64,000 nucleotides of DNA from Macrocystis pyrifera (Eukaryota > Sar > Phaeophyceae > Laminariales > Laminariaceae), in contig JASSKH010000044.1 of NCBI GenBank assembly GCA_031763025.1, forward strand, positions 1,488,001 to 1,552,000. Reading direction: 5' to 3'. Position numbers and translations under genes: made by a program. Under the pieces are notes generated by a model that did not search any database, had not been told where the DNA came from, and was given only the letters and a program-made list of their open reading frames with translations. Every line of letters begins with the position of its first letter. The stretch's first letter is position 1. Positions 1 through 64,000 of this stretch are shown piece by piece.

Positions 1-760
1 CAGTCGTGTTGGCAAGAGGTCCAAAATCGTGGGATCGTGTTCCAGCGATTTCGTGTTCAAGAGTTTGTGGCAGCACCCCGACCATCGTTCACGAGTTTGC
101 GCCTTATCCCACAGCAGGGTGCTTTCCTCATCCCTAACGGAATGCTCGCCCCTCGCTTTTGTCCCTTCCAAACCCACCGTACTATTCAGGTCCCAACCTT
201 AATCCTCTCTGGTCGTTACTCGCTAACAGTCTCTCAGTTCGGGCGGGGTGCGTTTCAAAACACGCATGTACTCCTGCGGCTATCACCTCCTGAAGATTCG
301 CACACGCAGATCTCAGTGTCTTCCGCGTAGTTCTATCCCAGGCGTAGGCACGCAAGAATTGTCGTGAATCCTCCCTTGTTTTTGTCCCTTCCAAGCCCAC
401 CGTACTATTCAGGTCCCAACCTTAATCCTCTCTGGTCGTTACTCGCTAACAGTCTCTCGGTTCGGGCGGGGTGCGTTTCAAAACACGCATGTACTCCTGC
501 GGCAATCACCTCCTGAAGATTCGCACACGCGGATCTCAGTGTCTTCCACGTAGTTCTATCCCACGCGTAGGCACGCAAGAATTGTCGTGAATCCTCCCTC
601 GCTGTCACGTTTTTTAAATACGGCCAGGTTTCATCAGCTTCACACTATCCATGTCTGCGGTGACGACGTGAATGTGGTGGTACCTCTCTTTCGACCGCAT
701 CGAAATAGCCGTGGTGAAAACCTCGACCATACCAGATGAACTACGGGGCTGGATAAGTTT
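1..760 (-). mobile_element. 5'/3'-truncated LINE fragment (same family as the 34.7-39.9 kb LINE)
   Basis: The minus strand encodes pieces of the linker between the endonuclease and reverse transcriptase of a LINE. The peptide LRSACANLQEVIAAGV is shared with the fuller element at 36638-36937, and the DNA can be followed side by side with about 36590-37110. Only that internal part is present. No endonuclease or RT catalytic motif is visible, and the reading frame is interrupted, so this is a dead fragment. It may continue beyond the left edge of the window. A 223-bp stretch inside it is duplicated in tandem. Confidence 0.8.
158..600. repeat. 223-bp tandem duplication inside LINE fragment
   Basis: The segment beginning GTCCCTTCCAAACCCACC at 161 recurs at 384, and the segment ending GTCGTGAATCCTCCCT recurs at 361 and 584. 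Both ends therefore give a period of exactly 223 bp. The two units differ at only a few positions, so this local duplication happened after the LINE fragment inserted. Confidence 0.9.
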
Positions 761-767
761 CCGCTTG

Positions 768-955
768 ATCCCCCCGAGCTGCGAGTGGGCATGCGAATTC
801 CATGATTCGATGTTCGCTAGCCGTGAAAACGACGTTGCTGGCGGCGTATAGCGTCAAGGTTAGTGATATCGCCGTTGTTTCCTCCTTACCTCCTTGAGCT
901 ACGAGTAGGCACGCGAATTACATGATCCAATTTCCACTCGCTGTGCACTCCACAC
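768..955. repeat. 120-bp-period diverged direct duplication
   Basis: GAGCTGCGAGTGGGCATGCG at 776 recurs as GAGCTACGAGTAGGCACGCG at 896, a period of 120 bp with several substitutions over about 55 bp. It lies directly beyond the LINE fragment and is older than the 223-bp duplication, judging by its divergence. Confidence 0.65.
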
Positions 956-1999
956 TATAACCTCAACTTCAACACCTTTTGAACAGCAATCATCGATTTG
1001 ATGGAACTCCCGTTGTTTGTAATTTAATCGGCCACGGATCTTGTACCAACAAGAGATGTTGCCCAGCGAGCAATACTCCTGTGGACCAACAGATGACATG
1101 GCGCTGCGTAAGCACCTGCGCGAGACCAACAGGGAGGGCCTGTGCGGGGCATCTAGACGATTTGGTCAGAGGGGAGCGCGCAACAAGAGATGGGGTCAGC
1201 CCCGCTCTTGTCTCCGTGGCTTTCGAGCGCGACATACCATCAGCCCCGCCCGGTCGTGCTACCTCACGCAAGCCGTTTGTTTTGCGATAGCTCGACAGCC
1301 ACAACAGGACACCCCACAGTTGACCGAGGAAAAAGCCATCTTCAAATCCATGCGGACCGGCCGGAGTAGTCACTAAATCGTCGAACATCTCTTTTTTTTT
1401 CGCACAATTAAATGATCCTCGACGGTCGAAAGCTTAGACCTACGTGAAGAGTCACCCCACGGTAGGGGTTGCACTTTTTGGGGGAAAGGTTTCTGACCAA
1501 TTGAGTTCCTTAAGTGAGGAACTACCAGTTAGGATTATCTTTTTCCTCGTATATTCGTTTTAAGACTAGCGCGAAGAAGTCCCGGTCGGATGGCCCGAAC
1601 GAATTTCTTCCAAGTATTGTATCGGGTGAGATATTGAGTTCCTAATGTGAGGGGCTCAGGAACGTCTAGTGCACCCCTACTGTGGAATGGCTCTGAAGTT
1701 GGACCAAATGTCATAGATAGTAGTTTTATGTAGGTCGGTGGGCACACTGTTTTGGGCACGGACGATATTGTAGTTTTCGTGTAGGTCGATGGACATATTT
1801 TTGTTTGCCATGGGTCGTGAGTCTTTATGCAAAAAGTCTGGCAAATAGACAATGTGGGCCGGTATCGTAGAGAAGAACGGGATCTTAGGCCAAATTTATT
1901 ACGTATTGGTTTTGTCGCTCCATGCTGCCTGTCTTCATGTCGCTGACGAATATCGACGACCACTAGAGATAGAGAAATCCTCGCTTTGTAGCTGGTGTA
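956..1999. other. Intergenic stretch without a recognised gene
   Basis: Several 100-140 codon frames are open on both strands at 979-1388 and 1535-1963. None shows a recognisable domain, and the frames overlap each other on opposite strands. I see no RNA gene or clear repeat here. Confidence 0.5.
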
Positions 2000-2372
2000 T
2001 GAAATGAAGAAAGCATAGCGCGGGGGAGGGTGTACACATTATCATTCATGGCCGCAGTCGTATGACCATGGATCCTCGCATCCCTACAATGCCGGTACGG
2101 AGCACGTCGGGTTTCCATCGACCAGGAAGGCATTGTTTGCATCAAGCGCGCAGCGCCGTGTGGTGTTGGACGAGTCGCATGGAGGGTGAGCTGCATCCTA
2201 GTAAGAACTGCTTTTGAGGCGCTTTTCTTGCCTACGGATGACAGCGTCAATGAATTCAATAATTATCTGGTGTGGCCACTTTCAGAGACAGCAATGACTT
2301 TACTATGTAACTGAGTTATTAGTGCCTTGCCATTTACACACTACATGATACGGTGAGGGGGGGGGGGGGGGG
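2000..2372 (+). repeat. Dispersed repeat R1, copy 1
   Basis: R1 is recognised by a core that reads GGCCGTAGTCGTATGACCAT, followed by a block containing GGAGCACGTCGGGTTT and CATGCGACTCG-type sequence. A distal block contains GACAGCAATGACTTTACTATG and TACATGATACG. Copy 1 starts at a G-rich end (about 2018) and ends at an 18-19 base G run (2354-2372) followed by TACTC, which looks like the head of another copy. It lies downstream of the transporter stop codon. No protein or pol III promoter was recognised in it. Confidence 0.7.
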
Positions 2373-2693
2373 GTACTCATTTGTTGCTTGCCTCAGTCAT
2401 TTGATCATTGACCACGCATCCCTTTCGAGGCGGAGCACCGTTCTTGTTCCTAATAGAGACATCTCCAACAATTGGGCGCTCATTACGCTGTTTCCATATA
2501 TTAAACAGAAACTTTTTGTTAATCTTACACAGAGGAGGGGGGGGGGTATCAATGCGATAGCTCACTAACTCGCTTGCCTGGTGGTTCGCTCTGGCTGACT
2601 AGCTTTTTCTCGAAGGGGCTAGTAGCTGGCGTGCTCGCTAGCTGATTTGTTCCCTAGTTCGCTTGCTCGCTCGCTACGTTCTCACTTCAACGC

Positions 2694-2930
2694 CTACTTT
2701 CGTCTGATGTCGAGCGCGACGGCCATGGGCACTATGATCATGACGACACACCCGAAGACAAGCAAGGCCTTGCATCCCGTCCGGTAGGCGCCGATATGTT
2801 TTCCTTCGACGTCGTCCCTGTCTGACATCCCCTTGGTCACTTGCAAGTAGGCAAGGGCGGGGAAGATGAAACCCGTGAGCGATGCTGTGATTCCTCCCGT
2901 GAGGTCTAGAACGTAGCCGAATAAATCACT
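2694..2930 (-). CDS. AAAP transporter exon 6 (C-terminus)
   Basis: A polypyrimidine-rich acceptor (CCTTCCTTCCTTCCAACGCAG) precedes AGT GAT TTA TTC GGC. The exon encodes DLTGGITASLTGFIFPALAY and a last transmembrane segment. It ends with LDIRRK and TAG at 2696-2694. Confidence 0.88.
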   Translation of the reverse strand, partial: SDLFGYVLDLTGGITASLTGFIFPALAYLQVTKGMSDRDDVEGKHIGAYRTGCKALLVFGCVVMIIVPMAVALDIRRK

Positions 2931-5900
2931 CTGCGTTGGAAGGAAGGAAGGACGAAAAGCCACGGGCAACGAGGGTGGGGCATTAACTTCTTGAACATGA
3001 CGCATGTCTGTGGAAGGAACCGGGACACAAATAGGTTACACCTATCACTAGATCGCTTAGGCAGTCCGGTGTTCAGTCAGTGCTGGCTGAATACTGACTG
3101 GAAGACGGGGTGGGTCAGTGGTCTACCTATTGGCAACAGGGGGCTCGTAGGGGGAACTACATGTTGGCCTTTATACTTTAGGCTTCCCCATGCACGTTCT
3201 GGTAGCACCCATCACAACGGGGGTGGTATTCTCATGTCATGTACGGCCGTAGTCGTATGAACATAGGCCCTCGAACAAATGCCGGGACGGAGCAGGCCAG
3301 GTTTTCATCGATCAGGCAGACAGACATTTCTTGCACCAAGCGCGAAGCATCGTGGGGTGTTCCGCGAGCCCCATGTACGAGGAGTTGCATCCTTTTGAGA
3401 ACCGCTTGACAGGCTGGTTTCGGCTCATTGTGCGTACTTTCATGGAAGTAGATGACAGCGTGTGACTACTTACATAGATAGCCCTATGGGTGTACTGTGT
3501 AACTTCCTTGTGGGTGCCTTACCATGCACTACCTGGTACACCCTACGTGATACGACCATTCCCCTCGTGCGGAGTGAAGCTAGCATTCTCCACCCCACAC
3601 AAATGATCTAGCTCGATCGCCAGCCATGGTGAACGACAAAACCAACCTTCCATGTGGTATACTATGTAACTTCTTCGTGGGGGCCTTACTATACAACTAC
3701 CTGGTACACCCTACGTGATACGGCCATTCCCCTCGTTCGGAGTTAACATTTTCTTCCCCGTACAAATGATCTAGCTCGACCGCCAGCCATGATGACCGCC
3801 GAAACCAACATTCCGTCGCTTCTGCAACCTGCGTTTTTAAAACAACCGATCGAAAGGTACAGCGCTTCGGGGATGACCACACCGTCGCTCTCATCGGTGG
3901 TCAACCGTGTTTCCTTCCTTTTCAGTATTCAGGATGTCATATTTCAGAGGACAAAATATCACGAGACGACACCGTCCGATGCGGGATTTAAACACCGTTT
4001 TTACACGAATACAACCAAACTAGGAGCTATATATTGCACGTCCGGATGGTGTGTTATGTGCTCCGTTAACATGGGCCCTTGCCCTAAACACCAAAGGCTA
4101 GAAAACATATGCACCAAACGCTGCAGCAACTGGGGAGATTGTCTTTGCACGGGTAGTGGCAAGCAACTTTTCAACAGCTTCGTTCTGTAACTGAAAGAGT
4201 CGGTAAAGCCAATAGCTCTGGCCGTCAATCCCATGGGGGCGTGGTACGTGTCGATTGTTGCAGATTGCTGCTGGCCAACCATCGCTGCTGGAGGGAAAAC
4301 AACGAGAGGAGGAAAATCGCAAACGCAGGCCTGAGTAGCTGTCGGGCCTGCACGAATGCATGGAACGGGTCTTTCGGTGGGTCCGAGTAGTTGTCAAGCC
4401 TGCAACCAATACGTGGGTGGGGGGGGGGGGGGGGGGTATTTGCATAGAACTTGATTCCAAGAGAGAACTCTTGCTTGCTAAGAAAGGGATAGCAAATAAC
4501 GGAATTTTCTACGAAAGTTCTACCTTTGAAGAGCGCACGAACCCATCCAAAAACAGACCTTGACAAATATTGTGCGCTCGACCTGATACACATTATCATT
4601 ACCTACAACTACGAGCTCGTTCAACCCTGCAGTCTAAGTGTATTAAGCATCCAATATTCACGCTGTGTTTCGGAGATAGACCCCCAATTTTGGTACAGGT
4701 GTTCTGTGGACCCCTACCGACCGATTGCGGACCGGATTTTGCTGTTTATTGTTTCAAACATATAGTTTTGACATTTTATTTGGTGACAAAATCCAAATAT
4801 TGCAGCGAAACAGAAAGTAGAAAATAATATGTTGCGGCAGGCGGGGGCCAAAGAACACGTGCGGGAAATTTCAGGATCTATCTCCCAGAAACAGCGTGGA
4901 CATTTGGACTTTTGGTCGGTACAGGAGCAAACTTTGGCGCTGCCTCGTGTTCTGTTTAGTTTCAGTAAAGGATCAACGTTTGGCGTTAAATCTGACACGA
5001 GAGCGGTCCTACGCAGTCAGTTCTTCTACTCTTTGCGCAAAACAAATTGCGAACATGCCTCAGAGCATCTGGGAGAAATTATTTCAGAATAAAAAAAATG
5101 GAGATATTATTCCTGCCGAAACTCCTGTTTTTTTTTTACATTTTTGCAGGCCTACTGTTGATCGGGACACAATTTCGCCGCTAGCGCCTGCCCTAGGCCC
5201 TGAACAGTACAGTTAATACGTCACTCTCTTTCGCTGTTCATTACGGTCAGTGAGATACCATATACACGTCACTCGAGTAGATATTTCGATACGCATTCGT
5301 GGCGGACAAATACTGGGGCGATATGCTTGAACCATCCTGTAGGTATACAACGGGAAAATACCCAGAAACAAAGTTAGCATTCAAGCGGTATTGAGTAGAC
5401 GAGGTGCCCTTTCGGGTGCCAACCGTTTTGGGCCAAGATGTGGTACCCCTGCATACTAGCAGGCGCCGTCTTAGGCGGGACGGCTTCTAAGAGAGAGAGA
5501 GAGACACGCCCAACACACGCAATAATCAGCTGGGCCCCGTTTGAAGCTTAATTTTGCACAGTTTCGTTTTCTCTCCCCACCTGAGTTATTCCCGCCAACA
5601 TGAGCGCGATCACTCCTCCTACCATAGCCGTCAGTGCGCCAACCGTGACAGCGGAAATCGAAAGCAAACTGGCCATCATGACGTCACGGCCCACCAGCGC
5701 GTACAGGCTGTGCCTGAGAATCACCACCTGTAAAGACGTAATGGGTGAAGACGTACAAACGCGTAGTAGTATTTGCGATATACGTACACAAGCACAGCCT
5801 GTGACGCAGGCTTGACGTAGAAAGTACAACTGTGAAAAATATAAATGGAAGGGGCGATGCGGAAATCTACAGTGGAACGCAAAGGCCATGGTGGGCGCTT

Positions 5901-8900
5901 TCCGCGTCGGTCTACAAAACTGCGCAAGAACAACCCACGCATTGGGCCTTCCGCTCCAGACACGAATGTGACGTGCAACCAAAACACCTTCAAGCGCTAA
6001 ACCTCGTCATGCGCGCAAGGTTGCGACCAAACCAATATCCCCACTACCCGATACCCCTGACGCTCGAAGGCGTTGATGGTAGGTTTACAAGCACACAAGG
6101 CCAACGGCGCCTAGAGAAACTCGTACGGCGCAACGTACGCCCCACCGCGCTCTGCGTGTACCACGGTGTGTACCGTCTTCGGCCCATACCCACCGTATCA
6201 GGCGCGATGGGAGAAAAGGGGAAGTTCAAGCTTGACCCTTTAACGGCGAAACCACGGTCAACTGGTGCGATGGCCGTGGGACTGACGGTGCAAGCTTTAA
6301 AAACAATCGGTGTATTCCAAATTTGAGTTGATCCTCCTATTGTAGCTTGATAATCGAGTCACGGATTTTCGAAGGAATCATATTAGGTGACAGTCTCACA
6401 GGCGCGAAGTGAATCAGTGGACAGAAACCAAACGAGATTGCCTAGAATTGTAGATTATCGCCACTGGACCCCGGCGTTCTACATTGAGCACCCTGATCTG
6501 TTGCACCAGCACACTGCCCAGAACATGGATTGACGGGAAGGGCCCTCCATGCGCTGCCAGTCTCTCAAAAGGTGCATAGGCAGCACCAGGAGTTTGGAGT
6601 ATTGGCCGGCTTTCTGACGTGATCTAATCCCTGCCGGCACGCATCAAAGCGCGACGACTTGAGCACTCCCGCTTAACGACGAGCATCGAAATGAGCATAA
6701 CGCCACTTTCACGCACCATATAGGGCATGTCTCCATTCGCCGGCCTGGCTGTGAAGGTTGTGGTTTGTGGGCAAAGCTTATCCGGGACCTGAGGTCGAAT
6801 TGTTTCAGGTGTATGAATCTGTTTCTCTGGGTAACTACGCCTGCCACTTTGGCTGAGCTCCGACCTCAAGTCGCACACATATATTTGACCACCATCCTAA
6901 AACTCTATCCTCCACATATCACAAGGGCGACGAGATAAGATTCCGCCCGGTGATCAAACTCTGATCCTTTCGTGGGGGGGTGTTTCTGAAACCTCCCCCT
7001 TTCTTGTCGGACCTAGGAAACAAATGCTCGAAAACGTTAACACAAATAGCGGGGAGCAGACCAGTAAGTGCCCACTATAACCGATATTACAAAACGTTGG
7101 GTCTAAGGAAAAAAAGATTCGCCCGTTTATTTTGCTTTCTTCCACGGTGCGGGCAGTCCTATCCTTCTTTTCCTCTATCCCCCTCTCCCAAACGCCTACA
7201 CACGGTGACACAACGCACATGGCTGGGGATGTACAGGATGAGGTGGACCACGACCAGAGCCTTGAAGCAGCCAGCCACCGGCCCGGAGAAGTTGTCCAGG
7301 ATGTTACCCGCCGTGGCCGATCGGAAAGCCAGGTACCCGGCGATTCCCGTAGAGTAACACAAGACTGCCCCTATGAATACCGACGCGCCGGCGACCACTT
7401 TCCACTCTCTGGCCAAGACGTAGACGCCAAGTTCCCCAAACAATCAACAGGCGTGTTTGTGGGGGGGAGAGCGGGCGGGGAGAGGCGGGGGCCGTTAAGA
7501 AACTAATGGTGACATGGGAGATGAGCAGAATAATTCCCAGCTTCGTAAAAAAGTACAGTTCGGGGATAGTTTGACCCGCCCATCACCCAGAATACTGGTG
7601 GCATGGACGACCTATGTATGCATACCCTACTGGATCACGCCGTTAACGTTTGGCACCCCTACCCCACAACGATCTGATCCCACCCGAACCGGAGGCTTCA
7701 AAACTGACCCTGGGTAAATATTTCCGCCAGGTCTGAGGACGAAGCAACAGTCAACACAATCGGACATCTACCAAAGAAAATATCAACAAGGAGTCTATAT
7801 CGGCGCCGAAGCTCTAAAGCCCAGGCCGCGTAGGTCGCGAATGATACTACGATGTTCATTCGGCCACGTGGCCATGTCTCTGGCTACTGAAACACCTGGC
7901 ACGATATAGCTGAGCAATGTTTGTATATTGAGAAAATCGTACGGATAATGTTCCGGAAACAGTATTGCAACAGTAGTTATGCGGAGTTGGGAACTACCTT
8001 CGATATGTAGGGGTGGTCTTAACACAAAAAGCTGAAGTGCGTTGCTCTGTACCACTGAAAGAGATGAAGCCGAGATTTTCAAAAGATAGTCTTCGCGTGG
8101 ACCTCTCCGCACTCCTCCCCACGCCAAAAAACGATATCGGGGGTGGCGGCAACAAATACGATGCTCGTCCTCACCTCACTGTGCGCGTTGCCATTCCCGA
8201 GTAGCTTGGGAGGGCCGCGGGGGCGATGGTAATCGAGAACACCACCGACCCTGCTTTCGCCAAACACCCCGTCCAGTTCCATCCAGGGCGTGAGGCGTCC
8301 AGCCCAACGGGGGGGGGAGTCAGACAGCCGTGCAGCCGCCGCGAAAAAAACGGGCTCCCCACCACCACAAGGCCGACGACTGCAACAATTGTGATGAGAG
8401 AAAGCGTCGCCAGGCACCTGTGGCAGAGAAATGCACCATCAGGCGTAAACGTAGAATCGGCAAGACTATCGTCCAACCCCACCTTCCCCGCCCCTATACT
8501 GTATACCTAGTATTTATAGGTTGGGTTGGCGTCTGTTAGCGACGACGCTGTAAAACAAGCTTCTCAATGCGTGAGCTAGACAACCAGGGTACCCTTCTTT
8601 TCTTTTTGGCGGTCACCACGGCTGGCGGGCGAGTTATAGATCCTTTTCTTTGCGGGTAAAAACCTTAACTCCGTACAAGGGGGATGAACTTTCTCTCCGT
8701 AAAAGGGGGATGATCGTATCGCATAGTGCGTTTAGGGTGAGGCACCCCTGAGGCAGATGCATAGTAAACCCATCGCTGTCTCTGGCTGTGGCCACACGAG
8801 AAAATAAATAACCCATTAACGCTGTCATCCACATGGAAGAAAATCCGCCTCTAAAGGTGGTTCTTAGTAGAATGCAGCTTACCCTTCATGCGACTCGCCC

Positions 8901-11900
8901 AACATCTCACGGAGCTTCGCGCTTAGTTCAAGCAAAGTCTGCCTGGTCGGCGAAAACACGACGGGCTCCGTCCCGGCATTATAGGGATGCTTTGGGTCTA
9001 TGGTCATACGACTACGGCCATGCATGATACCGAGTACGCCCCCCCCCCCTCCCCTCCCCTGCCCCCTTTCCCCCTCTAAGCATAACTAAACACTCAACAA
9101 GATAAACGACGAAGTAATCACTTTTTGTGAAGCCAAACAGGTTTCCGAAAATGGGGTTATAACCTCGACACCAACGTGCCATTTCTTCATCAACAATTTT
9201 TCAAAGTCGTGACCCCTCCTCCCCACCTCCGTCTTCACTGCTCGTAGCCACCTCTGTTGATAGTCGGGGGGTAGTGGGGGGTTATTATCATGCATGGCCG
9301 TAGTCGTATGACCATCGAACCTCGCATGACCACAATTTCGAGAGGGAGCACGTCGTGTGTTCACCGACCAGGCAGGCATTGCTTGCACCAAGCGCGGGAT
9401 AGATGGTGGGGGGTCGTAGAGACGTGCTTGTGGAGAGGGTTTCACGAGTTGAAGAAATGAAATATGGTATGGCATTGGCGTAGTGTTGGAGTGGCGTGGC
9501 GTGATGTGGTTTGGTTTAGTGTGGAATAGCGTAATGGGATGTAGTGGCTCCCATGCTACCCTACCCGGACGAGTGGAGTCCTCCACCGCCTGTACCTGAG
9601 GTTGCTGAAGTGCCTGACGAGGCACGCGGGCAGCACAAACAGTACGAATATCGTCGGCGTCACGAAGTAGAAGCTCTGCCACCACGCGCCGGTGGCTCCC
9701 CCCGTACACTCGACGATTAACGAGGTCACCAATCCCCCGATGAGGAGGACGTACGAGAACGTAGATCCAGCCAATTGCAAGGCCATCACACCATCCACCA
9801 TGGGAGACCCATACTTTCCCAGCGTTCGGCTTGCCAGCTCTGTGTAGTCGAGATCGCCTAGCGCCGTCCGGCCGCCACCCTCTTCCCCGTACCTTATGGA
9901 CAACCCTTCAGCTGCCTTTATAAGAACCACTCCCCCGAACCAGATGGTCAGACCTGCACGGTAGAAGGGGCGTGGGCGATGTCATTTCCTATAACTCTCC
10001 GCGGATTGCGACGAGGGAGTGGGCATGGAAGTACTCTGTGGTGCTCCAAAGTTACTGTAGTAGTGAGAACAAATTGGCTATCTGCTTCTGCGACAAGAGC
10101 TTGACAGGTGGCACCAAATGACTGTAAAATACACTCGTGCTTTTGGAGAAAAAGAAATTGGAAGAATAGGCGCTTATATGGCCTAATGTGGACTTGAAGG
10201 AGAGAAGAACAAATGAGAGACCCGGCCAGGGTGGGCGTAAATAACGCGTCATCAACTCGGTGTGAGGCACACTCCGGCTAAATGTACCCTGTGGACCGTC
10301 GCAATTACTGATTGTCTACCTTACGACAACATCGCTTGATATTTACGGTGGTAAGTGAGTCACCGTGTAATACTTCCAACTTCCTCATTGAGGAAATTTG
10401 GTCACACAATACAACGAACGATAAGAAAGATTAACTGACAGCGTTGTTTCGCCGCATATCGGTTTGGCTAGGATCTTCAAACTACTCACTAATTGTTCGT
10501 GTCCTCGTGCATAGTGATTGTACATCAACTATAAACAGAATTCAGACTCCATATTCCAACACGCCCCCTTCATGATGGAAATCAGTCGCGAGAGATGCCA
10601 TATGATTTAATATATTTCAATTTGTACCCGGCAGTAAATCTAGACTTTAATGCTAATTGAACAACATACGTGGTCAGACCCAAATATGACGGTGGCAACA
10701 TGGGTCTAGTTTGTTCACACGATACTCATGGTGTCATCTCCAACGAGTTACACTCTAGAAACCCAGACTAAAATTAGGGAAACCATCTGATGCACTGTCG
10801 CAGCAACCAAATCTAATATGATCGCAAACGATTTGCAGTTTAGCTTGCACAAACTAGAGTGTTAGCGCAGAACGAAAATTTAATAGGGTGTTTTCGTCGA
10901 TAAACGTATCCAAAAATGATGTCTCTCCGGCATGCGCTTTATCAATTTTTAAATATTGGCATGAATTTAAGATCTTCTCGGAAAACGAGAACGGATGGGT
11001 GTCGATGTGCAATAATTTGCAAGTACGTGGTATGTTGTACCAATCTCGTATACGATGGATGAGCGCTGTGCGCTGTGTACCAGAATCAAACGTTGTTGCT
11101 GTTGTCGTGGTGTTCCTGACAGTGCGGCTTGATACACAGCGCTGCGGCGAGCCCTCCAAAAAAAGGCACCGCGCCGAACCCGACATCAGCACAGCAAAGC
11201 AGGAGACAGAGTGCATACAGTAAATAAACCTTCTGGCGGCCTGCGTTTCATCGCTTCTCCGTGCCCTGCCGCTCTCCCATCACGTAGCAGCAAGGAACAA
11301 AAACAAGCAGTCAGAAACGACACAGCAAGATGCTGCACCTGCTGTATGTACGTGTGTACTCATACTTTAACCCTAATTTAATAAAGTAGGTTTCGTGGTA
11401 CCAAGGTTCCAGGTACCGGTAGATGATCACGATAGAATAGCGCGGCTTCGGACACGCTACGCACGAAAACACGAGACAGAGAGGGAGGCAGGAGAACCAC
11501 CAGAGAGAAAGACAAGCGTACTTGATCCTCAGAGGAGCTGCACCCGGCGACCACAGCTAGACGTGCGTCGCATGTCTCGTCGGAGCTGGCCGAGGAATAG
11601 TGTTCCGCAGCCACATCTCTGCACACAGCTATAGCTAGCTGCTGCTGCTGCTGTTGCTACGGGCCTTGTAAACAGCAAGGTCAACGAGCAAAAAAGGCGC
11701 AAAAGCGCAGGGAATCCGCCGTTTCCACATCACCAGCCCTGTCCCCCACCGTGACATATGGCTCAGACCGCACGCCTATCGCACGGGGGCCGTCTCGACA
11801 CGTGGAGGTCAAACGATGTCGCGAGGCAACGACGCAAGGGCGTGTGGTCACATGCCTCAGGTGGTCAGCCAGCTCCATTTGGTCGCGCCCTACACAGTAT

Positions 11901-14900
11901 TGTTTCGGGTGTGCTTGACCAACCACGGAGGCTCGGGGACATGTAGACCAACCATCTAACGTGGTCGTTGTCGTTTTCGGCTCTATGTATATTTTTCTGG
12001 CTCTATGTATATTTGCCTTTCAAATCTACATAACGCGGCCAATTTTGAGTAAACTTGAGTAAATTTGGAAATAGTTTTTTGCTATACAAGGGTCGTTATA
12101 GCCAAATTTTCACAAAGCGCTAACACTCTACTCTAGAAAAGATCCGAAACTTTCCTGGCAGGGGTAATTAAGACAACTACAACATAGCAACCTATATGCT
12201 CCTACTGCCTTTCGTTTTGCAGAAGGCCTAGGTTGTTGTGCTCGTCTTGTGGACGACTGCCCCGGGTATCATTCCGGTCGGGTTTGAAGGCTTAGACAAG
12301 GTTACTTCGAGAAGATTCCGACATTCTGCAAATTAAATTGCGGAGAATTTCCGGCTTGAGCTAAAACCGCGCATGCGAAGCAACAATTGTTGTGTGTGTA
12401 GAGTTCTCAAGATGACGACGTGTCAGAGCTCAGATGTTATGCTGGAAGTAGCGTTGAGCACATTTGTTCGTAAAACTTTGGCAATAGATACTGGTCTACA
12501 GAGATCTGGGGTTTCGTACTGTGTGGCGAGGCATCATTGTTGGAGTAAATTCTCCGCGGTTGAGTTCAGTTGGTGTGCCTCCTCTGCAAAACAGTCGGAT
12601 ACATATGAAATAGTACGGCCCGGGAATTTAATATGGTGGCACGTGTCACGGGTCTACGACAATATGCAAAGATCGATTACTGTACGTGTGGGGTCTGTGA
12701 CATCAAAGATGAGACCCGTTTGTGCGTTTCTGGTGGGTGGTGTGTTAGAATTGTACGGATCTCCTCCTCAACCATGGTATAAAGCTACGCGTCGCTAGTT
12801 GCACGCGCGGCTTCAACCATCATGACGCAAGAGAGGGGTAACGATGTATCACACCACCTCACGCGCGCAACCGAGTGGCGTGTCTACAGCGACGAATACT
12901 CGGAAACATTTCCAAAGGCGTTTGAACGTATACTGAGACGCATGCCACGGTACATGTGCACCTGCTATTTTCTGAGGCTCCACACGTGAGGTGCTCTATA
13001 TCACTCCCAAAACCTGACGTCCAGAAAACACTCGCACAAAAGCCCGATTGACAGTCTCGTGGACTAGGTCTGAAACGAAAACGGTGTTGGGTAGTTCTCA
13101 GTTTAGAACCGCCATCAATCAAGAAGGCTTCGGCCAAACTAAGTGCTGCTCCTATCGCCGAACATGGCGTTAATAGCACGCGTGGTTCACATCATGATTG
13201 CAGAGGAGAGCGGTACAAACGAAACACGCCACCACCAATGACAGCATCCTTCAGACTCATCGCGGCGCCGTCTCCCTCCGGACATCTGGGGAAGGGGGCA
13301 TGACTGACAGACAGCTGGGTACCCTCGCATTTCACGACAGGTTTGCCCCGGTGGGGCGGCCATGCCGACGGTGGCGCTTCGGCGATCGGTACGTGCGTTC
13401 GCGCCGTCCGTGCGGCTTCGTCCGCTCCCCAACCGCGATGCTCGAGCGGTCCGCGGCCCCGGCCCCTCCTTTCCGCAAATCGTCGGCGCGTTCGCCGGCG
13501 ATGAGGCTAGACGGGCAGCGTCCGAGAGGAGGCGGCGTTACAGAGAAGCAGGCGTCGTCAGCGGTGTCGCCAACGGGTCGTGGAATGACCACGCCAGTAC
13601 CCTGGGGTAGGTCGGGTGGACCCCCCAAGGGGGGGAGGTTTGCCGCATAGCGAGCAGTCGAATGAACGGGCGGTGGTGGAGCGGGCTATCGACACATTGC
13701 AAGAAGTTCGGGGCTTGGTGAGACGGCAGAAGGAAGACCCGGTCCCCGACAAGGTTAGAGAAGCACTTGGGCGCGAAGTAGAGACGAGGAGGGCAGAGCG
13801 GACGGGCGAGAAGGAGGTGGTGAGGTATCTCCTCGACGATCAGTACTTAATATAGTACGTGGTACAGCAGAGTGGGATCCAGCAAGGCGCACGTCATTTC
13901 TAGCCGCTCCAGGCGTTCTGGTAGCCGACTTGCTCGCGTTGGTACATTGCCAGCACGGACACCCAGGAATCGGCAAGACATGTTCACCTCGGCGCGTCTA
14001 TTGGCCAGGGATGTGTAGGGACGCGAGGGAGTACGTCTTGTCGTGCGGGTGCCGGCGCAGGAAGCGAACGCGTAGCCAACGTATAGCGATGCTGTCGGCC
14101 AGATACCTAGACCTGTGGGAAGTTTTGGACATGGACTTGCTGACGATCCCCAAAACGTCCGACACAGGTAACGAGTACTTGTTGCTGCTGGTGGGCAAAG
14201 CAGCTCGGTTCCTCTTCGCATACGCTCTCCCCCCGAAGGAGTACAACGGATCGTACGCCTTCTGCTAAACCTGTGTCCAACTGTCGGAGTGCCCTCATCC
14301 ATCCGTGCCGACGGAGGAGGCGAATTCACAGCCACCGTAATGGAGCATCTCTGCCGTTGCCTAAAGGTCCAGATCGATTTTGGCCTTGCCGATTACCCTC
14401 GGGGTCAGGGTAGTGTAGACCGAGCAGGGGCGTGGATAGTCGATGTGTTGTCCGAGCTGTGTAAGGAATGGCCCACCTGCTGGGACGAGTATATATCTCT
14501 GGCATACTGGATCAAAGACACCATGCCAAACACGTCCCTGCCTTCAGCAATGACACGCTTCCAGCTCTTGTTAGGCTGCAACCCGCGTACGTCCCTCGAC
14601 TTGGTAGTGCCTCAGATGGACGACACGGAGGTCACGGGAAGCTTCGAGAACTTTATTGAAGAGCGCCGGCACATCCCACGAGAGGTCTGGGAGGCACTCG
14701 AGAGGATACACGAAGACAGGGAGAAGCCGCGACACGGCCGCAACGTCGATTTAGCTGTCGGCAGCGGGCACCCGGGTTGTGACGGGCGACCTCGTCCTCA
14801 CGAAGGAAAGAGACAGCCCGCTCCACCCGCAGGGTATGGCGGCTAAACTGGTCCAGGAGAAGTAGACTGGTCCGTGGAAGGTGGTGGTGGTGGTGCTGAT

Positions 14901-17900
14901 TGCGGGGCTGATAGTCATCATCAATATGGAGGGAGGAGCGACGCACACCAGGAAGGCGAGGGTGGGGCCGGGCGCGCCGTTTGGCATAAAATCTCTCCTT
15001 CTTTCCTTCCGTCTTTCTCTCTCTCGCTCTCTCTCCCGTTCTCTCTCCCTCTCCTTCTCCCTCGCCGTCCCTCGGGCATGTTGTTGGATGTATGGGCACG
15101 CGTTACCATGCCTGCGTCCGCACCTGCGTCTTTCACGCCCTCTCTCCGCCTTTCGCCCCACCGCTCGGACAGCCGAGCGAAGATCGAGCAGCTTGTCCAA
15201 TGTCCATCTGACACTCTGTTTTTGCCTAATTTTCATCTTGGAGGCGCGGCAATTGATCTTTTCGATCGATTGGTACAATAGTGTTAGGTTGTACCGGTAC
15301 TGTACGTCGGCGGAGCTGTAGTGAGCTTCGGGTTCACGCGAGGATTCGGGAATGGAGTTGGAGGGAACATAAGAAGGTACGCGGGGCGAGCGGGAAGGGA
15401 TCATTAACGTAGTGAGAGAACTCTGTTCGCCGCGTCAGTGAGTAAGGCGGCGCGTGCAGTGTGCGTACTGGGGGAGGCTTTGCCTATCGGGAAAAAAAAA
15501 AGTGGCCGGTTTTCATTCCCTCACTTGGTTGGCACCGAATACGTCGGGTCCACCGTCTAGGATATCGCGTGGCTTGCCTTGTCCGGCCAAACCACCTGGG
15601 GAGGATGTTACCATGGGAATTCCAAGGATCCGAGGGGTTTCCACAAGTGGACACGGCATGTCGGCAAAGGGCATAATGCGAATTGAACCCGGATACTGGA
15701 GGTGTGAGCAGACGGTCACAACCCTTCGCCGCCCCTTCAGCTTCTTATAGCTCGTCCTGTTGCCGGAGGTGTTCCCCTACACGAGAAGAGTGCCGACTGA
15801 GACAACTAGGAGATGGCTCAGGCGTACGTTTCGCAGGCTGTGTTGGACAACGGGAATGCAGGTAGCAGTCGTTGCAATGAACTGAAATTGCTTGAGTGTG
15901 TGAACGAGTGTCAGACGGCCTATGTCCCTGTTTTTTCTGAGAACGAAATAATACAGAGACAGAGGCACAAAGCGGGACAAAACGGGAAAAAAGGAAAGAG
16001 GAAAGAAGAAAAAAAAAGGAAGAAAAGGGACAAAGAGTATACTGACCTGGAGAAGTAAGATATTTTGAATTTTATTGGGCATATATGTACTGACCTCGAG
16101 GAGGATATTTTGGAGTTTATTGAGTTTTTGGAATTCGAAAGGCCATGTGTACACAGCCGGGAGGCAGTCGTGCGTGTGTAGTAGTTTGCAACAGACGAAC
16201 GTTTGGATGTCGTGGACAGAGGCCCGTAGTTACGGCAATTGAGTGTTGGGAGATTGTTGAAGCTTACGCCCGTACAGTATGTACGGTTTGGAAATTTGCA
16301 CTGAATTTGAGTTTTTGGATTCGGGATGAGATTGGTGATTTCTTAGCAGGGAGGCAGCTGTTTTATAGATTTCGGGATTTCTGTGTTTGAATTGGTGGCA
16401 CTATACTACTTGAAGTGCCACGACGACAACACCTATGTGTTGGATGATTGTAGGCATACAGCGGTAGTGTGGCATTAACACTATGATCATGACAGTGTGC
16501 CACGAAAGGAGAGGCTGTAAGACATACTGGTAGTAGTTATTCACAGCAGTAATCGCGCAAATGTCTGATGCATTCTAATTGGTTGATTGGTTGCTGTGAT
16601 TTATGTAGCTGCAAATCGTCCAACGGGCATATGCGGTGGGTTTTTTGTGCTTTCTCGAATCGGTTGCATAAAATATATATTTGGATTATTTCGCAGGGTC
16701 ACGGGAAAGAGGGATGAGAGGCCCCTTGACCTCAGTACTCTACCTGTGTTTTCTACATGTATACTCTACGAAAACGAAGATAATGTTAATAGCAATACCA
16801 TCCCTTCTTTTGCTCCCGCGTCTCATGGCAAGGTCGAGCGGCGCACCACCCGGCGCACGAGGTGTCGCGTTACACTTGAAGGCTGATTTTTGTCGCCTCG
16901 GGATGCTGTGGCTTGGAAAAACTCTATCAACAGGTTGCTTGGGCCGCTTACAAAACACCCCTTGGCCAATCAACGTGCGTAAATAGCTACCTTAGGGAGA
17001 TTGACAATCAACCTGCAACTACTACTGCCTGATTGTGGCCGCAGCCCTTTACTTTTCGTCATGGTTGTTTCTTATTTCATTTGTCATGTTTGTTTCAATC
17101 AATATGCTTATTAATGATAACCACACACACAACACACATTATTTTTCATTTTTTATTATTCTTTCTAGTAATTGGTGGTAATGAGGCGCGACCTCAGTAA
17201 TACCTGCAGTAGTCATATGTACGATGCATGATGCTCAGCGAATACGGACTATTTTGTTTTGTGCTGAACCAACAGGACCGAATATCTACCTACGCCGTCA
17301 TTGGTGAATCTCAATATCGTAAACGTCCTTGGCCTCTGCTGCCTTGACATTTGAAAAACACAGCAGTACGAACACACAAAGCAGAATATTCTCGGAAGAA
17401 TGAGAGAATGTGAGTTTTGTACGTACGTAAGAAGTTCAAGCCAATCAGATGACTGCGGTGATTCACGGTAGCTTGAATCGTAGCCCTTGGTAGACACACC
17501 TTGTCTGGTACGTAGCCGCAACCTACACGTATCAGCGCAGTGAAGCAGAGGCAGAGCTACAGGTCCAAGGTGTGAGACTAGTTTGAGTTCGGGATGTCCG
17601 ACGAGAGCAAGTCGCCGGAGGCCACGGCCAATGCGTCTACTATTGCGCGCGAGGCGCAGGCTGCGAGGTTTGCTGCACAAACAGAAGTTGAGGCGAACGC
17701 TCGTGCTGCTGTAGCTGCTGTGCAAGCGGAGGTAGACGCACGCCGTGTTGGGATAGCCGCGGCCGAGGCTCGCCAGGCCGCGGAAGACGCTGCGTCCATC
17801 CGCCAGGCCAACGCTGCGGCTGCTGTTGCCACCACTGCGGCTTCGGCTGGTCCTTCATCTATGCCGGCAGTCTCGGGGGGAGCAGTATCGACGGCTGACG

Positions 17901-20900
17901 TTCTGCATTGGCAAAACCAGGTGGCATCCGAGTTTTCCAGAATCGACACGGATATACTCGATGTCAAATCTACACTGGACAACGTGCTCCTGTCTGTGGC
18001 TGGCCTTCGGGACGCCGTCACCAGCAGCGTATCCAAGATCGCCAATAACGAAGTGCTCCTCCAGCAGTTTGTTGACAATTTTTCCGACCGCGAGCCTTCT
18101 GTGCGGGACAGCGGAGATGCGAGGGAGCGCCATGTACAGAAATCGCAGCTCACCGACGACACGGCCATGTGGAAAAAAATGTCATCTCGCAAACACTGGC
18201 TGCTTCGGGGACGCTTGCCCCCGAACCTCGGCGAGTCGGCCGCGGATATCCAGTCGTTTGTGGGGGAGAGCGTCGATGTTACGGCGGCGGTGGCAGCTCA
18301 GCTTCGTGCCATCAGCAATTTTGACGTGGCCTTGTATGGGCCACGTGCCGATCGCCCGGTTGACCACCTGGTCATGGTCGCGGACCGCCTGGATCTCCTG
18401 CGCCAGGCTCTCATGGCGGTCCTTACAGTTGGACTCTCGGCGGAGGTCGCCGACGACCGCGCGTGCCTGGACCGGCTGGCACCCGTCAACACCTCCTTTA
18501 CATCCGCGGCTGCTGGTCTGCGCCGTCACACCCTCAGCAATATCTTTCTGCTGTCCAGCTCCACGGCGAGGGCCGTCATGAGCGAAATGGTGAACGACGA
18601 CTTACGTCTTTGGGTGAACGACCTGATGAGGTTCGCCCAGCAAGTTCGTCCGTTGACCGTGCCCCCTCAGTTGGACGCGGTGTTCGACGCGCCGCCTGTC
18701 CCTGCCTTCAGTCGCACGCTCTCCTTTTGCTCGTCCGGGGGCGACGTTCTGAGGCTTGTCGAGGGTCTCCAAGGTCCACGCGACAGTCGGGATGGGGCAT
18801 ACAAGCGGAGCCAAAGCCTCGCCCCCGCCAGGATGGGTCCGCCCAGAAAGAAGAACGCCCCGCTGTGCAGGATGTTTTCGTCCACGGGTCGATGTCGGTT
18901 CTCCGACTGCAAATTCGTGCACGCTAATACCCCGTCCGACGCCTCGTCTCCTACGGCGCTCCTCGATGGGAGATCGGCGGCACCGGCCGGGGTAATGCGA
19001 GGAGGCGCGGAGGCGCAGGCTGGTGGGTCGCGGGCTATGGTGCTCCGCCCAGGCGGGGGTCGTGGGGGGGCCGGGGCAGGTGGCGGCTCTGGTTCGGGAT
19101 GAAGACACGGGCCCTTCCTGTCGGTTGGGCCAACACTGGGGGGGGCGGTGGCGGCGCGGGCAGGTGGCGGAGCGGCGACGGCGCTTGTCGCCAGCGGCGG
19201 AGCGGGCACTCGGCTGGCAACCCACGAAGGGGGGGGGGGGTTGCGGGGGCGCGCTTTAGGTGCTCTGGCTGGCGACGGCGGTGTCGGGCGAGATCGCGTC
19301 GCGGTGACTCCGGGTTCGGTTCCCTTCCCAAAGCAAGGTACGGATATGGGCGTGCGTGCGAGTTATTTGCCCGGTGACACGGTGTGTGTGCAGGGTGATG
19401 GGTCCGTGGACCCGGTGTGCGTGCAGGGTGCGGTCGGTGACGTGCGTTTGGAGGCGATCACAGATGAGGTAGATGCGTGGATCGCCGCTCGGGAGGTAGT
19501 GGCGCAGGCAGTATCTGGGCGAGGCTCAGCGAGCCTCGATCAGGTCGCTTCGCTCAGCTCCTCATTCTTGCGACGGTGTCAAGGCAGTGTTCCTCTTTTC
19601 CTGTCCACCATCGGCGCCTCATTGTTCGCTTCACATATTAACGTTGCCGTCGTACAGCACTGGTTTGGTGAGATAAAAAAATTCCCCCGTATTTCTTTGT
19701 TGCTTCGTGTGCTGGCGCCAGGCGCGCCTGTTTGCGTTGCACGAGGGGGGGATTTGACCACAGAACTCGCGTATGGTAATCACCCGGGCGTTGCCATGCA
19801 TACTGTGGCTATCCATGATAAGATATGCGCAGACGTTGTGCACGGCCGAGCGGTGGTGTTTGAAGTGCGATTTGCAGACGAGATCCAGGGTCTTCGCGTT
19901 TCACCGCTGAGCGTCGTTCTCGAACCCAAGTTAAGGATTATTCACGATCTCACGTTTGCGCGCGGGAATGGTCGAACCAGTGTTAACGGTGACACCGACT
20001 TTGACTCCGCGCCATCGTGCGAGCTCGGACACGTGCTTCGTGATGTGCTTTTACGGGTGTTGTTTTTGCGACAGAGGCACGGTATTCGCGCTCGGATCCT
20101 GCTGTGTCGTGTGGACGTTAAAGACGCTTTTCGGCAGGTTTTGGTTGATCCGGCAGGCGCATCGACCTTTGGATACGTTTTCGGCAATCGCGTTGTCGTG
20201 GATTTGCGCTTGCAATTTGGTTGGCGTAATAGTCCTGGGTTTTGGGGGTTGATGGCCTCTGCGCTCGAGCATGCTCACACCCACACTACGTTTCAAGGCG
20301 CAGATGTTTCCCCACAAGGGGCTGCCGCCGTTTCGCACGTTGAGCTCTCCCCGCCGCGGGGAGTTCAGGTTGTTGCTATTCCGCGTGATTGTGGGCCCGT
20401 TCCTGGCGCAGGAGGCCTCACCGGAAGCAATTTTTTTTTTGTGAGGTACTACGTTGACGATGGCATTCTCGTCGAGTTGCAATGGTGGCCGGACGGCCGC
20501 CGTTGCTTGCGTGCTGTACAGTCGCTGGCGTCGGACCATTTTCGCTTGTTGGGCGAACGTGGTGTTTCCGATCCACCCCTCTTGTCAGCCAAGAAAATAA
20601 CTAACTGGGACACGCGACTCGAAGTCTTGGGATGGATTATTGATACTGAAGCGCTTACTGTTACGTTGCCGTCGCATAAGCGCCTCAAGCTGCGCGATAT
20701 CCTCGCGGAGTGGCCCTCGTCTCGTGCGTCCGCTTCAGCGAAGCAGGTGTCACAGTTAGTTGGCTTTCTCATGCATGTGTCCTTTGCTGTTCGTCCGGGG
20801 CGCTTTTTCGTTAACCGCTTGTTGGCTTCGGTTGGTATGCCGCGCATTGCCGCCGGAGCTGATTTTGATTGTCGTATGGCAAACCCCGGGCGGCGTCTCG

Positions 20901-22655
20901 CCCTGGGACCCGAGTTCCACGGTGACCTCGAGTTTTGGAGGTGGTTCGTTGAGGAAGGGTTGGACGCGCGCGGCGGAACCTTGTCGGCTCCGATGTATCA
21001 TTTGCTTGAGCGCCCCCCTAGACGTACTCTGTTTTCGGACGCATCTAAAACCGCTGTCGGGGGGTTTTGTCTTGAAACTGGTGTGTACTGGCGATACGAG
21101 CTTGACGCAGGGGAACGGGCTCGATTTTGTGGATCGAGCAAGTCCGTTGCAGATGAGAACGATATATCAATTAATGTCCTCGAACTGCTGGGCATGGTCG
21201 TTTCTGCATGGGTTCTCGTCTCTGCGTGTGCTGAAAGTCCGTTCGAAATGGGGGATTGTGTGTTATTGCGGGGCGACAACGAGGCAGCCGTGGAGTGGGT
21301 GCGCCGTTGTCGCGGGGGCAAGGAGCCGAGATCTGGCGCATTAATGCGCCTTCTTGGTGTGCTCGAACTGTCCTCTGGTTGGCACTTTGACGCAAAACAC
21401 GTACGGGGCATTTTTAACGTGGCCGCTGATGGTATCTCACGGTGGGACTGTGCTTCCGTCCTCGCTAATCTGCGTGCCGTTCGACCCGATATTCCGTGGC
21501 AGGAGCAGGACCTGGGGGATGCGGGCACAGACCTCTGTACTTCGGTGTTGGCCTCGAACTCATGCGAAATGCCATTGCGACCTCGTCTGAACGCACTTAT
21601 CAGGGGCATTTTGGCGCGTGGGTAGACTTTCGGGTACGGTGTGGCATGTCTGTATTCCTAGACCGGTGCGGCGACAGCATGACCAACGTGTGGCATTTGT
21701 TCGAGTACGTCGCGTACGCTTTTGCCACCAAGAAATTGCGGTCGGCAACCATCGAGAGTCATTTGTCAGCGATCAAGTTTTTTCATCGTATTTCACGAGG
21801 GTTCGAACTGGACACTACTCATCCGGTTTTGGTTAATGTACTCAAAGGCGCCGCTCGTTCGCATGCCGACGCTGGTAACCAAGCAACCGTTCGTAGGCCG
21901 GTTTCGTGGGAAATGTTGATCGCGGGCGAGAAATTGATATCTACGTGGCAGACGGGGGGTCGCGTCTTGTGGCTTGCCCTCTGCGCTTCATTTTGTTTTT
22001 TGACTCGCGCCTCGGAAATGTTTGCGGAAACTCGGTCACGTGTGCATGAGACGTATTGTTTGCGACGGGCCGACGTAGCCTTTTTTCGCGGAAAAATACA
22101 GCTCACAGTTGCGCAGTGGTCCACCGCGGACCGCGTAGAGGTTCGGTTTCGTGGGTCGAAAGGGGACCAACTGCGAAAAGGGGCGGCTCTAACGCGCGTA
22201 CGTTGCGGTCCGGCGTTGCGCGTGGGCGAAGGTGGCGGTGCTGTCGATCTCATGATCGAATTGATGTCCTGTTATCTGTTTCTTCCCTCGTCGGCCCCCC
22301 TTGCCGCTTTCAGCGTTGGTAATGGCAGATGGTCCATGTGGACACAGCAGCAAGCGACGACAGCTTTGCGGAAAGTGGTTGCGTTGGCGGGCGTGCGTGC
22401 GGAGGAGTACGCTCTGCACTCTCTGAGGATTGGGGGCGCAACACACTTGTCGGCGGGGGGGGGGCGACACCAGAGGTGTTGCAGCGTGAGGGCCGATGGG
22501 CGTCCGATGCGTACAAGGCGTATGTTCGCAGTCACGGAAAGGATGCCAGTTGGGTAGCAGACGTTATGGCCCAGGAAGGACTTAGCGGTGGGATCCAGCC
22601 GGGCCAGAGCACTGAGTGGGGGCGAGTTAATTCACTCCGAGTGGTGAATGGGCAG

Positions 22656-22694
<39 letters not shown>

Positions 22695-25600
22695 TAAAGT
22701 GTGTTATAACATGCGTTCCCTATGAGATTGCAAGTGGGAGGGGAAGGGGTAGTAAGAACACATCAGTAAATAGGGTCAACTCCCATGTGTGATGGAGGCT
22801 GGCTTCGAGAGTTCTGTGTCGCCAGTTGGGTTGGGAGTTGACTCGAGTGTACGGATGTGAGCGCGGGGTTGCCGTTGGGGCAGCCCCGGGGGGGTCACCC
22901 CTTCTCCAACCCCCCTTTCCGGGCGGGGGGTTGCGCATTAATATAATACAACTTCGAAAGCAAAGTGCAAAGCAGAATATTCTCGGAAGAATGAGAGAAT
23001 GTGAGTTTTGTACGTACGTAAGAAGTTCAAGCCAATCAGATGACTGCGGTGATTCACGGTAGCTTGAATCGTAGCCCTTGGTAGACACACCTTGTCTGGT
23101 ACGTAGCCGCAACCTACACGTATCAGCGCAGTGAAGCAGAGGCAGAGCTACAGGTCCAAGGTGTGAGACTAGTTTGAGTTCCCACCCACCCGCCCGTGCT
23201 TTTGAGGGAGTCAGTGGGGGGGAGTTCAATAGTCGCAGTAACGTTTGCGTTTGTTGCTGTATGTTACACGTACCCGGTAATTTCGCTGATGGTGCGACCG
23301 GGTGTCGTAGATTGCGCGAGTGGCGGCGTGGGCTAGCCGCCTTATTTGGCGTTTGGTATGGTTCGATGCAAGTGGGGTTTCTTTATATCATACTATTATA
23401 GTTGATAAAGTAAACATGGCGTTGACGTGGTGTTGCATCGGCTCGGATTCTGCGCGCAATCTGAAAGTATCGGAGAAGGGGGTTATCCGTATATTAACAC
23501 TGAAGTGCATTGTTGGTTTAAATGTATTTGTGTTATTGTATATGCCTGGTACAAGTGCGTGTCGAATTTCTCACGTGTGAGGTTATCTTGTACTTGGTGT
23601 GGTTTCTCGAGTTATTTGTCAGAAACGGCTTTTCTGATAGCGGTTTGGTAGGCTGGCTTCGAGAGTTCTGTGTCGCCAGTTGGGTTGGGAGTTGACTCGA
23701 GTGTACGGATGTGAGCGCGGGGTTGCCGTTGGGGCAGCCCCGGGGGGGTCACCCCTTCTCCAACCCCCCTTTCCGGGCGGGGGGTTGCGCATTAATATAA
23801 TACAACTTCGAAAGCAAAGTGCAAAACACTGGATTTTGTCATGCGTATCCTGGTTGTCACCTTGAAATCCGGCGAAATAATTTCAAGACGAAAAGTCTGC
23901 AATACTGTGACCACAGAACTTATAATCGTATTGCATCTCTCAGAGATTTCAGAATCGGCACGGACACTGGTTGTGCTGGATGCCGATGGGTACGTATAAA
24001 GAACAACAACACAGAAACACACACCTGAAATGTTTTTTCAAACAGCAGTGTTTTCTGGTTGAAATTCAGCATAATTTGAAGACGAAAAATCTGTATGAAA
24101 TGTTTTATCCAACCGAATGAGCTTCTTTCTCGTAGCAGGTGCCACCACTACTTGCTTGTACTGATGTACGACATCTACAGCAGCAGCAATATTTCTCCAG
24201 CAACAAAACAGCAGCAGCAGTAGCAGTAGGACGCACGAGGCCAGGGTCAGCGTCGCTGTACGCTCAGCTTGTCAATCTAACTATTTAACCCTTTGTACAC
24301 GTACTCGATTTTGTCCTGTGTTGGAACTCCAAATTTAGCATAATAGTTACCAGGTATAATACGGAAAATCTGCACCCGACATGCTCTGTCCCAAGAGAGA
24401 GAACTTTTCGTAGCAGGTAGCAGGGGCCACCGCTACCACTGATGATGTACGACATCTACAGCAGAGCTTCTCCAGCAGTAAAACAGCAGCAGCAAGAGCA
24501 GTAGGACACACGAGGCCAGGGTCAGCGTCGCTGTACGCTCGGCTTGTGTGTGAACCCTTCGTACGTGTGTTTCCTGGTCCCGCACTCATAATTTGAAGAC
24601 GAAAAATCTACAACCTGGCGTGTCAGACAGAGCTTCTATCAATAGCAGGGCCACCACTACTACTCCTGTGCAACTACAGCAGATCTTCTCCTGCTTCTCT
24701 GTCCCCTCATCAGTAGGAGGGTGGGCCTGGCAATACCACCTCCAGCATGTCTCGGGGACATGACCCGAACGCTCGTTGCTGTGGGCAAGCACAATCCGCC
24801 TACGAGTACTCGTAGAGCTGGGTTCCGTTAGGTAGAACTCAAAAAACAAAAACCGTTATAATATTTTACTGCTGAAGGTTCTGTGTTTTTTCAACATGGC
24901 CCAGCACAACTATGTGCCTACACACGTTGCCGCACCTAGTTCGACCAACCGTGAACGACTTACCATCGCACCAGCACGAGAAGGTTTCGTTTGTGTGTGT
25001 GCGTGCACAGAGCCCGCCGGGACTGGAATTGGTGCCGTGTGCGTCGAGCGTGGTGGTCGAACGTGGCCCAAAAAAATGCTGAATCACACACACATACAGA
25101 GAAACTAACAGCAAGGCGCCCTACGCTCGTATCCAATCCCTTATAAAAAGGCTTTTTTTTTTTCCTTGGAAAACCAAGAAAAAAAAGCTCGCTGCGCGCT
25201 TCGCGCGCCTCACTATTATTATGATTGCCTTCCAATAATATAGCGTAGATGCCGTTCCTATGTAAACCACAGAACTTGTATCTCTTCTAGGATCGAAGAA
25301 TCGGCACGGACACTGGTTGTGCTGGATGTCGACGGGTAGAAAAAACGGTTTAATGTGAAGAAAAAAACAACAACCACAACAACAAACCGAATGTCCTTCC
25401 GTAAATCAGTAGTATCCCTCATACGCCTGTCCGCCAGCTGTGTCCCGATTTCCATTCCGCACATCAGTTCACAAAACACACATTAACAGGGCCTTGGTTT
25501 AGCGATTATTTTAGCTGTAGGGATTTATTAATATTATGGGATTACTATTAATATTAATAGTAATTGGTGGTAATGAGGCGCGACCTCAAAAATATCTGCA

Positions 25601-28600
25601 GTACGAGTAGTCATATCTGCGATGCATCATGCTGGGCGAATGCAGAGCATTCTCGGGTGAATGAGAGAATGTGAGTTTTGTACGTACGTAAGATGTTTAG
25701 CCAATCAGATGACTGCGGCGATTCACTGTAGCATGAATCGTAGCCCTTGGTACACACACCTTGTCTGGTCGTTAGGCCGAACCTACACGTACCAGCGCAG
25801 TGAAGCAGAGGCAAAGCTACGGGTCCAAGGTGTGATACAGACTAGTTTGGGTTCAGGATGTCAGACGAGAGCAAGTCGCTGGAGGCCGCGGCCAACGCGG
25901 CTACTGCTGCGCACGAGGCGCAGGCTGCGTTGTTTGCTGCGCAAACGCAAGCTAAGGCAAATGTTCATGCTGTTGTAGCTGTTGTGCAAGCGGAGGCCGA
26001 CGCACGCCGTGCTGGGCGAGCCAAGGCCGAGGCTCGCCAGGCCACAGACGCTACTGCGTCCGCTCGCCAGGCCAACGCTGCTGCTGCTGCTGGAGGCCGG
26101 ACGGCCGCCGTTGCTTGCGTGCTGTACAGTCGCTGGCGTCGGACTATTTTCGCTTGTTGGGCGAACGTGGTGTTTCCGATCCACCCCTCTTGTCAGCCAA
26201 GAAAATAACTAACTGGGACACGCAACTCCAAGTGTTGGGATGGATCATTGATACTGAAGTGCGTACGGTCACGTTGCCGTCCCATAAGCGCCTCAAGCCG
26301 CTTAATATTCTCGCGGAGTGGCCGTCGTCTCGTGCATCCGCTTCAGCGAAACAGGTGTAGTAGCTAGTTGGCTGTCTCAAGCATGTTTCCTTTGCTGTGC
26401 ATCCGGGGCGTTTTTTCGTTAACCGCTTGTTGGCTTCGGTTGGTATGCCGCGCCTTGTCGCCGCAACTGATTTTGATTGTCGTACGGCAAATCCCGGGCG
26501 GCGTCTCGCCCTGGGACCCGAGTTCCAGGGTGACCCCGAGTTTTGGCGGTGGTTCGTTGAGGAAGGGTTGGACGTGCGCGGAGGAACTTTGTCGGCTCCG
26601 ATGTACCATTTGCTTGAGCGCCCCCCTAGACGTACTCTGTTTTCGGACGCATCTAAAACCGCTGTCGGGGAGTTTTGCCTCGAAACTGGTGTGTACTGGC
26701 GATACGAGCTTGAAGCAGGGGAGCGGTCTCGATTTTGTGGATCAATCAAGTCCGTTGCAGATGAGAACGATATCTCAATTGATGTCCTCGAACTGCTGGG
26801 CATGGTAGTTTCTGCATGGGTTCTTGTCTCTGCGTGTGATGAACGTCCGTTCGCAATGGGGGATTGTGTGTTAGTGCGGGGCGACAACGAAGCAGCCGTA
26901 GAGTGGGTGCGCCGTTGTCGAGGGGGTAAGGAGCCGAGATCTGGCGCATTGATGCGCCTCCTTGGTGTGCTCGAATTGTCCTCTGGTTGGCACTTTGACG
27001 TTAAAACACGTACGGGGAATTTTTAACGTGGCCGCTGATGGGATCTCACGGTGGGATTGTGCTTCCGTCCTCGTTAATTTGCGTGCTGTTAGACCCGACA
27101 TTCCATGGCAGGAACAGGACCTGGGGGATGGGGGCACATCCCTCTGTACTTCGGTGTTGGCATTGCGACCTCGTCTGAACGCACTTATCAGGGGTATTTT
27201 GGTGCATTGGCAGACTTTCGGGTAGTTTGTGACATGCCTGTATTCCTAGACCGTTGCGGAGACAGCATGACCAACGTGTGGCATTTGTTCGAGTACGTAG
27301 CGTACGCTTTTGCCACCAAGAAATTGCGGTCGGCAACTATCGAGAGTCACTTGTCAACGATCAAGTTTTTCCATCGTATTTCACGAGGGTTCGAGCTGGA
27401 CACTATTCATCCTGTTTTGGGTAATGCACTGTTATGGAAATGTTAGCACATGACCGTGTATGAGTCAATGTTCAAGTAGCACTGCTCTTGTATCGTAGAT
27501 GATAGTCTATGTACCGTTTCGGCATGCAACGTATTATGCGGAGGAATACCAGCAGTATCGTCTCTGCTCGTAGGACCGAGCATCTCACTCTCTGATGTGA
27601 CCTCTACCCGGATCTGATGGTATCCTAGCTGCCTGTTCATCTCTGGAAGCTGCCGTCATCTGGACTCCTGCATTCTCTGTGGAGGACATCTGTGTGTGTT
27701 GGCCATCTGAGCGCCAGTGTTTACGTGTTATCACGTCTTCTTCTCTCTACCGCACGGGAGTATCTTACTCCCCGGGCCACTGCTTGCCCGGTGTCCTCTC
27801 TCGGCTAACACCGAGGACACAGCCTCTGCCTACATTGTCAGGGTATAACGCATTTATCCATAATAGCACTCAAAGGCGCCGCCCGTTCGCATGCCGACGC
27901 TGGTAACCAAGCAATCGTTCGTCGGCCTGTTTAGTGAGAAATTTTGATCACGGGCGAGAAATTGATATCTACATGGCAGACGGGGGGTCACGTCTTGTGG
28001 CTTGCCCTCTGTGCTTCCTTTTGTTTTATTACTCGCGCGTCAGAAATGTTTGCGGAAACTCGGTCACGTGTGCACGAAACGTATTGTTTGCAACGGGCCG
28101 ACGTAGCGGCTTTTGGCGGAAAATCGCAGCTCACCGCGGCGCAGTGGTCCACCGCAGACCGCGTTGAGGTTCGGTCTCGCGGGTCGAAAGGGAACCAACT
28201 GCGGAAAGGGGCGGTTCTGACGCGTGTACCTTGTGGTCCGGCGTTGTGTGTGGGTGAAGGTGGCGATGCTGTCGATCTCATGATCGAATTGATGTCTTGT
28301 TATCTGTTTCTTCCCTCGTGGGCCCCCCTTGCCGCTTTCGGCGTTGGTAATGGCAGATGGTCTATGTGAACACATCAGCAAGCGACGACAGTTTTGCGAA
28401 AAGTGGTTGCGTTGGCGAGCGTGCGTGCGGAGGAGTACGCTCTGCACTCTCTGAGGATTGGAGGCGCAACACACTTGTCGGCGGCGGGGGCGACACCAGA
28501 AGTGTTGCAGCGTGAGGGCCGATGGGCGTCCGATGCGTATAAGGCGTATGTTCGCAGTCACGGAAAGGATGCCAGTTGGGTAGCAGATGTTATGGCCCAG

Positions 28601-31600
28601 GAAGGAATTAGCGGTGGGGTCCAGCCGGGCCAGGGCACTGGGTGGGGGTGAGTTAATTCCCTCGTCGAGTTGACTAGGAGGAAGTAAAATTATGGAGAAG
28701 TGTGTTATCACATGCGTTCCCTATGAGATTGCAAGTGGGGGGGGGAGGGGGTCGTAAGAATGCATCAGTAAATAGGGTCAACTCCCATTTATGATGGAGG
28801 CTGGCGTCGAGAGTTCTATGTCGCCAGTTGGGTTGGGAGTTGACTTGAGTATATGGATGCTAGCGTGGGGTTGCCGTTGGGGCAACCCCGGGGGTCACCC
28901 CCTCTCCAATGCCCCTGTTCCGGGCGGGGGGTTGAACATTAATATAATACAATTTCAAAAGCCAAGTGCAAAGCAAAGTATTCTCGGAAGAATGAGAGAA
29001 TGTGAGTTTTGTACGTACGTTAGAAGTTAAGCTAATCAGATGACTGCGGTGATTCACGGTAGCATGAATCGTAGCCCTTGGTACACACACCTTGTCTGGT
29101 GCGTAGCCGCAACCTACACGTAACAGTGCAGTCAAGCAGAGACAAAGCTACAGGTCCGAGGTGTGACACAGACTAGTTTGAGTTCCCACCCACCCGCCCG
29201 TGCTTTTGAGGGAGTTAGAGGAGGGGCGTTAAATAGTCGCAGTAACGTTTGTGTTTGTTGCTGTATGTTAGACCTACCGGTTAATTTCGCTGATGGTGCG
29301 ACCGGGTGTCGTAGCTTGCGCGAGTGGCGGCGGGGGCTAGTCGCCTTGTTTGGCATTTTGTTTTGTTTGATGCAAGTGGGGTTTCTTTATATCATACTAT
29401 TATAGTTGATAAAATTAAACGTGGTGTTGCATCGGCTCGGATTTTGCGCGCAATCTAAAAGTATAGGAGAGGGGGGTTGTCCGTATATAACATCGAAGTA
29501 CATTGCGAGTTTAAATGTACTTGTGATTTGTGTATGCCTGGTACAAATTTGTGTAAATTTATATGCACGTGGTAGTGAGGTTATCTTGTACTTGGTATAT
29601 ATTTTCTCGAGTTATTTGTCAGAAACTGCTTTTTTTATAGCGGTTTGGTAGGCTAATACGGATTATTCTGAACTGTGCGGAACCAACACGAACGAACATC
29701 TACGTACGTGGTTCCCACCTCGAACTTCGAATAATTTGGAAGACGAAAAAATTGCACCTGACATGCTTAGTCCAACAGAAGAGCTACGGTTGTCGTAGCA
29801 GGTGCCACCACTGCTACTGATGTACGACATGTACAGCAGAGAGAGCTTCCCCAGCAGCAAAACAACAGCAAACAGCAGGAGCAGTAGCAGTAGTACACAG
29901 GAGGCCAGGGTCAGCGTCGCTGTACGCTCGGCTTGTGTCAGTTCAAGAATTCTGTGTACGAGCACGTACGTACTCGATTTTGTTGTGTATTTCCTGGCTC
30001 TGCACTCAAAAATTGAAGACGAAAAATCTACACCTTACTGTACATGTGTGTCCAACAGAGCTTCTCGTAGCAAGTGCCACCACTACTACTGCTGTACAAC
30101 ATCTACAGCAAATCTTCTCCTGCTTCTCCGTTCCCTCGTCAGTAGGAGGGTGGGACTGACAACACCACCTGCAGCATGTCTTGGGGTCATGGCCCGAACG
30201 TTGCTGTGGACAGGCACACAGTCTGCTTACGAATACTCGTAGAGTTGGGCTACGTTTGGTAGAACTCAAAAAACAAAAACCACTACACACGTTGCCGCAC
30301 CTACAGCAGTAGTTCGACCAACTGTGAACGACTTACCACAGCACCAACTCGAGAAGATTTCGTTTGTATGTGTGCGTGCACAGAGCCCCCCGGGACTGGA
30401 ATTGGCGCTGTGTGCGTTGAGCGCGGTGGTCAAGCGTGGCCGAAAAAAAGTGTTGAATCATCTTGACACACACCCGCACACACAAACAGAAAAAATCAAA
30501 ACAAAGCACCGTCGTATGCGAGCCGTTATGAAGAGGCTTTTTTTCCCTTGGATAACCAAGAAAAAAAAGGCTCGCGCTGCTTCGCGCTTCGCGCGCCTCA
30601 ATATACACGTAATAAAAATACGAGAGTAGAGTTTAGGGGTTCTAATGTACACATATATCGTATCTCGTATGGGTTTCCGTATTAACATTCTAAAATGCCA
30701 TGAAACAATGTGTACTGGTATATGTTAATTTTTAATTTTTTAATCTTTTATTTCTGGTCTCCCTCTGTCTCACAGTCTGTGACCACGAAATCAGTATCAC
30801 TCTAGGATAAGGAATCAGGACGGACAGTGGGTGTACTGATGAAGCTGGGTGGAAAGGACGATTTAATGTGAAGACAACAACAACAACAACAACAACATAC
30901 ACGCCGGACTGTCAAATAATCATGAAATGTTGTTGCCTTCACATTAAATCGTCCTTTCTACCCAGCTTCATCAGTATACCCAGTGTCCGTCCTGATTCCT
31001 TATCCTAGAGAGATACTGATTCCGTGGTCGCAGACTGTGAGACAGAGGAAGGCAAAAAATAAAAAATAATAATAACCATCGCAAATTCAAGTGTCAAGCA
31101 AGTGAAATGCCAGCGTTCCGGGTACGAGAAGACAACGACACAAGCAGGACAATAAAATATGAGCAAAAAGACAACAAAATAAAAAAACCGAAATTTGAAA
31201 TGACAACAGAATACAAACGACGCAAGGACTTCAGAAAGGCTGCCAGACGGAAAGCATACGTACTCAGTAAGGACAGATATCTCCTGCGCGGACGAGGTGA
31301 CACGTAAGAGTGGGGGCTACAGGCAACAGTCTGTAAGAGCTAGTCGGACCGATACCTAGCCACCCGATGTATCATTTCGTTTCTGCATTCGACGACAGCT
31401 GTATCAGTACGGCTGCCCTTCCCCCCTCCTCCCCTCCCGTTGTCGCCGCTATTGGCGTCCTCAGCTGCGTGGCGTAGCCGGCTCCTATCAACCAAAAATT
31501 CCCAAAATAATCTATAATCAAAATCAAGCCCTTTTATTTACCTGTGTGTATGGGGGAGTTTTTGGTCCCCAGGGATTTGGGATATGCAGAATTTCCCCTG

Positions 31601-32108
31601 AAACAGTGAATATTTCCTCTCAAGTCCTATTAATTTCGGGTAATTACCCCTACCGGAAAGAAGCATCCTTGATGTTTTTCGTTCATTTCCTGGTACCAAA
31701 TACAACACTCTACTCCACACACGACGACTCACAGGCGATGGAGTAGAGCACCGTCGTCTCCCCCGGCCCGCTGTTGCTGAACGTCTGCGGCGTGTTCAGA
31801 ATCCCGCTCCCGATGATGAAGTTCACCATGAGGAACACCGTCACGAGACGACTGTTGTCCTGGCGTCGTGCGCCCCGCCCAAATATTTCATCGAAATTGG
31901 TATTATTATTGGTGGTGTTGGTACCATCATTATGGCATACGTTGCCCGTTCCTCGAACGGTCTCCCACAGGGTAATTCTGATCCTCTCATCATCGCTCCT
32001 GGCGCCTGGCGGCAGCAGGTTCGGCGTACACGAGTCAACACTGCTGTTAATAGCACTGTTAACGGTACCTGATGGAGATGCTGGGGAACCTCCTACTACA
32101 CTGTACAT
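2694..32108 (-). CDS. AAAP-family amino acid transporter, six exons (complete gene)
   Basis: This is an integral-membrane amino acid permease of the AAAP/SLC36-38 type. The exons are 32108-31733, 9953-9596, 8417-8175, 7408-7219, 5727-5581 and 2930-2694. All five introns are GT-AG (donors GTGAGT, GTACAG, GTGAGG, GTGCGT, GTGGGG) with phases 1, 2, 2, 0, 0. The lengths sum to 1551 nt, i.e. 516 aa plus TAG, a normal size for the family. The ATG is the first after an in-frame TGA. The N-terminal ~85 residues are polar. TM1 carries the family's GSGILNTP motif (about residues 97-116), and about ten further hydrophobic segments follow to VMIIVPMAVALDI near the C-terminus. No frameshift or stop was found, so the gene is probably functional. 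Substrate and direction of transport cannot be read from sequence. Confidence 0.9.
3185..3570 (+). repeat. Dispersed repeat R1, copy 2
   Basis: The R1 core starts at 3236 (TACGGCCGTAGTCGTATGAA) behind a G-rich head. The distal block ends near TACGTGATACGACC at 3550. It is more diverged than copies 1, 3 and 5. Confidence 0.65.
3490..3815. repeat. 167-bp tandem duplication at the end of R1 copy 2
   Basis: The block from TACTGTGTAACTTCCTTG (3493) to the segment CAGCCATGGTGAACGACAAA recurs 167 bp later from 3660. The shared internal block contains CTGGTACACCCTACGTGATAC. The duplication includes the end of R1 plus adjoining sequence. Confidence 0.8.
5581..5727 (-). CDS. AAAP transporter exon 5 (TM9-TM10)
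   Basis: The acceptor is ACGTCTTTACAG, followed by GTG GTG ATT CTC AGG. Exactly 49 codons encode VVILRHSLYALVGRD and a long hydrophobic run. The exon ends ATAACTCAG before GTGGGG in phase 0. Confidence 0.85.
5728..7218 (-). other. Transporter intron 4 (1491 bp)
   Basis: No TE protein or repeat shared with the rest of the window was found. A 164-codon plus-strand frame at 5832-6326 is antisense to the gene and has no recognised domain. Confidence 0.7.
7219..7408 (-). CDS. AAAP transporter exon 4 (TM7-TM8)
   Basis: The acceptor is TACGTCTTGGCCAG, followed by A GAG TGG AAA. The exon encodes two hydrophobic segments separated by the family-typical stretch GYLAFRSATAGNILDNF, then LVVVHLILYIPSH. 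It ends CCCAGCCAT before GTGCGT in phase 0. Confidence 0.85.
7409..8174 (-). other. Transporter intron 3 (766 bp)
   Basis: The intron has a GT-AG structure with donor GTGAGG and acceptor GTCTTGGCCAG. I see nothing recognisable inside it. Confidence 0.75.
8175..8417 (-). CDS. AAAP transporter exon 3 (TM5-TM6)
   Basis: The acceptor is TTTCTCTGCCACAG. The exon encodes a hydrophobic segment LITIVAVVGLVVVGSPFF. It then encodes GSVVFSITIAPAALPSYSGM, which matches the AAAP signature region where a Pro follows a small hydrophobic run. It ends ACAGTGAG before GTGAGG (phase 2). Confidence 0.85.
8519..9060 (-). repeat. Dispersed repeat R1, copy 3 (near full length)
   Basis: The copy runs from GGTTGGGTTGGCGTCTGTTA through GGCGGTCACC and TGCGTGAGCTAGACAACC. 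It continues through the R1 core (reverse complement, ACGACTACGGCCATGCATGA) to a C-rich tail at 9037-9060. It is collinear with copy 5 (59744-60260) over its whole length, which defines an element of about 520-540 bp ending in poly-C. Confidence 0.8.
9268..9412 (+). repeat. Dispersed repeat R1, copy 4 (truncated)
   Basis: A G-rich head is followed by ATGCATGGCCGTAGTCGTAT and GGCATTGCTTGCACCAAGCG, then similarity stops. Only the poly-G-proximal third is present. Confidence 0.7.
9596..9953 (-). CDS. AAAP transporter exon 2 (TM2-TM4)
   Basis: The acceptor is CTACCGTGCAG followed by GTCTGACCATCTGG. The exon encodes LTIWFGGVVLIKAAEG, then DYTELASRTLGKYG (a short conserved-type cytoplasmic stretch) and two more hydrophobic segments. 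It ends AACCTCAG before GTACAG. Confidence 0.88.
9954..13200. other. Intron 1 segment without recognised features
   Basis: The sequence is AT-rich, with a few open frames (10854-11223, 11378-11634, 12373-12798) that lack any recognised domain. A GCTGCTGCTGCTG microsatellite lies at 11641. No TE termini were identified. Confidence 0.5.
13600..14846 (+). mobile_element. Ty3/gypsy-type integrase fragment (frameshifted)
   Basis: The frame at 13616-13855 is a charged linker ending in RYLLDDQYLI. The frame at 13930-14268 has an HHCC-like zinc-binding region (HCQHGHPGIG, YWPGM, REYVLSCGC) and the first integrase core Asp in DMDLLTIPKTSD. A frameshift leads to 14289-14846 with the second Asp in SIRADGGGEFTA and a third box RGQGSVDRAGAW. 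The zinc region is degenerate (CxC, not CxxC). The position where retroviral-type integrases carry the catalytic Glu reads Asp. No RT, protease or LTR was found next to it, so this is an inactive fragment. BEL/Pao ancestry is not excluded. Confidence 0.7.
14990..15075. repeat. CT-rich microsatellite
   Basis: A degenerate (CT)n/(CTCTCC)n tract begins TCTTTCTCTCTCTCGCTC. It makes long Arg/Glu-rich or Ser/Leu-rich open frames on both strands that should not be read as genes. Confidence 0.85.
15076..17160. other. Intron 1 segment without recognised features
   Basis: Only short unrecognised frames are seen here. A plus-strand frame at 15454-15750 and an A/G-rich stretch at 15980-16030 stand out, but no domain, repeat or RNA gene can be named. 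Confidence 0.5.
17160..17376. repeat. Host repeat block, left flank of Ngaro-like element 1
   Basis: AGTAATTGGTGGTAATGAGG and the following ~75 bp recur at 25559. The next part (CGAATACGGACTATTTTG) recurs to the right of element 2 at about 29655. Both Ngaro-like elements are therefore inserted in paralogous copies of one sequence, at different points. Confidence 0.75.
17377..17590 (+). repeat. Split direct repeat A1
   Basis: This 214-bp repeat begins CAAAGCAGAATATTCTCGG and ends GACTAGTTTGAGTTC, directly before the gag start. It matches A2 at an offset of 5591 bp at both ends. Confidence 0.92.
17594..19102 (+). CDS. Gag-like protein of Ngaro-like element 1 (502 aa)
   Basis: This is the putative nucleocapsid/structural protein. 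The start ATG lies 4 bases after repeat A1 (MSDESKS), and the decayed copy starts in the same way. Residues ~10-80 are Ala/Glu/Arg-rich and likely a coiled coil. Residues ~110-400 are mixed helical without a named domain. Near residues 430-450 there is a C-x8-C-x4-C-x3-H cluster (CRMFSSTGRCRFSDCKFVH), close to a CCCH zinc finger and a plausible RNA-binding module. The C-terminus is Gly-rich. The ORF ends at TGA (19100-19102), and the pol frame continues directly behind it in the same phase. Confidence 0.85.
   Translation: MSDESKSPEATANASTIAREAQAARFAAQTEVEANARAAVAAVQAEVDARRVGIAAAEARQAAEDAASIRQANAAAAVATTAASAGPSSMPAVSGGAVSTADVLHWQNQVASEFSRIDTDILDVKSTLDNVLLSVAGLRDAVTSSVSKIANNEVLLQQFVDNFSDREPSVRDSGDARERHVQKSQLTDDTAMWKKMSSRKHWLLRGRLPPNLGESAADIQSFVGESVDVTAAVAAQLRAISNFDVALYGPRADRPVDHLVMVADRLDLLRQALMAVLTVGLSAEVADDRACLDRLAPVNTSFTSAAAGLRRHTLSNIFLLSSSTARAVMSEMVNDDLRLWVNDLMRFAQQVRPLTVPPQLDAVFDAPPVPAFSRTLSFCSSGGDVLRLVEGLQGPRDSRDGAYKRSQSLAPARMGPPRKKNAPLCRMFSSTGRCRFSDCKFVHANTPSDASSPTALLDGRSAAPAGVMRGGAEAQAGGSRAMVLRPGGGRGGAGAGGGSGSG
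19103..21625 (+). CDS. Reverse transcriptase-RNase H polyprotein of Ngaro-like element 1
   Basis: Pol is open in the gag frame from the codon after the gag TGA; its first ATG is only at 19346. RT motifs are LRIIHDLTF, the catalytic CRVDVKDAF, FGWRNSPGFWGLM and the active-site YVDD. The RNase H domain shows the acidic residues in LFSDASKTAVGGF, NVLELLGM, LLRGDNEAAVEW and VAADGISR. All catalytic residues appear present. The 3' end overlaps the recombinase ORF by about 64 nt in another frame. Expression by UGA readthrough or a separate start is inferred; both are possible. Confidence 0.88.
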   Translation, partial: RHGPFLSVGPTLGGAVAARAGGGAATALVASGGAGTRLATHEGGGGLRGRALGALAGDGGVGRDRVAVTPGSVPFPKQGTDMGVRASYLPGDTVCVQGDGSVDPVCVQGAVGDVRLEAITDEVDAWIAAREVVAQAVSGRGSASLDQVASLSSSFLRRCQGSVPLFLSTIGASLFASHINVAVVQHWFGEIKKFPRISLLLRVLAPGAPVCVARGGDLTTELAYGNHPGVAMHTVAIHDKICADVVHGRAVVFEVRFADEIQGLRVSPLSVVLEPKLRIIHDLTFARGNGRTSVNGDTDFDSAPSCELGHVLRDVLLRVLFLRQRHGIRARILLCRVDVKDAFRQVLVDPAGASTFGYVFGNRVVVDLRLQFGWRNSPGFWGLMASALEHAHTHTTFQGADVSPQGAAAVSHVELSPPRGVQVVAIPRDCGPVPGAGGLTGSNFFFVRYYVDDGILVELQWWPDGRRCLRAVQSLASDHFRLLGERGVSDPPLLSAKKITNWDTRLEVLGWIIDTEALTVTLPSHKRLKLRDILAEWPSSRASASAKQVSQLVGFLMHVSFAVRPGRFFVNRLLASVGMPRIAAGADFDCRMANPGRRLALGPEFHGDLEFWRWFVEEGLDARGGTLSAPMYHLLERPPRRTLFSDASKTAVGGFCLETGVYWRYELDAGERARFCGSSKSVADENDISINVLELLGMVVSAWVLVSACAESPFEMGDCVLLRGDNEAAVEWVRRCRGGKEPRSGALMRLLGVLELSSGWHFDAKHVRGIFNVAADGISRWDCASVLANLRAVRPDIPWQEQDLGDAGTDLCTSVLASNSCEMPLRPRLNALIRGILARG
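21562..22661 (+). pseudogene. Tyrosine recombinase of Ngaro-like element 1, frameshifted at a G run
   Basis: This is the integrase of the element: a phage-type tyrosine recombinase with an N-terminal SAM-like core-binding part (TYQGHFGAWVDFRV, ATIESHLSAIKFFHRI). The catalytic domain has Arg in FLTRASEMF, the H-x-x-R box HSLRIGGATHL, GRWASDAY and a following Tyr in YKAYVRSHG. The first ATG is at 21562, inside the end of pol. After THLSAGG the frame shifts at a 10-base G run (about 22455-22464), and the last third lies in the third frame up to 22661. The decayed copy has a shorter, non-homopolymeric sequence there and an open frame. The shift may be a real mutation or a homopolymer sequencing error. 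Confidence 0.85.
22660..22691 (+). repeat. 32-base A run after recombinase ORF
   Basis: An uninterrupted A tract follows GGGCAGAAGT and lies between the recombinase ORF and repeat B1. The related copy has only AGTAAAATTATGG at this place, so the tract expanded in this copy. Confidence 0.9.
22796..22971 (+). repeat. Split direct repeat B1
   Basis: This 176-bp repeat starts AGGCTGGCTTCGAGAG and ends GCAAAGTGCAAA. It contains a GC-rich hairpin-like stretch (GGGGTTGCCGTTGGGGCAGC). It overlaps A2 by CAAA, the likely recombination junction. Confidence 0.92.
22968..23181 (+). repeat. Split direct repeat A2
   Basis: This 214-bp copy of A1 starts at the CAAA shared with B1 and ends GACTAGTTTGAGTTC. 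It is followed by a 468-bp non-coding spacer (CCACCCACCCGCCCGTGC). Confidence 0.92.
23650..23825 (+). repeat. Split direct repeat B2 (right end of element 1)
   Basis: This 176-bp copy of B1 lies at an offset of 854 bp. Its last bases GTGCAAA adjoin host sequence ACACTGGATTTTG, mirroring the left junction ACACAAA/GCAG. Confidence 0.9.
23826..25240. repeat. Host repeat block copy I (paralogous to 29655-30610)
   Basis: Several blocks recur in the same order at 29.7-30.6 kb: AGACGAAAAATCT, GATGTACGACATCTACAGCA, GAGGCCAGGGTCAGCGTCGC, GTACGCTCGGCTTGTG, CTCATCAGTAGGAGGGTGGG, GCCACGTTCGACCACCACGC-type sequence and a final TTCCTTGGAAAACCAAGAAA. This indicates a tandem segmental duplication of about 1 kb or more. 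Block I itself contains an internal repeat of the AGACGAAAAATCT-to-GCTCGGC unit (about 24070, 24360 and 24590). No protein is recognised. Confidence 0.75.
23905..24015. repeat. Long-TIR family arm (left orientation), copy a
   Basis: ACTGTGACCACAGAACTTATAATC to CGGCACGGACACTGGTTGTG and GGATGCCGATGGGTA match the arm at 25258 and, inverted, the arm at 34030-34160. They are also related to the arms of the palindrome at 30762-31048. Confidence 0.6.
25258..25350. repeat. Long-TIR family arm (left orientation), copy b
   Basis: ACCACAGAACTTGTATCTCT, CGGCACGGACACTGGTTGTG and GTCGACGGGTAGAAAAAACG form one arm. The reverse complement of 34030-34160 carries the same order, including the shared TTTAATGTGAAGAA end. 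Confidence 0.65.
25858..27026 (+). pseudogene. Gag-RT-RNase H remnant of element 2
   Basis: The frame starts MSDESKSLEAAANA as in element 1. After about 80 gag residues (ending at GCTGCTGCTGCTGG near 26094) it jumps into the RT sequence following the YVDD box, equivalent to about 20488 of element 1. About 2.65 kb is therefore missing, including the RT active site. Two adjacent stops (TAGTAG, about 26357-26362) and a frameshift near 27000 finish it off. RNase H residues FSDASKTAV, DVLELLGM and LVRGDNEAAVEW survive. Confidence 0.85.
27105..28651 (+). pseudogene. Tyrosine recombinase remnant of element 2, split by insertion
   Basis: The core-binding part (SSERTYQGYFGALADFRV to ISRGFELDTIHPVLGNA) ends at 27429, where a 436-bp LTR-like insertion begins. 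The catalytic part resumes at 27870 and shows FITRASEMF, HSLRIGGATHL and GRWASDAYKAYVRSHG. A TGA at 28367 breaks the frame in the middle. The start-codon region present in element 1 is deleted here. The HxxR-to-Tyr region is open without the G run seen in element 1. Confidence 0.82.
27430..27865. mobile_element. Solo-LTR-like insertion (436 bp, 4-bp target duplication GCAC)
   Basis: Relative to element 1, sequence is inserted between AATGCAC and TCAAAGGCGCC. GCAC is present on both sides (27426-27429, 27866-27869). The insert begins TGTTATGGAA and ends TCCATAATA, so its ends are short inverted repeats, as in LTRs that start with TG. No ORF is recognised. A solo LTR left by recombination is the simplest reading; the orientation is unknown and the 3' end lacks a canonical CA. 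Confidence 0.7.
29655..30610. repeat. Host repeat block copy II
   Basis: This block is collinear with block I (23826-25240): GAAGACGAAAAA, CAGGTGCCACCACTGCTACT, GAGGCCAGGGTCAGCGTCGC, CCCTCGTCAGTAGGAGGGTG, CTCAAAAAACAAAAACCACT and CCTTGGATAACCAAGAAAAA. It ends in a sequence rich in TTCGCGC repeats. Confidence 0.75.
30762..31048. repeat. Long imperfect palindrome (arms ~120 bp, loop ~45 bp)
   Basis: The left arm CCTCTGTCTCACAGTCTGTG to GGACGATTTAATGTGAAG (30762-30884) matches the reverse complement of 30930-31048 with only a few mismatches. The spacer holds an AAC trinucleotide run. The structure suggests a foldback (MITE-like) element of the long-TIR family whose single arms occur at 23.9, 25.3 and 34.1 kb. 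Confidence 0.88.
31733..32108 (-). CDS. AAAP transporter exon 1 (residues 1-125 plus one base)
   Basis: This exon encodes the soluble N-terminus and TM1 with GSGILNTPQTFSNSGPGE. It ends TCCATCGCCT before the donor GTGAGTCG. The single leftover T is completed by GT at the start of exon 2 to form Cys126. An upstream in-frame TGA supports the ATG at 32108. Confidence 0.85.
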
Positions 32109-32339
32109 GGCCGTGGCGGTTGTGCTGTTGTTGCTGTCGCACTGATGGAGGCAACTAACTCTTATTCAGACGGTGATATTTTTACGCACCGACTCTAAGT
32201 TTTGTTGTGCCTTCCCCCCCTCGTACCACAATCAACCTGAAGACCACAATCAACCTGAAGATCCCAGCTCACAGGTTGTAATGGGACCTCACCACAATCA
32301 GAACGACGTACCAGGTATTGTTCTTTTTTGTTGTGCTTC

Positions 32340-32545
32340 GGCCAGCGGCCGTAGATCCGCCTGCGCAGGCGAATTTGAGGGCCCAAATTTGAGAGCCTGC
32401 CAGCAAACAAATGCACATTATTTGCAGTGGAAACCCGCACAAATATTGGAAATCGAAAATCACCACGAAGAGCACACAGAAAAGTGTGGAGCGAACGAAC
32501 ACAAACGCACGCACACACTAGCTCAGCAGAAGAAGCTCACACGAT
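32340..32545 (+). repeat. Dispersed repeat R2, copy 1 (upstream of transporter exon 1)
   Basis: GCCGTAGATCCGCCTGCGCAGGCG, CAGTGGAAACCCGCACAAAT, CACGAAGAGCACACAG and CACACTAGCTCAGCAG recur in inverted orientation at 48395-48560. The copy lies 230-440 bp 5' of the transporter ATG, so any promoter there is embedded in repeat sequence. Confidence 0.75.
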
Positions 32546-32677
32546 AAGCTCGCAAAGACGGCCCCAGCAATCAACGAAGCTGGTATGACATGGAGGCCGC
32601 CGCTCATGCTCAAGAAAGCAGCAACAATGCGCGAACCGCACCTCCAGGTATGGTAAATAAATGGTGAAGAGATATGT

Positions 32678-32775
32678 TGTTGCGTCCCCGGTGGCTTGGT
32701 AGGTGGTCCGCGTGCCTGTCAAGATCAATTTCGTGGGTTCGAGTCTCACCGAGTGCATGCTCGTAGGGGCTGTTT
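32678..32775 (+). ncRNA. tRNA-like / pol III box pair (tRNA-derived SINE candidate)
   Basis: TGGCTTGGTAGG resembles a pol III A box and GGTTCGAGTCT a B box. GTGGG-TTCGAGT-CTCAC can form a T-arm. The acceptor and anticodon stems do not pair well, so I do not call a functional tRNA. A degraded tRNA or a tRNA-derived SINE head fits better. Confidence 0.4.
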
Positions 32776-32989
32776 CTTGCATTAAAGAGATTGATTAGCG
32801 GAAAGCGCGAGAGCGTGAGTTAGCTACATTCGATGAAAATCGACGAGCAGTGGGAATGCTGAACCCTATGCGCGATAAAAAATAAAGGCACGTACCGGGG
32901 GGGAGAAGGGAAGACACCTGTGACCACGGCTTGTCCAGAAGGTCGTCGAGGGTAAAACCTCCTACGAATTAGGCTGGAAAGTGAAAGTG

Positions 32990-33150
32990 ATGAGTAAAAA
33001 AAAAAAAAAAAAAAAAAAACATACTCGTACGAGTAATAGAATATTTGTACTTCTGCTGAACACGTGATAGGTAAGATGTCTACTTATATATACTGCGTAA
33101 CAACAACAACAACAGCAGCAGCAGCAACAGTAGTAGGAGTATGCCTGGTA
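32990..33150. repeat. Poly-A tract and AAC/CAG trinucleotide microsatellite
   Basis: A run of about 23 A lies at 32997-33019. AACAACAACAACAACAGCAG follows at about 33100. These are low-complexity sequences. Confidence 0.8.
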
Positions 33151-33239
33151 TATAGATATGAATATGTGTACTTGTACCAGAAGGGCACCAGGAACCTGGT
33201 ACGAAAACCGTTGGAAAATATCAAGGCTTATCACGGTAA

Positions 33240-33605
33240 TTTCGGCGGGACGGTAACGTCGGTAGCAGCGGTACGGGACGGGACGAGACGGGACGGGACG
33301 GTAAAACCGCCGTCAAAATGGTACCGCCGTCCCGTCCCGCCGACTAAATCCCTGACCGTCGTCACATACCGTCCCGTCCCGCCGATAAAACCTTACCCGT
33401 TGGAAATAATCGTCCCGGCCCGCCGTGACACCGAAAAAGTACCGTCCCGTCCCGCCGTGGCACCGAAAAATTACCCTCCCGTCCCACCGTGACACCCACA
33501 AATTACCGTCCCGTCCCGCTGTGACACCGAAATGTTACCGTCCCGTCCCGTCAATAAAATTTCCCCCGTAGGAAATTATCGTGCTGTCCCGTCGTGACAC
33601 CGCCT
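33240..33605. repeat. CCGTCCCGTCCCGCC minisatellite, array 1
   Basis: A degenerate unit of about 33-36 bp (TACCGTCCCGTCCCGCCGTG plus ACACCGAAAAAT) is repeated about eight times. The same core forms the second array at 40.8-41.1 kb. It yields spurious Pro/Arg-rich open frames. Confidence 0.85.
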
Positions 33606-34029
33606 CCGGCGGACGGACGTAATTTGCCTCTTGCCCTACAAGAAACATTCATGGTCGTCTGTTCCTATCCATTTCCACCACGAATTACGAAATTAATCAA
33701 GAAATGTCGAGTTGTACCAAACTTCAATAGTAATTCCTATATAAATACATGTGTTTTCATAAATTGTGCACAACTCCCATCTATAAATGTGAAATATAGA
33801 ACAACACTGTTAATGGTATTAATAGGCGTATTACCCCGCTTGCACAATTGGGTGTCAACCATACAATTATTGGCCAGTCGAACTCACAGATGAAGTGTTT
33901 TCATCGTCTTCATCTTCCACCGGGTATGAAATTGCTGCGCACCACGTTTGCTTCATTTTTTCTTGTAATAGCAGAAAAAGCTGTGCTGGTGGTGTTAATG
34001 AGCAGCAGCTGGTTGATGGTTGTTTTTAT
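33606..34029. other. Intergenic, nothing recognised
   Basis: Moderately AT-rich sequence with a 99-codon frame (33594-33893) of no recognisable family. No repeat shared with the rest of the window was seen. Confidence 0.5.
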
Positions 34030-34160
34030 ATGTGTTGTGTGTTCTTCACATTAAACCGTTCTTCTACTCGTCGACATCCAGCAAGCCCAGTGTCCGCGCT
34101 GATTCTTCACCCTAGAAAGATACAAGCTCTGTGGTCACAGACTACGACACAGAGATAACA
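34030..34160. repeat. Long-TIR family arm (right orientation)
   Basis: The reverse complement reads GTCTGTGACCACAGAGCTTG, CGCGGACACTGGGCTTGCTG and GGTTTAATGTGAAGAA, matching the arms at 23.9 and 25.3 kb. It could be the right end of a large element whose left end is one of those arms, or a separate remnant. Confidence 0.65.
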
Positions 34161-34657
34161 CACCGTAATGCATTAATAGCCTACGCAATACCATGCCTTC
34201 GCACTAGGTGCGGCCGACACAGCATACGTTCATACGCCAGCAACCAAAATACACCATGAAGAAAGAGAAGCAACAAAGAAACCAAACCGAAAAAGAAAAA
34301 GAAAATGAGAAGAATCCCAAATAAATAAATAAATGGGAAGCCAAAGCTCAGACACATACTTACCCCGAGCATGAGCCAAAAGGGACGTGCAAGGGGGAAG
34401 ATACGAGAAGGAAAAAGGGAACTATAATTTGCATCCCGGTGGACACTTAACTAAGTAAAAAGAGAAATAATGATTGGGCCAAAATACGCTCGTCACCCAC
34501 CCACTATGTAGTACTTCTTTCATAAGTATAAGAAGGGGAAAATATAGGAAAAAGTTAATTCATTGAAAATAAATCAAAGCACCAAGCCAATACATACCGA
34601 ACGGCCGCAGCAGTTGGCGGTACGAGTAGCAAAGAAAAGTCCAACCTATTAGTCGGC
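34161..34657. other. Intergenic, A-rich, nothing recognised
   Basis: A purine-rich plus strand and short open frames only. No feature can be supported. Confidence 0.5.
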
Positions 34658-36937
34658 CTAGTACCTTGCTACCCTATCTGCGGTCTCTCTGCTACTCTCT
34701 TCTACCGCGGTTTCCCTTCTACTCCTCCTGTTCCCCCCCCTGCCCCCATACACTTGTACGGTGTTCCTTCTACCCCTCCTGCTGTTACCCCTCCCCCCAT
34801 TCCCTCTAACACTACCCGCAGCGGATGCACGGCGCTGTCTACTCAGCTTTGCCTCAGCCTCGTGGCACCTGCCCATGAACTGTTCAGCTGCTTCGAGGAT
34901 TCCCCGGTACCACTTTCCCGTCTGTTTTGCTGCAGTGGGCCCCAGTGCGGTCCCAACTCCGAAGACTAAGGGGGAGTCTTCCGTTGATCCCTCGGTGGCT
35001 TTAAACACTCCATGGTCCTCAGCAATGACCCTAGGCCAAGTCTTGGGCTGCCCGCCTGGTTTCGGGCTCCCCCACCAGCGATCGTCCCGAACATCAACCG
35101 ACTGGGCAATCGCCCCTCGTGTTGCCGCACCAGAGCGCCCGCAAAGAAGAGTCGCCGTTTACGGATGGTCGTGTCGATACTTTCGCATCGTGTTATCGTG
35201 AGCGCCTTCGCATACGAGAGGGTGGTGTGGTCGGTGCGTAGTCGACGCTGGAAGCCAATGACTCGCAGAAGGACTTCGTGGTGGGCTGATCGAAGCTTGG
35301 CGAAGTGGTCCGCATGGAGGATCCACGTCACGCAACCGTACAGCAAGGTCTCAACCACCTCGGCCTTCAGCATCCGGACTTTCATGCTAAGCGGTGCGTT
35401 CGTCTTATCGTACAGTTCCGGACCATACCGTTTGAGGCATGCCCGCATCAGACGGATTCGTCGCTCGATTTCGAAGGAGAGGTCAGCGTTCTCGTGGATA
35501 ATGCCTCCTAGGTATAAAAACTGGGTCGTCTGTTTATACTTTTGGCCTGCAGCTTCGATCGCGAGCGGTGAGGTGGTAAACGTCTGATCCGGTGTTCGTA
35601 GGAGCATCGTCTCTGTCTTCTTCTCGGATACCGTGAGACCTACTGCTTCGAAGACAGTCACGATGACTGTCATCATTCTTGCAAGGCCTTCCGCCGACTT
35701 CGAGACTATTCCCGCGTCGTCTTCATACAACATGCCCCACACAGCCCTTTGCACGCATGCCAACGGTTCCTCTTTTCCGACAACCCTGTCTTCTTCGAGA
35801 TGAACCAAATCCCTTACGATGCATTCGTCTTTGCTGAGGCGTACCAGCACGATGTGTATCGCAGCGGCGAAGAACACGTTGAACAGTAACGGCGATAGTA
35901 CGCAGCCTTGCCGCAGCCCCTGGGTTACATTGAACCAGTCCGAGTGTTCACCGTCATCCGCACGCACGCGAGCCCGCATGCCTTCGTGAAAATTGCGAAT
36001 GATTGTGAGCATCTTGGTTGGTACACCAAGGCGTGAGTACCTCCCACAACAGTTCTCGGTCGACAGGGTCGTTCGCTTTCTGCAGGTCGATGAAGCACAT
36101 GTACAGGGGGATTTTCTCTGCCGTCCGAGCTCCTGCAACCGGCGCACGACAAACAGCATATCGACTGTTGACCGTGCGGGGCGGAAGCCGCACTGTTCTT
36201 CAGGGAGTATATGCTCGGTCTCGCAGTAGCTGCTTAGACGGGACGCAACGATTTTCAGCAACACCTTGCCTGCGTGAGCAACAAGCGAAATCCCTCTGTA
36301 GTTGTTGCAATCAGTTATCCTTCTTTTTGTGAAGGGTTTTTATGATCGCATATTTCCATTGCTGGGGGACTTCTCCCGTTACCCAAACGTTAACAAGGAT
36401 ACTGTGAAAATACGCACGAAAGCGGGGTGGTCAAGTTTCAGTACTTCGACCAGGAGACCATCTGGTCCAACGGCTTTCCAGTTTGATATACCCTTCACTG
36501 CTTCCGTCATCTCGTCAATGGATGGTTCATATCCAAGGGATAGTTTCAGCGGTCGTGGTGGCACTAGGTCGATGATCGTGGGGTCAAGTTTCAGCGATTT
36601 CGTGTTCAATAGTTTGTGGTAGTGCCCCGCCCATCTTTCACGAATGAATTCGCGCTTGATCCCGCAACAGCGTGCCATCCTCGTCCATGATAAACTGCTC
36701 ACTCCTCGCTTTCGTACCTTGCAACCCGACCGTACTCTTCAGGTGCTTGTAGAACCCTCGTTGATCGGAACTCGCGAGGAATTTCTCGGTTTCAGCGAGG
36801 TACTCTTCAAAATACGCATTGACTCCTGCTGCGATCACTTCCTGCAGATTCGCACAGGCGGATCTCAACTTCTTCCACGCTCTACTATCTCGGGGTAGAC
36901 ACGCAAGAGCTGTCTCGCATCTTCCCTCGCTGTCCAT
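34658..36937 (-). pseudogene. LINE linker and reverse transcriptase, frameshifted
   Basis: The linker (36937-36640: LRSACANLQEVIAAGV, DQRGFYKHLKSTVGLQG) is followed by the RT N-terminus (GISNWKAVGPDGLLVEVLK, 36440). Then come GFRPARSTVDMLFVVRRLQE, VTQGLRQGCVLSPLLFNVFF and the active-site box YEDDAG (about 35732). A thumb/C-terminal part continues to 34966, and a tail in another frame runs to 34658. At least three frame changes (about 36370, 36100 and 35040) make it non-functional. Confidence 0.85.
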
Positions 36938-37206
36938 GCTACTTCGAAAGCGGCCAACGTTTCGGGGGTCTCACACCAACCGTTTCGGTGGTGGCGACGT
37001 GGTGGAGGTGGCACCTCTTTCTCAACAGCATTCATGACAGTTGTGGTGAAAAACTCAACCATGCCAGACGTGTCACGAGGCTGGGTAGGTTGGTTAAGAG
37101 TGGAAACGACCCTCTCGACTATTCGGTGTCGACGCTCTCCATCGGATAAGAAAAGCTGCCTGTCGAATTCTCGGCGTTTTGGGGGTTTCAGCAATCTTCG
37201 GTTAGA

Positions 37207-39793
37207 CGAAAAGTGACCACTAAGTCGGACCTTGATGTACACGATGTTATGGTCTGAATCAGCCTTAGCAGGTGGTGGGGGCTGTGGGACGACTGTAACA
37301 TTATGTACTCTAGGTAGGCCCTGGCCTTTAGGTAGGCCCTGGCCTTTAAAGCTTGTCTAAAAACTTGCCTTAACGCCCTTTTCTGAAAAGGGCGTGCCTT
37401 AAGAGGTGTTTCGAGCCTTACCAGCCTTACTGGGTTAGGGCTCGTTGCCTGACGATGAAATAGGCCTCTCAGAGGCTCTAAAGGCACGTTTTTGGTGATT
37501 CTCGCGTACAAAAAAACGCCGTTAGACTGGAACTCCCAAAAATAGGGGACAGGGGGGGTTTAATATTCGGGTTATCAGCGCACTGTGTGGTGCGCACAAG
37601 CCAGGACGCCAGCACGCCAGCTCGCCAGGTACCAGGTACTCTTGCAAACACGAAGATACTACCCGTCACTTGCCACCTACAACCTACACCTTCGGAGCGG
37701 CGTTATGTCTAGCCAACAAGGGAGCCCCGCGCCTCCAGGAAGTAGCGATCCTGCCCAAGATCGCTCTGGATCTGCTCAGGCCGGATGTTCGCGCGGTGAT
37801 ACCTCGGCTCCTGCTGCGGCTGCTGCGTCAGCTCCAGCTCCTGTTGCGGCTGCTGCAGCACCAGCTTCAGCACCAGGACAAGCACCGGCGGCAGCCGGCG
37901 GCCAGGCTGGCAGGTTCCAGCCGGAATCGCTCACGGCAGCAGGGCAGGGGACGCTCACTACATTGACAGTCGATAAGAGGAGCGACCTAGCTATCAACAC
38001 ATTCCTGGCCTCGAGCGCGTTGTTTCCCTGCCCTCGTGAACGTACGATAGCTCTAGGGATCGTCGTAGTGTGCAGTTGATGGATGCATACCATGCACGGT
38101 GTTTCGTGAACGGCTGCGCGTGGTTCTGTAGTACATCAAGCGTCGCAGTTATGCTCAGCAAGACCATGCCGGTAGTGCACACTGCGCCACGCTTGGCAGG
38201 CAACCGGGTACCTTTCGCGTTTGCTGCTTGGGTGGGGATGTACTGTTGTCGTCGGGGCCGATGCTGAAAATACAATGTCAACACCAAAAATATGTTCAAT
38301 CGGCGGCAGTAATACTAATATTTTTAGTAGTCCACCGCTGCAGCACTTGGTTTTTTTCTTGCATGTGCGCGCATCCACAGCGAGGTCTGCTGCGGCATAA
38401 CACAAGCCTAGGTGGTGAAAACGCGAGACTTTACTTGGTCGCTACGAGTAAGACTCGTGCGAATACATGGACTTTACTGCTTCTTGTTCACGCTACGTGC
38501 ACACATATTTTCCTTGTGGTTCAAGGGTACACCCATTGAGTTATGCGGCAAAAATATCAGTCAACACTACCGCTATGTACACTACCGCCAAGAAGTATGA
38601 TCTACGTCACGAACCCGGCACTTCCCTCTCTATTATAGGCATGTTCAGGCGAGATAAGCGTTAAGGCTCACTTGAGGCGTTTTTTAAGGCTCGTGCCTAA
38701 CTGGTTAAAGCCCGCTAAGGCTCGTTAAGGCCATTAAGGCTTTTGCCTTAAAACGTACCTTAACCCCAATTTTTTTCTTAGCCATTTGCCTTAACGGCCC
38801 TAAAAGTGAGCCTTAAAGGCCAGGGCCTAACTCTAGGTCGGTGGACTTGACGAGTTAGGATGTAGTCGATTCGCTTACGATCATTCAGGCTGGTGCCGTT
38901 GCATGTATGCGATATTCCGCCCTTGCGCGTACTGAAAAATGTGTTGGTGAGCGCTAGCTTGCAACTGGTAACGAACGACAAAAGCCGTTTGCCGTTATCA
39001 CTACGAACATCTCGTCCGTATGCTCCGAGCACCCTACATTCATCATCACCGCACCCTTCTATCCTCCCCCCAGTTCGCCCATTGGCATCTATAAGCACAA
39101 ACAAACACTCTTTAGCAGGAATCTGCTCAACCAGGTCCTCCAACTTTCGCCAGAACATGCCTTTCTGCTTGACGTCTTTGGTACAATCAGTCGGGGCGTA
39201 CGCAACGACGAAATTAACCGCATCGCACCGACCGTCCAACTCAAAGCGCATAGACATAAGTCGTTCGTCAATAAACTGCTGAGTGAACTTAGACGTACGG
39301 CATATTGAGTCTTTTACCGCTAAACCTACCCCATACAACCCTTGTCTCGCTGCTGTTTTTTCCTGACCTGAACAAAAAAACTTGGTATCCAGCTACACGA
39401 AATCTCGTGTTGCCGGACCGTCGGGTTTCCTGCAGACCAATGAGGTCACAACCGAGTTGCCGTCCTTTCGCAAGTACGCACTCGTCATGCCCGTACCCGT
39501 TCTTCCCCTTTACGGCCAGGGTACGCACATTGTAGGTCGCTACCACCACAAGTGCCGCCTTCCGTCTCTTACAAGCCTCGCGTGCTGCTTTTTTTGCCAG
39601 CCGACTACAGGCTCGTCCCGTCCTCCTTTTTTGCTTTTTTTGTCTCTTTTTTTTCTCTATGATAATATTGGCTCTCCACTTTGTAGCCCGGTTCGCGCCT
39701 TGGTTTCCGTTGGTTGGGTGCAGCCGTCCCAGCCAACTCCGACACCCCCATCCTTCCTGTCGCGCTTGCGTACCCACGCGGTGGCCAGCCTCT
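37207..39793 (-). pseudogene. LINE endonuclease domain, frameshifted and split
   Basis: This is an APE-like endonuclease that would nick target DNA for target-primed reverse transcription. Motifs in order are ATYNVRTLAV (metal-binding Asn), LIGLQETRR (Glu), FVVAYAPTD, VLIDANGRTG, KRIDYILTRQ, and after the insertion ADSDHNIVYIKV (catalytic Asp-His). A frameshift near 39340 separates the first two motifs from the rest. The N-terminal extension (39903-39800) is Lys/Arg-rich. Confidence 0.85.
37315..38829. mobile_element. hAT-like non-autonomous DNA transposon (1515 bp) in the LINE
   Basis: The element is flanked by a perfect 8-bp target duplication ACTCTAGG (37307-37314 and 38830-38837), the size typical of hAT elements. 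Its ends are inverted: TAGGCCCTGGCCTTTA at the left, GGCCAGGGCCTA preceded by TTAAA at the right. The left end carries a 20-bp duplication of its own TIR. Many GCCTTAA/TTAAGGC motifs lie near both ends, like hAT subterminal transposase sites. The only sizeable frame (37585-38079, Ala/Pro-rich) is not a recognisable transposase. Confidence 0.88.
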
Positions 39794-40075
39794 CCTCTCC
39801 CCAGGTTGCCCACGCAGCGCTCTCTGCTGTGGTGATGTACCCGTCCTGCCTCGGGGATGAACTCCTCGGCATCCGGGTTAAAAATAAAACTCATCACCGC
39901 CACCCCGCGCGGTCCTTAGAGTGAACAGTTCACTCGCCAGACCGCGCGAGGTTCCCTCTCTACCCAGCCCGAGGCTCGATGCCCGTGTGGCTGCTGCTAG
40001 ACCGCTGTAAGTCCTTGCGGGCTTCCTCGGCCCACCCCAAGAACGGGGCAGGCCGGAGAGAGTAGTATACAAGTA

Positions 40076-40785
40076 CGTATTTGCTTTCAAATGAAGGTAA
40101 GTACAAATATTACCATCTACGAAAAAAATGAAAATTACTGCCAAGTAGTAAAAGGGTGTTGTTTTTGCTTTTCATTTTATTTTAATGAATCTTCATACTT
40201 CATATTTCTACTCGCAACTGAAGGCAGTATCAGAACACAAACACCTTCCACAGGCTCGCCACCACACACAAACAGTACAGAGACCACTCAACTCACGGCC
40301 ACACCAGTACTGGTATGGCCCAAAAGATGTCAGGAGACATGCCATCAAGCGGGACGCAAAACGTGCGCTGTCAAGGATGTAGGGCCGAGTGTTGTCAGTC
40401 AAAGCATGTCAATGCCAAGTTGCTGTCCGTCAAGGGGTGAAAGTGCTGCCTCCTAACATATTTGGTGTGAACGGCACGGACGCCATGAATGCCTATCTCA
40501 CGGGCGGGGTCGATCGACCGGCAGCGGCACTAGAATCACCACCACCGCCGCCACCACCTCCACCTCCACAGCCACCAGTAGCACAGCGCAAACACAACCA
40601 TCAGAACAGCCACCATGAGCTGGCAACGCAACAACAGTGCTTGGGGCAGGGGTGGGAAGAAATCAGAAGACGTCGCTCGTGTAGTGGCAGCACTTCTCGG
40701 GGCTTGGGCTGCGGATCGAGAAGGAAACGTCTGCGTCGGGAGGGCTCCCTTGGCGGAACCAGCAGTGTGCGGGAAAAATATTTCA
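40076..40785. other. Intergenic with a CCACC/CCGCC microsatellite
   Basis: A short proline-codon microsatellite lies at about 40530-40580 (CACCACCGCCGCCACCACCT). No protein domain is recognised in the surrounding frames. Confidence 0.5.
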
Positions 40786-41130
40786 CGTACAACAGCGCCG
40801 GCTTTGCGGCGGGGAAAGAGGGGAAAAAAAAAATTACCGTCTCGTCCAGCCGAGAAAAAAATATTTACCTTCCCGCCCCGCCGAAGGAAAAGAAAATTAC
40901 CGTCCCGTCCCGCCGTGGGAAAAAACTCTTCAATGTCCCGTCCCGCGGAGGAAAAGAATATTTACCGTCCCGTCCCGTCGTGATAATCAGCCCCGTTGAT
41001 TTTTACCGTCCCGTCCCGTGGAGAAAATTTTGCACCCGCTGTCCCGTCCCGCCAACTTTTTATGTCCTCATTTTACCGTCCCGTTTTCATTTTTTCTCCC
41101 GCCAAACGAGTCAAATCTGTCCCGTCCCCT
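40786..41130. repeat. CCGTCCCGTCCCGCC minisatellite, array 2
   Basis: This has the same core as array 1 (ATTACCGTCCCGTCCCGCCG), with different spacers (GGAAAAGAAA, GTGGAGAAAATTTT). There are about eight degenerate units. The array occupies plus-strand sequence that otherwise reads as an artificial open frame (40389-41156). Confidence 0.82.
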
Positions 41131-41776
41131 CCCGTCACGATTCTCAGTCACTGTGATAAGCCTTGGAAAATATAGACGACCGAAAGTAATGGAGCCAAGC
41201 AAAGCAAAAACATGGCGACGCCCGCACCTGGGGATCTGTTGGGGCAAGTGGCAAAGGGGCCAGGACAACCTGATGCGATCGCGAGCGGACGCGCTAGCGA
41301 TGTCTGCGTCACGGTCGTCGGCAATTGCAAGGCTTTGCCACCACGTGGTACCGCAGCCCTAGCATGACCAGCACCAGCACCAGCAGCCCCCGCGACCACC
41401 TCGGCCTCTCATGGCGGAGGCGGGTGTCCCGAATTATCAGCGAACAGGCTGATGAAGCGACCGTCGTGTGCCATGAGTCGCCTACCACCTCAGAAGTTGC
41501 TCTAGGTGCGCTAAAGCGTCACACCTCGTGAACCACAGCTTGTTCACCTTCGCATATGACATGTTAACGAAGCTGACGTTCAGCCCAACCTTTTTTGAAC
41601 TAACAGCAAATCACGAAAACGTACGTCCTGTTTGTGCATCCCACAAGCCTATGCCTGAAATTTTGGTCATTCTGCAACCCCAATCACGATCAAAAACAGT
41701 GCGGCGCTCGTGCTGTAAGAGCTTGTGCCCGATAGAGGCTGGGATCGCCCGGTATGCCGGTGGTCGGCATTTGAGA
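41131..41776. other. Intergenic, nothing recognised
   Basis: Short frames on both strands only, with no repeat shared with other parts of the window. Confidence 0.45.
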
Positions 41777-42738
41777 GTTCGGCAAAACAAAAAACACAAA
41801 AAACAAGCGCTCAGGGTGAGGGTTTGTCCAAGTCTCGCCGCATAAAAGACGTTGACGGGTGTTTTTTTTTCCCTGAGCGGATTCTTTTTTTCCAGATGCT
41901 CAGGGTTACGGGCTGCAAAACAGGGTTTTACCCTGAGCAAATAAGCTGCTCAGGGTGATGGTCAGGGCACAGAGCACAGGGAGTACAGGATGCCTGTACC
42001 GTCACACAATCAGCCCGGGACTGACACTGACTCGCCGCCATAGCTCAGGGCGACAAGGCGCGCCATCTCCTCGAACCAGTCGTCGTTTGGTTCGTGATTC
42101 TTTAGCGGCGAAGAAGTACAGAGTAGCTTCGGCAATCTCAGCAGGCAAGGAGGTGGAGCATGCATCATCTATCTTTAGAAAAAATGAAGACAATCGACCT
42201 AGCAACCTCACGCCGCGTGACGGTGAGGAGGGCGGTGATGGCGTAGAAGGTACGCGAGGCGGACGACCACTCTCCAAAGCGTTGGGACAACCGGGCGCAC
42301 CACCTCCTCCAGTAGTAGACGGTTGATTGTGATGGGACTCCAAGTAAGTACTACTACTGCTGTAATCGCAGCAGGCGAGGCGAAGTGACCAGGAGCAGCT
42401 CGACAAGTATAAGCACATCACGCTGCACACGAAAACAAAGACACGCAACCTCGAGCTGGGTGGCGACTTGGAGGACAGCGACGGTGGAGATCGTGTTATA
42501 GTGATGGAGGAGCGGGAGGGGCAGGTCGGGGCGAAAGGTGGTGGAACACGCGGCGGTCGGCTGCACGATGCTCGAAGCTTGCTGTGAAAAATCGGGAAGC
42601 TTGAACGCAGGTCCACGTCATTTTTATTCCTCCTCCTACCCTGAGCATATTGTTTTTTGAAATTTCTCTAAATCCTGGAAGCACCAACCATGAGCACCCA
42701 CCCTGAGCGAAGTTTTATTTTTCTTTTTTTTCCGAAAC
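41777..42738. mobile_element. CTCAGGGT-rich TIR element, copy 1 (962 bp)
   Basis: The copy is collinear with 57109-58064. The ends are inverted: GTTCGGCAAAACAAAA...GCGCTCAGGGT at the left and ACCCTGAGCGAAG...TTTTTTTTCCGAAAC at the right. CTCAGGGT or its complement occurs repeatedly near both ends, as expected for subterminal transposase sites. The interior has a plus-strand stretch (LDKYKHITLHTKTKTRN, GGDLEDSDGGDRVIVMEERE) that looks protein-like and is conserved in both copies, but no family is recognised. No target duplication was resolved. Confidence 0.75.
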
Positions 42739-43206
42739 GCGCTATTATTGTCGGCTAAGTTAGATGTTTAACAAAATCGACCGCGCGTTTACCCGTACTG
42801 TTATGATACTGGGGTCAGGCACTGGGAACGTATTGTAGTACTTGGAAGGCGTATCTTAGATGGAAAACCAGGGGTTTTCCAGAGACGCACGAGCTTGGTC
42901 TCAGTCTCCGCGTGCACGAAAGGAATAAAACTGTTCCTCTACAACCAAGCGACCAACACACGTGAGTACCAACGAGTACCGACTTAAAAGGCAGACTTGT
43001 CCAGGGATACAAAATTGTCCCGCGACCTTGATCTTAACAAGTGGCGTCTTCGGCTTATTAGGACCTTTTGCTTTTGGTCGGTTCGAGATGTTTTTCACGG
43101 CTTTGTTTTGTTTGCTTTCCTAGTTATCGTTCTGGGTGACCAATGATTAACAGATGGCAGAGTGATGTTTCCCAGTGATAACGAACCGTTGTTTTTTTGT
43201 TGACAG
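42739..43206. other. Intergenic, nothing recognised
   Basis: No domain or repeat was identified between the TIR element and the MULE-like exon. Confidence 0.45.
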
Positions 43207-45822
43207 GCGGGTTCAGAAGTGGGCATCATACGTTCACCCTGGGCCCACACGCTCGGAATTGCCTCGGCACAGGGCGTGGAGTCTACGAACAGTGCTCTGA
43301 AGCTGGTCTTGAAGAGGTCAGTTACTGTGGTGGATGTTGATCTGGCGATCATAGGCAAGGTCCAAGATGACACCGAAAACACGACCAGGTGGACTTTCGC
43401 TTGCTGTTGTTGTCGCAAAGAAGTTGAGGGGCTCGGAACTCGTCCACCCTCATGTTAGTGTTATCATTATTGTTTATTTTTTTTGCGCTTGCAGAATTTT
43501 TGGGGACGGAACGGGCTAGAAGCACATCGCGTTTCGCGACGAAACGATCGGGTAAACCGAAGTACATGTTTCGTATAGCATATTCCTAGAAGCCCATAGA
43601 CCATCAGCAAGTAGAGTATTCCGTGATACGTGCTTTGGTTGACGCGCGTCTCCACGACAATCACACGTATTGAGCAGCTGGGTTATGTTCGGCACTAGAT
43701 CTTGCTGTACAGCCGATAAGCGCCAACGAATAACGGTGTCTCAGCCAGGGTGCTATATTTTTGCCTGAGACCCAGTGTTTTAAGCACCAAAGTGGGTTAA
43801 TAAAATGCCTTTCATCACCCAGGGGGACCCAGAACCATAGTTTCCATGTCGATATCCTTGCCGAAGGCAGAAACCTGATGGAAAGTCTTTGAAAACCAAA
43901 ATCATGCTGGAAAGCATACATCGCCTCAGCACGCTATTAACAGAAGCGACCTGGCGTTTCTCTTGAAACTGTGCCGTCGTTTGTGTTGCATTTTTCTTGG
44001 TATAGGGTGGCAGCAGGTGGCAGCCTCGACCGTGTGTCTCTCGGGAACGGGACCGCCGAGGGGAAGATTGAGGGATCACACGCTTCAGAGCTTCGACTAC
44101 GTTCGCGAGGGTATGGAGCACGAGCAGTACAGCGTGTATGCCAAAGAAGTGAGTTGTTCCATTGTTCGTGGCTGCATACCGTTAACCGCCTTGACAATCT
44201 CGATTGTTTAGCACCCCCACTCCCCCCCCCCTCCCAAAGTTGCCAGAAATGTGCTGAGGGTCGAGTCAATCATGAGCAATGTATCGAGCAGGATATTCCC
44301 TAAGGAATTGATTCCAAACCAAGCAAAGTCACCACAGGTGTCGTCACTTTTGTATGAAAACACACACCTGGTACGATGTATTGAAGGGACTACTCTGCTG
44401 GGAAATCATATAGTAGCGGCACCGAAGGAACTCCCTTTGATTGCGTCGATCTTGCTCCATTTACTGGGATCCGCTCACTTACGCAAGGGCATATATGGTG
44501 TCGTCTGTTTCGTCGGGAATTTGTTTCTTCTCCTCAGTACTGTTTTAGTATTTTTGTTCTCGCGGCAGCCCAAGCATGCCCCGTTGCCACTCAGTGTAGT
44601 CTCACACTTTTGATAGTTCTTTGTTCAGACCATCATTAGGCAATGAGGGTGCGCACCATGGGGGAAATCATGCCACACGAAGTGACGGGGGAGATCTCAA
44701 CGGGCTTGACGGTAGGTGGGCGTGGTTACTCTGCGAAACAGCATGCCTCTGCTGTGGTTGTAAAGTACCTTTCTACTCATCGACTATAAATTTATCTCGT
44801 ATGCACACACCAAACACACCAAACTGCTGCAGTGCATGTTCGCCGTACTGCACCAATCTTCCGACCATCATCACACGACCTCACCTTTCAATAGGACGAA
44901 GAATGCACTTATCGAGCCCCCACAAAACGTGCCAGATAGGTGTCAAGGTTTCTCCGTGGCACCCCCTCCAATAATCGCACCCCGGAATATGATACAGCGA
45001 ACAAACTAGTAGTCCCTGCGTAGTAGAGCGTCCTCCCTGTTGACATGATGTATGACACTTCTGTTGGCCCAATGCTCTCGGTAACACTCTGGTCGCTCCT
45101 TCCCGTCACATTGTATACTGTTGCCAATCCCAAATGTCAGCACACAATGTGGGAGGTCGTCGCGTCCTTGGGATATGAGGCCACTGTTGTCGCAACTGGC
45201 ACCGGTGGTGTAAGCTCCCTGTTTGGCGAGTTGAAGGCAGATCCTAGCAAGGGGAGGCTGCAGCATCGAGTCGACGACGGGGCGGCCGTCGCAAGCTCGA
45301 CAACGACCCCCCCGCCCCATCGACGCCACCGTGATCACCCGGACGTCAATCCCTCACTTTGTGGATTTCATCATCGACCAGGACATCTACGAACTGGTGC
45401 GAATCACACCTGTGCTGCCGCAAAACGACTACGGCCACCTCGTCGTGTTGGGCCCTGACGGCTTCTTCCTCTGCACGTGCCTGATGCTTCTAGTCGAGGG
45501 ACTAACTTGCCGCCATGGAGTGAAAGCTATGATGGGTAAGGAGGTCGGCTTCAACGGAACATGCGTGGCACCCCGGTGGCGAATCAGCACAACCCCGTGG
45601 ACAACGGAGGCACTTGCCGTTAAACCTGCCAAACTCACGTCAATCAATGCTGGGAGCTCGGAAGGACACCACCCGCCGTGTCCGGGCGTTTTTTTTTCAC
45701 CGCTCGACAACGTCAAGGCGCCGGTGTATGCCAACTGCTTTGCCTTCGGAAAGGAAATGGCCGCACTGTCGTGGGAGGTGAGCACACTTGGGGGACACAC
45801 CCGCATGCCTGACAACCTTTAG
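43207..45822 (+). pseudogene. MULE-like transposase remnant with SWIM zinc finger
   Basis: A block opening after a good acceptor (TTTTTTTGTTGACAG at 43206) encodes GIASAQGVESTNSALKLVLK, which resembles the region after the DDE core of Mutator-like transposases (..ES.NS.LK..). Around 44100, FDYVREGMEHEQYSVYAKE ends at a GTGAGT. At 45331-45822 the frame carries HLVVLGPDGFFLCTCLMLLV followed by GLTCRHGVKAMM, the CxC...CxH pattern of a SWIM zinc finger. Between these blocks the frames change. I cannot tell whether introns or decay separate them. The catalytic DDE part is not visible, so the gene is probably truncated at the 5' end. Confidence 0.6.
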
Positions 45823-47124
45823 ACCTTTGCGAACAAACTGATCAAGGCGGAAGTGCGGTCTCAGAAAAATCCCTTATCGACTCGAGTGTTTCGAGGACAT
45901 GCTGGCGCTCCTGCCAGCGGAGGAAACGAAGGCATAGGCGATGAGGGGAGGCAGACAGGGAGCCAGTTCGGTTGTGTGCCAGGCTTGGGGGTGCAGGGAG
46001 GGGGGGATGGGGAGGGGAGATGCCCGGGGTGGGACTGAAAGGGTGAGGGTGGGGGGAAGGAGCGAAGAGAGCTTCCAGGAGCCGGGAGGGGCCCAACGAA
46101 GGAGCTGGGAGGAAAGGAGTAGAAGTAGGGGCCAGGGACGGGCTACAGCCGAAAGGTGGAGGGAGTGAGGGGTCGGCGACGGGAGATGCCAGGCACAAGG
46201 ATGGACCGAAAGAGGGAGCCAAGCTGACACGGGTCGAGGGGGTGGCAGCGTGGGCAGAGGACGGGTGATGAACATCTTGCCAAGCTCGGGCGCCGGGAGC
46301 CACCCGTCACCAGGGTCCTCCAACCATCACCAGTCGGCGGCTCATAGCACAGACAGATTTGGGAAGTCTTTCGCTCCGCTTCAAACCTTGGGCGATGTCA
46401 CGAACACCGGGTCTCGTGGAGAGGCTTCTATGCCACGTTTGGGTAGCCAGAGCGACTTGACATCAACCGGCACCAGGGGGGGGTTCGATGCGGGAGTCCA
46501 TCAGCCGGAAAAATTCTCGCGAGCTAGACAGAATGGTCAACGACCCCGCTCCGACGGCGGGGAGCTTAGTTGGACTACAGATTAAGTGCAGCCTGGTCCA
46601 TGGTCATCATCTAGCGCTTGGCCAGAGGAGTGCGCGTTTTTTAGCAAATGTGCAATCGCCCGTGTTTGAGAGGGCGCGCAGACAAAGCAAGAAGCACATC
46701 AGTGCGTCTGGTAGTAGAAGGCGGGGTAGAGCAGCATCTGGTCAAGCTACGAGGCGGTCGTTTGTACGTTAATACCCTTCGTACGCCGTGTCCTTTTTTG
46801 CTTCTTGTGTTTTTGTGCACGTGCTCCTGCCAGGATCTGTGTGGTTCGTCTTTTTTTTCTGGTGGTGTCATCATCTGGCGGGTGTTTAGGACAGCATGTC
46901 AACTGTAGCATCATTACTACTTTTTCTTTTGGCATGCGCAGCACCGAGAACGGTTTTGTGTTTACAGTGGTTGCTGTCCTGCTCGTAGGAAAGACCGGTG
47001 GGCGGCATCGCCTCTTGCCATCTTCTTCAAGATTCAGTAGTACTGGGTGGAGTCGTGTATGTTGTATGATACCCCGGATGTTCAGTCAGTGTGCGATGTT
47101 GCACGCCTTAGTTTTCGTAGTACC
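45823..47124. other. Post-MULE segment with a purine-rich tract
   Basis: About 45940-46240 is strongly G/A-rich on the plus strand and creates long Pro/Ser-rich frames on the minus strand. A frame at 46250-46585 (SSNHHQSAAHSTDRFGKSF) is unrecognised and could be the C-terminal tail of the MULE protein. Confidence 0.45.
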
Positions 47125-47126
47125 TA

Positions 47127-47224
47127 TTACGGGGGACCAAATATATAGGATCAAATATTGTTGCAGTCGTTAATATGAGTAAATATATAGGTTTTTGGGT
47201 CCTATTCACTATGGTACCCCGTAA
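47127..47224. mobile_element. 98-bp TA-flanked MITE, copy 1
   Basis: The element is TTACGGGGGACCA ... TGGTACCCCGTAA with TA on both sides (47125-47126, 47225-47226). The inner part, ATATAGG...GGGTCCTATTCACTATGG, continues the inverted repeat. It is related to 63688-63792. TA targets suggest Tc1/mariner-type mobilisation. Confidence 0.8.
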
Positions 47225-48394
47225 TAGTACGAAATATGCGCATACAATATATAAGTGATTAGAAAAACAAAGTACACTGAAATCAGCAACAAGAGCAGTG
47301 AAGGTGGTTTTTATTCCTTGCTACTATTAATAGTAAGCGGTAGTACTACTACTGCTGGTGGTGGCGTGATCCTGGATATATCAAAACATGAAGTAACGGC
47401 AGGTATCTATCGTGGCGCCGATGGTATCTACTGTGATAGTAACGAACTTGTGCTGTGTGCAAATATATCATAACTTGGCCAACAAACTGCTGTATGTTGC
47501 TGCGTACATATATACCCCAGGTGGTGCACTGTAATATTATAATTATGACGTACACTTGCTTGTGAGACCCACTTGAATATATATCCCTGGTGTCAGTGAC
47601 CTATTAATTGTACTAGTGTACCAAGACGACCGGGATAGTAGAGACCGATTTGATTCATGTACGTGTGTGAGTATAATCTACAAATCAAGGAATGACATAC
47701 AGAATACGCGAGTTCGGTTTATCACAATACTTGTAAAATTCGGTAAAAATGCAACAAAGACGAGACGTATTACGCAGCTCGCAAAGTTGAGTATCAACTA
47801 TTTAATCAGTCGAACTCACAGCTGACGTATTTCAAAATTTATACAATCATAAGTTGCATGTACGTTTTTGTAATCAGCCTATTAATACTGTAAACGTTGG
47901 TGCAGCAGTACCATGCTGGCCGGAAATATAATTACGTTTTATCATGATATTAGAATCCAACAGTTTATATATTATCGACCACAGATGTATGTGTCAGCAC
48001 CCCAAAAAACAGAAAAAAAAAAACTATACCGACGTTGTACATTACGAGTACGTAGTACGTATTGTTTCCTGTGACGAGATCATGCCTTGTGGCTTTTCTC
48101 GCTATAATAGCTGTAGCAGGGGTACCTTAACCATTGACTGCGGCAGTGCTGCTGACCATAGCCCTCATAAACGAGCTGCTTGTCTACTGTGCCGTAGCAG
48201 CTACGAGAGCGATAGAGCTCGTGCCGCTCCTCTGTCCCCTGCTCGTTCGTGCTGCTGCTGCTTGGTGGTGCTGCGCGCGATAGCTCTGTGCGAGTACGTC
48301 TGGGTGAACAATAAACGGCAAGGGAAAAATAGCACTAGCACCAGCCGCACCCGTCGTAGAGCTGTCCTCTCAGGCCGCCCGCTTGTGAGCGAGG
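47225..48394. other. Intergenic AT-rich stretch, nothing recognised
   Basis: Only short frames are present; no domain, no RNA gene and no long repeat were seen. Confidence 0.5.
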
Positions 48395-48560
48395 TTCTTC
48401 TGCTGCTGAGCTAGTGTGTGCGTGCGTGTGTGTTCGTTCGCTCCGCTGTGTGCTCTTCGTGATGATTTTCAAAAGTATTTGTGCGGGTTTCCACTGGAAA
48501 TAACGTGCGTTTTTTTGCTGACATGTTCTCAAATTTCGCCTGCGCAAGCGGACTACGGCG
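48395..48560 (-). repeat. Dispersed repeat R2, copy 2
   Basis: This is the reverse complement of the R2 core at 32340-32545 (AGCTAGTGTGTGCGTGCGTG at 48411, TTTGTGCGGGTTTCCACTGG at 48478, CGCCTGCGCAAGCGGACTAC at 48537). Similarity covers about 165 bp. Confidence 0.72.
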
Positions 48561-48829
48561 GCTGGCTTCGGTTTACCTGTCTGTCATAGCTCAAGAATTC
48601 TCGGATTAGTTTTTTCTACTGCAGGCAAGGCACGTTCGCCGACGTGCTAAAAAGGCCTGCCAGTGGTGTGGCAAACCCGCCACCAAACCCCTGGACCCGT
48701 CGTGGGGTCCCTGTTAATTTTACCCACTATGAAAACCCCACGAAGATTAATGAGACCGGCTAACCCGCAGCATATGCCCCGCGTCTTCCCCTGCGGGGCT
48801 AAATAACATCTCACACCATAAGGCCAGCC

Positions 48830-49293
48830 TGATCATTGATTATACCTTGCTCACCATGGGCTAAAATGGACCAGCTCAGTGGCAACCTAACCTGGGCGGG
48901 TTTTTGCGCGGCACCGTGCGCGCGGTCAATCCCTTTCCCCACGGCAACAATCATGCAGTGCAAGGTGCGGAGTTCCCACCCTGCTTACATCTTATGGAAG
49001 AACTTGATAGCGGCAAGATACCTCCTGAAGGTGGACTGCTGGTTGTTGTGCACGTACCACCGACTCGCCATGAACTCCATCAACTCCGAGAGCACCAGGT
49101 TAGGGTTGTCGCAATTACGTTGCAGCCAGGGCTGCTTGCCCTGCGCCGCTCTTTCCGCGACCCAGACCTTCCACTTACTGAGGTAATTCTTCTGGGTACT
49201 TTCTCCCACCGACCCGAGCGCCAGCGTCTCCACCAGACGCGCCACCTCCTTCTTATCCTCCATCTTTCTTTGCCCTGTTCCTGTGGGCGCCAC
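48830..49293 (-). pseudogene. Tyrosine recombinase N-terminal fragment
   Basis: STQKNYLSKWKVWVAERAA and STFRRYLAAIKFFHKM align with the core-binding domain of the Ngaro-like recombinase (TYQGHFGAWVDF, SHLSAIKFFHRI). A TAA follows directly, but similarity continues in frame (LPLSWSILAHGEQ beside RPVSWEMLIAGEK) to about 48830. The R, HxxR and Tyr boxes are missing. Confidence 0.8.
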
Positions 49294-49374
49294 CGGTTAA
49301 ACGTAAAGTGAACGGGGGGAACGAGGGTGGGGGAGAGTGCAGTATGGTCCCCGCAGGGCGCCGTACACACAACA

Positions 49375-50130
49375 TCAAACCGAGTCCTGTCCCTTGACCA
49401 TAATGTTCCACAACCGATCGTCATGCCGGCTAGAAACGTTTTTGGTTCCCAGTACGACGTCATAAATCCTTGACCCCTGGCGGCCGATATCCTGCTCCAC
49501 CCAGTCGTTACTATCCGTCGCTTCCCTAACTTTTTCTGCCAGCTCGGCTCGGGGCCAGCGCGATATGCCGTCCGCTAAAGTGTTTTGCACGCCAGCTATG
49601 TGCTTGGCCGCGTGACTCCATCCACCCTTGATTTCGAGGCGGCCGAGCATTCTCATACACGCCCTTCTGTCTTTCGCCCCACCGCACTTATTAACCAATG
49701 TGATGGCGGCCACGTTGCCGCCCCGCATCGCGATCGGATCTCCTACCGACACTGGTCTGTCCCCTGTCAATTCGAGCACCACCCACGCTATCACTACCAT
49801 CCCCAGTAACTCTAGCAAGTTGATCGTAATGGTACACGTTTCACGAAGTTTGGCCTTCCGTTTCAGTTCCGCCGTTAGTGCGGGTGGTAGATCGTATCAT
49901 CAAAAAAACTTTTTTTCGACGCAGTACTCACCGACCGCTGTGAAACTGGCATCGGATAGATAGTGCCGTTTGGCCGGTCGTTTGAGCGCGGTGTAGCAGG
50001 GCGCACTAATTGCCTCCCCTACTTGCAGAAGCTTGCGCTTTATCGCCCACTTCCAAAAGAGTAGGTCGGCGTGGAACTCTCTGCCTAGTCTCACACGGTG
50101 CTGATTCCTGGGGCTTCGCTCATCATGCAA
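49375..50130 (-). pseudogene. RNase H region of the second tyrosine-recombinase element
   Basis: HYLSDASFTAVGEYC matches the first RNase H Asp box and LELLGMVVIAW the Glu box. RGGNVAAITLVNKCGG has Gly where the related element has the catalytic Asp (RGDNEAAVEW). ADGISRWPRAEL completes the domain. Frames change at about 49900-49820. Confidence 0.8.
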
Positions 50131-50181
50131 CCCGGTGAGCCTCAGCGGTCTTCACACGAAATACCTGCTGGCGCGTACTAC

Positions 50182-51444
50182 CTATGTCAGGTTCCAGAGC
50201 TCCCCTGCCATTCTGAGGACGTCCCTTGCTTTGGCGTGTCGTCGGTGCGTAGGCCAGTGATCGTCCAAAAGGCTTCTGATCGCTTCTGTTTTTTCACGTG
50301 TCAAGGAGATTCTCATGGTGTGCGAATTTATGGTGAAACCCAGTGCATCAATCTTGGAATCCCAATATGTGCTCTTTTTGGGCGCAAGGATCGGCGTGGC
50401 GCCTTCCTCGCCCGGTCCGAACAAGCGTACGTGATCGGAGGCTAGAGAGCTGAGGCGACTAACGCGGACGAGCCCAAGTCAGAATGCTGCACTTTTATCG
50501 GCAAGTAGTTGTCCACGTATACGGTAACGAAGAAGGGGTCCGACTCCCCCCCCCCCGCGGTTCTCACGAATTCTTGCGTCTGCGGGTACGGTCGTTGGGT
50601 TTCTTTTTTCCCAACGGTCTACCACCTTCACGTGAGCCATCATTTCTGTCACTTCTTGCAGTATCTGGGCCGACACCACCGTGGTGTTACAGTGAGCGTG
50701 TTCGGCGGCTGCCGACATCACACCCCAAAAACCGGGGGACCCTGACCAACCGAACGTCAAACGGAAATCGATGACCACTAATTCCCCTACCGTGTAGCAT
50801 AAATTTTGAGCCTCGTTGGGGTCTATTCTGACGTTGCAAAAAGCATCAGACACGTCAGCCTTGCTCATCAGAATACGCTTGGTTGGGAATTTCTTTCGTA
50901 GGCTGACTAGTTCGGCGAGGAATTTTGGAAGGGCCTCTGCGCACAGGCACGGAGGCACGCTGTCCGAGTCGGTGTCTGCATTCAATCCTCCCTTCTTGTT
51001 GCTGTTCTGCGTCTCGAAGGAGAAATCGTTAATTATCCGAGCCTTGTGTGTGACGACTGCTCCCAGCGGTGACACGCGTAGGTTTGGGATTTCACGGGCG
51101 GCTGCTTTCTTGATCACGAGGCATTTTTGGCGTCTTACGTCTTCACAAAGCTTGTCCCAGATCACTGACATGTGTCCGGCGACGCTGCGGTGATTACCAT
51201 TCTGTAGGGCGCGCTCCAGACCCCGCCTGTGGGGTACCGCCTGCACCGGGACCCCTCTGGTAACTATCGTAATCAGTTTATCAATGGCACAAAAACCTTT
51301 TATTCCACCAAAATACCGCTGTAATTGCGTGGCGTCTACCAGTGGTGCTATGAGAGACCCTCCCAGCGCCCAGGCCACGTCGCCCACGACGCCGCGGTAG
51401 TGTCTCATCAGGTTCGTGCAAATGTCGGCAAGCTTGTACAGCAA
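50182..51444 (-). pseudogene. Reverse transcriptase of the second tyrosine-recombinase element
   Basis: NLRVSPLGAVVTHKARIIND, the catalytic SKADVSDAFCNVRIDP and FGWSGSPGFWGVMSAAAEHA correspond one-to-one with the first element's RT. A frameshift in a C run near 50550 is followed by VTVYVDNYLPI, where the active-site YVDD is YVDN. The thumb part (PKKSTYWDSKIDALGFTI) continues at 50424-50182. Confidence 0.82.
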
Positions 51445-52049
51445 TTCCTGCTTGCGCGTGCATCGAGGTTGTCCTTACCAAGGTTGGTTTTTTCTGTATG
51501 CCGGGTCCGCACCATGCGTTCGGTCTGCGGTCGACGAAGCGACTCTCCATCAGGAAGCCGCGAGCGTGCTGACCCGCTACCTGTCCGCGACTCGACCGGA
51601 TCGAACGTGTGCTTGACTACTCGTGGCCGGCGCAGTTCGCCCTGCCGCGGCTCCGGGGGCCACCGTTTCGATCCTGCCATGTGCATGTGTTCGAGAGCGT
51701 ACGGGTTCTGTTGGCATTCCACGTTTCGTATGAAAGAAATACGGCGCGAACTGTCACTGTTTCGCGGTCCGTACGCGGGTCCGTACGGTGAGCCCGCCTG
51801 AAAGGTGGACTACGGCCCTCTGGCTCCGGCTGCGGCACGTTTGGGAGACCGCTGCCGTACCGACATTCTCTGTCCTTCTGTGTATATGTTTTCGTTCGTG
51901 GTTTCCGGTCTTGTGTTCTGGTGTGTGTTGGTTCGAGGTACACCCCCGGAGCGGTGGGGTATGCCCAGACCCCCCTACCGGCTCCGTCGGAAGGGGATAA
52001 AAGGGGGAACCCCCCCCCCTCGACGCACGAAAAGAATGAAAAGAAAACA
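51445..52049. other. Gag-RT linker of the second tyrosine-recombinase element
   Basis: Arg-rich open frames run on both strands (51281-51801, 51617-51943) without a recognised domain. The segment joins RT to the minisatellite. Confidence 0.45.
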
Positions 52050-52515
52050 ACACAAAAAAGGGGACCCGGCCCTCGGGAACGGATGCCTCAACAAACTGAA
52101 TGAGTCCCCCCGCGATGTCGGCGCTGCCGACGCTCGCGGGCAGAGGAACTCCCACCTAAGGGACCCGACCCCCGTACTCGAGCGGCTGCGGGCCATGAAC
52201 GGTTGACCCATCTGCACGGGAAAAGAGGGAACCTAGCCCTCGGAACCGAAACACACCCAACGCTGACTGCGCCTCGCGCGACCTCGATCCGGCCGACGCT
52301 CGCGGAAGGGGGAACCTAGCCCTGGGGAACCTAGCCCCCGCACTCAAGCAGCTACGAGGTGTGAACTGTTATATCGTCTGACCGGGGAGCGGGAGGGAAC
52401 CCAGCCCTCGGAAAACGAGCGAACCTAGGCTAACGAGTCTCTCGCAGCCTACGCCTAGGGAACCTAGCCCTAGCACTCGAACGGCTGCCGATTGTGAACC
52501 GTTGTCCCGTCTGCA

Positions 52516-52607
<92 letters not shown>

Positions 52608-53560
52608 CCAGCCCTCGGAAACGAAAAACGAACAGAAACAAACAAGCGCAGCGCTGCGTGAGCCTCGCGCGATGTCGGCACTACCGACGCTCGCGGGAGG
52701 GGGAACCTAGCCCAGGGGAACCCAGCCCTCGCACTCCGACAGCTGCAGGATGTGAAACTTTGTTCTGTTAGCAATACGGGGAACCAAGCCCCGGAGAACC
52801 TAACCGGTGTGCGCTGGCGACGGTTATATGAACTTCCGCGGCTCCGTACGGCCGACACGCGCTAAAGAGAGAACCCAGCCCTCGGAACCAAACGCCACAC
52901 ATCTGACAGTGCCGCGCGCGATGCCGGCACGGCCGACGCTCGCGGGAGAGGGAACCTAGCCCTGGGGAACCTAGCCCCCGCACTCAAGCAGCGACGCGGT
53001 GTGAACGGTTGTCTCGTCTGAAAGGGGGGAAGGAGGGAACCCAGCCCTCGGAAAAAAAAGGGGGCCCACGTAGGCTGAATGAGTCTCTCACGACCTAGCT
53101 CTGGGAAAACCGGACCTCGCCCTCGGGCGGCTGCAGTCTGTGAAACTATTGTCCCGTCTAAACGTGGGGGAGGTAGGGAACCAAGCCCTTGGACATGAAC
53201 AGTAACCAGACACCCGAGCTGCATGAGCCTCTCGCCATGTCGGCACCGCCGACACTCGCGGGAGGGGGAACCTAGCCCTGGCACCCAAGCCGCTGCAGGC
53301 AGTGACAACTTTGTTCTGTTGATCAAACGAGGGAACCTAGCCCCGGGGAAACCTAGCCCTTGCATTCGGGAGACGATTTTGTAAACCTTCCGCGGTTCGG
53401 AACGTCGACACGCGCGCGAGCGGGGGGACCGAGCCCCGAGAAGGCCAAGCCCTCGTCCTCGGGCAGCTGTAGATTACGCACGGTTGTCATGTCTAAGAGG
53501 AAAACGAAAAAACCCGGGAGGGGGCCAAGCCCTCGCATTTTGACTGTCGCGCTCTCACTC
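52050..53560. repeat. Diverged GC-rich minisatellite with GAACCTAGCCCT modules
   Basis: An approximate unit of 160-200 bp recurs. It contains (a) GGGGGAACCTAGCCCTGG, (b) CACTCAAGCAGCTACGAGG-like sequence followed by TGTGAAC.GTTGT..CGTCTG, and (c) CGCGATGTCGGCACTACCGACGCTCGCGGGAG with an inner GTCGGC/GCCGAC inverted repeat. Module (c) is visible at about 52112, 52276, 52668, 52918 and 53235. The units differ by many substitutions, so the array is old. It interrupts gag from RT in the surrounding element. Confidence 0.8.
52517..52605 (+). repeat. 89-base uninterrupted G run
   Basis: Directly counted: G from 52517 to 52605, inside one minisatellite unit between CTGCAC and ACCCAGCCCTC. Such a tract would form G-quadruplexes and replicate poorly. 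Its true length may differ from the assembled one. Confidence 0.9.
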
Positions 53561-54031
53561 GTGTTCATCCTGCTACCGTCACGAACCAACGCGTCTGAGT
53601 GCTCTAGCGAAGGGAGGGTGGTGAAGCAACAATGATTTGTTTATTTATTTATTTAATCGTTTTTTCTTCGCGGCGCACCGACGCTGCAGCACGAACCCGC
53701 CGGCGCTGCTGTCCTCCATTTTCAACCACCGACCCGTTCGTGGCCCGCAACCACTCTGTACGCTGCGAAATTCGTCTTCACACACTCTGTTTGGTGTCAG
53801 ACACTCACCGTGAAACAGGGCCGGCGAAACCGATCCGGGTTTGGGAACGTGGTGAAGTCCCACAGACGAGGCGTCAGCGAAGAACGTACTTGCTCCTTCT
53901 GCCCTCCCCCCCCCCCGCCGTGGTCGGCCCTGCCTGGCGGCAGGGCCCGTATTGTCACTTGCCGCCACCGTCCTTGGCCGCTCCGGCTCCCGAAGGGGCC
54001 GTACCGTTCCCGCCCCTGTTGTAACTCCGGC
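53561..54031. other. Segment between minisatellite and gag
   Basis: No domain is recognised. A TTTATTTATTTATTTA run lies at 53640. It is presumably the gag 3' region or linker of the minus-strand element. Confidence 0.45.
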
Positions 54032-55565
54032 TTAACCGCGCGACGCTCGGCGGCCGTCCCCCGCCCCCCCCGGCTGCGCCGCTTCCCCCGGTGCCGGGGA
54101 CCTGCGACTGCTGGAGCGGGGGGGGGGGGGAGGGGGAGGTGGGAAGGACGTGTTCCGCGCCTGGCCTGCCCCCCCAGCGCGGGCTGCTGGGGAGACCAGG
54201 TGATGATCGAACGGGCATGCGGGCCTGGGGCAGGCGTCGCCGCTCCACACGTAGCGACGCGCGTTGGTGGGCAGGTTGCCCAGGGCGGCGGGCCGTGGCT
54301 TGGGGGAGGTCCCGCCCGCCCCCCCCGTGCCCATCCCGCCCTTCGCGACGGTCGACTTCCGTTCGTTGGCGCCGGGGGGGGTCTTACGCTTCCCCGCCCC
54401 CCCCTTTGCGGTCGCGCGGGTGCGGGACCACATCTCCGATCGCACGACCAGACTGTCTGTGCTGCCTTCCTCCACGAGCGCCCTTAGCTGCTTGAAGGCG
54501 AGAGGCTGAAAGACAGGGCCGCCGCCCGGCGGAGGTGGCACCAGGGGATGCTGCCTCCGCACGACAGCTGCGTCGACGGGGAGATTGTACATGGCATCCT
54601 TGATGTCCGCATTGATGGCCTGTACGAGGACGCCTCACACTTGCGCGTTGTGTGGGGCGAGGACCAGGCGGTGAAACTGCAGATACGCCCGAAGTTCTCC
54701 CTCGACCTTGCCTAGCGCCTCCCTTACGGTCCTGACGGTGTCCGTGCACATCACCGGGGCGTCCTCCATCCCGTACTCGAGGACGGCCATGAATGCGGCG
54801 GTAAAAGTGCCGAAGTGGATCTCAGCCGGCATCTCCGTTGGTACCTCGCCCGCTGGCGCGGGTGGCCAAAACTCTTGCACCAAGAAGCCGGACAGCGAGC
54901 GCAGCTGCTCCACCGCGTCGTCCGATGCCCCGGCGACCGTCGTCAGAACGTGACACACGAGGCCGTAGGACATCCCCTCGGGCACGTGAAAGCAACCGCG
55001 CGCCACGTAGAACTTTTGGCCTTCCCAGGACCACCACAGGTCCGCCGTGACTTTCCCATGGGCTTTTACCGCCGCACTGAGCGCATCCTGCCCGCTGGGC
55101 CCTTGCTGCGCGGGGATGGGTTGAGCTGCGACCAAGCCCCCTCCTCCCAGTAAAGGCTGCCCTCCCGCGAGAATGCCCCCTGCGGGTTGGAGGCCCTGGT
55201 GGGCTGGGTGTGGGACCGGCTGCGGCTGTTGCAGCTGTGCCTGCTGCTGGGCTTATACCTGCTCGATGTGAGAGATACGTGCCCCAAGGGCTTCCTGCCC
55301 CGCCACTATGGCCTGCAGATGTTGTAGGACGGCGTCGATACTCGCGGAGGGGGCCGGGCCGAGGTGTGCCTCGCCCTCTGCGTTGTTGCCCGAGGCCACC
55401 CCAGACCCGCCGCCACCTCCAGCCGCGAGGCCGTCGGGGGGCGGGGCGACGACAGCCTCACCTACTGGCGGGGCAGCCGCGGCTTCCTCCCCGGCGTCTG
55501 CGCCGTCGCCGACCTCGATGAGCTCCCCGGCCGAGTTGACATTGTCGCCAATGGGCGAAGCCGCG
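54032..55565 (-). pseudogene. Gag-like protein of the second tyrosine-recombinase element, two in-frame stops
   Basis: One minus-strand frame is open from about 55565 to 54032 except for TAA near 55257 and TGA at 54637-54635. It encodes an acidic Ala/Gly-rich N-terminus, a coiled-coil-like stretch DAVLQHLQAIVAGQEALGAR, a Gln-rich linker and a core (WWSWEGQKFYVARGCFHVPE). It ends with a basic Gly/Pro-rich tail containing GDACPRPACPFDHH. That cluster resembles the CCCH finger of the first element's Gag but lacks the first Cys. Continuity of the frame across both stops argues for recent nonsense mutation or readthrough. Confidence 0.72.
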
Positions 55566-56183
55566 ATGTTGCTGCACGAGAAAGTCGATCGATCCAGTTG
55601 GTCTCGCTGCCTTCTACCACGCGAAGGTTGTGATACTACGATACCACCACCAGCGACAGAACGAGCCAGCTCTCTCCTTCGTCCGCTCCGACGTGCTCGT
55701 AGCTCGTTGCCTCCACTGTATTACGCCGAGTGGAGACTGGAGGAGTGCGTCGCACCCTTGAACGTCGGCCTAATTCAAACTATTCCGTTACTCGAATTCA
55801 ACCCGCCTCACAAACGCCAGTTTCCTACGGAAGCCTACATTTTTTATATCGTTGTTTCCCATGGTTTTTACCAGGTAGTCTCTTAGTCAGTAGGTTTTGC
55901 AATCTGGGAGGTAGGATCTTGGGGGGTGTTTTGACTTGAAAATTGCGTAGCGCGGTCTGCACTTCGGAATCGTCGTCCGCAATTAATTGAGAATTTTCCT
56001 GGTTCGATGCAAACGCGGCGCAAGTCAGGGGTGGGGTTTGTTGGGTTGGGGGTTGAGTCTTCGCCCGTGCCTTGATCCCAACAGGAACCATAATGCCTGA
56101 ACAGCCTAACAACTGAAAATCCTACCCCCCAAATTGTAATGGGACCTCATCGAAGTAGTATACTCTGTAGTACGTTGTAATAC
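55566..56183. other. Left flank of the minus-strand element, nothing recognised
   Basis: This could be the 5' UTR or terminal repeat of the element. No second copy is in the window to test this. Confidence 0.4.
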
Positions 56184-56187
56184 TTAA

Positions 56188-56278
56188 CCCTTTTAGAACC
56201 GCAGTCCCGTTTCGGGGACACACCGCTCCAATTCTAAGTAGTTTATCCACAAAACGGGACTGTAGTCCTAAGAGGTTC
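56188..56278. mobile_element. 91-bp TTAA-flanked palindromic MITE (piggyBac-like candidate)
   Basis: TTAA occurs directly at both ends (56184-56187 and 56279-56282). The ends are inverted: CTTTTAGAACCGCAGTCCCG at the left and, reversed, CTCTTAGGACTACAGTCCCG at the right, about 19 of 23 positions matching. A 4-bp TTAA duplication is the hallmark of piggyBac-type insertion. There is only one copy in the window. Confidence 0.5.
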
Positions 56279-56282
56279 TTAA

Positions 56283-57108
56283 ATAGACGTCTCCCACATC
56301 CCCTGCGGTGGGGCACGACGACAGATTTTTTTATCAGACAGGTGTTATTTTTCCTTTTTCTTTTGATTTTTTTGTAATAATAATAGTTCGTTTGTTTGCT
56401 TTCTTTCACAGAAGAATGTGCATGTCATACGTACCACACGACGTATTGTTGTGGTTGTTGTTGTTGTCCTTACATTATCTCTCAATTGAAGGAGTCGGTG
56501 GTCACACAAAGGTGCTGGAGCCTCAGGAAGATCCGAAAACCCATCAAAAATCAATAATCGGCTGCCTAAAAAATGCACGAGACGAAGAAGGCGCACACAA
56601 GATGAAATCAATGTGCAAACTGAACTCTGAACAACGTGGCCGTGGGTATATCCTCTCAACCACAGCATAGAGTTTCCCCCGTACCCACAACTAACCAACG
56701 TGGCTACTGACTACAGCGGTTGCTGTCTGGAGTGCTGCCTGGACTGAACGAAACGCACGGTAGTCGTGAACACAGAGAGGAACACGCCTGCTGTCTGGGG
56801 TGCTGTCAGAGTGACGACTCGCGGACATTCAGTGAAAAAGAAGCAATCCAACCCAAAACCACCACACAAGTATCAACGATCGCCATCTCTTCCCGGACCG
56901 TCTGGCAAAACGTTTAGCACAGGTGTGATACCACGTCCCTGATAATTGCTGGATCCAGGAGTCATTCCCCATGAAGGGTATACAAGTCGCCAACACTACA
57001 AAAAAGACCAGTGACTTATTAAAATAACAAGTACAAAATACTGCCTCGTGAAAAACAGAATGTGATATGAGTGAAGTACTTATGGGCTATAGATATAGAT
57101 AATAGTAA
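56283..57108. other. Intergenic, nothing recognised
   Basis: A 120-codon plus-strand frame (56308-56670) starting with a hydrophobic stretch has no recognised family; other frames are shorter. Confidence 0.45.
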
Positions 57109-58064
57109 GTTTCGGGAAAGAAAAAGCGCTCAGGGTCAGGGTTTGTCGAAGTCTCGCCGCATGAAAGACGTTGACGCCTATTTTTCCCCAGAGTGGATTC
57201 TTTTTTTCCAGATGCTCAGGGGTACGGGCTGCAAAACAGGGTTTTACCCTGAGCAAATAAGCTGCTCAGGGTAATGGTCATGGCACAGAGCACAGGTAGT
57301 GAAGGATGCCTGTACCGTCACACAAGCAGCCCGGGACTGACACTGACTCGCCGCCATAGCTTAGGGCGACAAGGCGCGCTATCTCCTCGAACCAGTCGTC
57401 GTTTGGTTCGTGATTGTTTGGCGGCGAGGAAGTACAGAGTAGCTTCGGCAATCTCAGCAGGCAAGGAGGTGGAGCATGCATCATATATCTTTAGAAAAAA
57501 CGAAGACATGCGACCTAGCAACCTCACGCCGCGTGACAGTGAGGAGGGCGGTGATGGCGTAGAAGGTACGCGAGGAGGACGACCACTCTCCAAAGCGTTG
57601 GAGCAACCGGGCGCACCACCTCCTCCACCAGTAGGCGTTTGGTTGTGGTGGAGCCACAAGTACTACTGCTGTAATCACAACAGGCGAGGCGAAGTGAGCA
57701 GGAGCAACAGCTCGATAAATAGAAGCACATCACGCTGCACACGAAAACGAAGACACGCAACCTCGAGCTGGGTGGCGGCTTGGAGGACAGCGACGGTGGA
57801 GATCGTGTTATAGTGATGGAGGAGCGGGAGGGGCAGGTCGGGGCGAAAGGTGGTGGAACACGCGGCGGTCGACTGCACGATGCTCGAAGCTTACTGTGAA
57901 AAATCGGGAAGCTTGAACGTAGGTCCACGTCATTTTTATTCCTCCTCCCACCCTGATCATTTTTTTTTACATTTTTTTACAAATCCTGGAAGCACCAACC
58001 ATGAGCACCCACCCTGAGCACCCCACCCTGAGCAAAGTTTTTTTCTTTCTTTTTTTTCCGAAAC
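57109..58064. mobile_element. CTCAGGGT-rich TIR element, copy 2 (956 bp)
   Basis: Collinear with 41777-42738 throughout, with scattered substitutions. The ends are GTTTCGGGAAAGAAAAAGCG at the left and TTTTTTTTCCGAAAC at the right, a clearer terminal inverted repeat than in copy 1. The right end has an extra CACCCTGAG module (CACCCACCCTGAGCACCCCA). No target duplication was resolved. Confidence 0.78.
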
Positions 58065-58576
58065 GCTCCAATGTAGGCTGCAGGTTTGAAGTGTATCAGC
58101 AACACGAGAATAATCCAAAAAGTGGATTAACCCGGCGGATATCTCGTTAGTCGAGAGTAACATTATTTCAGGGATATTCTCTAGGGCGGATAGCCAGTTA
58201 GACGAGAGTAGTGTTCCTTAACGCAGATAGGACCATGAAGTGAGAAGTTCTTATACCAGCAGAAGAACGATCGGTAGCTATAGGAAAGTTCTGTAGGAGT
58301 ACATCAGATAAGAGGAATTTAGGAGAGCTTGTGGCGTGGGGTGGGACGAGTATATCTGGGCGTGGAGTCCCTCCCCCCTACCTCTCACTTCTCTACTAGA
58401 GCACGTCCTCAGCTCTCGCCATCAGCAAGAACATCTAAATCAGAAGAAGCGAAGCACTGCTTCCCAGCTTCCAGAAACACCTGCGTCCCTTACCCGTACC
58501 CTATCTCGGTCCCACTTCACATCTGGCGTCGACGGTAGGACACGAACCTGCGCGTGAAATCACAATGGGTTTCCAA
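58065..58576. other. 5' flank of the gypsy-like element (possible LTR/leader)
   Basis: The segment contains short repeats (CTCGTTAGTCGAGAGTA, AGTTAGACGAGAGTAG). It precedes the NADAR-protease ORF where an LTR and primer-binding site would be expected. No second LTR copy was found in the window, so this is not proven. Confidence 0.4.
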
Positions 58577-58644
58577 TCGTCTTTTCGCTGTGATACCTGT
58601 AGAACATCGAGCACAATGGCGTCACATACAACTGCGCTGAGCAG

Positions 58645-59559
58645 ATGATGATGGCGCGAAAGGCCGCGCTCTTCGGGGACACCACAACTGAGCGCCGCAT
58701 CAAAGCGACCCGCGACCCGGCCGACCAAAAAGCACTTGGGCGAGCCGTTTCAGACTCCGACGAACTGATTTGGGAGCGAGACCGCTACAACATCGTCCTC
58801 AACATCAACTTCTCCAAGTTCCACCGACACCCGGAGCTACGGCGACAGCTAGCGGCAACGTGCGAGAAGCACATCGCCGAGGCCAGCCCACACGACCTCA
58901 TCTGGGGCATAGGCGTCACGGCCGACCATCCGGACGCCAGCGACCCGACGCGTTGGCGTGGTCGGAACCTGCTGGGCAGGATACTAATGGACGTTCGAGA
59001 AAGTCTCGGCGCCTATCGCTCCACCCAACCTCCAATTCCTACCGATCTTCACGACCCGGAACCAACACCCACCTCCACCGACTCAACCCGAGTCTTCCCC
59101 ATCGCCGACAGCATCCAAGAGACAAGCCCGACTCCCCCATGGCAACCACCTACCTCACCTCTTGGGCCACTCCTACCGCCGTCTACCCCCGACGCTTACT
59201 CCAGCAACCACTTCGTCCAAGTGTCCACCATCAACACCGCAGCCCACAGCCACCTCCCTTCCCGCCACCCGCTGATACCAGAACCCGGACCATGCCTTAC
59301 AGGCAGCATCATTACCGTCGACCACTCATCGTTCACGACGAAGGTACTCGTGCACAGCGGCCCCACCGCCACTACGCGCCGCGAGCTCGTGGCACTGCTC
59401 GATACCGGCTCGCCCCAGTCATTTATCACCGCAACCACAATGGAACAAATAAAGGCTTCCCAAGCAACTACCGATGCGTGCGAACGGCATAGTTCCCCCC
59501 GTTCATGGGGAAGTTTCGGCGCTTCAGCCCCCCTCTCCACCTCCGTTTCCATCCACTGA
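58645..59559 (+). CDS. NADAR (YbiA/DUF1768) domain fused to retropepsin
   Basis: The ORF starts inside the NADAR domain. The same frame upstream encodes NGVTYNCAEQ immediately before MMMARKAALFGD. In-frame TAG (58609-58611) and TGA codons about 15 bp apart lie just 5', so the true N-terminus is broken. NADAR hallmarks are LGRAVSDSDELIWERDR (31-47), NFSKFHRHPELRRQL (55-69), EASPHDLIWGIG (79-90) and WRGRNLLGRILMDVRESL (104-121). A Pro/Thr/Ser linker leads to the aspartic protease box LLDTGSPQSFI (251-261). After a TGA the protease continues as ILLGRDSWMRF (to about 59684). NADAR enzymes cleave N-glycosidic bonds of ADP-ribose or ribose derivatives. Their role in a retroelement is unknown. Confidence 0.8.
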   Translation: MMMARKAALFGDTTTERRIKATRDPADQKALGRAVSDSDELIWERDRYNIVLNINFSKFHRHPELRRQLAATCEKHIAEASPHDLIWGIGVTADHPDASDPTRWRGRNLLGRILMDVRESLGAYRSTQPPIPTDLHDPEPTPTSTDSTRVFPIADSIQETSPTPPWQPPTSPLGPLLPPSTPDAYSSNHFVQVSTINTAAHSHLPSRHPLIPEPGPCLTGSIITVDHSSFTTKVLVHSGPTATTRRELVALLDTGSPQSFITATTMEQIKASQATTDACERHSSPRSWGSFGASAPLSTSVSIH

Positions 59560-59743
59560 AGCATCCAGTTTATGCGCCTTCAGACCCCCACCGCTGTCCT
59601 AGCAGTATGGGCCTGCGTAATTCCCGCAGGAATCATGCAGCACCCCATCCTCCTGGGACGAGACAGCTGGATGCGCTTCGAGCAATGCCCGTATACCACG
59701 CTCCAGCAACACCCCACCCCCCCCGCACCATATATTAATAATG

Positions 59744-60260
59744 GGTTGGGTTGGCGTCGGTTGGCAACGACACTGTAAAACATGCCGCTCACTGCGTGAG
59801 CTAGACATCCTGGGTACTTTTTTTTTTTTTGGCGGTCACCCACAGCTGATCGTCGAGTTGGATCATTTGTGCAAGGCAAAGAACCTTTACTCTGCACAAG
59901 GGAATTGATCGTATCACGTAGTGTTCAAGGTAAGGCACCCAAGAGGCAATTACATAGTGCTCCCATTGCTGTCTCTGGAAGTGGCTACACCGGAAATTAA
60001 CTAACTCATTGAAGCTGCCATCCATATGCAAGTCCGCCTCACAAGCGGTTCTTAGTAGGATGCAGCCCACCCTTCATGCGACTCGCCGGACACCTCACGG
60101 CGCTTCGCGCTTGGTGCAAGCAATGTCTGCCTGGTCGGTGAAAACCCGACATGCTCCGTCCCGGCATTGTAGGGATGCAAGGGTCTATGGTCATACGACT
60201 ACGGCCATGCATAAGATCGAGTACATCTCTCCTATCGAGTACACCCCCCCCCCCCCCCCC
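59744..60260 (-). repeat. Dispersed repeat R1, copy 5, inserted in the gypsy-like element
   Basis: The copy is collinear with copy 3 (8519-9060) from GGTTGGGTTGGCGTC to the poly-C tail at 60243-60260. The left flank is C-rich (CACCCCACCCCCCCC), so the insertion may have targeted or duplicated a C tract. The interruption of an otherwise continuous retroelement shows that R1 was mobile. Confidence 0.85.
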
Positions 60261-60295
60261 ACCAACCTCCCCGGCGAACCCGCGGTGAGCTCTCC

Positions 60296-60892
60296 TTGAG
60301 TCACCATGACCCCAACGGAGCCTCAGCATTCATTCCCGACGATCGTTTATCTGACGATGTCTACCACCTCCTATTCGCCGACAACAAAGCTATTTCGTTT
60401 TCCTCTACCTCCAAGCTCGTCGAGGTCAACCTGGTGCGTCAGTCAGGCGCTCCAGCATTTACCGGGAACTATATGGTGAACATGCTCCCCCGCGAGAGCC
60501 CTTTTTCCGACACGGCGATTTTCGTCTCCGACGGGTATCAAACGGTCCCATTATCTGGATCTACCGATCTCGAGCCGGGCGACCTCCTCGGAACCTCCTG
60601 CTCCCCACTGGTACAGGTACCACTTACCGCCCTTGGACGCCCTTCCTTGGCCCCTCCCCACCCCCCTGCGATTCCGGACGTACATGCCCTCCACGACAAC
60701 ATCCCCGTGGCCGACCAGAGCCCATCGACAGACGACCCCCCCACCAGATCAAAGGCCCCGTGCCCACAGCTCCTTGCACGCCCCAACGCCGATCAACGGG
60801 AAAGCTTCCTCGACCTCTGGCAACTCCTGCCGTTCCACCTACGCAACGTCAACTTCGACCTTCACGTGTCTGGATGGAGACCCCATCGGTGA
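60296..60892 (+). pseudogene. Protease-RT spacer of gypsy-like element
   Basis: This frame-2 stretch (DPNGASAFIPDDRLSDDVYH, FVSDGYQTVPLSGSTDLEPG) resembles the beta-rich region between retropepsin and RT in gypsy elements. It ends where the reading continues in frame 1 as VINNLGDVLCEFRDVFSA. A frameshift near 60870 separates it from RT. Confidence 0.6.
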
Positions 60893-62300
60893 TCAACAAC
60901 CTGGGCGACGTCCTCTGCGAATTCCGGGACGTCTTCTCCGCCTCGAAAACCGACTTAGGCACGTGCTCGCTAATGCCGTTCGAGATCACCGTACCCCCGG
61001 ACAGCGCACCGGTCACTTCCCGCCCCTACAGGATCAACCCCATCCTCGCCAAGAAGGCCGACGCCGTATTAGACCAGTAACTGGCCGCCGGCCTGATCCA
61101 GCATTCCACGTCACCATGCTCCAGCCTTATGGTCGCCATCCCCCAAAAGGATGGAGGTGTCCGCATGACAATCAACTACAAGAAGCTCAAGGCCATCAGC
61201 TCCCTCGGACAACTCCCCATCCCCCGCGTCGACGAAGTCCTCGACTCCTTGGGCAAAGGTCGCATATTTTCTCTCTTCAACCTGGTCTCCTCGTTCCACC
61301 AAGTCACCATCGACGAGGACACCATCCCTTTGACAGCGTTTTGCACCCCCAACCGGCTATTCGAGTGGCTTGTCATGCCGCAAGCCAGCAACGCCTCCCC
61401 CAGCTGGTTCGTCAAGGTCATCAACGAGGCCATCAAAGGCCTGGAACGCGTAGCCGCGTACCTCGACGACATCATCGTCTTCGACCCCGACCCCATCGCG
61501 CACGTCCACAATATCAGAGCCCTCTTCGGACGCCTCCGGAAGCACCGCTTCAAAATGTTCCCCGCTAAGGCCAAAATCCTGAGACACAATATTCCCGCTG
61601 GCGGTTACAGCCCCAACTCCGACAAGGTCGCCGCCCTCACCAGAATGCCCATGCCGACCGATAAGAACCAAGCGCGCTCGCTCCTTGGAGGCATCAACTA
61701 CTAGGGCAAGTTCCTGTCGAACCTTTCCCGACGCCTGCGCCCCATAAACGCCCTACTCAAGTAAGGCGCCACGTTCGACTTCACGTCCGCCATGGAAACC
61801 ACCATACGCGCCATCCTACAAGAACTTGCCGAACCGCCTATCCTCGTCTACCCCGACTGGGACGCCGTCGCCGACAACTCCCGCCCCTTCAGCCTCTACT
61901 GCGACGCTAGCATCGACGGCTTCGGAGCGACCCTTGAGCAAGAACCCGACGGCTCAGTCTGCCCCAGCCTCTCCATCAGCCGCGCCACCCTGGACTCAGA
62001 ACGTTCATGGACACCCCTCGACCTCGAGGCCGGGCGCATTGTGTGGGCCATCAAACGTCTCCGCGGACATCTATGATCCACCCGCTTCCAGATCTACTCG
62101 GACCACAAGGCACTCGAGAACAACGCCAAAGTCGGAGAACATAACGCCCGTGTCCGGCGCTGGCTGGAGGTCCTTTAGGCGTACACCTACACACTGGAGT
62201 ACCGGAAGGGCACTGCCAACGGCAACGCCGACTTCCTTTCCTGGCTCCCCCAACCAGCCACCGACGCCGACCGCACCGGATGCAACCGCCTCACTGGCCC
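60893..62300 (+). pseudogene. Reverse transcriptase and RNase H of gypsy-like element
   Basis: RT motifs are VTSRPYRINPILAKKADAVL, MVAIPQKDGGVRMTINYKKL, IFSLFNLVSSFHQVTI, FEWLVMPQASNASPSWF and the active-site YLDDIIVF. RNase H shows FSLYCDASIDGFGATLEQ, LDLEAGRIVWAIKRLRGH, YSDHKALE and TANGNADFLSWLP. The first catalytic Asp position of RT is Asn (FNLVSSFHQ). Stops lie at about 61078, 61702, 61762, 62074 and 62177, so it cannot be translated whole. Confidence 0.85.
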
Positions 62301-62861
62301 CAACACCGTCAGCATCTACCTCATCCGCCCCTGCGGCTTCGCGCGGATCGACCCGCCCGCCCCGGGTATCGGCTTGGGTGGGCTCTTACCCCCCCATCCC
62401 AACCATCCTGGCGCTCCCCTTCACCGACGACGATTTCCGCGATTTCCGCCTACTGGGACCACATGGAGCGCCCCAACCTCTTCCCGGCACCCCCCACCTT
62501 CGTTGGGCCTATTGTGACCCACGCTTCCACCACCGGGCAGCTTGCTGGCACCGAGAATACCGCCGTGAACACCGGAGCTCCTGCGGGCTCGGCTTCCAGG
62601 CCGTCCGCCATCTCTGCGCCGTCCACCATTGGCGCCACGACACCAGCCCTTCTTGGTCTGATATCTTCTCGGACCTGCCATCGCGTCGCCGCTGCCGCGG
62701 AAACCCCTCGGCCCACTGCCGATTACCGGTTAGGACGCCGATCACCACCCGTCGTACGCAAACGATCTACACCCACCTACCGTGCGACCACACCAATGTA
62801 TCATGTCTGTTATGCATGTCCCCCCTTGGTCCCCCCCTTGATCGCCTGCTAGCAGGTCCAT
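62301..62861 (+). other. Region after RNase H, frames open but unrecognised
   Basis: Two overlapping plus-strand frames stay open to about 62900 (Pro/Arg-rich; SAYWDHMERPNLFPAPPTFV in one). They may be the linker towards an integrase, but no zinc-binding or DDE motif is seen. Confidence 0.4.
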
Positions 62862-63521
62862 ATGGCACCGGCGCTGAAAGAATACACTGGCAAGCACTTC
62901 CGTAACGCGTCGCGTGACCAGCTTGCGCGTGTACGGGGATTTACAGCACCTTCGGACGAGGCACCGGTGGGTTTTCTCGGCACCGACAACACCGACCACG
63001 GTGCACAGATTCAGGTCGCAGCATCATTTGCAACACTTCTCAAACTTACTCCGCAACGCAATGAGTCCACCAGGTACGCTGTTGGTATTCTATCGGCAAC
63101 AGCACCACCAATCGCGGATACCCGGGTCGGGTCGGTGGGTGGGTGGGCAGGTGGTGAAGGGGCAATTTATGAAGCTGCTGGTGGGGGGGGCGGTTCGCAT
63201 TTCCAGTCGGAGGTCCGAAAGCAGCACACAAAGATCACCTATCTCTGCCTTCAAACGTTTGTGATAGAGCTAGACGCGGACATTAGCGCGGAAACGATGA
63301 CGTACGTGTTCAGCATGGACGAGTTGTTGTCCTTGCAGGAGGTACTGGTTGAGACCGTGGGGACCGCGGAAGAGTGTATAGACACTCCTGTCGTGCGAAC
63401 GGTACCCCACACGATCACTCCTCTTCCTCTGCATGCTGACATCTACACCCCGGATGCAGCTCTGGCACCCGAGAAAGTACCCACAACCTCTGCTATTGGA
63501 ACAGTCAAGTATCCAGCCTGA
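62862..63521 (+). CDS. Unrecognised ORF, 219 aa
   Basis: An ATG-initiated frame (MAPALKEYTGKHFRNASRDQ) ends at TGA 63519. It is mixed in composition with a Gly-rich patch around residue 105 and an acidic C-terminal half (ETMTYVFSMDELLSLQEVLV). No domain is recognised. It lies directly behind the gypsy-like element and could be its C-terminal part, a host exon or a chance frame. Confidence 0.3.
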   Translation: MAPALKEYTGKHFRNASRDQLARVRGFTAPSDEAPVGFLGTDNTDHGAQIQVAASFATLLKLTPQRNESTRYAVGILSATAPPIADTRVGSVGGWAGGEGAIYEAAGGGGGSHFQSEVRKQHTKITYLCLQTFVIELDADISAETMTYVFSMDELLSLQEVLVETVGTAEECIDTPVVRTVPHTITPLPLHADIYTPDAALAPEKVPTTSAIGTVKYPA

Positions 63522-63687
63522 AAATTGGAGATGGTTGTGCGCGACCTGTGGCAACACGTTGGGGGGCTCATCCTAGACCGCGAGGTACGCCACATCTTTC
63601 TTGTTGTCTGTGTCTAATATGTACCTATGCAGACCCACGCGTAGTGTTTCGCTGGGTGAGGAGTATCGCACTGCCGTAAAACCTCTA

Positions 63688-63792
63688 TTACGGGGGACCA
63701 TAGTATATAGGACCTACTGTACACACAAAAACCTATATATTTCCCTACTTTTACCAACAATAATTGGTCCTATTCACTATGGTCCCCCGTAA
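63688..63792. mobile_element. 105-bp TA-flanked MITE, copy 2
   Basis: TTACGGGGGACCATAGTATA ... TCACTATGGTCCCCCGTAA is flanked by TA on the left (63686-63687) and TG on the right, a probable decayed TA. The terminal inverted repeats are the same as in copy 1 at 47127-47224; the interior ACACAAAAACCTATATATTT is a near-palindrome. Confidence 0.8.
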
Positions 63793-64000
63793 TGGCGACA
63801 AGTCAGCTTGACTCAATTCGTGTTAATTTTGGTTAATGAGTTGTTGTTGACTCCGTTGTTCGTGTGTGTACAAAATCTGCGTGTACTCCGCAGGTCTTGC
63901 AGCAGCGTGACGCATGCGGCTTCTGTGGTGTGCAGGCGTGCAATACATGGGTATATGTGCCTCTGAAACGGAAAAAGGCACCCCAAGTGCTCTCCAAATG
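63793..64000. other. Right edge, nothing recognised
   Basis: No gene or repeat can be supported in the last 208 bases. Confidence 0.5.

What the first reader, a model, noticed from the sequence alone, without database searches (positions are those of the whole stretch)
58577..59690. NADAR (ADP-ribose glycosidase-type) domain fused to a retroelement protease
A single ORF carries clear NADAR/YbiA hallmarks (MMARKAALFGD, KFHRHPELRRQL, EASPHDLIWGIG, GRNLLGRILMDVR) and, about 130 residues on, a retropepsin DTGS box of a gypsy-like element. NADAR proteins act on N-glycosidic bonds, and some remove ADP-ribose from guanine in DNA. A retroelement carrying one could counter host ADP-ribosylation of its nucleic acid or use it in priming or processing. 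This role is inference.
Basis: partly seen in the sequence, partly recalled or inferred. Interest (0 to 1): 0.92.

Follow-up and report, generated by a model that had tools for sequence, protein, structure and literature searches.

The report
NADAR enzyme domain inside gypsy retrotransposon
A family of jumping genes in what is almost certainly the giant kelp genome carries, inside its main protein, a domain of an enzyme family known to remove ADP-ribose from nucleic acids; the window holds a decayed copy, and the same arrangement was published for another brown alga in 2025, but what the domain is for is still unknown.

Summary
One frame (58603-59559) encodes a NADAR domain (Pfam E 9.4e-43), followed about 130 residues on by a retropepsin DTGS box. 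It is not a host gene beside a transposon: three capped searches of the same genome list 246 distinct NADAR places, and NADAR precedes the protease in each of four subfamilies looked at. Sister copies go on to RT, RNase H and integrase and have LTRs. The window copy is a relic with deletions, insertions and stops.

It is not new in kind: a 2025 Ectocarpus paper (PMC12477816) reports a Gypsy lineage with YbiA-type NADAR at the N-terminus of Pol. Added here: a second host (assembly figures match giant kelp), copy number, constraint, catalytic residues, one clade not rejected, and an excess of window-type copies on the candidate female sex chromosome. The role (cleaning ADP-ribosylated element RNA or cDNA) is inference.

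The parts
57061..57111 (+). 5' piece of the 5' LTR
   Evidence: blastn to sister-copy LTRs, 57059-57111; end TGTGAT read
57112..58092 (.). about 1 kb without match to the sister LTRs, taken as an insertion in the LTR (inference)
   Evidence: gap between matched LTR pieces
58093..58521 (+). 3' piece of the 5' LTR
   Evidence: blastn 58093-58502; end at ATCACA-type terminus read (here TTCACA)
58524..58546 (+). primer-binding-site-like stretch just after the LTR; the first 10 bases after the LTR (TCTGGCGTCG) are shared with a sister copy; pairing to a tRNA not tested
58579..58579 (+). point where homology to the internal part of sister copies resumes; the region between PBS and this point (gag-like part, spacer, start of NADAR) is missing here
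58603..59007 (+). NADAR domain, N-terminally truncated (residues 1-135 of the ORF; Glu13, Lys20, Glu93 in place)
   Evidence: PF08719 E 9.4e-43; residue mapping to 8bau
59008..59316 (+). variable, proline/serine/threonine-rich linker
   Evidence: highest tree length of the three parts
59317..59703 (+). retropepsin-like protease region; DTGS 59401-59412, LLGRDSW 59650-59670; interrupted by TGA at 59557-59559
   Evidence: limits carried over from the model of a sister copy
59731..60246 (.). about 0.5 kb absent from sister copies (insertion in this copy)
   Evidence: blastn gap in 3 of 3 sister copies compared
60247..61080 (+). protease-RT spacer and start of the RT region, broken frames
   Evidence: blastn to sister copies; ORFs
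61081..61704 (+). reverse transcriptase
   Evidence: PF00078 E 3.8e-19
61765..62076 (+). RNase H
   Evidence: PF17919 E 6.3e-15, PF17917 E 1.2e-10
62077..62750 (+). rest of the RNase H/tether region; homology to sister copies ends at 62750 and the integrase part is missing in the window

Best explanation
The window holds a decayed copy of a Ty3/gypsy-type LTR retrotransposon whose Pol normally reads spacer-NADAR-linker-protease-RT-RNase H-integrase (shown in sister copies). NADAR is a standing part of the element, present in the four subfamilies looked at, under purifying selection, and with the residues of a working YbiA-class hydrolase (shown). Inferred: it is made as part of the polyprotein, freed by the neighbouring protease, carried in the virus-like particle, and there removes ADP-ribose from guanine bases of the element's RNA or cDNA, so that copying is not blocked.
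Against: No expression, processing or activity was tested. R93 of the Phytophthora enzyme is not kept (Arg in 33 of 129 fusions, mostly Cys), though stand-alone NADARs vary there too. Five of 60 window-type copies have Gly at the catalytic Glu. dN/dS among young copies is about 0.68. E. coli C7 NADAR does not act on uracil-ADP-ribose and NADARs do not act on phosphate-end adducts, so the substrate must be guanine-like or small molecules. No guanine-ADP-ribose is reported here from brown algae.
Confidence: 0.5

Rival explanations
1. Counter-defence: brown algae ADP-ribosylate element nucleic acid as a restriction, and the element's NADAR undoes it, as NADAR does for DarT1 in bacteria.
For: NADARs are antitoxins to a guanine ADP-ribosylating toxin (PMC11543638, passages); NADARs sit in polyproteins of nidoviruses and other RNA viruses and are read there as countering host ADP-ribosylation (PMC9503650, passages; fold matches). 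Selection keeps the active site.
Against: No such host modification is known to me in brown algae and none was searched for; omega is uniform and low, with no test for positive selection done.
Confidence: 0.15
2. Metabolite or RNA-repair role: NADAR clears low-molecular ADP-ribose derivatives or N-glycosides in or near the particle, not adducts on nucleic acid.
For: E. coli YbiA acts on riboflavin intermediates and NADARs are linked to RNA repair (PMC9503650 and PMC11543638, passages).
Against: Fusion in Pol places the enzyme with nucleic acid; no direct evidence either way.
Confidence: 0.2
3. Binding or structural module: NADAR has become a nucleic-acid or ADP-ribose binding part of Pol, and catalysis is not needed.
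For: Its place beside the particle proteins; R93 is not kept.
Against: Catalytic Glu and Lys kept in 95-97% of fusions with a letter there.
Confidence: 0.13
4. Host NADAR gene fragment lying by chance next to a transposon in this window.
For: The window copy alone is broken and could be read so.
Against: Dispersed copies, four subfamilies and database relatives with the same order.
Confidence: 0.01

Closest known systems
NADAR-bearing Gypsy lineage of Ectocarpus (e.g. Gypsy-12_Ec32), PMC12477816 (section 5 part 1 and passages read)
   Same: [quoted passage not shown] the paper too suggests processing of RNA intermediates.
   Different: Different host (figures match giant kelp). The C-terminal chromodomain named for Gypsy-12_Ec32 is only hinted at here (E 0.07-0.08, under cut-off). 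Sequences could not be compared.
Tx1 LINEs of Crassostrea gigas with NADAR in ORF1 (PMC12477816, section 5 part 1)
   Same: Retrotransposon carrying a NADAR.
   Different: Non-LTR element, animal host, other place in the element; not compared here.
NADAR in polyproteins of nidoviruses and other RNA viruses (yellow head virus, gill-associated virus; PMC9503650 passages)
   Same: NADAR inside a large polyprotein of a genome copied through RNA; fold match (E 1e-5 to 2e-6).
   Different: RNA viruses of animals; 18-22% identity; other neighbours.
DarT1-NADAR toxin-antitoxin systems (PMC11543638, passages)
   Same: Same fold; likely same chemistry (guanine-ADP-ribose hydrolysis).
   Different: The antitoxin class has Asp at the last-strand site; here it is Glu. 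No DarT-like domain among the 19 window ORFs scanned.
Phytophthora nicotianae NADAR (8bau)
   Different: Stand-alone chain of 189 residues; R93 mostly Cys in the fusions.

Membership tests
NADAR superfamily (PF08719) | Profile match over the curated cut-off | tested here: met
   146.7 bits against 35.1 in the window ORF; 150 of 150 scored genome places over the cut-off
NADAR superfamily (PF08719) | YbiA fold | tested here: met
   [not shown]
YbiA-class NADAR | Glu (not Asp or His) at the last-strand catalytic site, with the other Glu and the Lys | tested here: met
   E93, E13, K20 in the window; 137 of 144, 82 of 85, 124 of 128 in fusions
YbiA-class NADAR | ADP-ribosyl-guanine hydrolase activity | not testable with these tools
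   needs the enzyme assay
Ty3/gypsy LTR retrotransposon | Protease, RT, RNase H, then integrase, in that order | tested here: met
   RT and RNase H in the window; in 3 of 3 sister copies integrase H2C2 zinc domain over its cut-off downstream, core rve E 6e-6 to 3e-5 but under its cut-off; protease without a Pfam hit over cut-off but with the fold
Ty3/gypsy LTR retrotransposon | LTRs with TG...CA ends and target-site duplication | tested here: met
   one sister copy: about 450 bp, TGTGAT...ATCACA, 1 mismatch, GCAG on both flanks; window has one LTR in two pieces
Ty3/gypsy LTR retrotransposon | Gag ORF and tRNA primer-binding site | tested here: inconclusive
   gag-like ORF upstream in one copy without a Pfam match; PBS-like stretch not compared with tRNAs
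Ty3/gypsy LTR retrotransposon | RT groups with Ty3/gypsy in a tree | not tested
   no reference set was used
[quoted passage not shown]
   description in PMC12477816
Ectocarpus NADAR Gypsy lineage | Chromodomain after the integrase | tested here: inconclusive
   PF00385 E 0.069 and 0.08 in 2 of 6 pieces (copies L091, L090), under cut-off
Ectocarpus NADAR Gypsy lineage | Sequence or tree relation to Gypsy-12_Ec32 | not testable with these tools
   the published TE library is not held
DarT1-associated NADAR antitoxin | Asp at the last-strand catalytic site | tested here: not met
   Glu in the window and in 137 of 144 fusions; no Asp seen among the rest (Lys, Gln, Gly)

The most novel reading that the evidence does not exclude
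Brown algae restrict retroelements by ADP-ribosylating guanine in their RNA or cDNA, and this lineage has carried its own de-ADP-ribosylase inside Pol since before its subfamilies parted: a eukaryotic retroelement counterpart of phage and toxin-antitoxin NADARs.
Probability: 0.15. Interest if true: 0.88.

Novelty: new member of a known kind. Interest (0 to 1): 0.45.

Why it matters
It shows in a second brown alga that a retroelement lineage has held on to a NADAR under purifying selection about equal to that on its own protease, with the catalytic residues kept. That makes a clear question testable: which ADP-ribose adduct does a reverse-transcribing element need to remove? PMC11125620 (passages) states that the physiological roles of NADARs in eukaryotes remain unclear, and an element with hundreds of copies and natural sequence variety is a good source of enzymes to test.

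Tried and rejected
Host gene fragment beside a transposon: rejected by the copies.

NADAR-less sister group: 60 of 150 RT places had a listed NADAR upstream, and 0 of 49 in the RT band of 72-82% identity. This looked like a branch without NADAR. Three of those 49 were fetched and 3 of 3 carried NADAR before protease (in two of the three the two parts lie in different frames). The NADAR lists are capped. The other 87 unlisted RT places were not looked at, so a NADAR-less branch is not excluded.

dN/dS among recent copies (NADAR 0.68, linker 0.62, protease 0.78) does not by itself show constraint; subfamily-level codon models were used. Three of 17 rows (L064, L065, L066) were dropped between and because their linker or protease part jumped in the trees, most likely from merged matches in different frames. 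The omega = 1 runs failed; those worked, with kappa also fixed at 2.

Two separate captures of NADAR: the free tree needs two changes, but a tree with all element NADARs held together scored 5.2 log units better, p-AU 0.644. One origin is not rejected; it is not proven.

Saccharina japonica as host: a draft of 537.64 Mb exists but with 29,670 contigs, and the newer assembly is 516 Mb (PMC11836290 passages); the giant kelp figures fit better.

Other dead ends: one scan of viral contigs with P0002 gave no relative. No tRNA or Rfam match in the window. The repeat finder gave no LTR pair in the window or in four sister stretches; one pair was found by blastn on flank pieces, while the second copy tried gave none with the flanks fetched. 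The model of the truncated window ORF was poor in the protease half and was not used. In VIA only chains that Foldseek ranks highest were compared.

Papers: 10 searches. Of what was listed only PMC12477816 was seen to join NADAR/YbiA with retrotransposons; the other listed papers were not opened, apart from those cited. Opened, each in passages only: PMC9503650, PMC11125620, PMC11543638, PMC11833690, PMC13036486, PMC11836290, PMC10498591; PMC12477816 in section 5 part 1 and passages.

Full report
1. Observation. The frame 58603-59559 on the + strand encodes 318 residues. Pfam NADAR (PF08719) matches residues 3-135 with E 9.4e-43, profile positions 31-162 of 163, so about 30 N-terminal positions are missing. 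A DTGS box starts at residue 267. A TGA ends the frame at 59557-59559, but homology to P0001 goes on past it to the LLGRDSW motif. RT and RNase H follow at 61081-61704 and 61765-62076.

2. The copy in the window is a relic. Compared with three sister copies from the same genome it reads: 5' LTR in two pieces (57061-57111 and 58093-58521) around about 1 kb of other sequence; a primer-binding-site-like stretch; a deletion that takes everything up to the first part of NADAR; NADAR; linker; protease with a stop; a 0.5-kb insertion (59731-60246); RT and RNase H with stops between the frames; end of homology at 62750, before the integrase. The matched pieces are about 87-93% identical to the sister copies.

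3. The family. A search of the same genome with the window ORF scored 125 places of 5139 first-look candidates. A search with the distant relative P0004 scored 80 of 1941, none of them overlapping the first 125. The Pfam model scored 150 of 1264, all over its cut-off, 41 of them new. The union is 246 distinct places. All three lists are capped, so this is a lower bound; the 41 new places were not checked for a protease. Of 198 sequences examined (177 database proteins, the window ORF, 20 genome copies), 144 hold both NADAR and protease: 123 of the 177, the window and all 20 copies. In all 144 the NADAR comes first, with 50-95 residues (median 53) between the matched stretches. A profile search of the large protein collection gave 727 matches, of which the best 120 were listed. 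Four database ORFs chosen because they carried RT all show NADAR before RT, one of them with RT just under its cut-off. ORFs downstream in 3 of 3 sister copies hold the integrase zinc domain over its cut-off and the core domain under it. A chromodomain is only hinted at. A gag-like ORF (my reading) without a Pfam match lies upstream in one copy. One copy has an LTR pair of about 450 bp with one mismatch and GCAG on both flanks, so at least one insertion of this family is recent. That copy appears to lack most of the gag-like region.

4. Subfamilies. The genome holds at least four by NADAR sequence: the window type, the L070 type, the L069 type, and the type seen at RT places 72-82% identical to the window RT. 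NADARs of different subfamilies are 48-59% identical, proteases 57-67%, and RTs 76-79% for the three pairs with data. The fourth type had no listed NADAR (0 of 49) but carried one in 3 of 3 copies fetched. So no branch without NADAR came to light, but 87 RT places remain unexamined.

6. Origin. In a tree of 17 element and 38 stand-alone NADARs the element domains fall in two groups, but a tree with all of them together is 5.2 log units better and not rejected. One capture before the subfamilies parted is the simplest reading.

7. Host. The genome has 537,376,219 bases in 223 contigs; the longest contig seen has 26.5 Mb. The published giant kelp assembly (Macrocystis pyrifera, haploid female) has 537 Mb, 223 contigs and a largest contig of 26 Mb (PMC10498591, passages). 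Contig numbers fit a name sort of scaffold_1 to scaffold_35, with lengths falling in order for 25 of 25 contigs checked. So the window is almost certainly from giant kelp; this is inference from assembly figures. C200 is then scaffold 2, whose second half that paper reports to hold four female sex markers. Window-type copies are over-represented there: 36 of 125 against 5.1 expected, against 7 of 80 (3.3 expected) for the P0004 list. Both lists hold only the best-scoring places, which may bias the counts.

8. How it most likely works. Shown: a NADAR with its active-site residues is part of Pol, next to the protease, and is kept by selection. From the literature: NADARs remove ADP-ribose from guanine in DNA and are the only hydrolase family among those tested that reverses guanosine ADP-ribosylation in RNA; they do not act on phosphate-end adducts, and the NADARs tested did not act on uracil adducts. 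Inferred: the protease frees NADAR in the particle, where it clears ADP-ribose from element RNA or cDNA. Whether the adducts are a host defence, an RNA-repair by-product or incidental is open. NADARs in polyproteins of nidoviruses and other RNA viruses suggest that genomes copied through RNA have gained from this domain more than once.

9. Known or new. PMC12477816 (section 5 part 1 and passages; [quoted passage not shown] The present case is a member of that kind in another brown alga. The catalytic-residue tally, the codon test, the clade test and the distribution in giant kelp were not in the parts of that paper that I read; its supplements were not available. That kelp elements of this kind are not in print rests only on the searches in an open-access library, whose listings I read but mostly did not open.

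10. Scores. Interest 0.45: well supported and with a real open question, but the main finding is published. The boldest reading, counter-defence against nucleic-acid ADP-ribosylation in brown algae, has probability 0.15.

Noticed in passing
genome contig C200 (22.0 Mb), outside the window: Window-type NADAR copies are about seven-fold over-represented on C200 (36 of 125 against 5.1 expected), which fits scaffold 2 of the giant kelp assembly, the candidate female sex chromosome; P0004-list copies far less (7 of 80).
   Followed up: partly
L094, L095, L090 (C200:8347000-8359300): A copy with near-identical LTRs (1 mismatch in about 450 bp) appears to lack most of the gag-like region just after the primer-binding site, so gag-less copies may have moved recently with help in trans (inference).
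   Followed up: partly
subfamilies: L070, L085, L090, L104-L106: NADAR differs between subfamilies far more (48-59% identity) than RT (76-79%), though omega of NADAR equals that of the protease.
   Followed up: partly
window 34966-36339 (-): A second retroelement: ORF of 457 aa with RVT_1, E 2.2e-21.
   Followed up: no
window 50479-51474 (-): ORF of 331 aa without a Pfam match that by eye recalls a tyrosine-recombinase (DIRS/Ngaro-type) element's RT region; name recalled, not tested.
   Followed up: no
window about 52430-52640: Long simple-repeat tract that reads as poly-Gly on + and poly-Pro on -.
   Followed up: no
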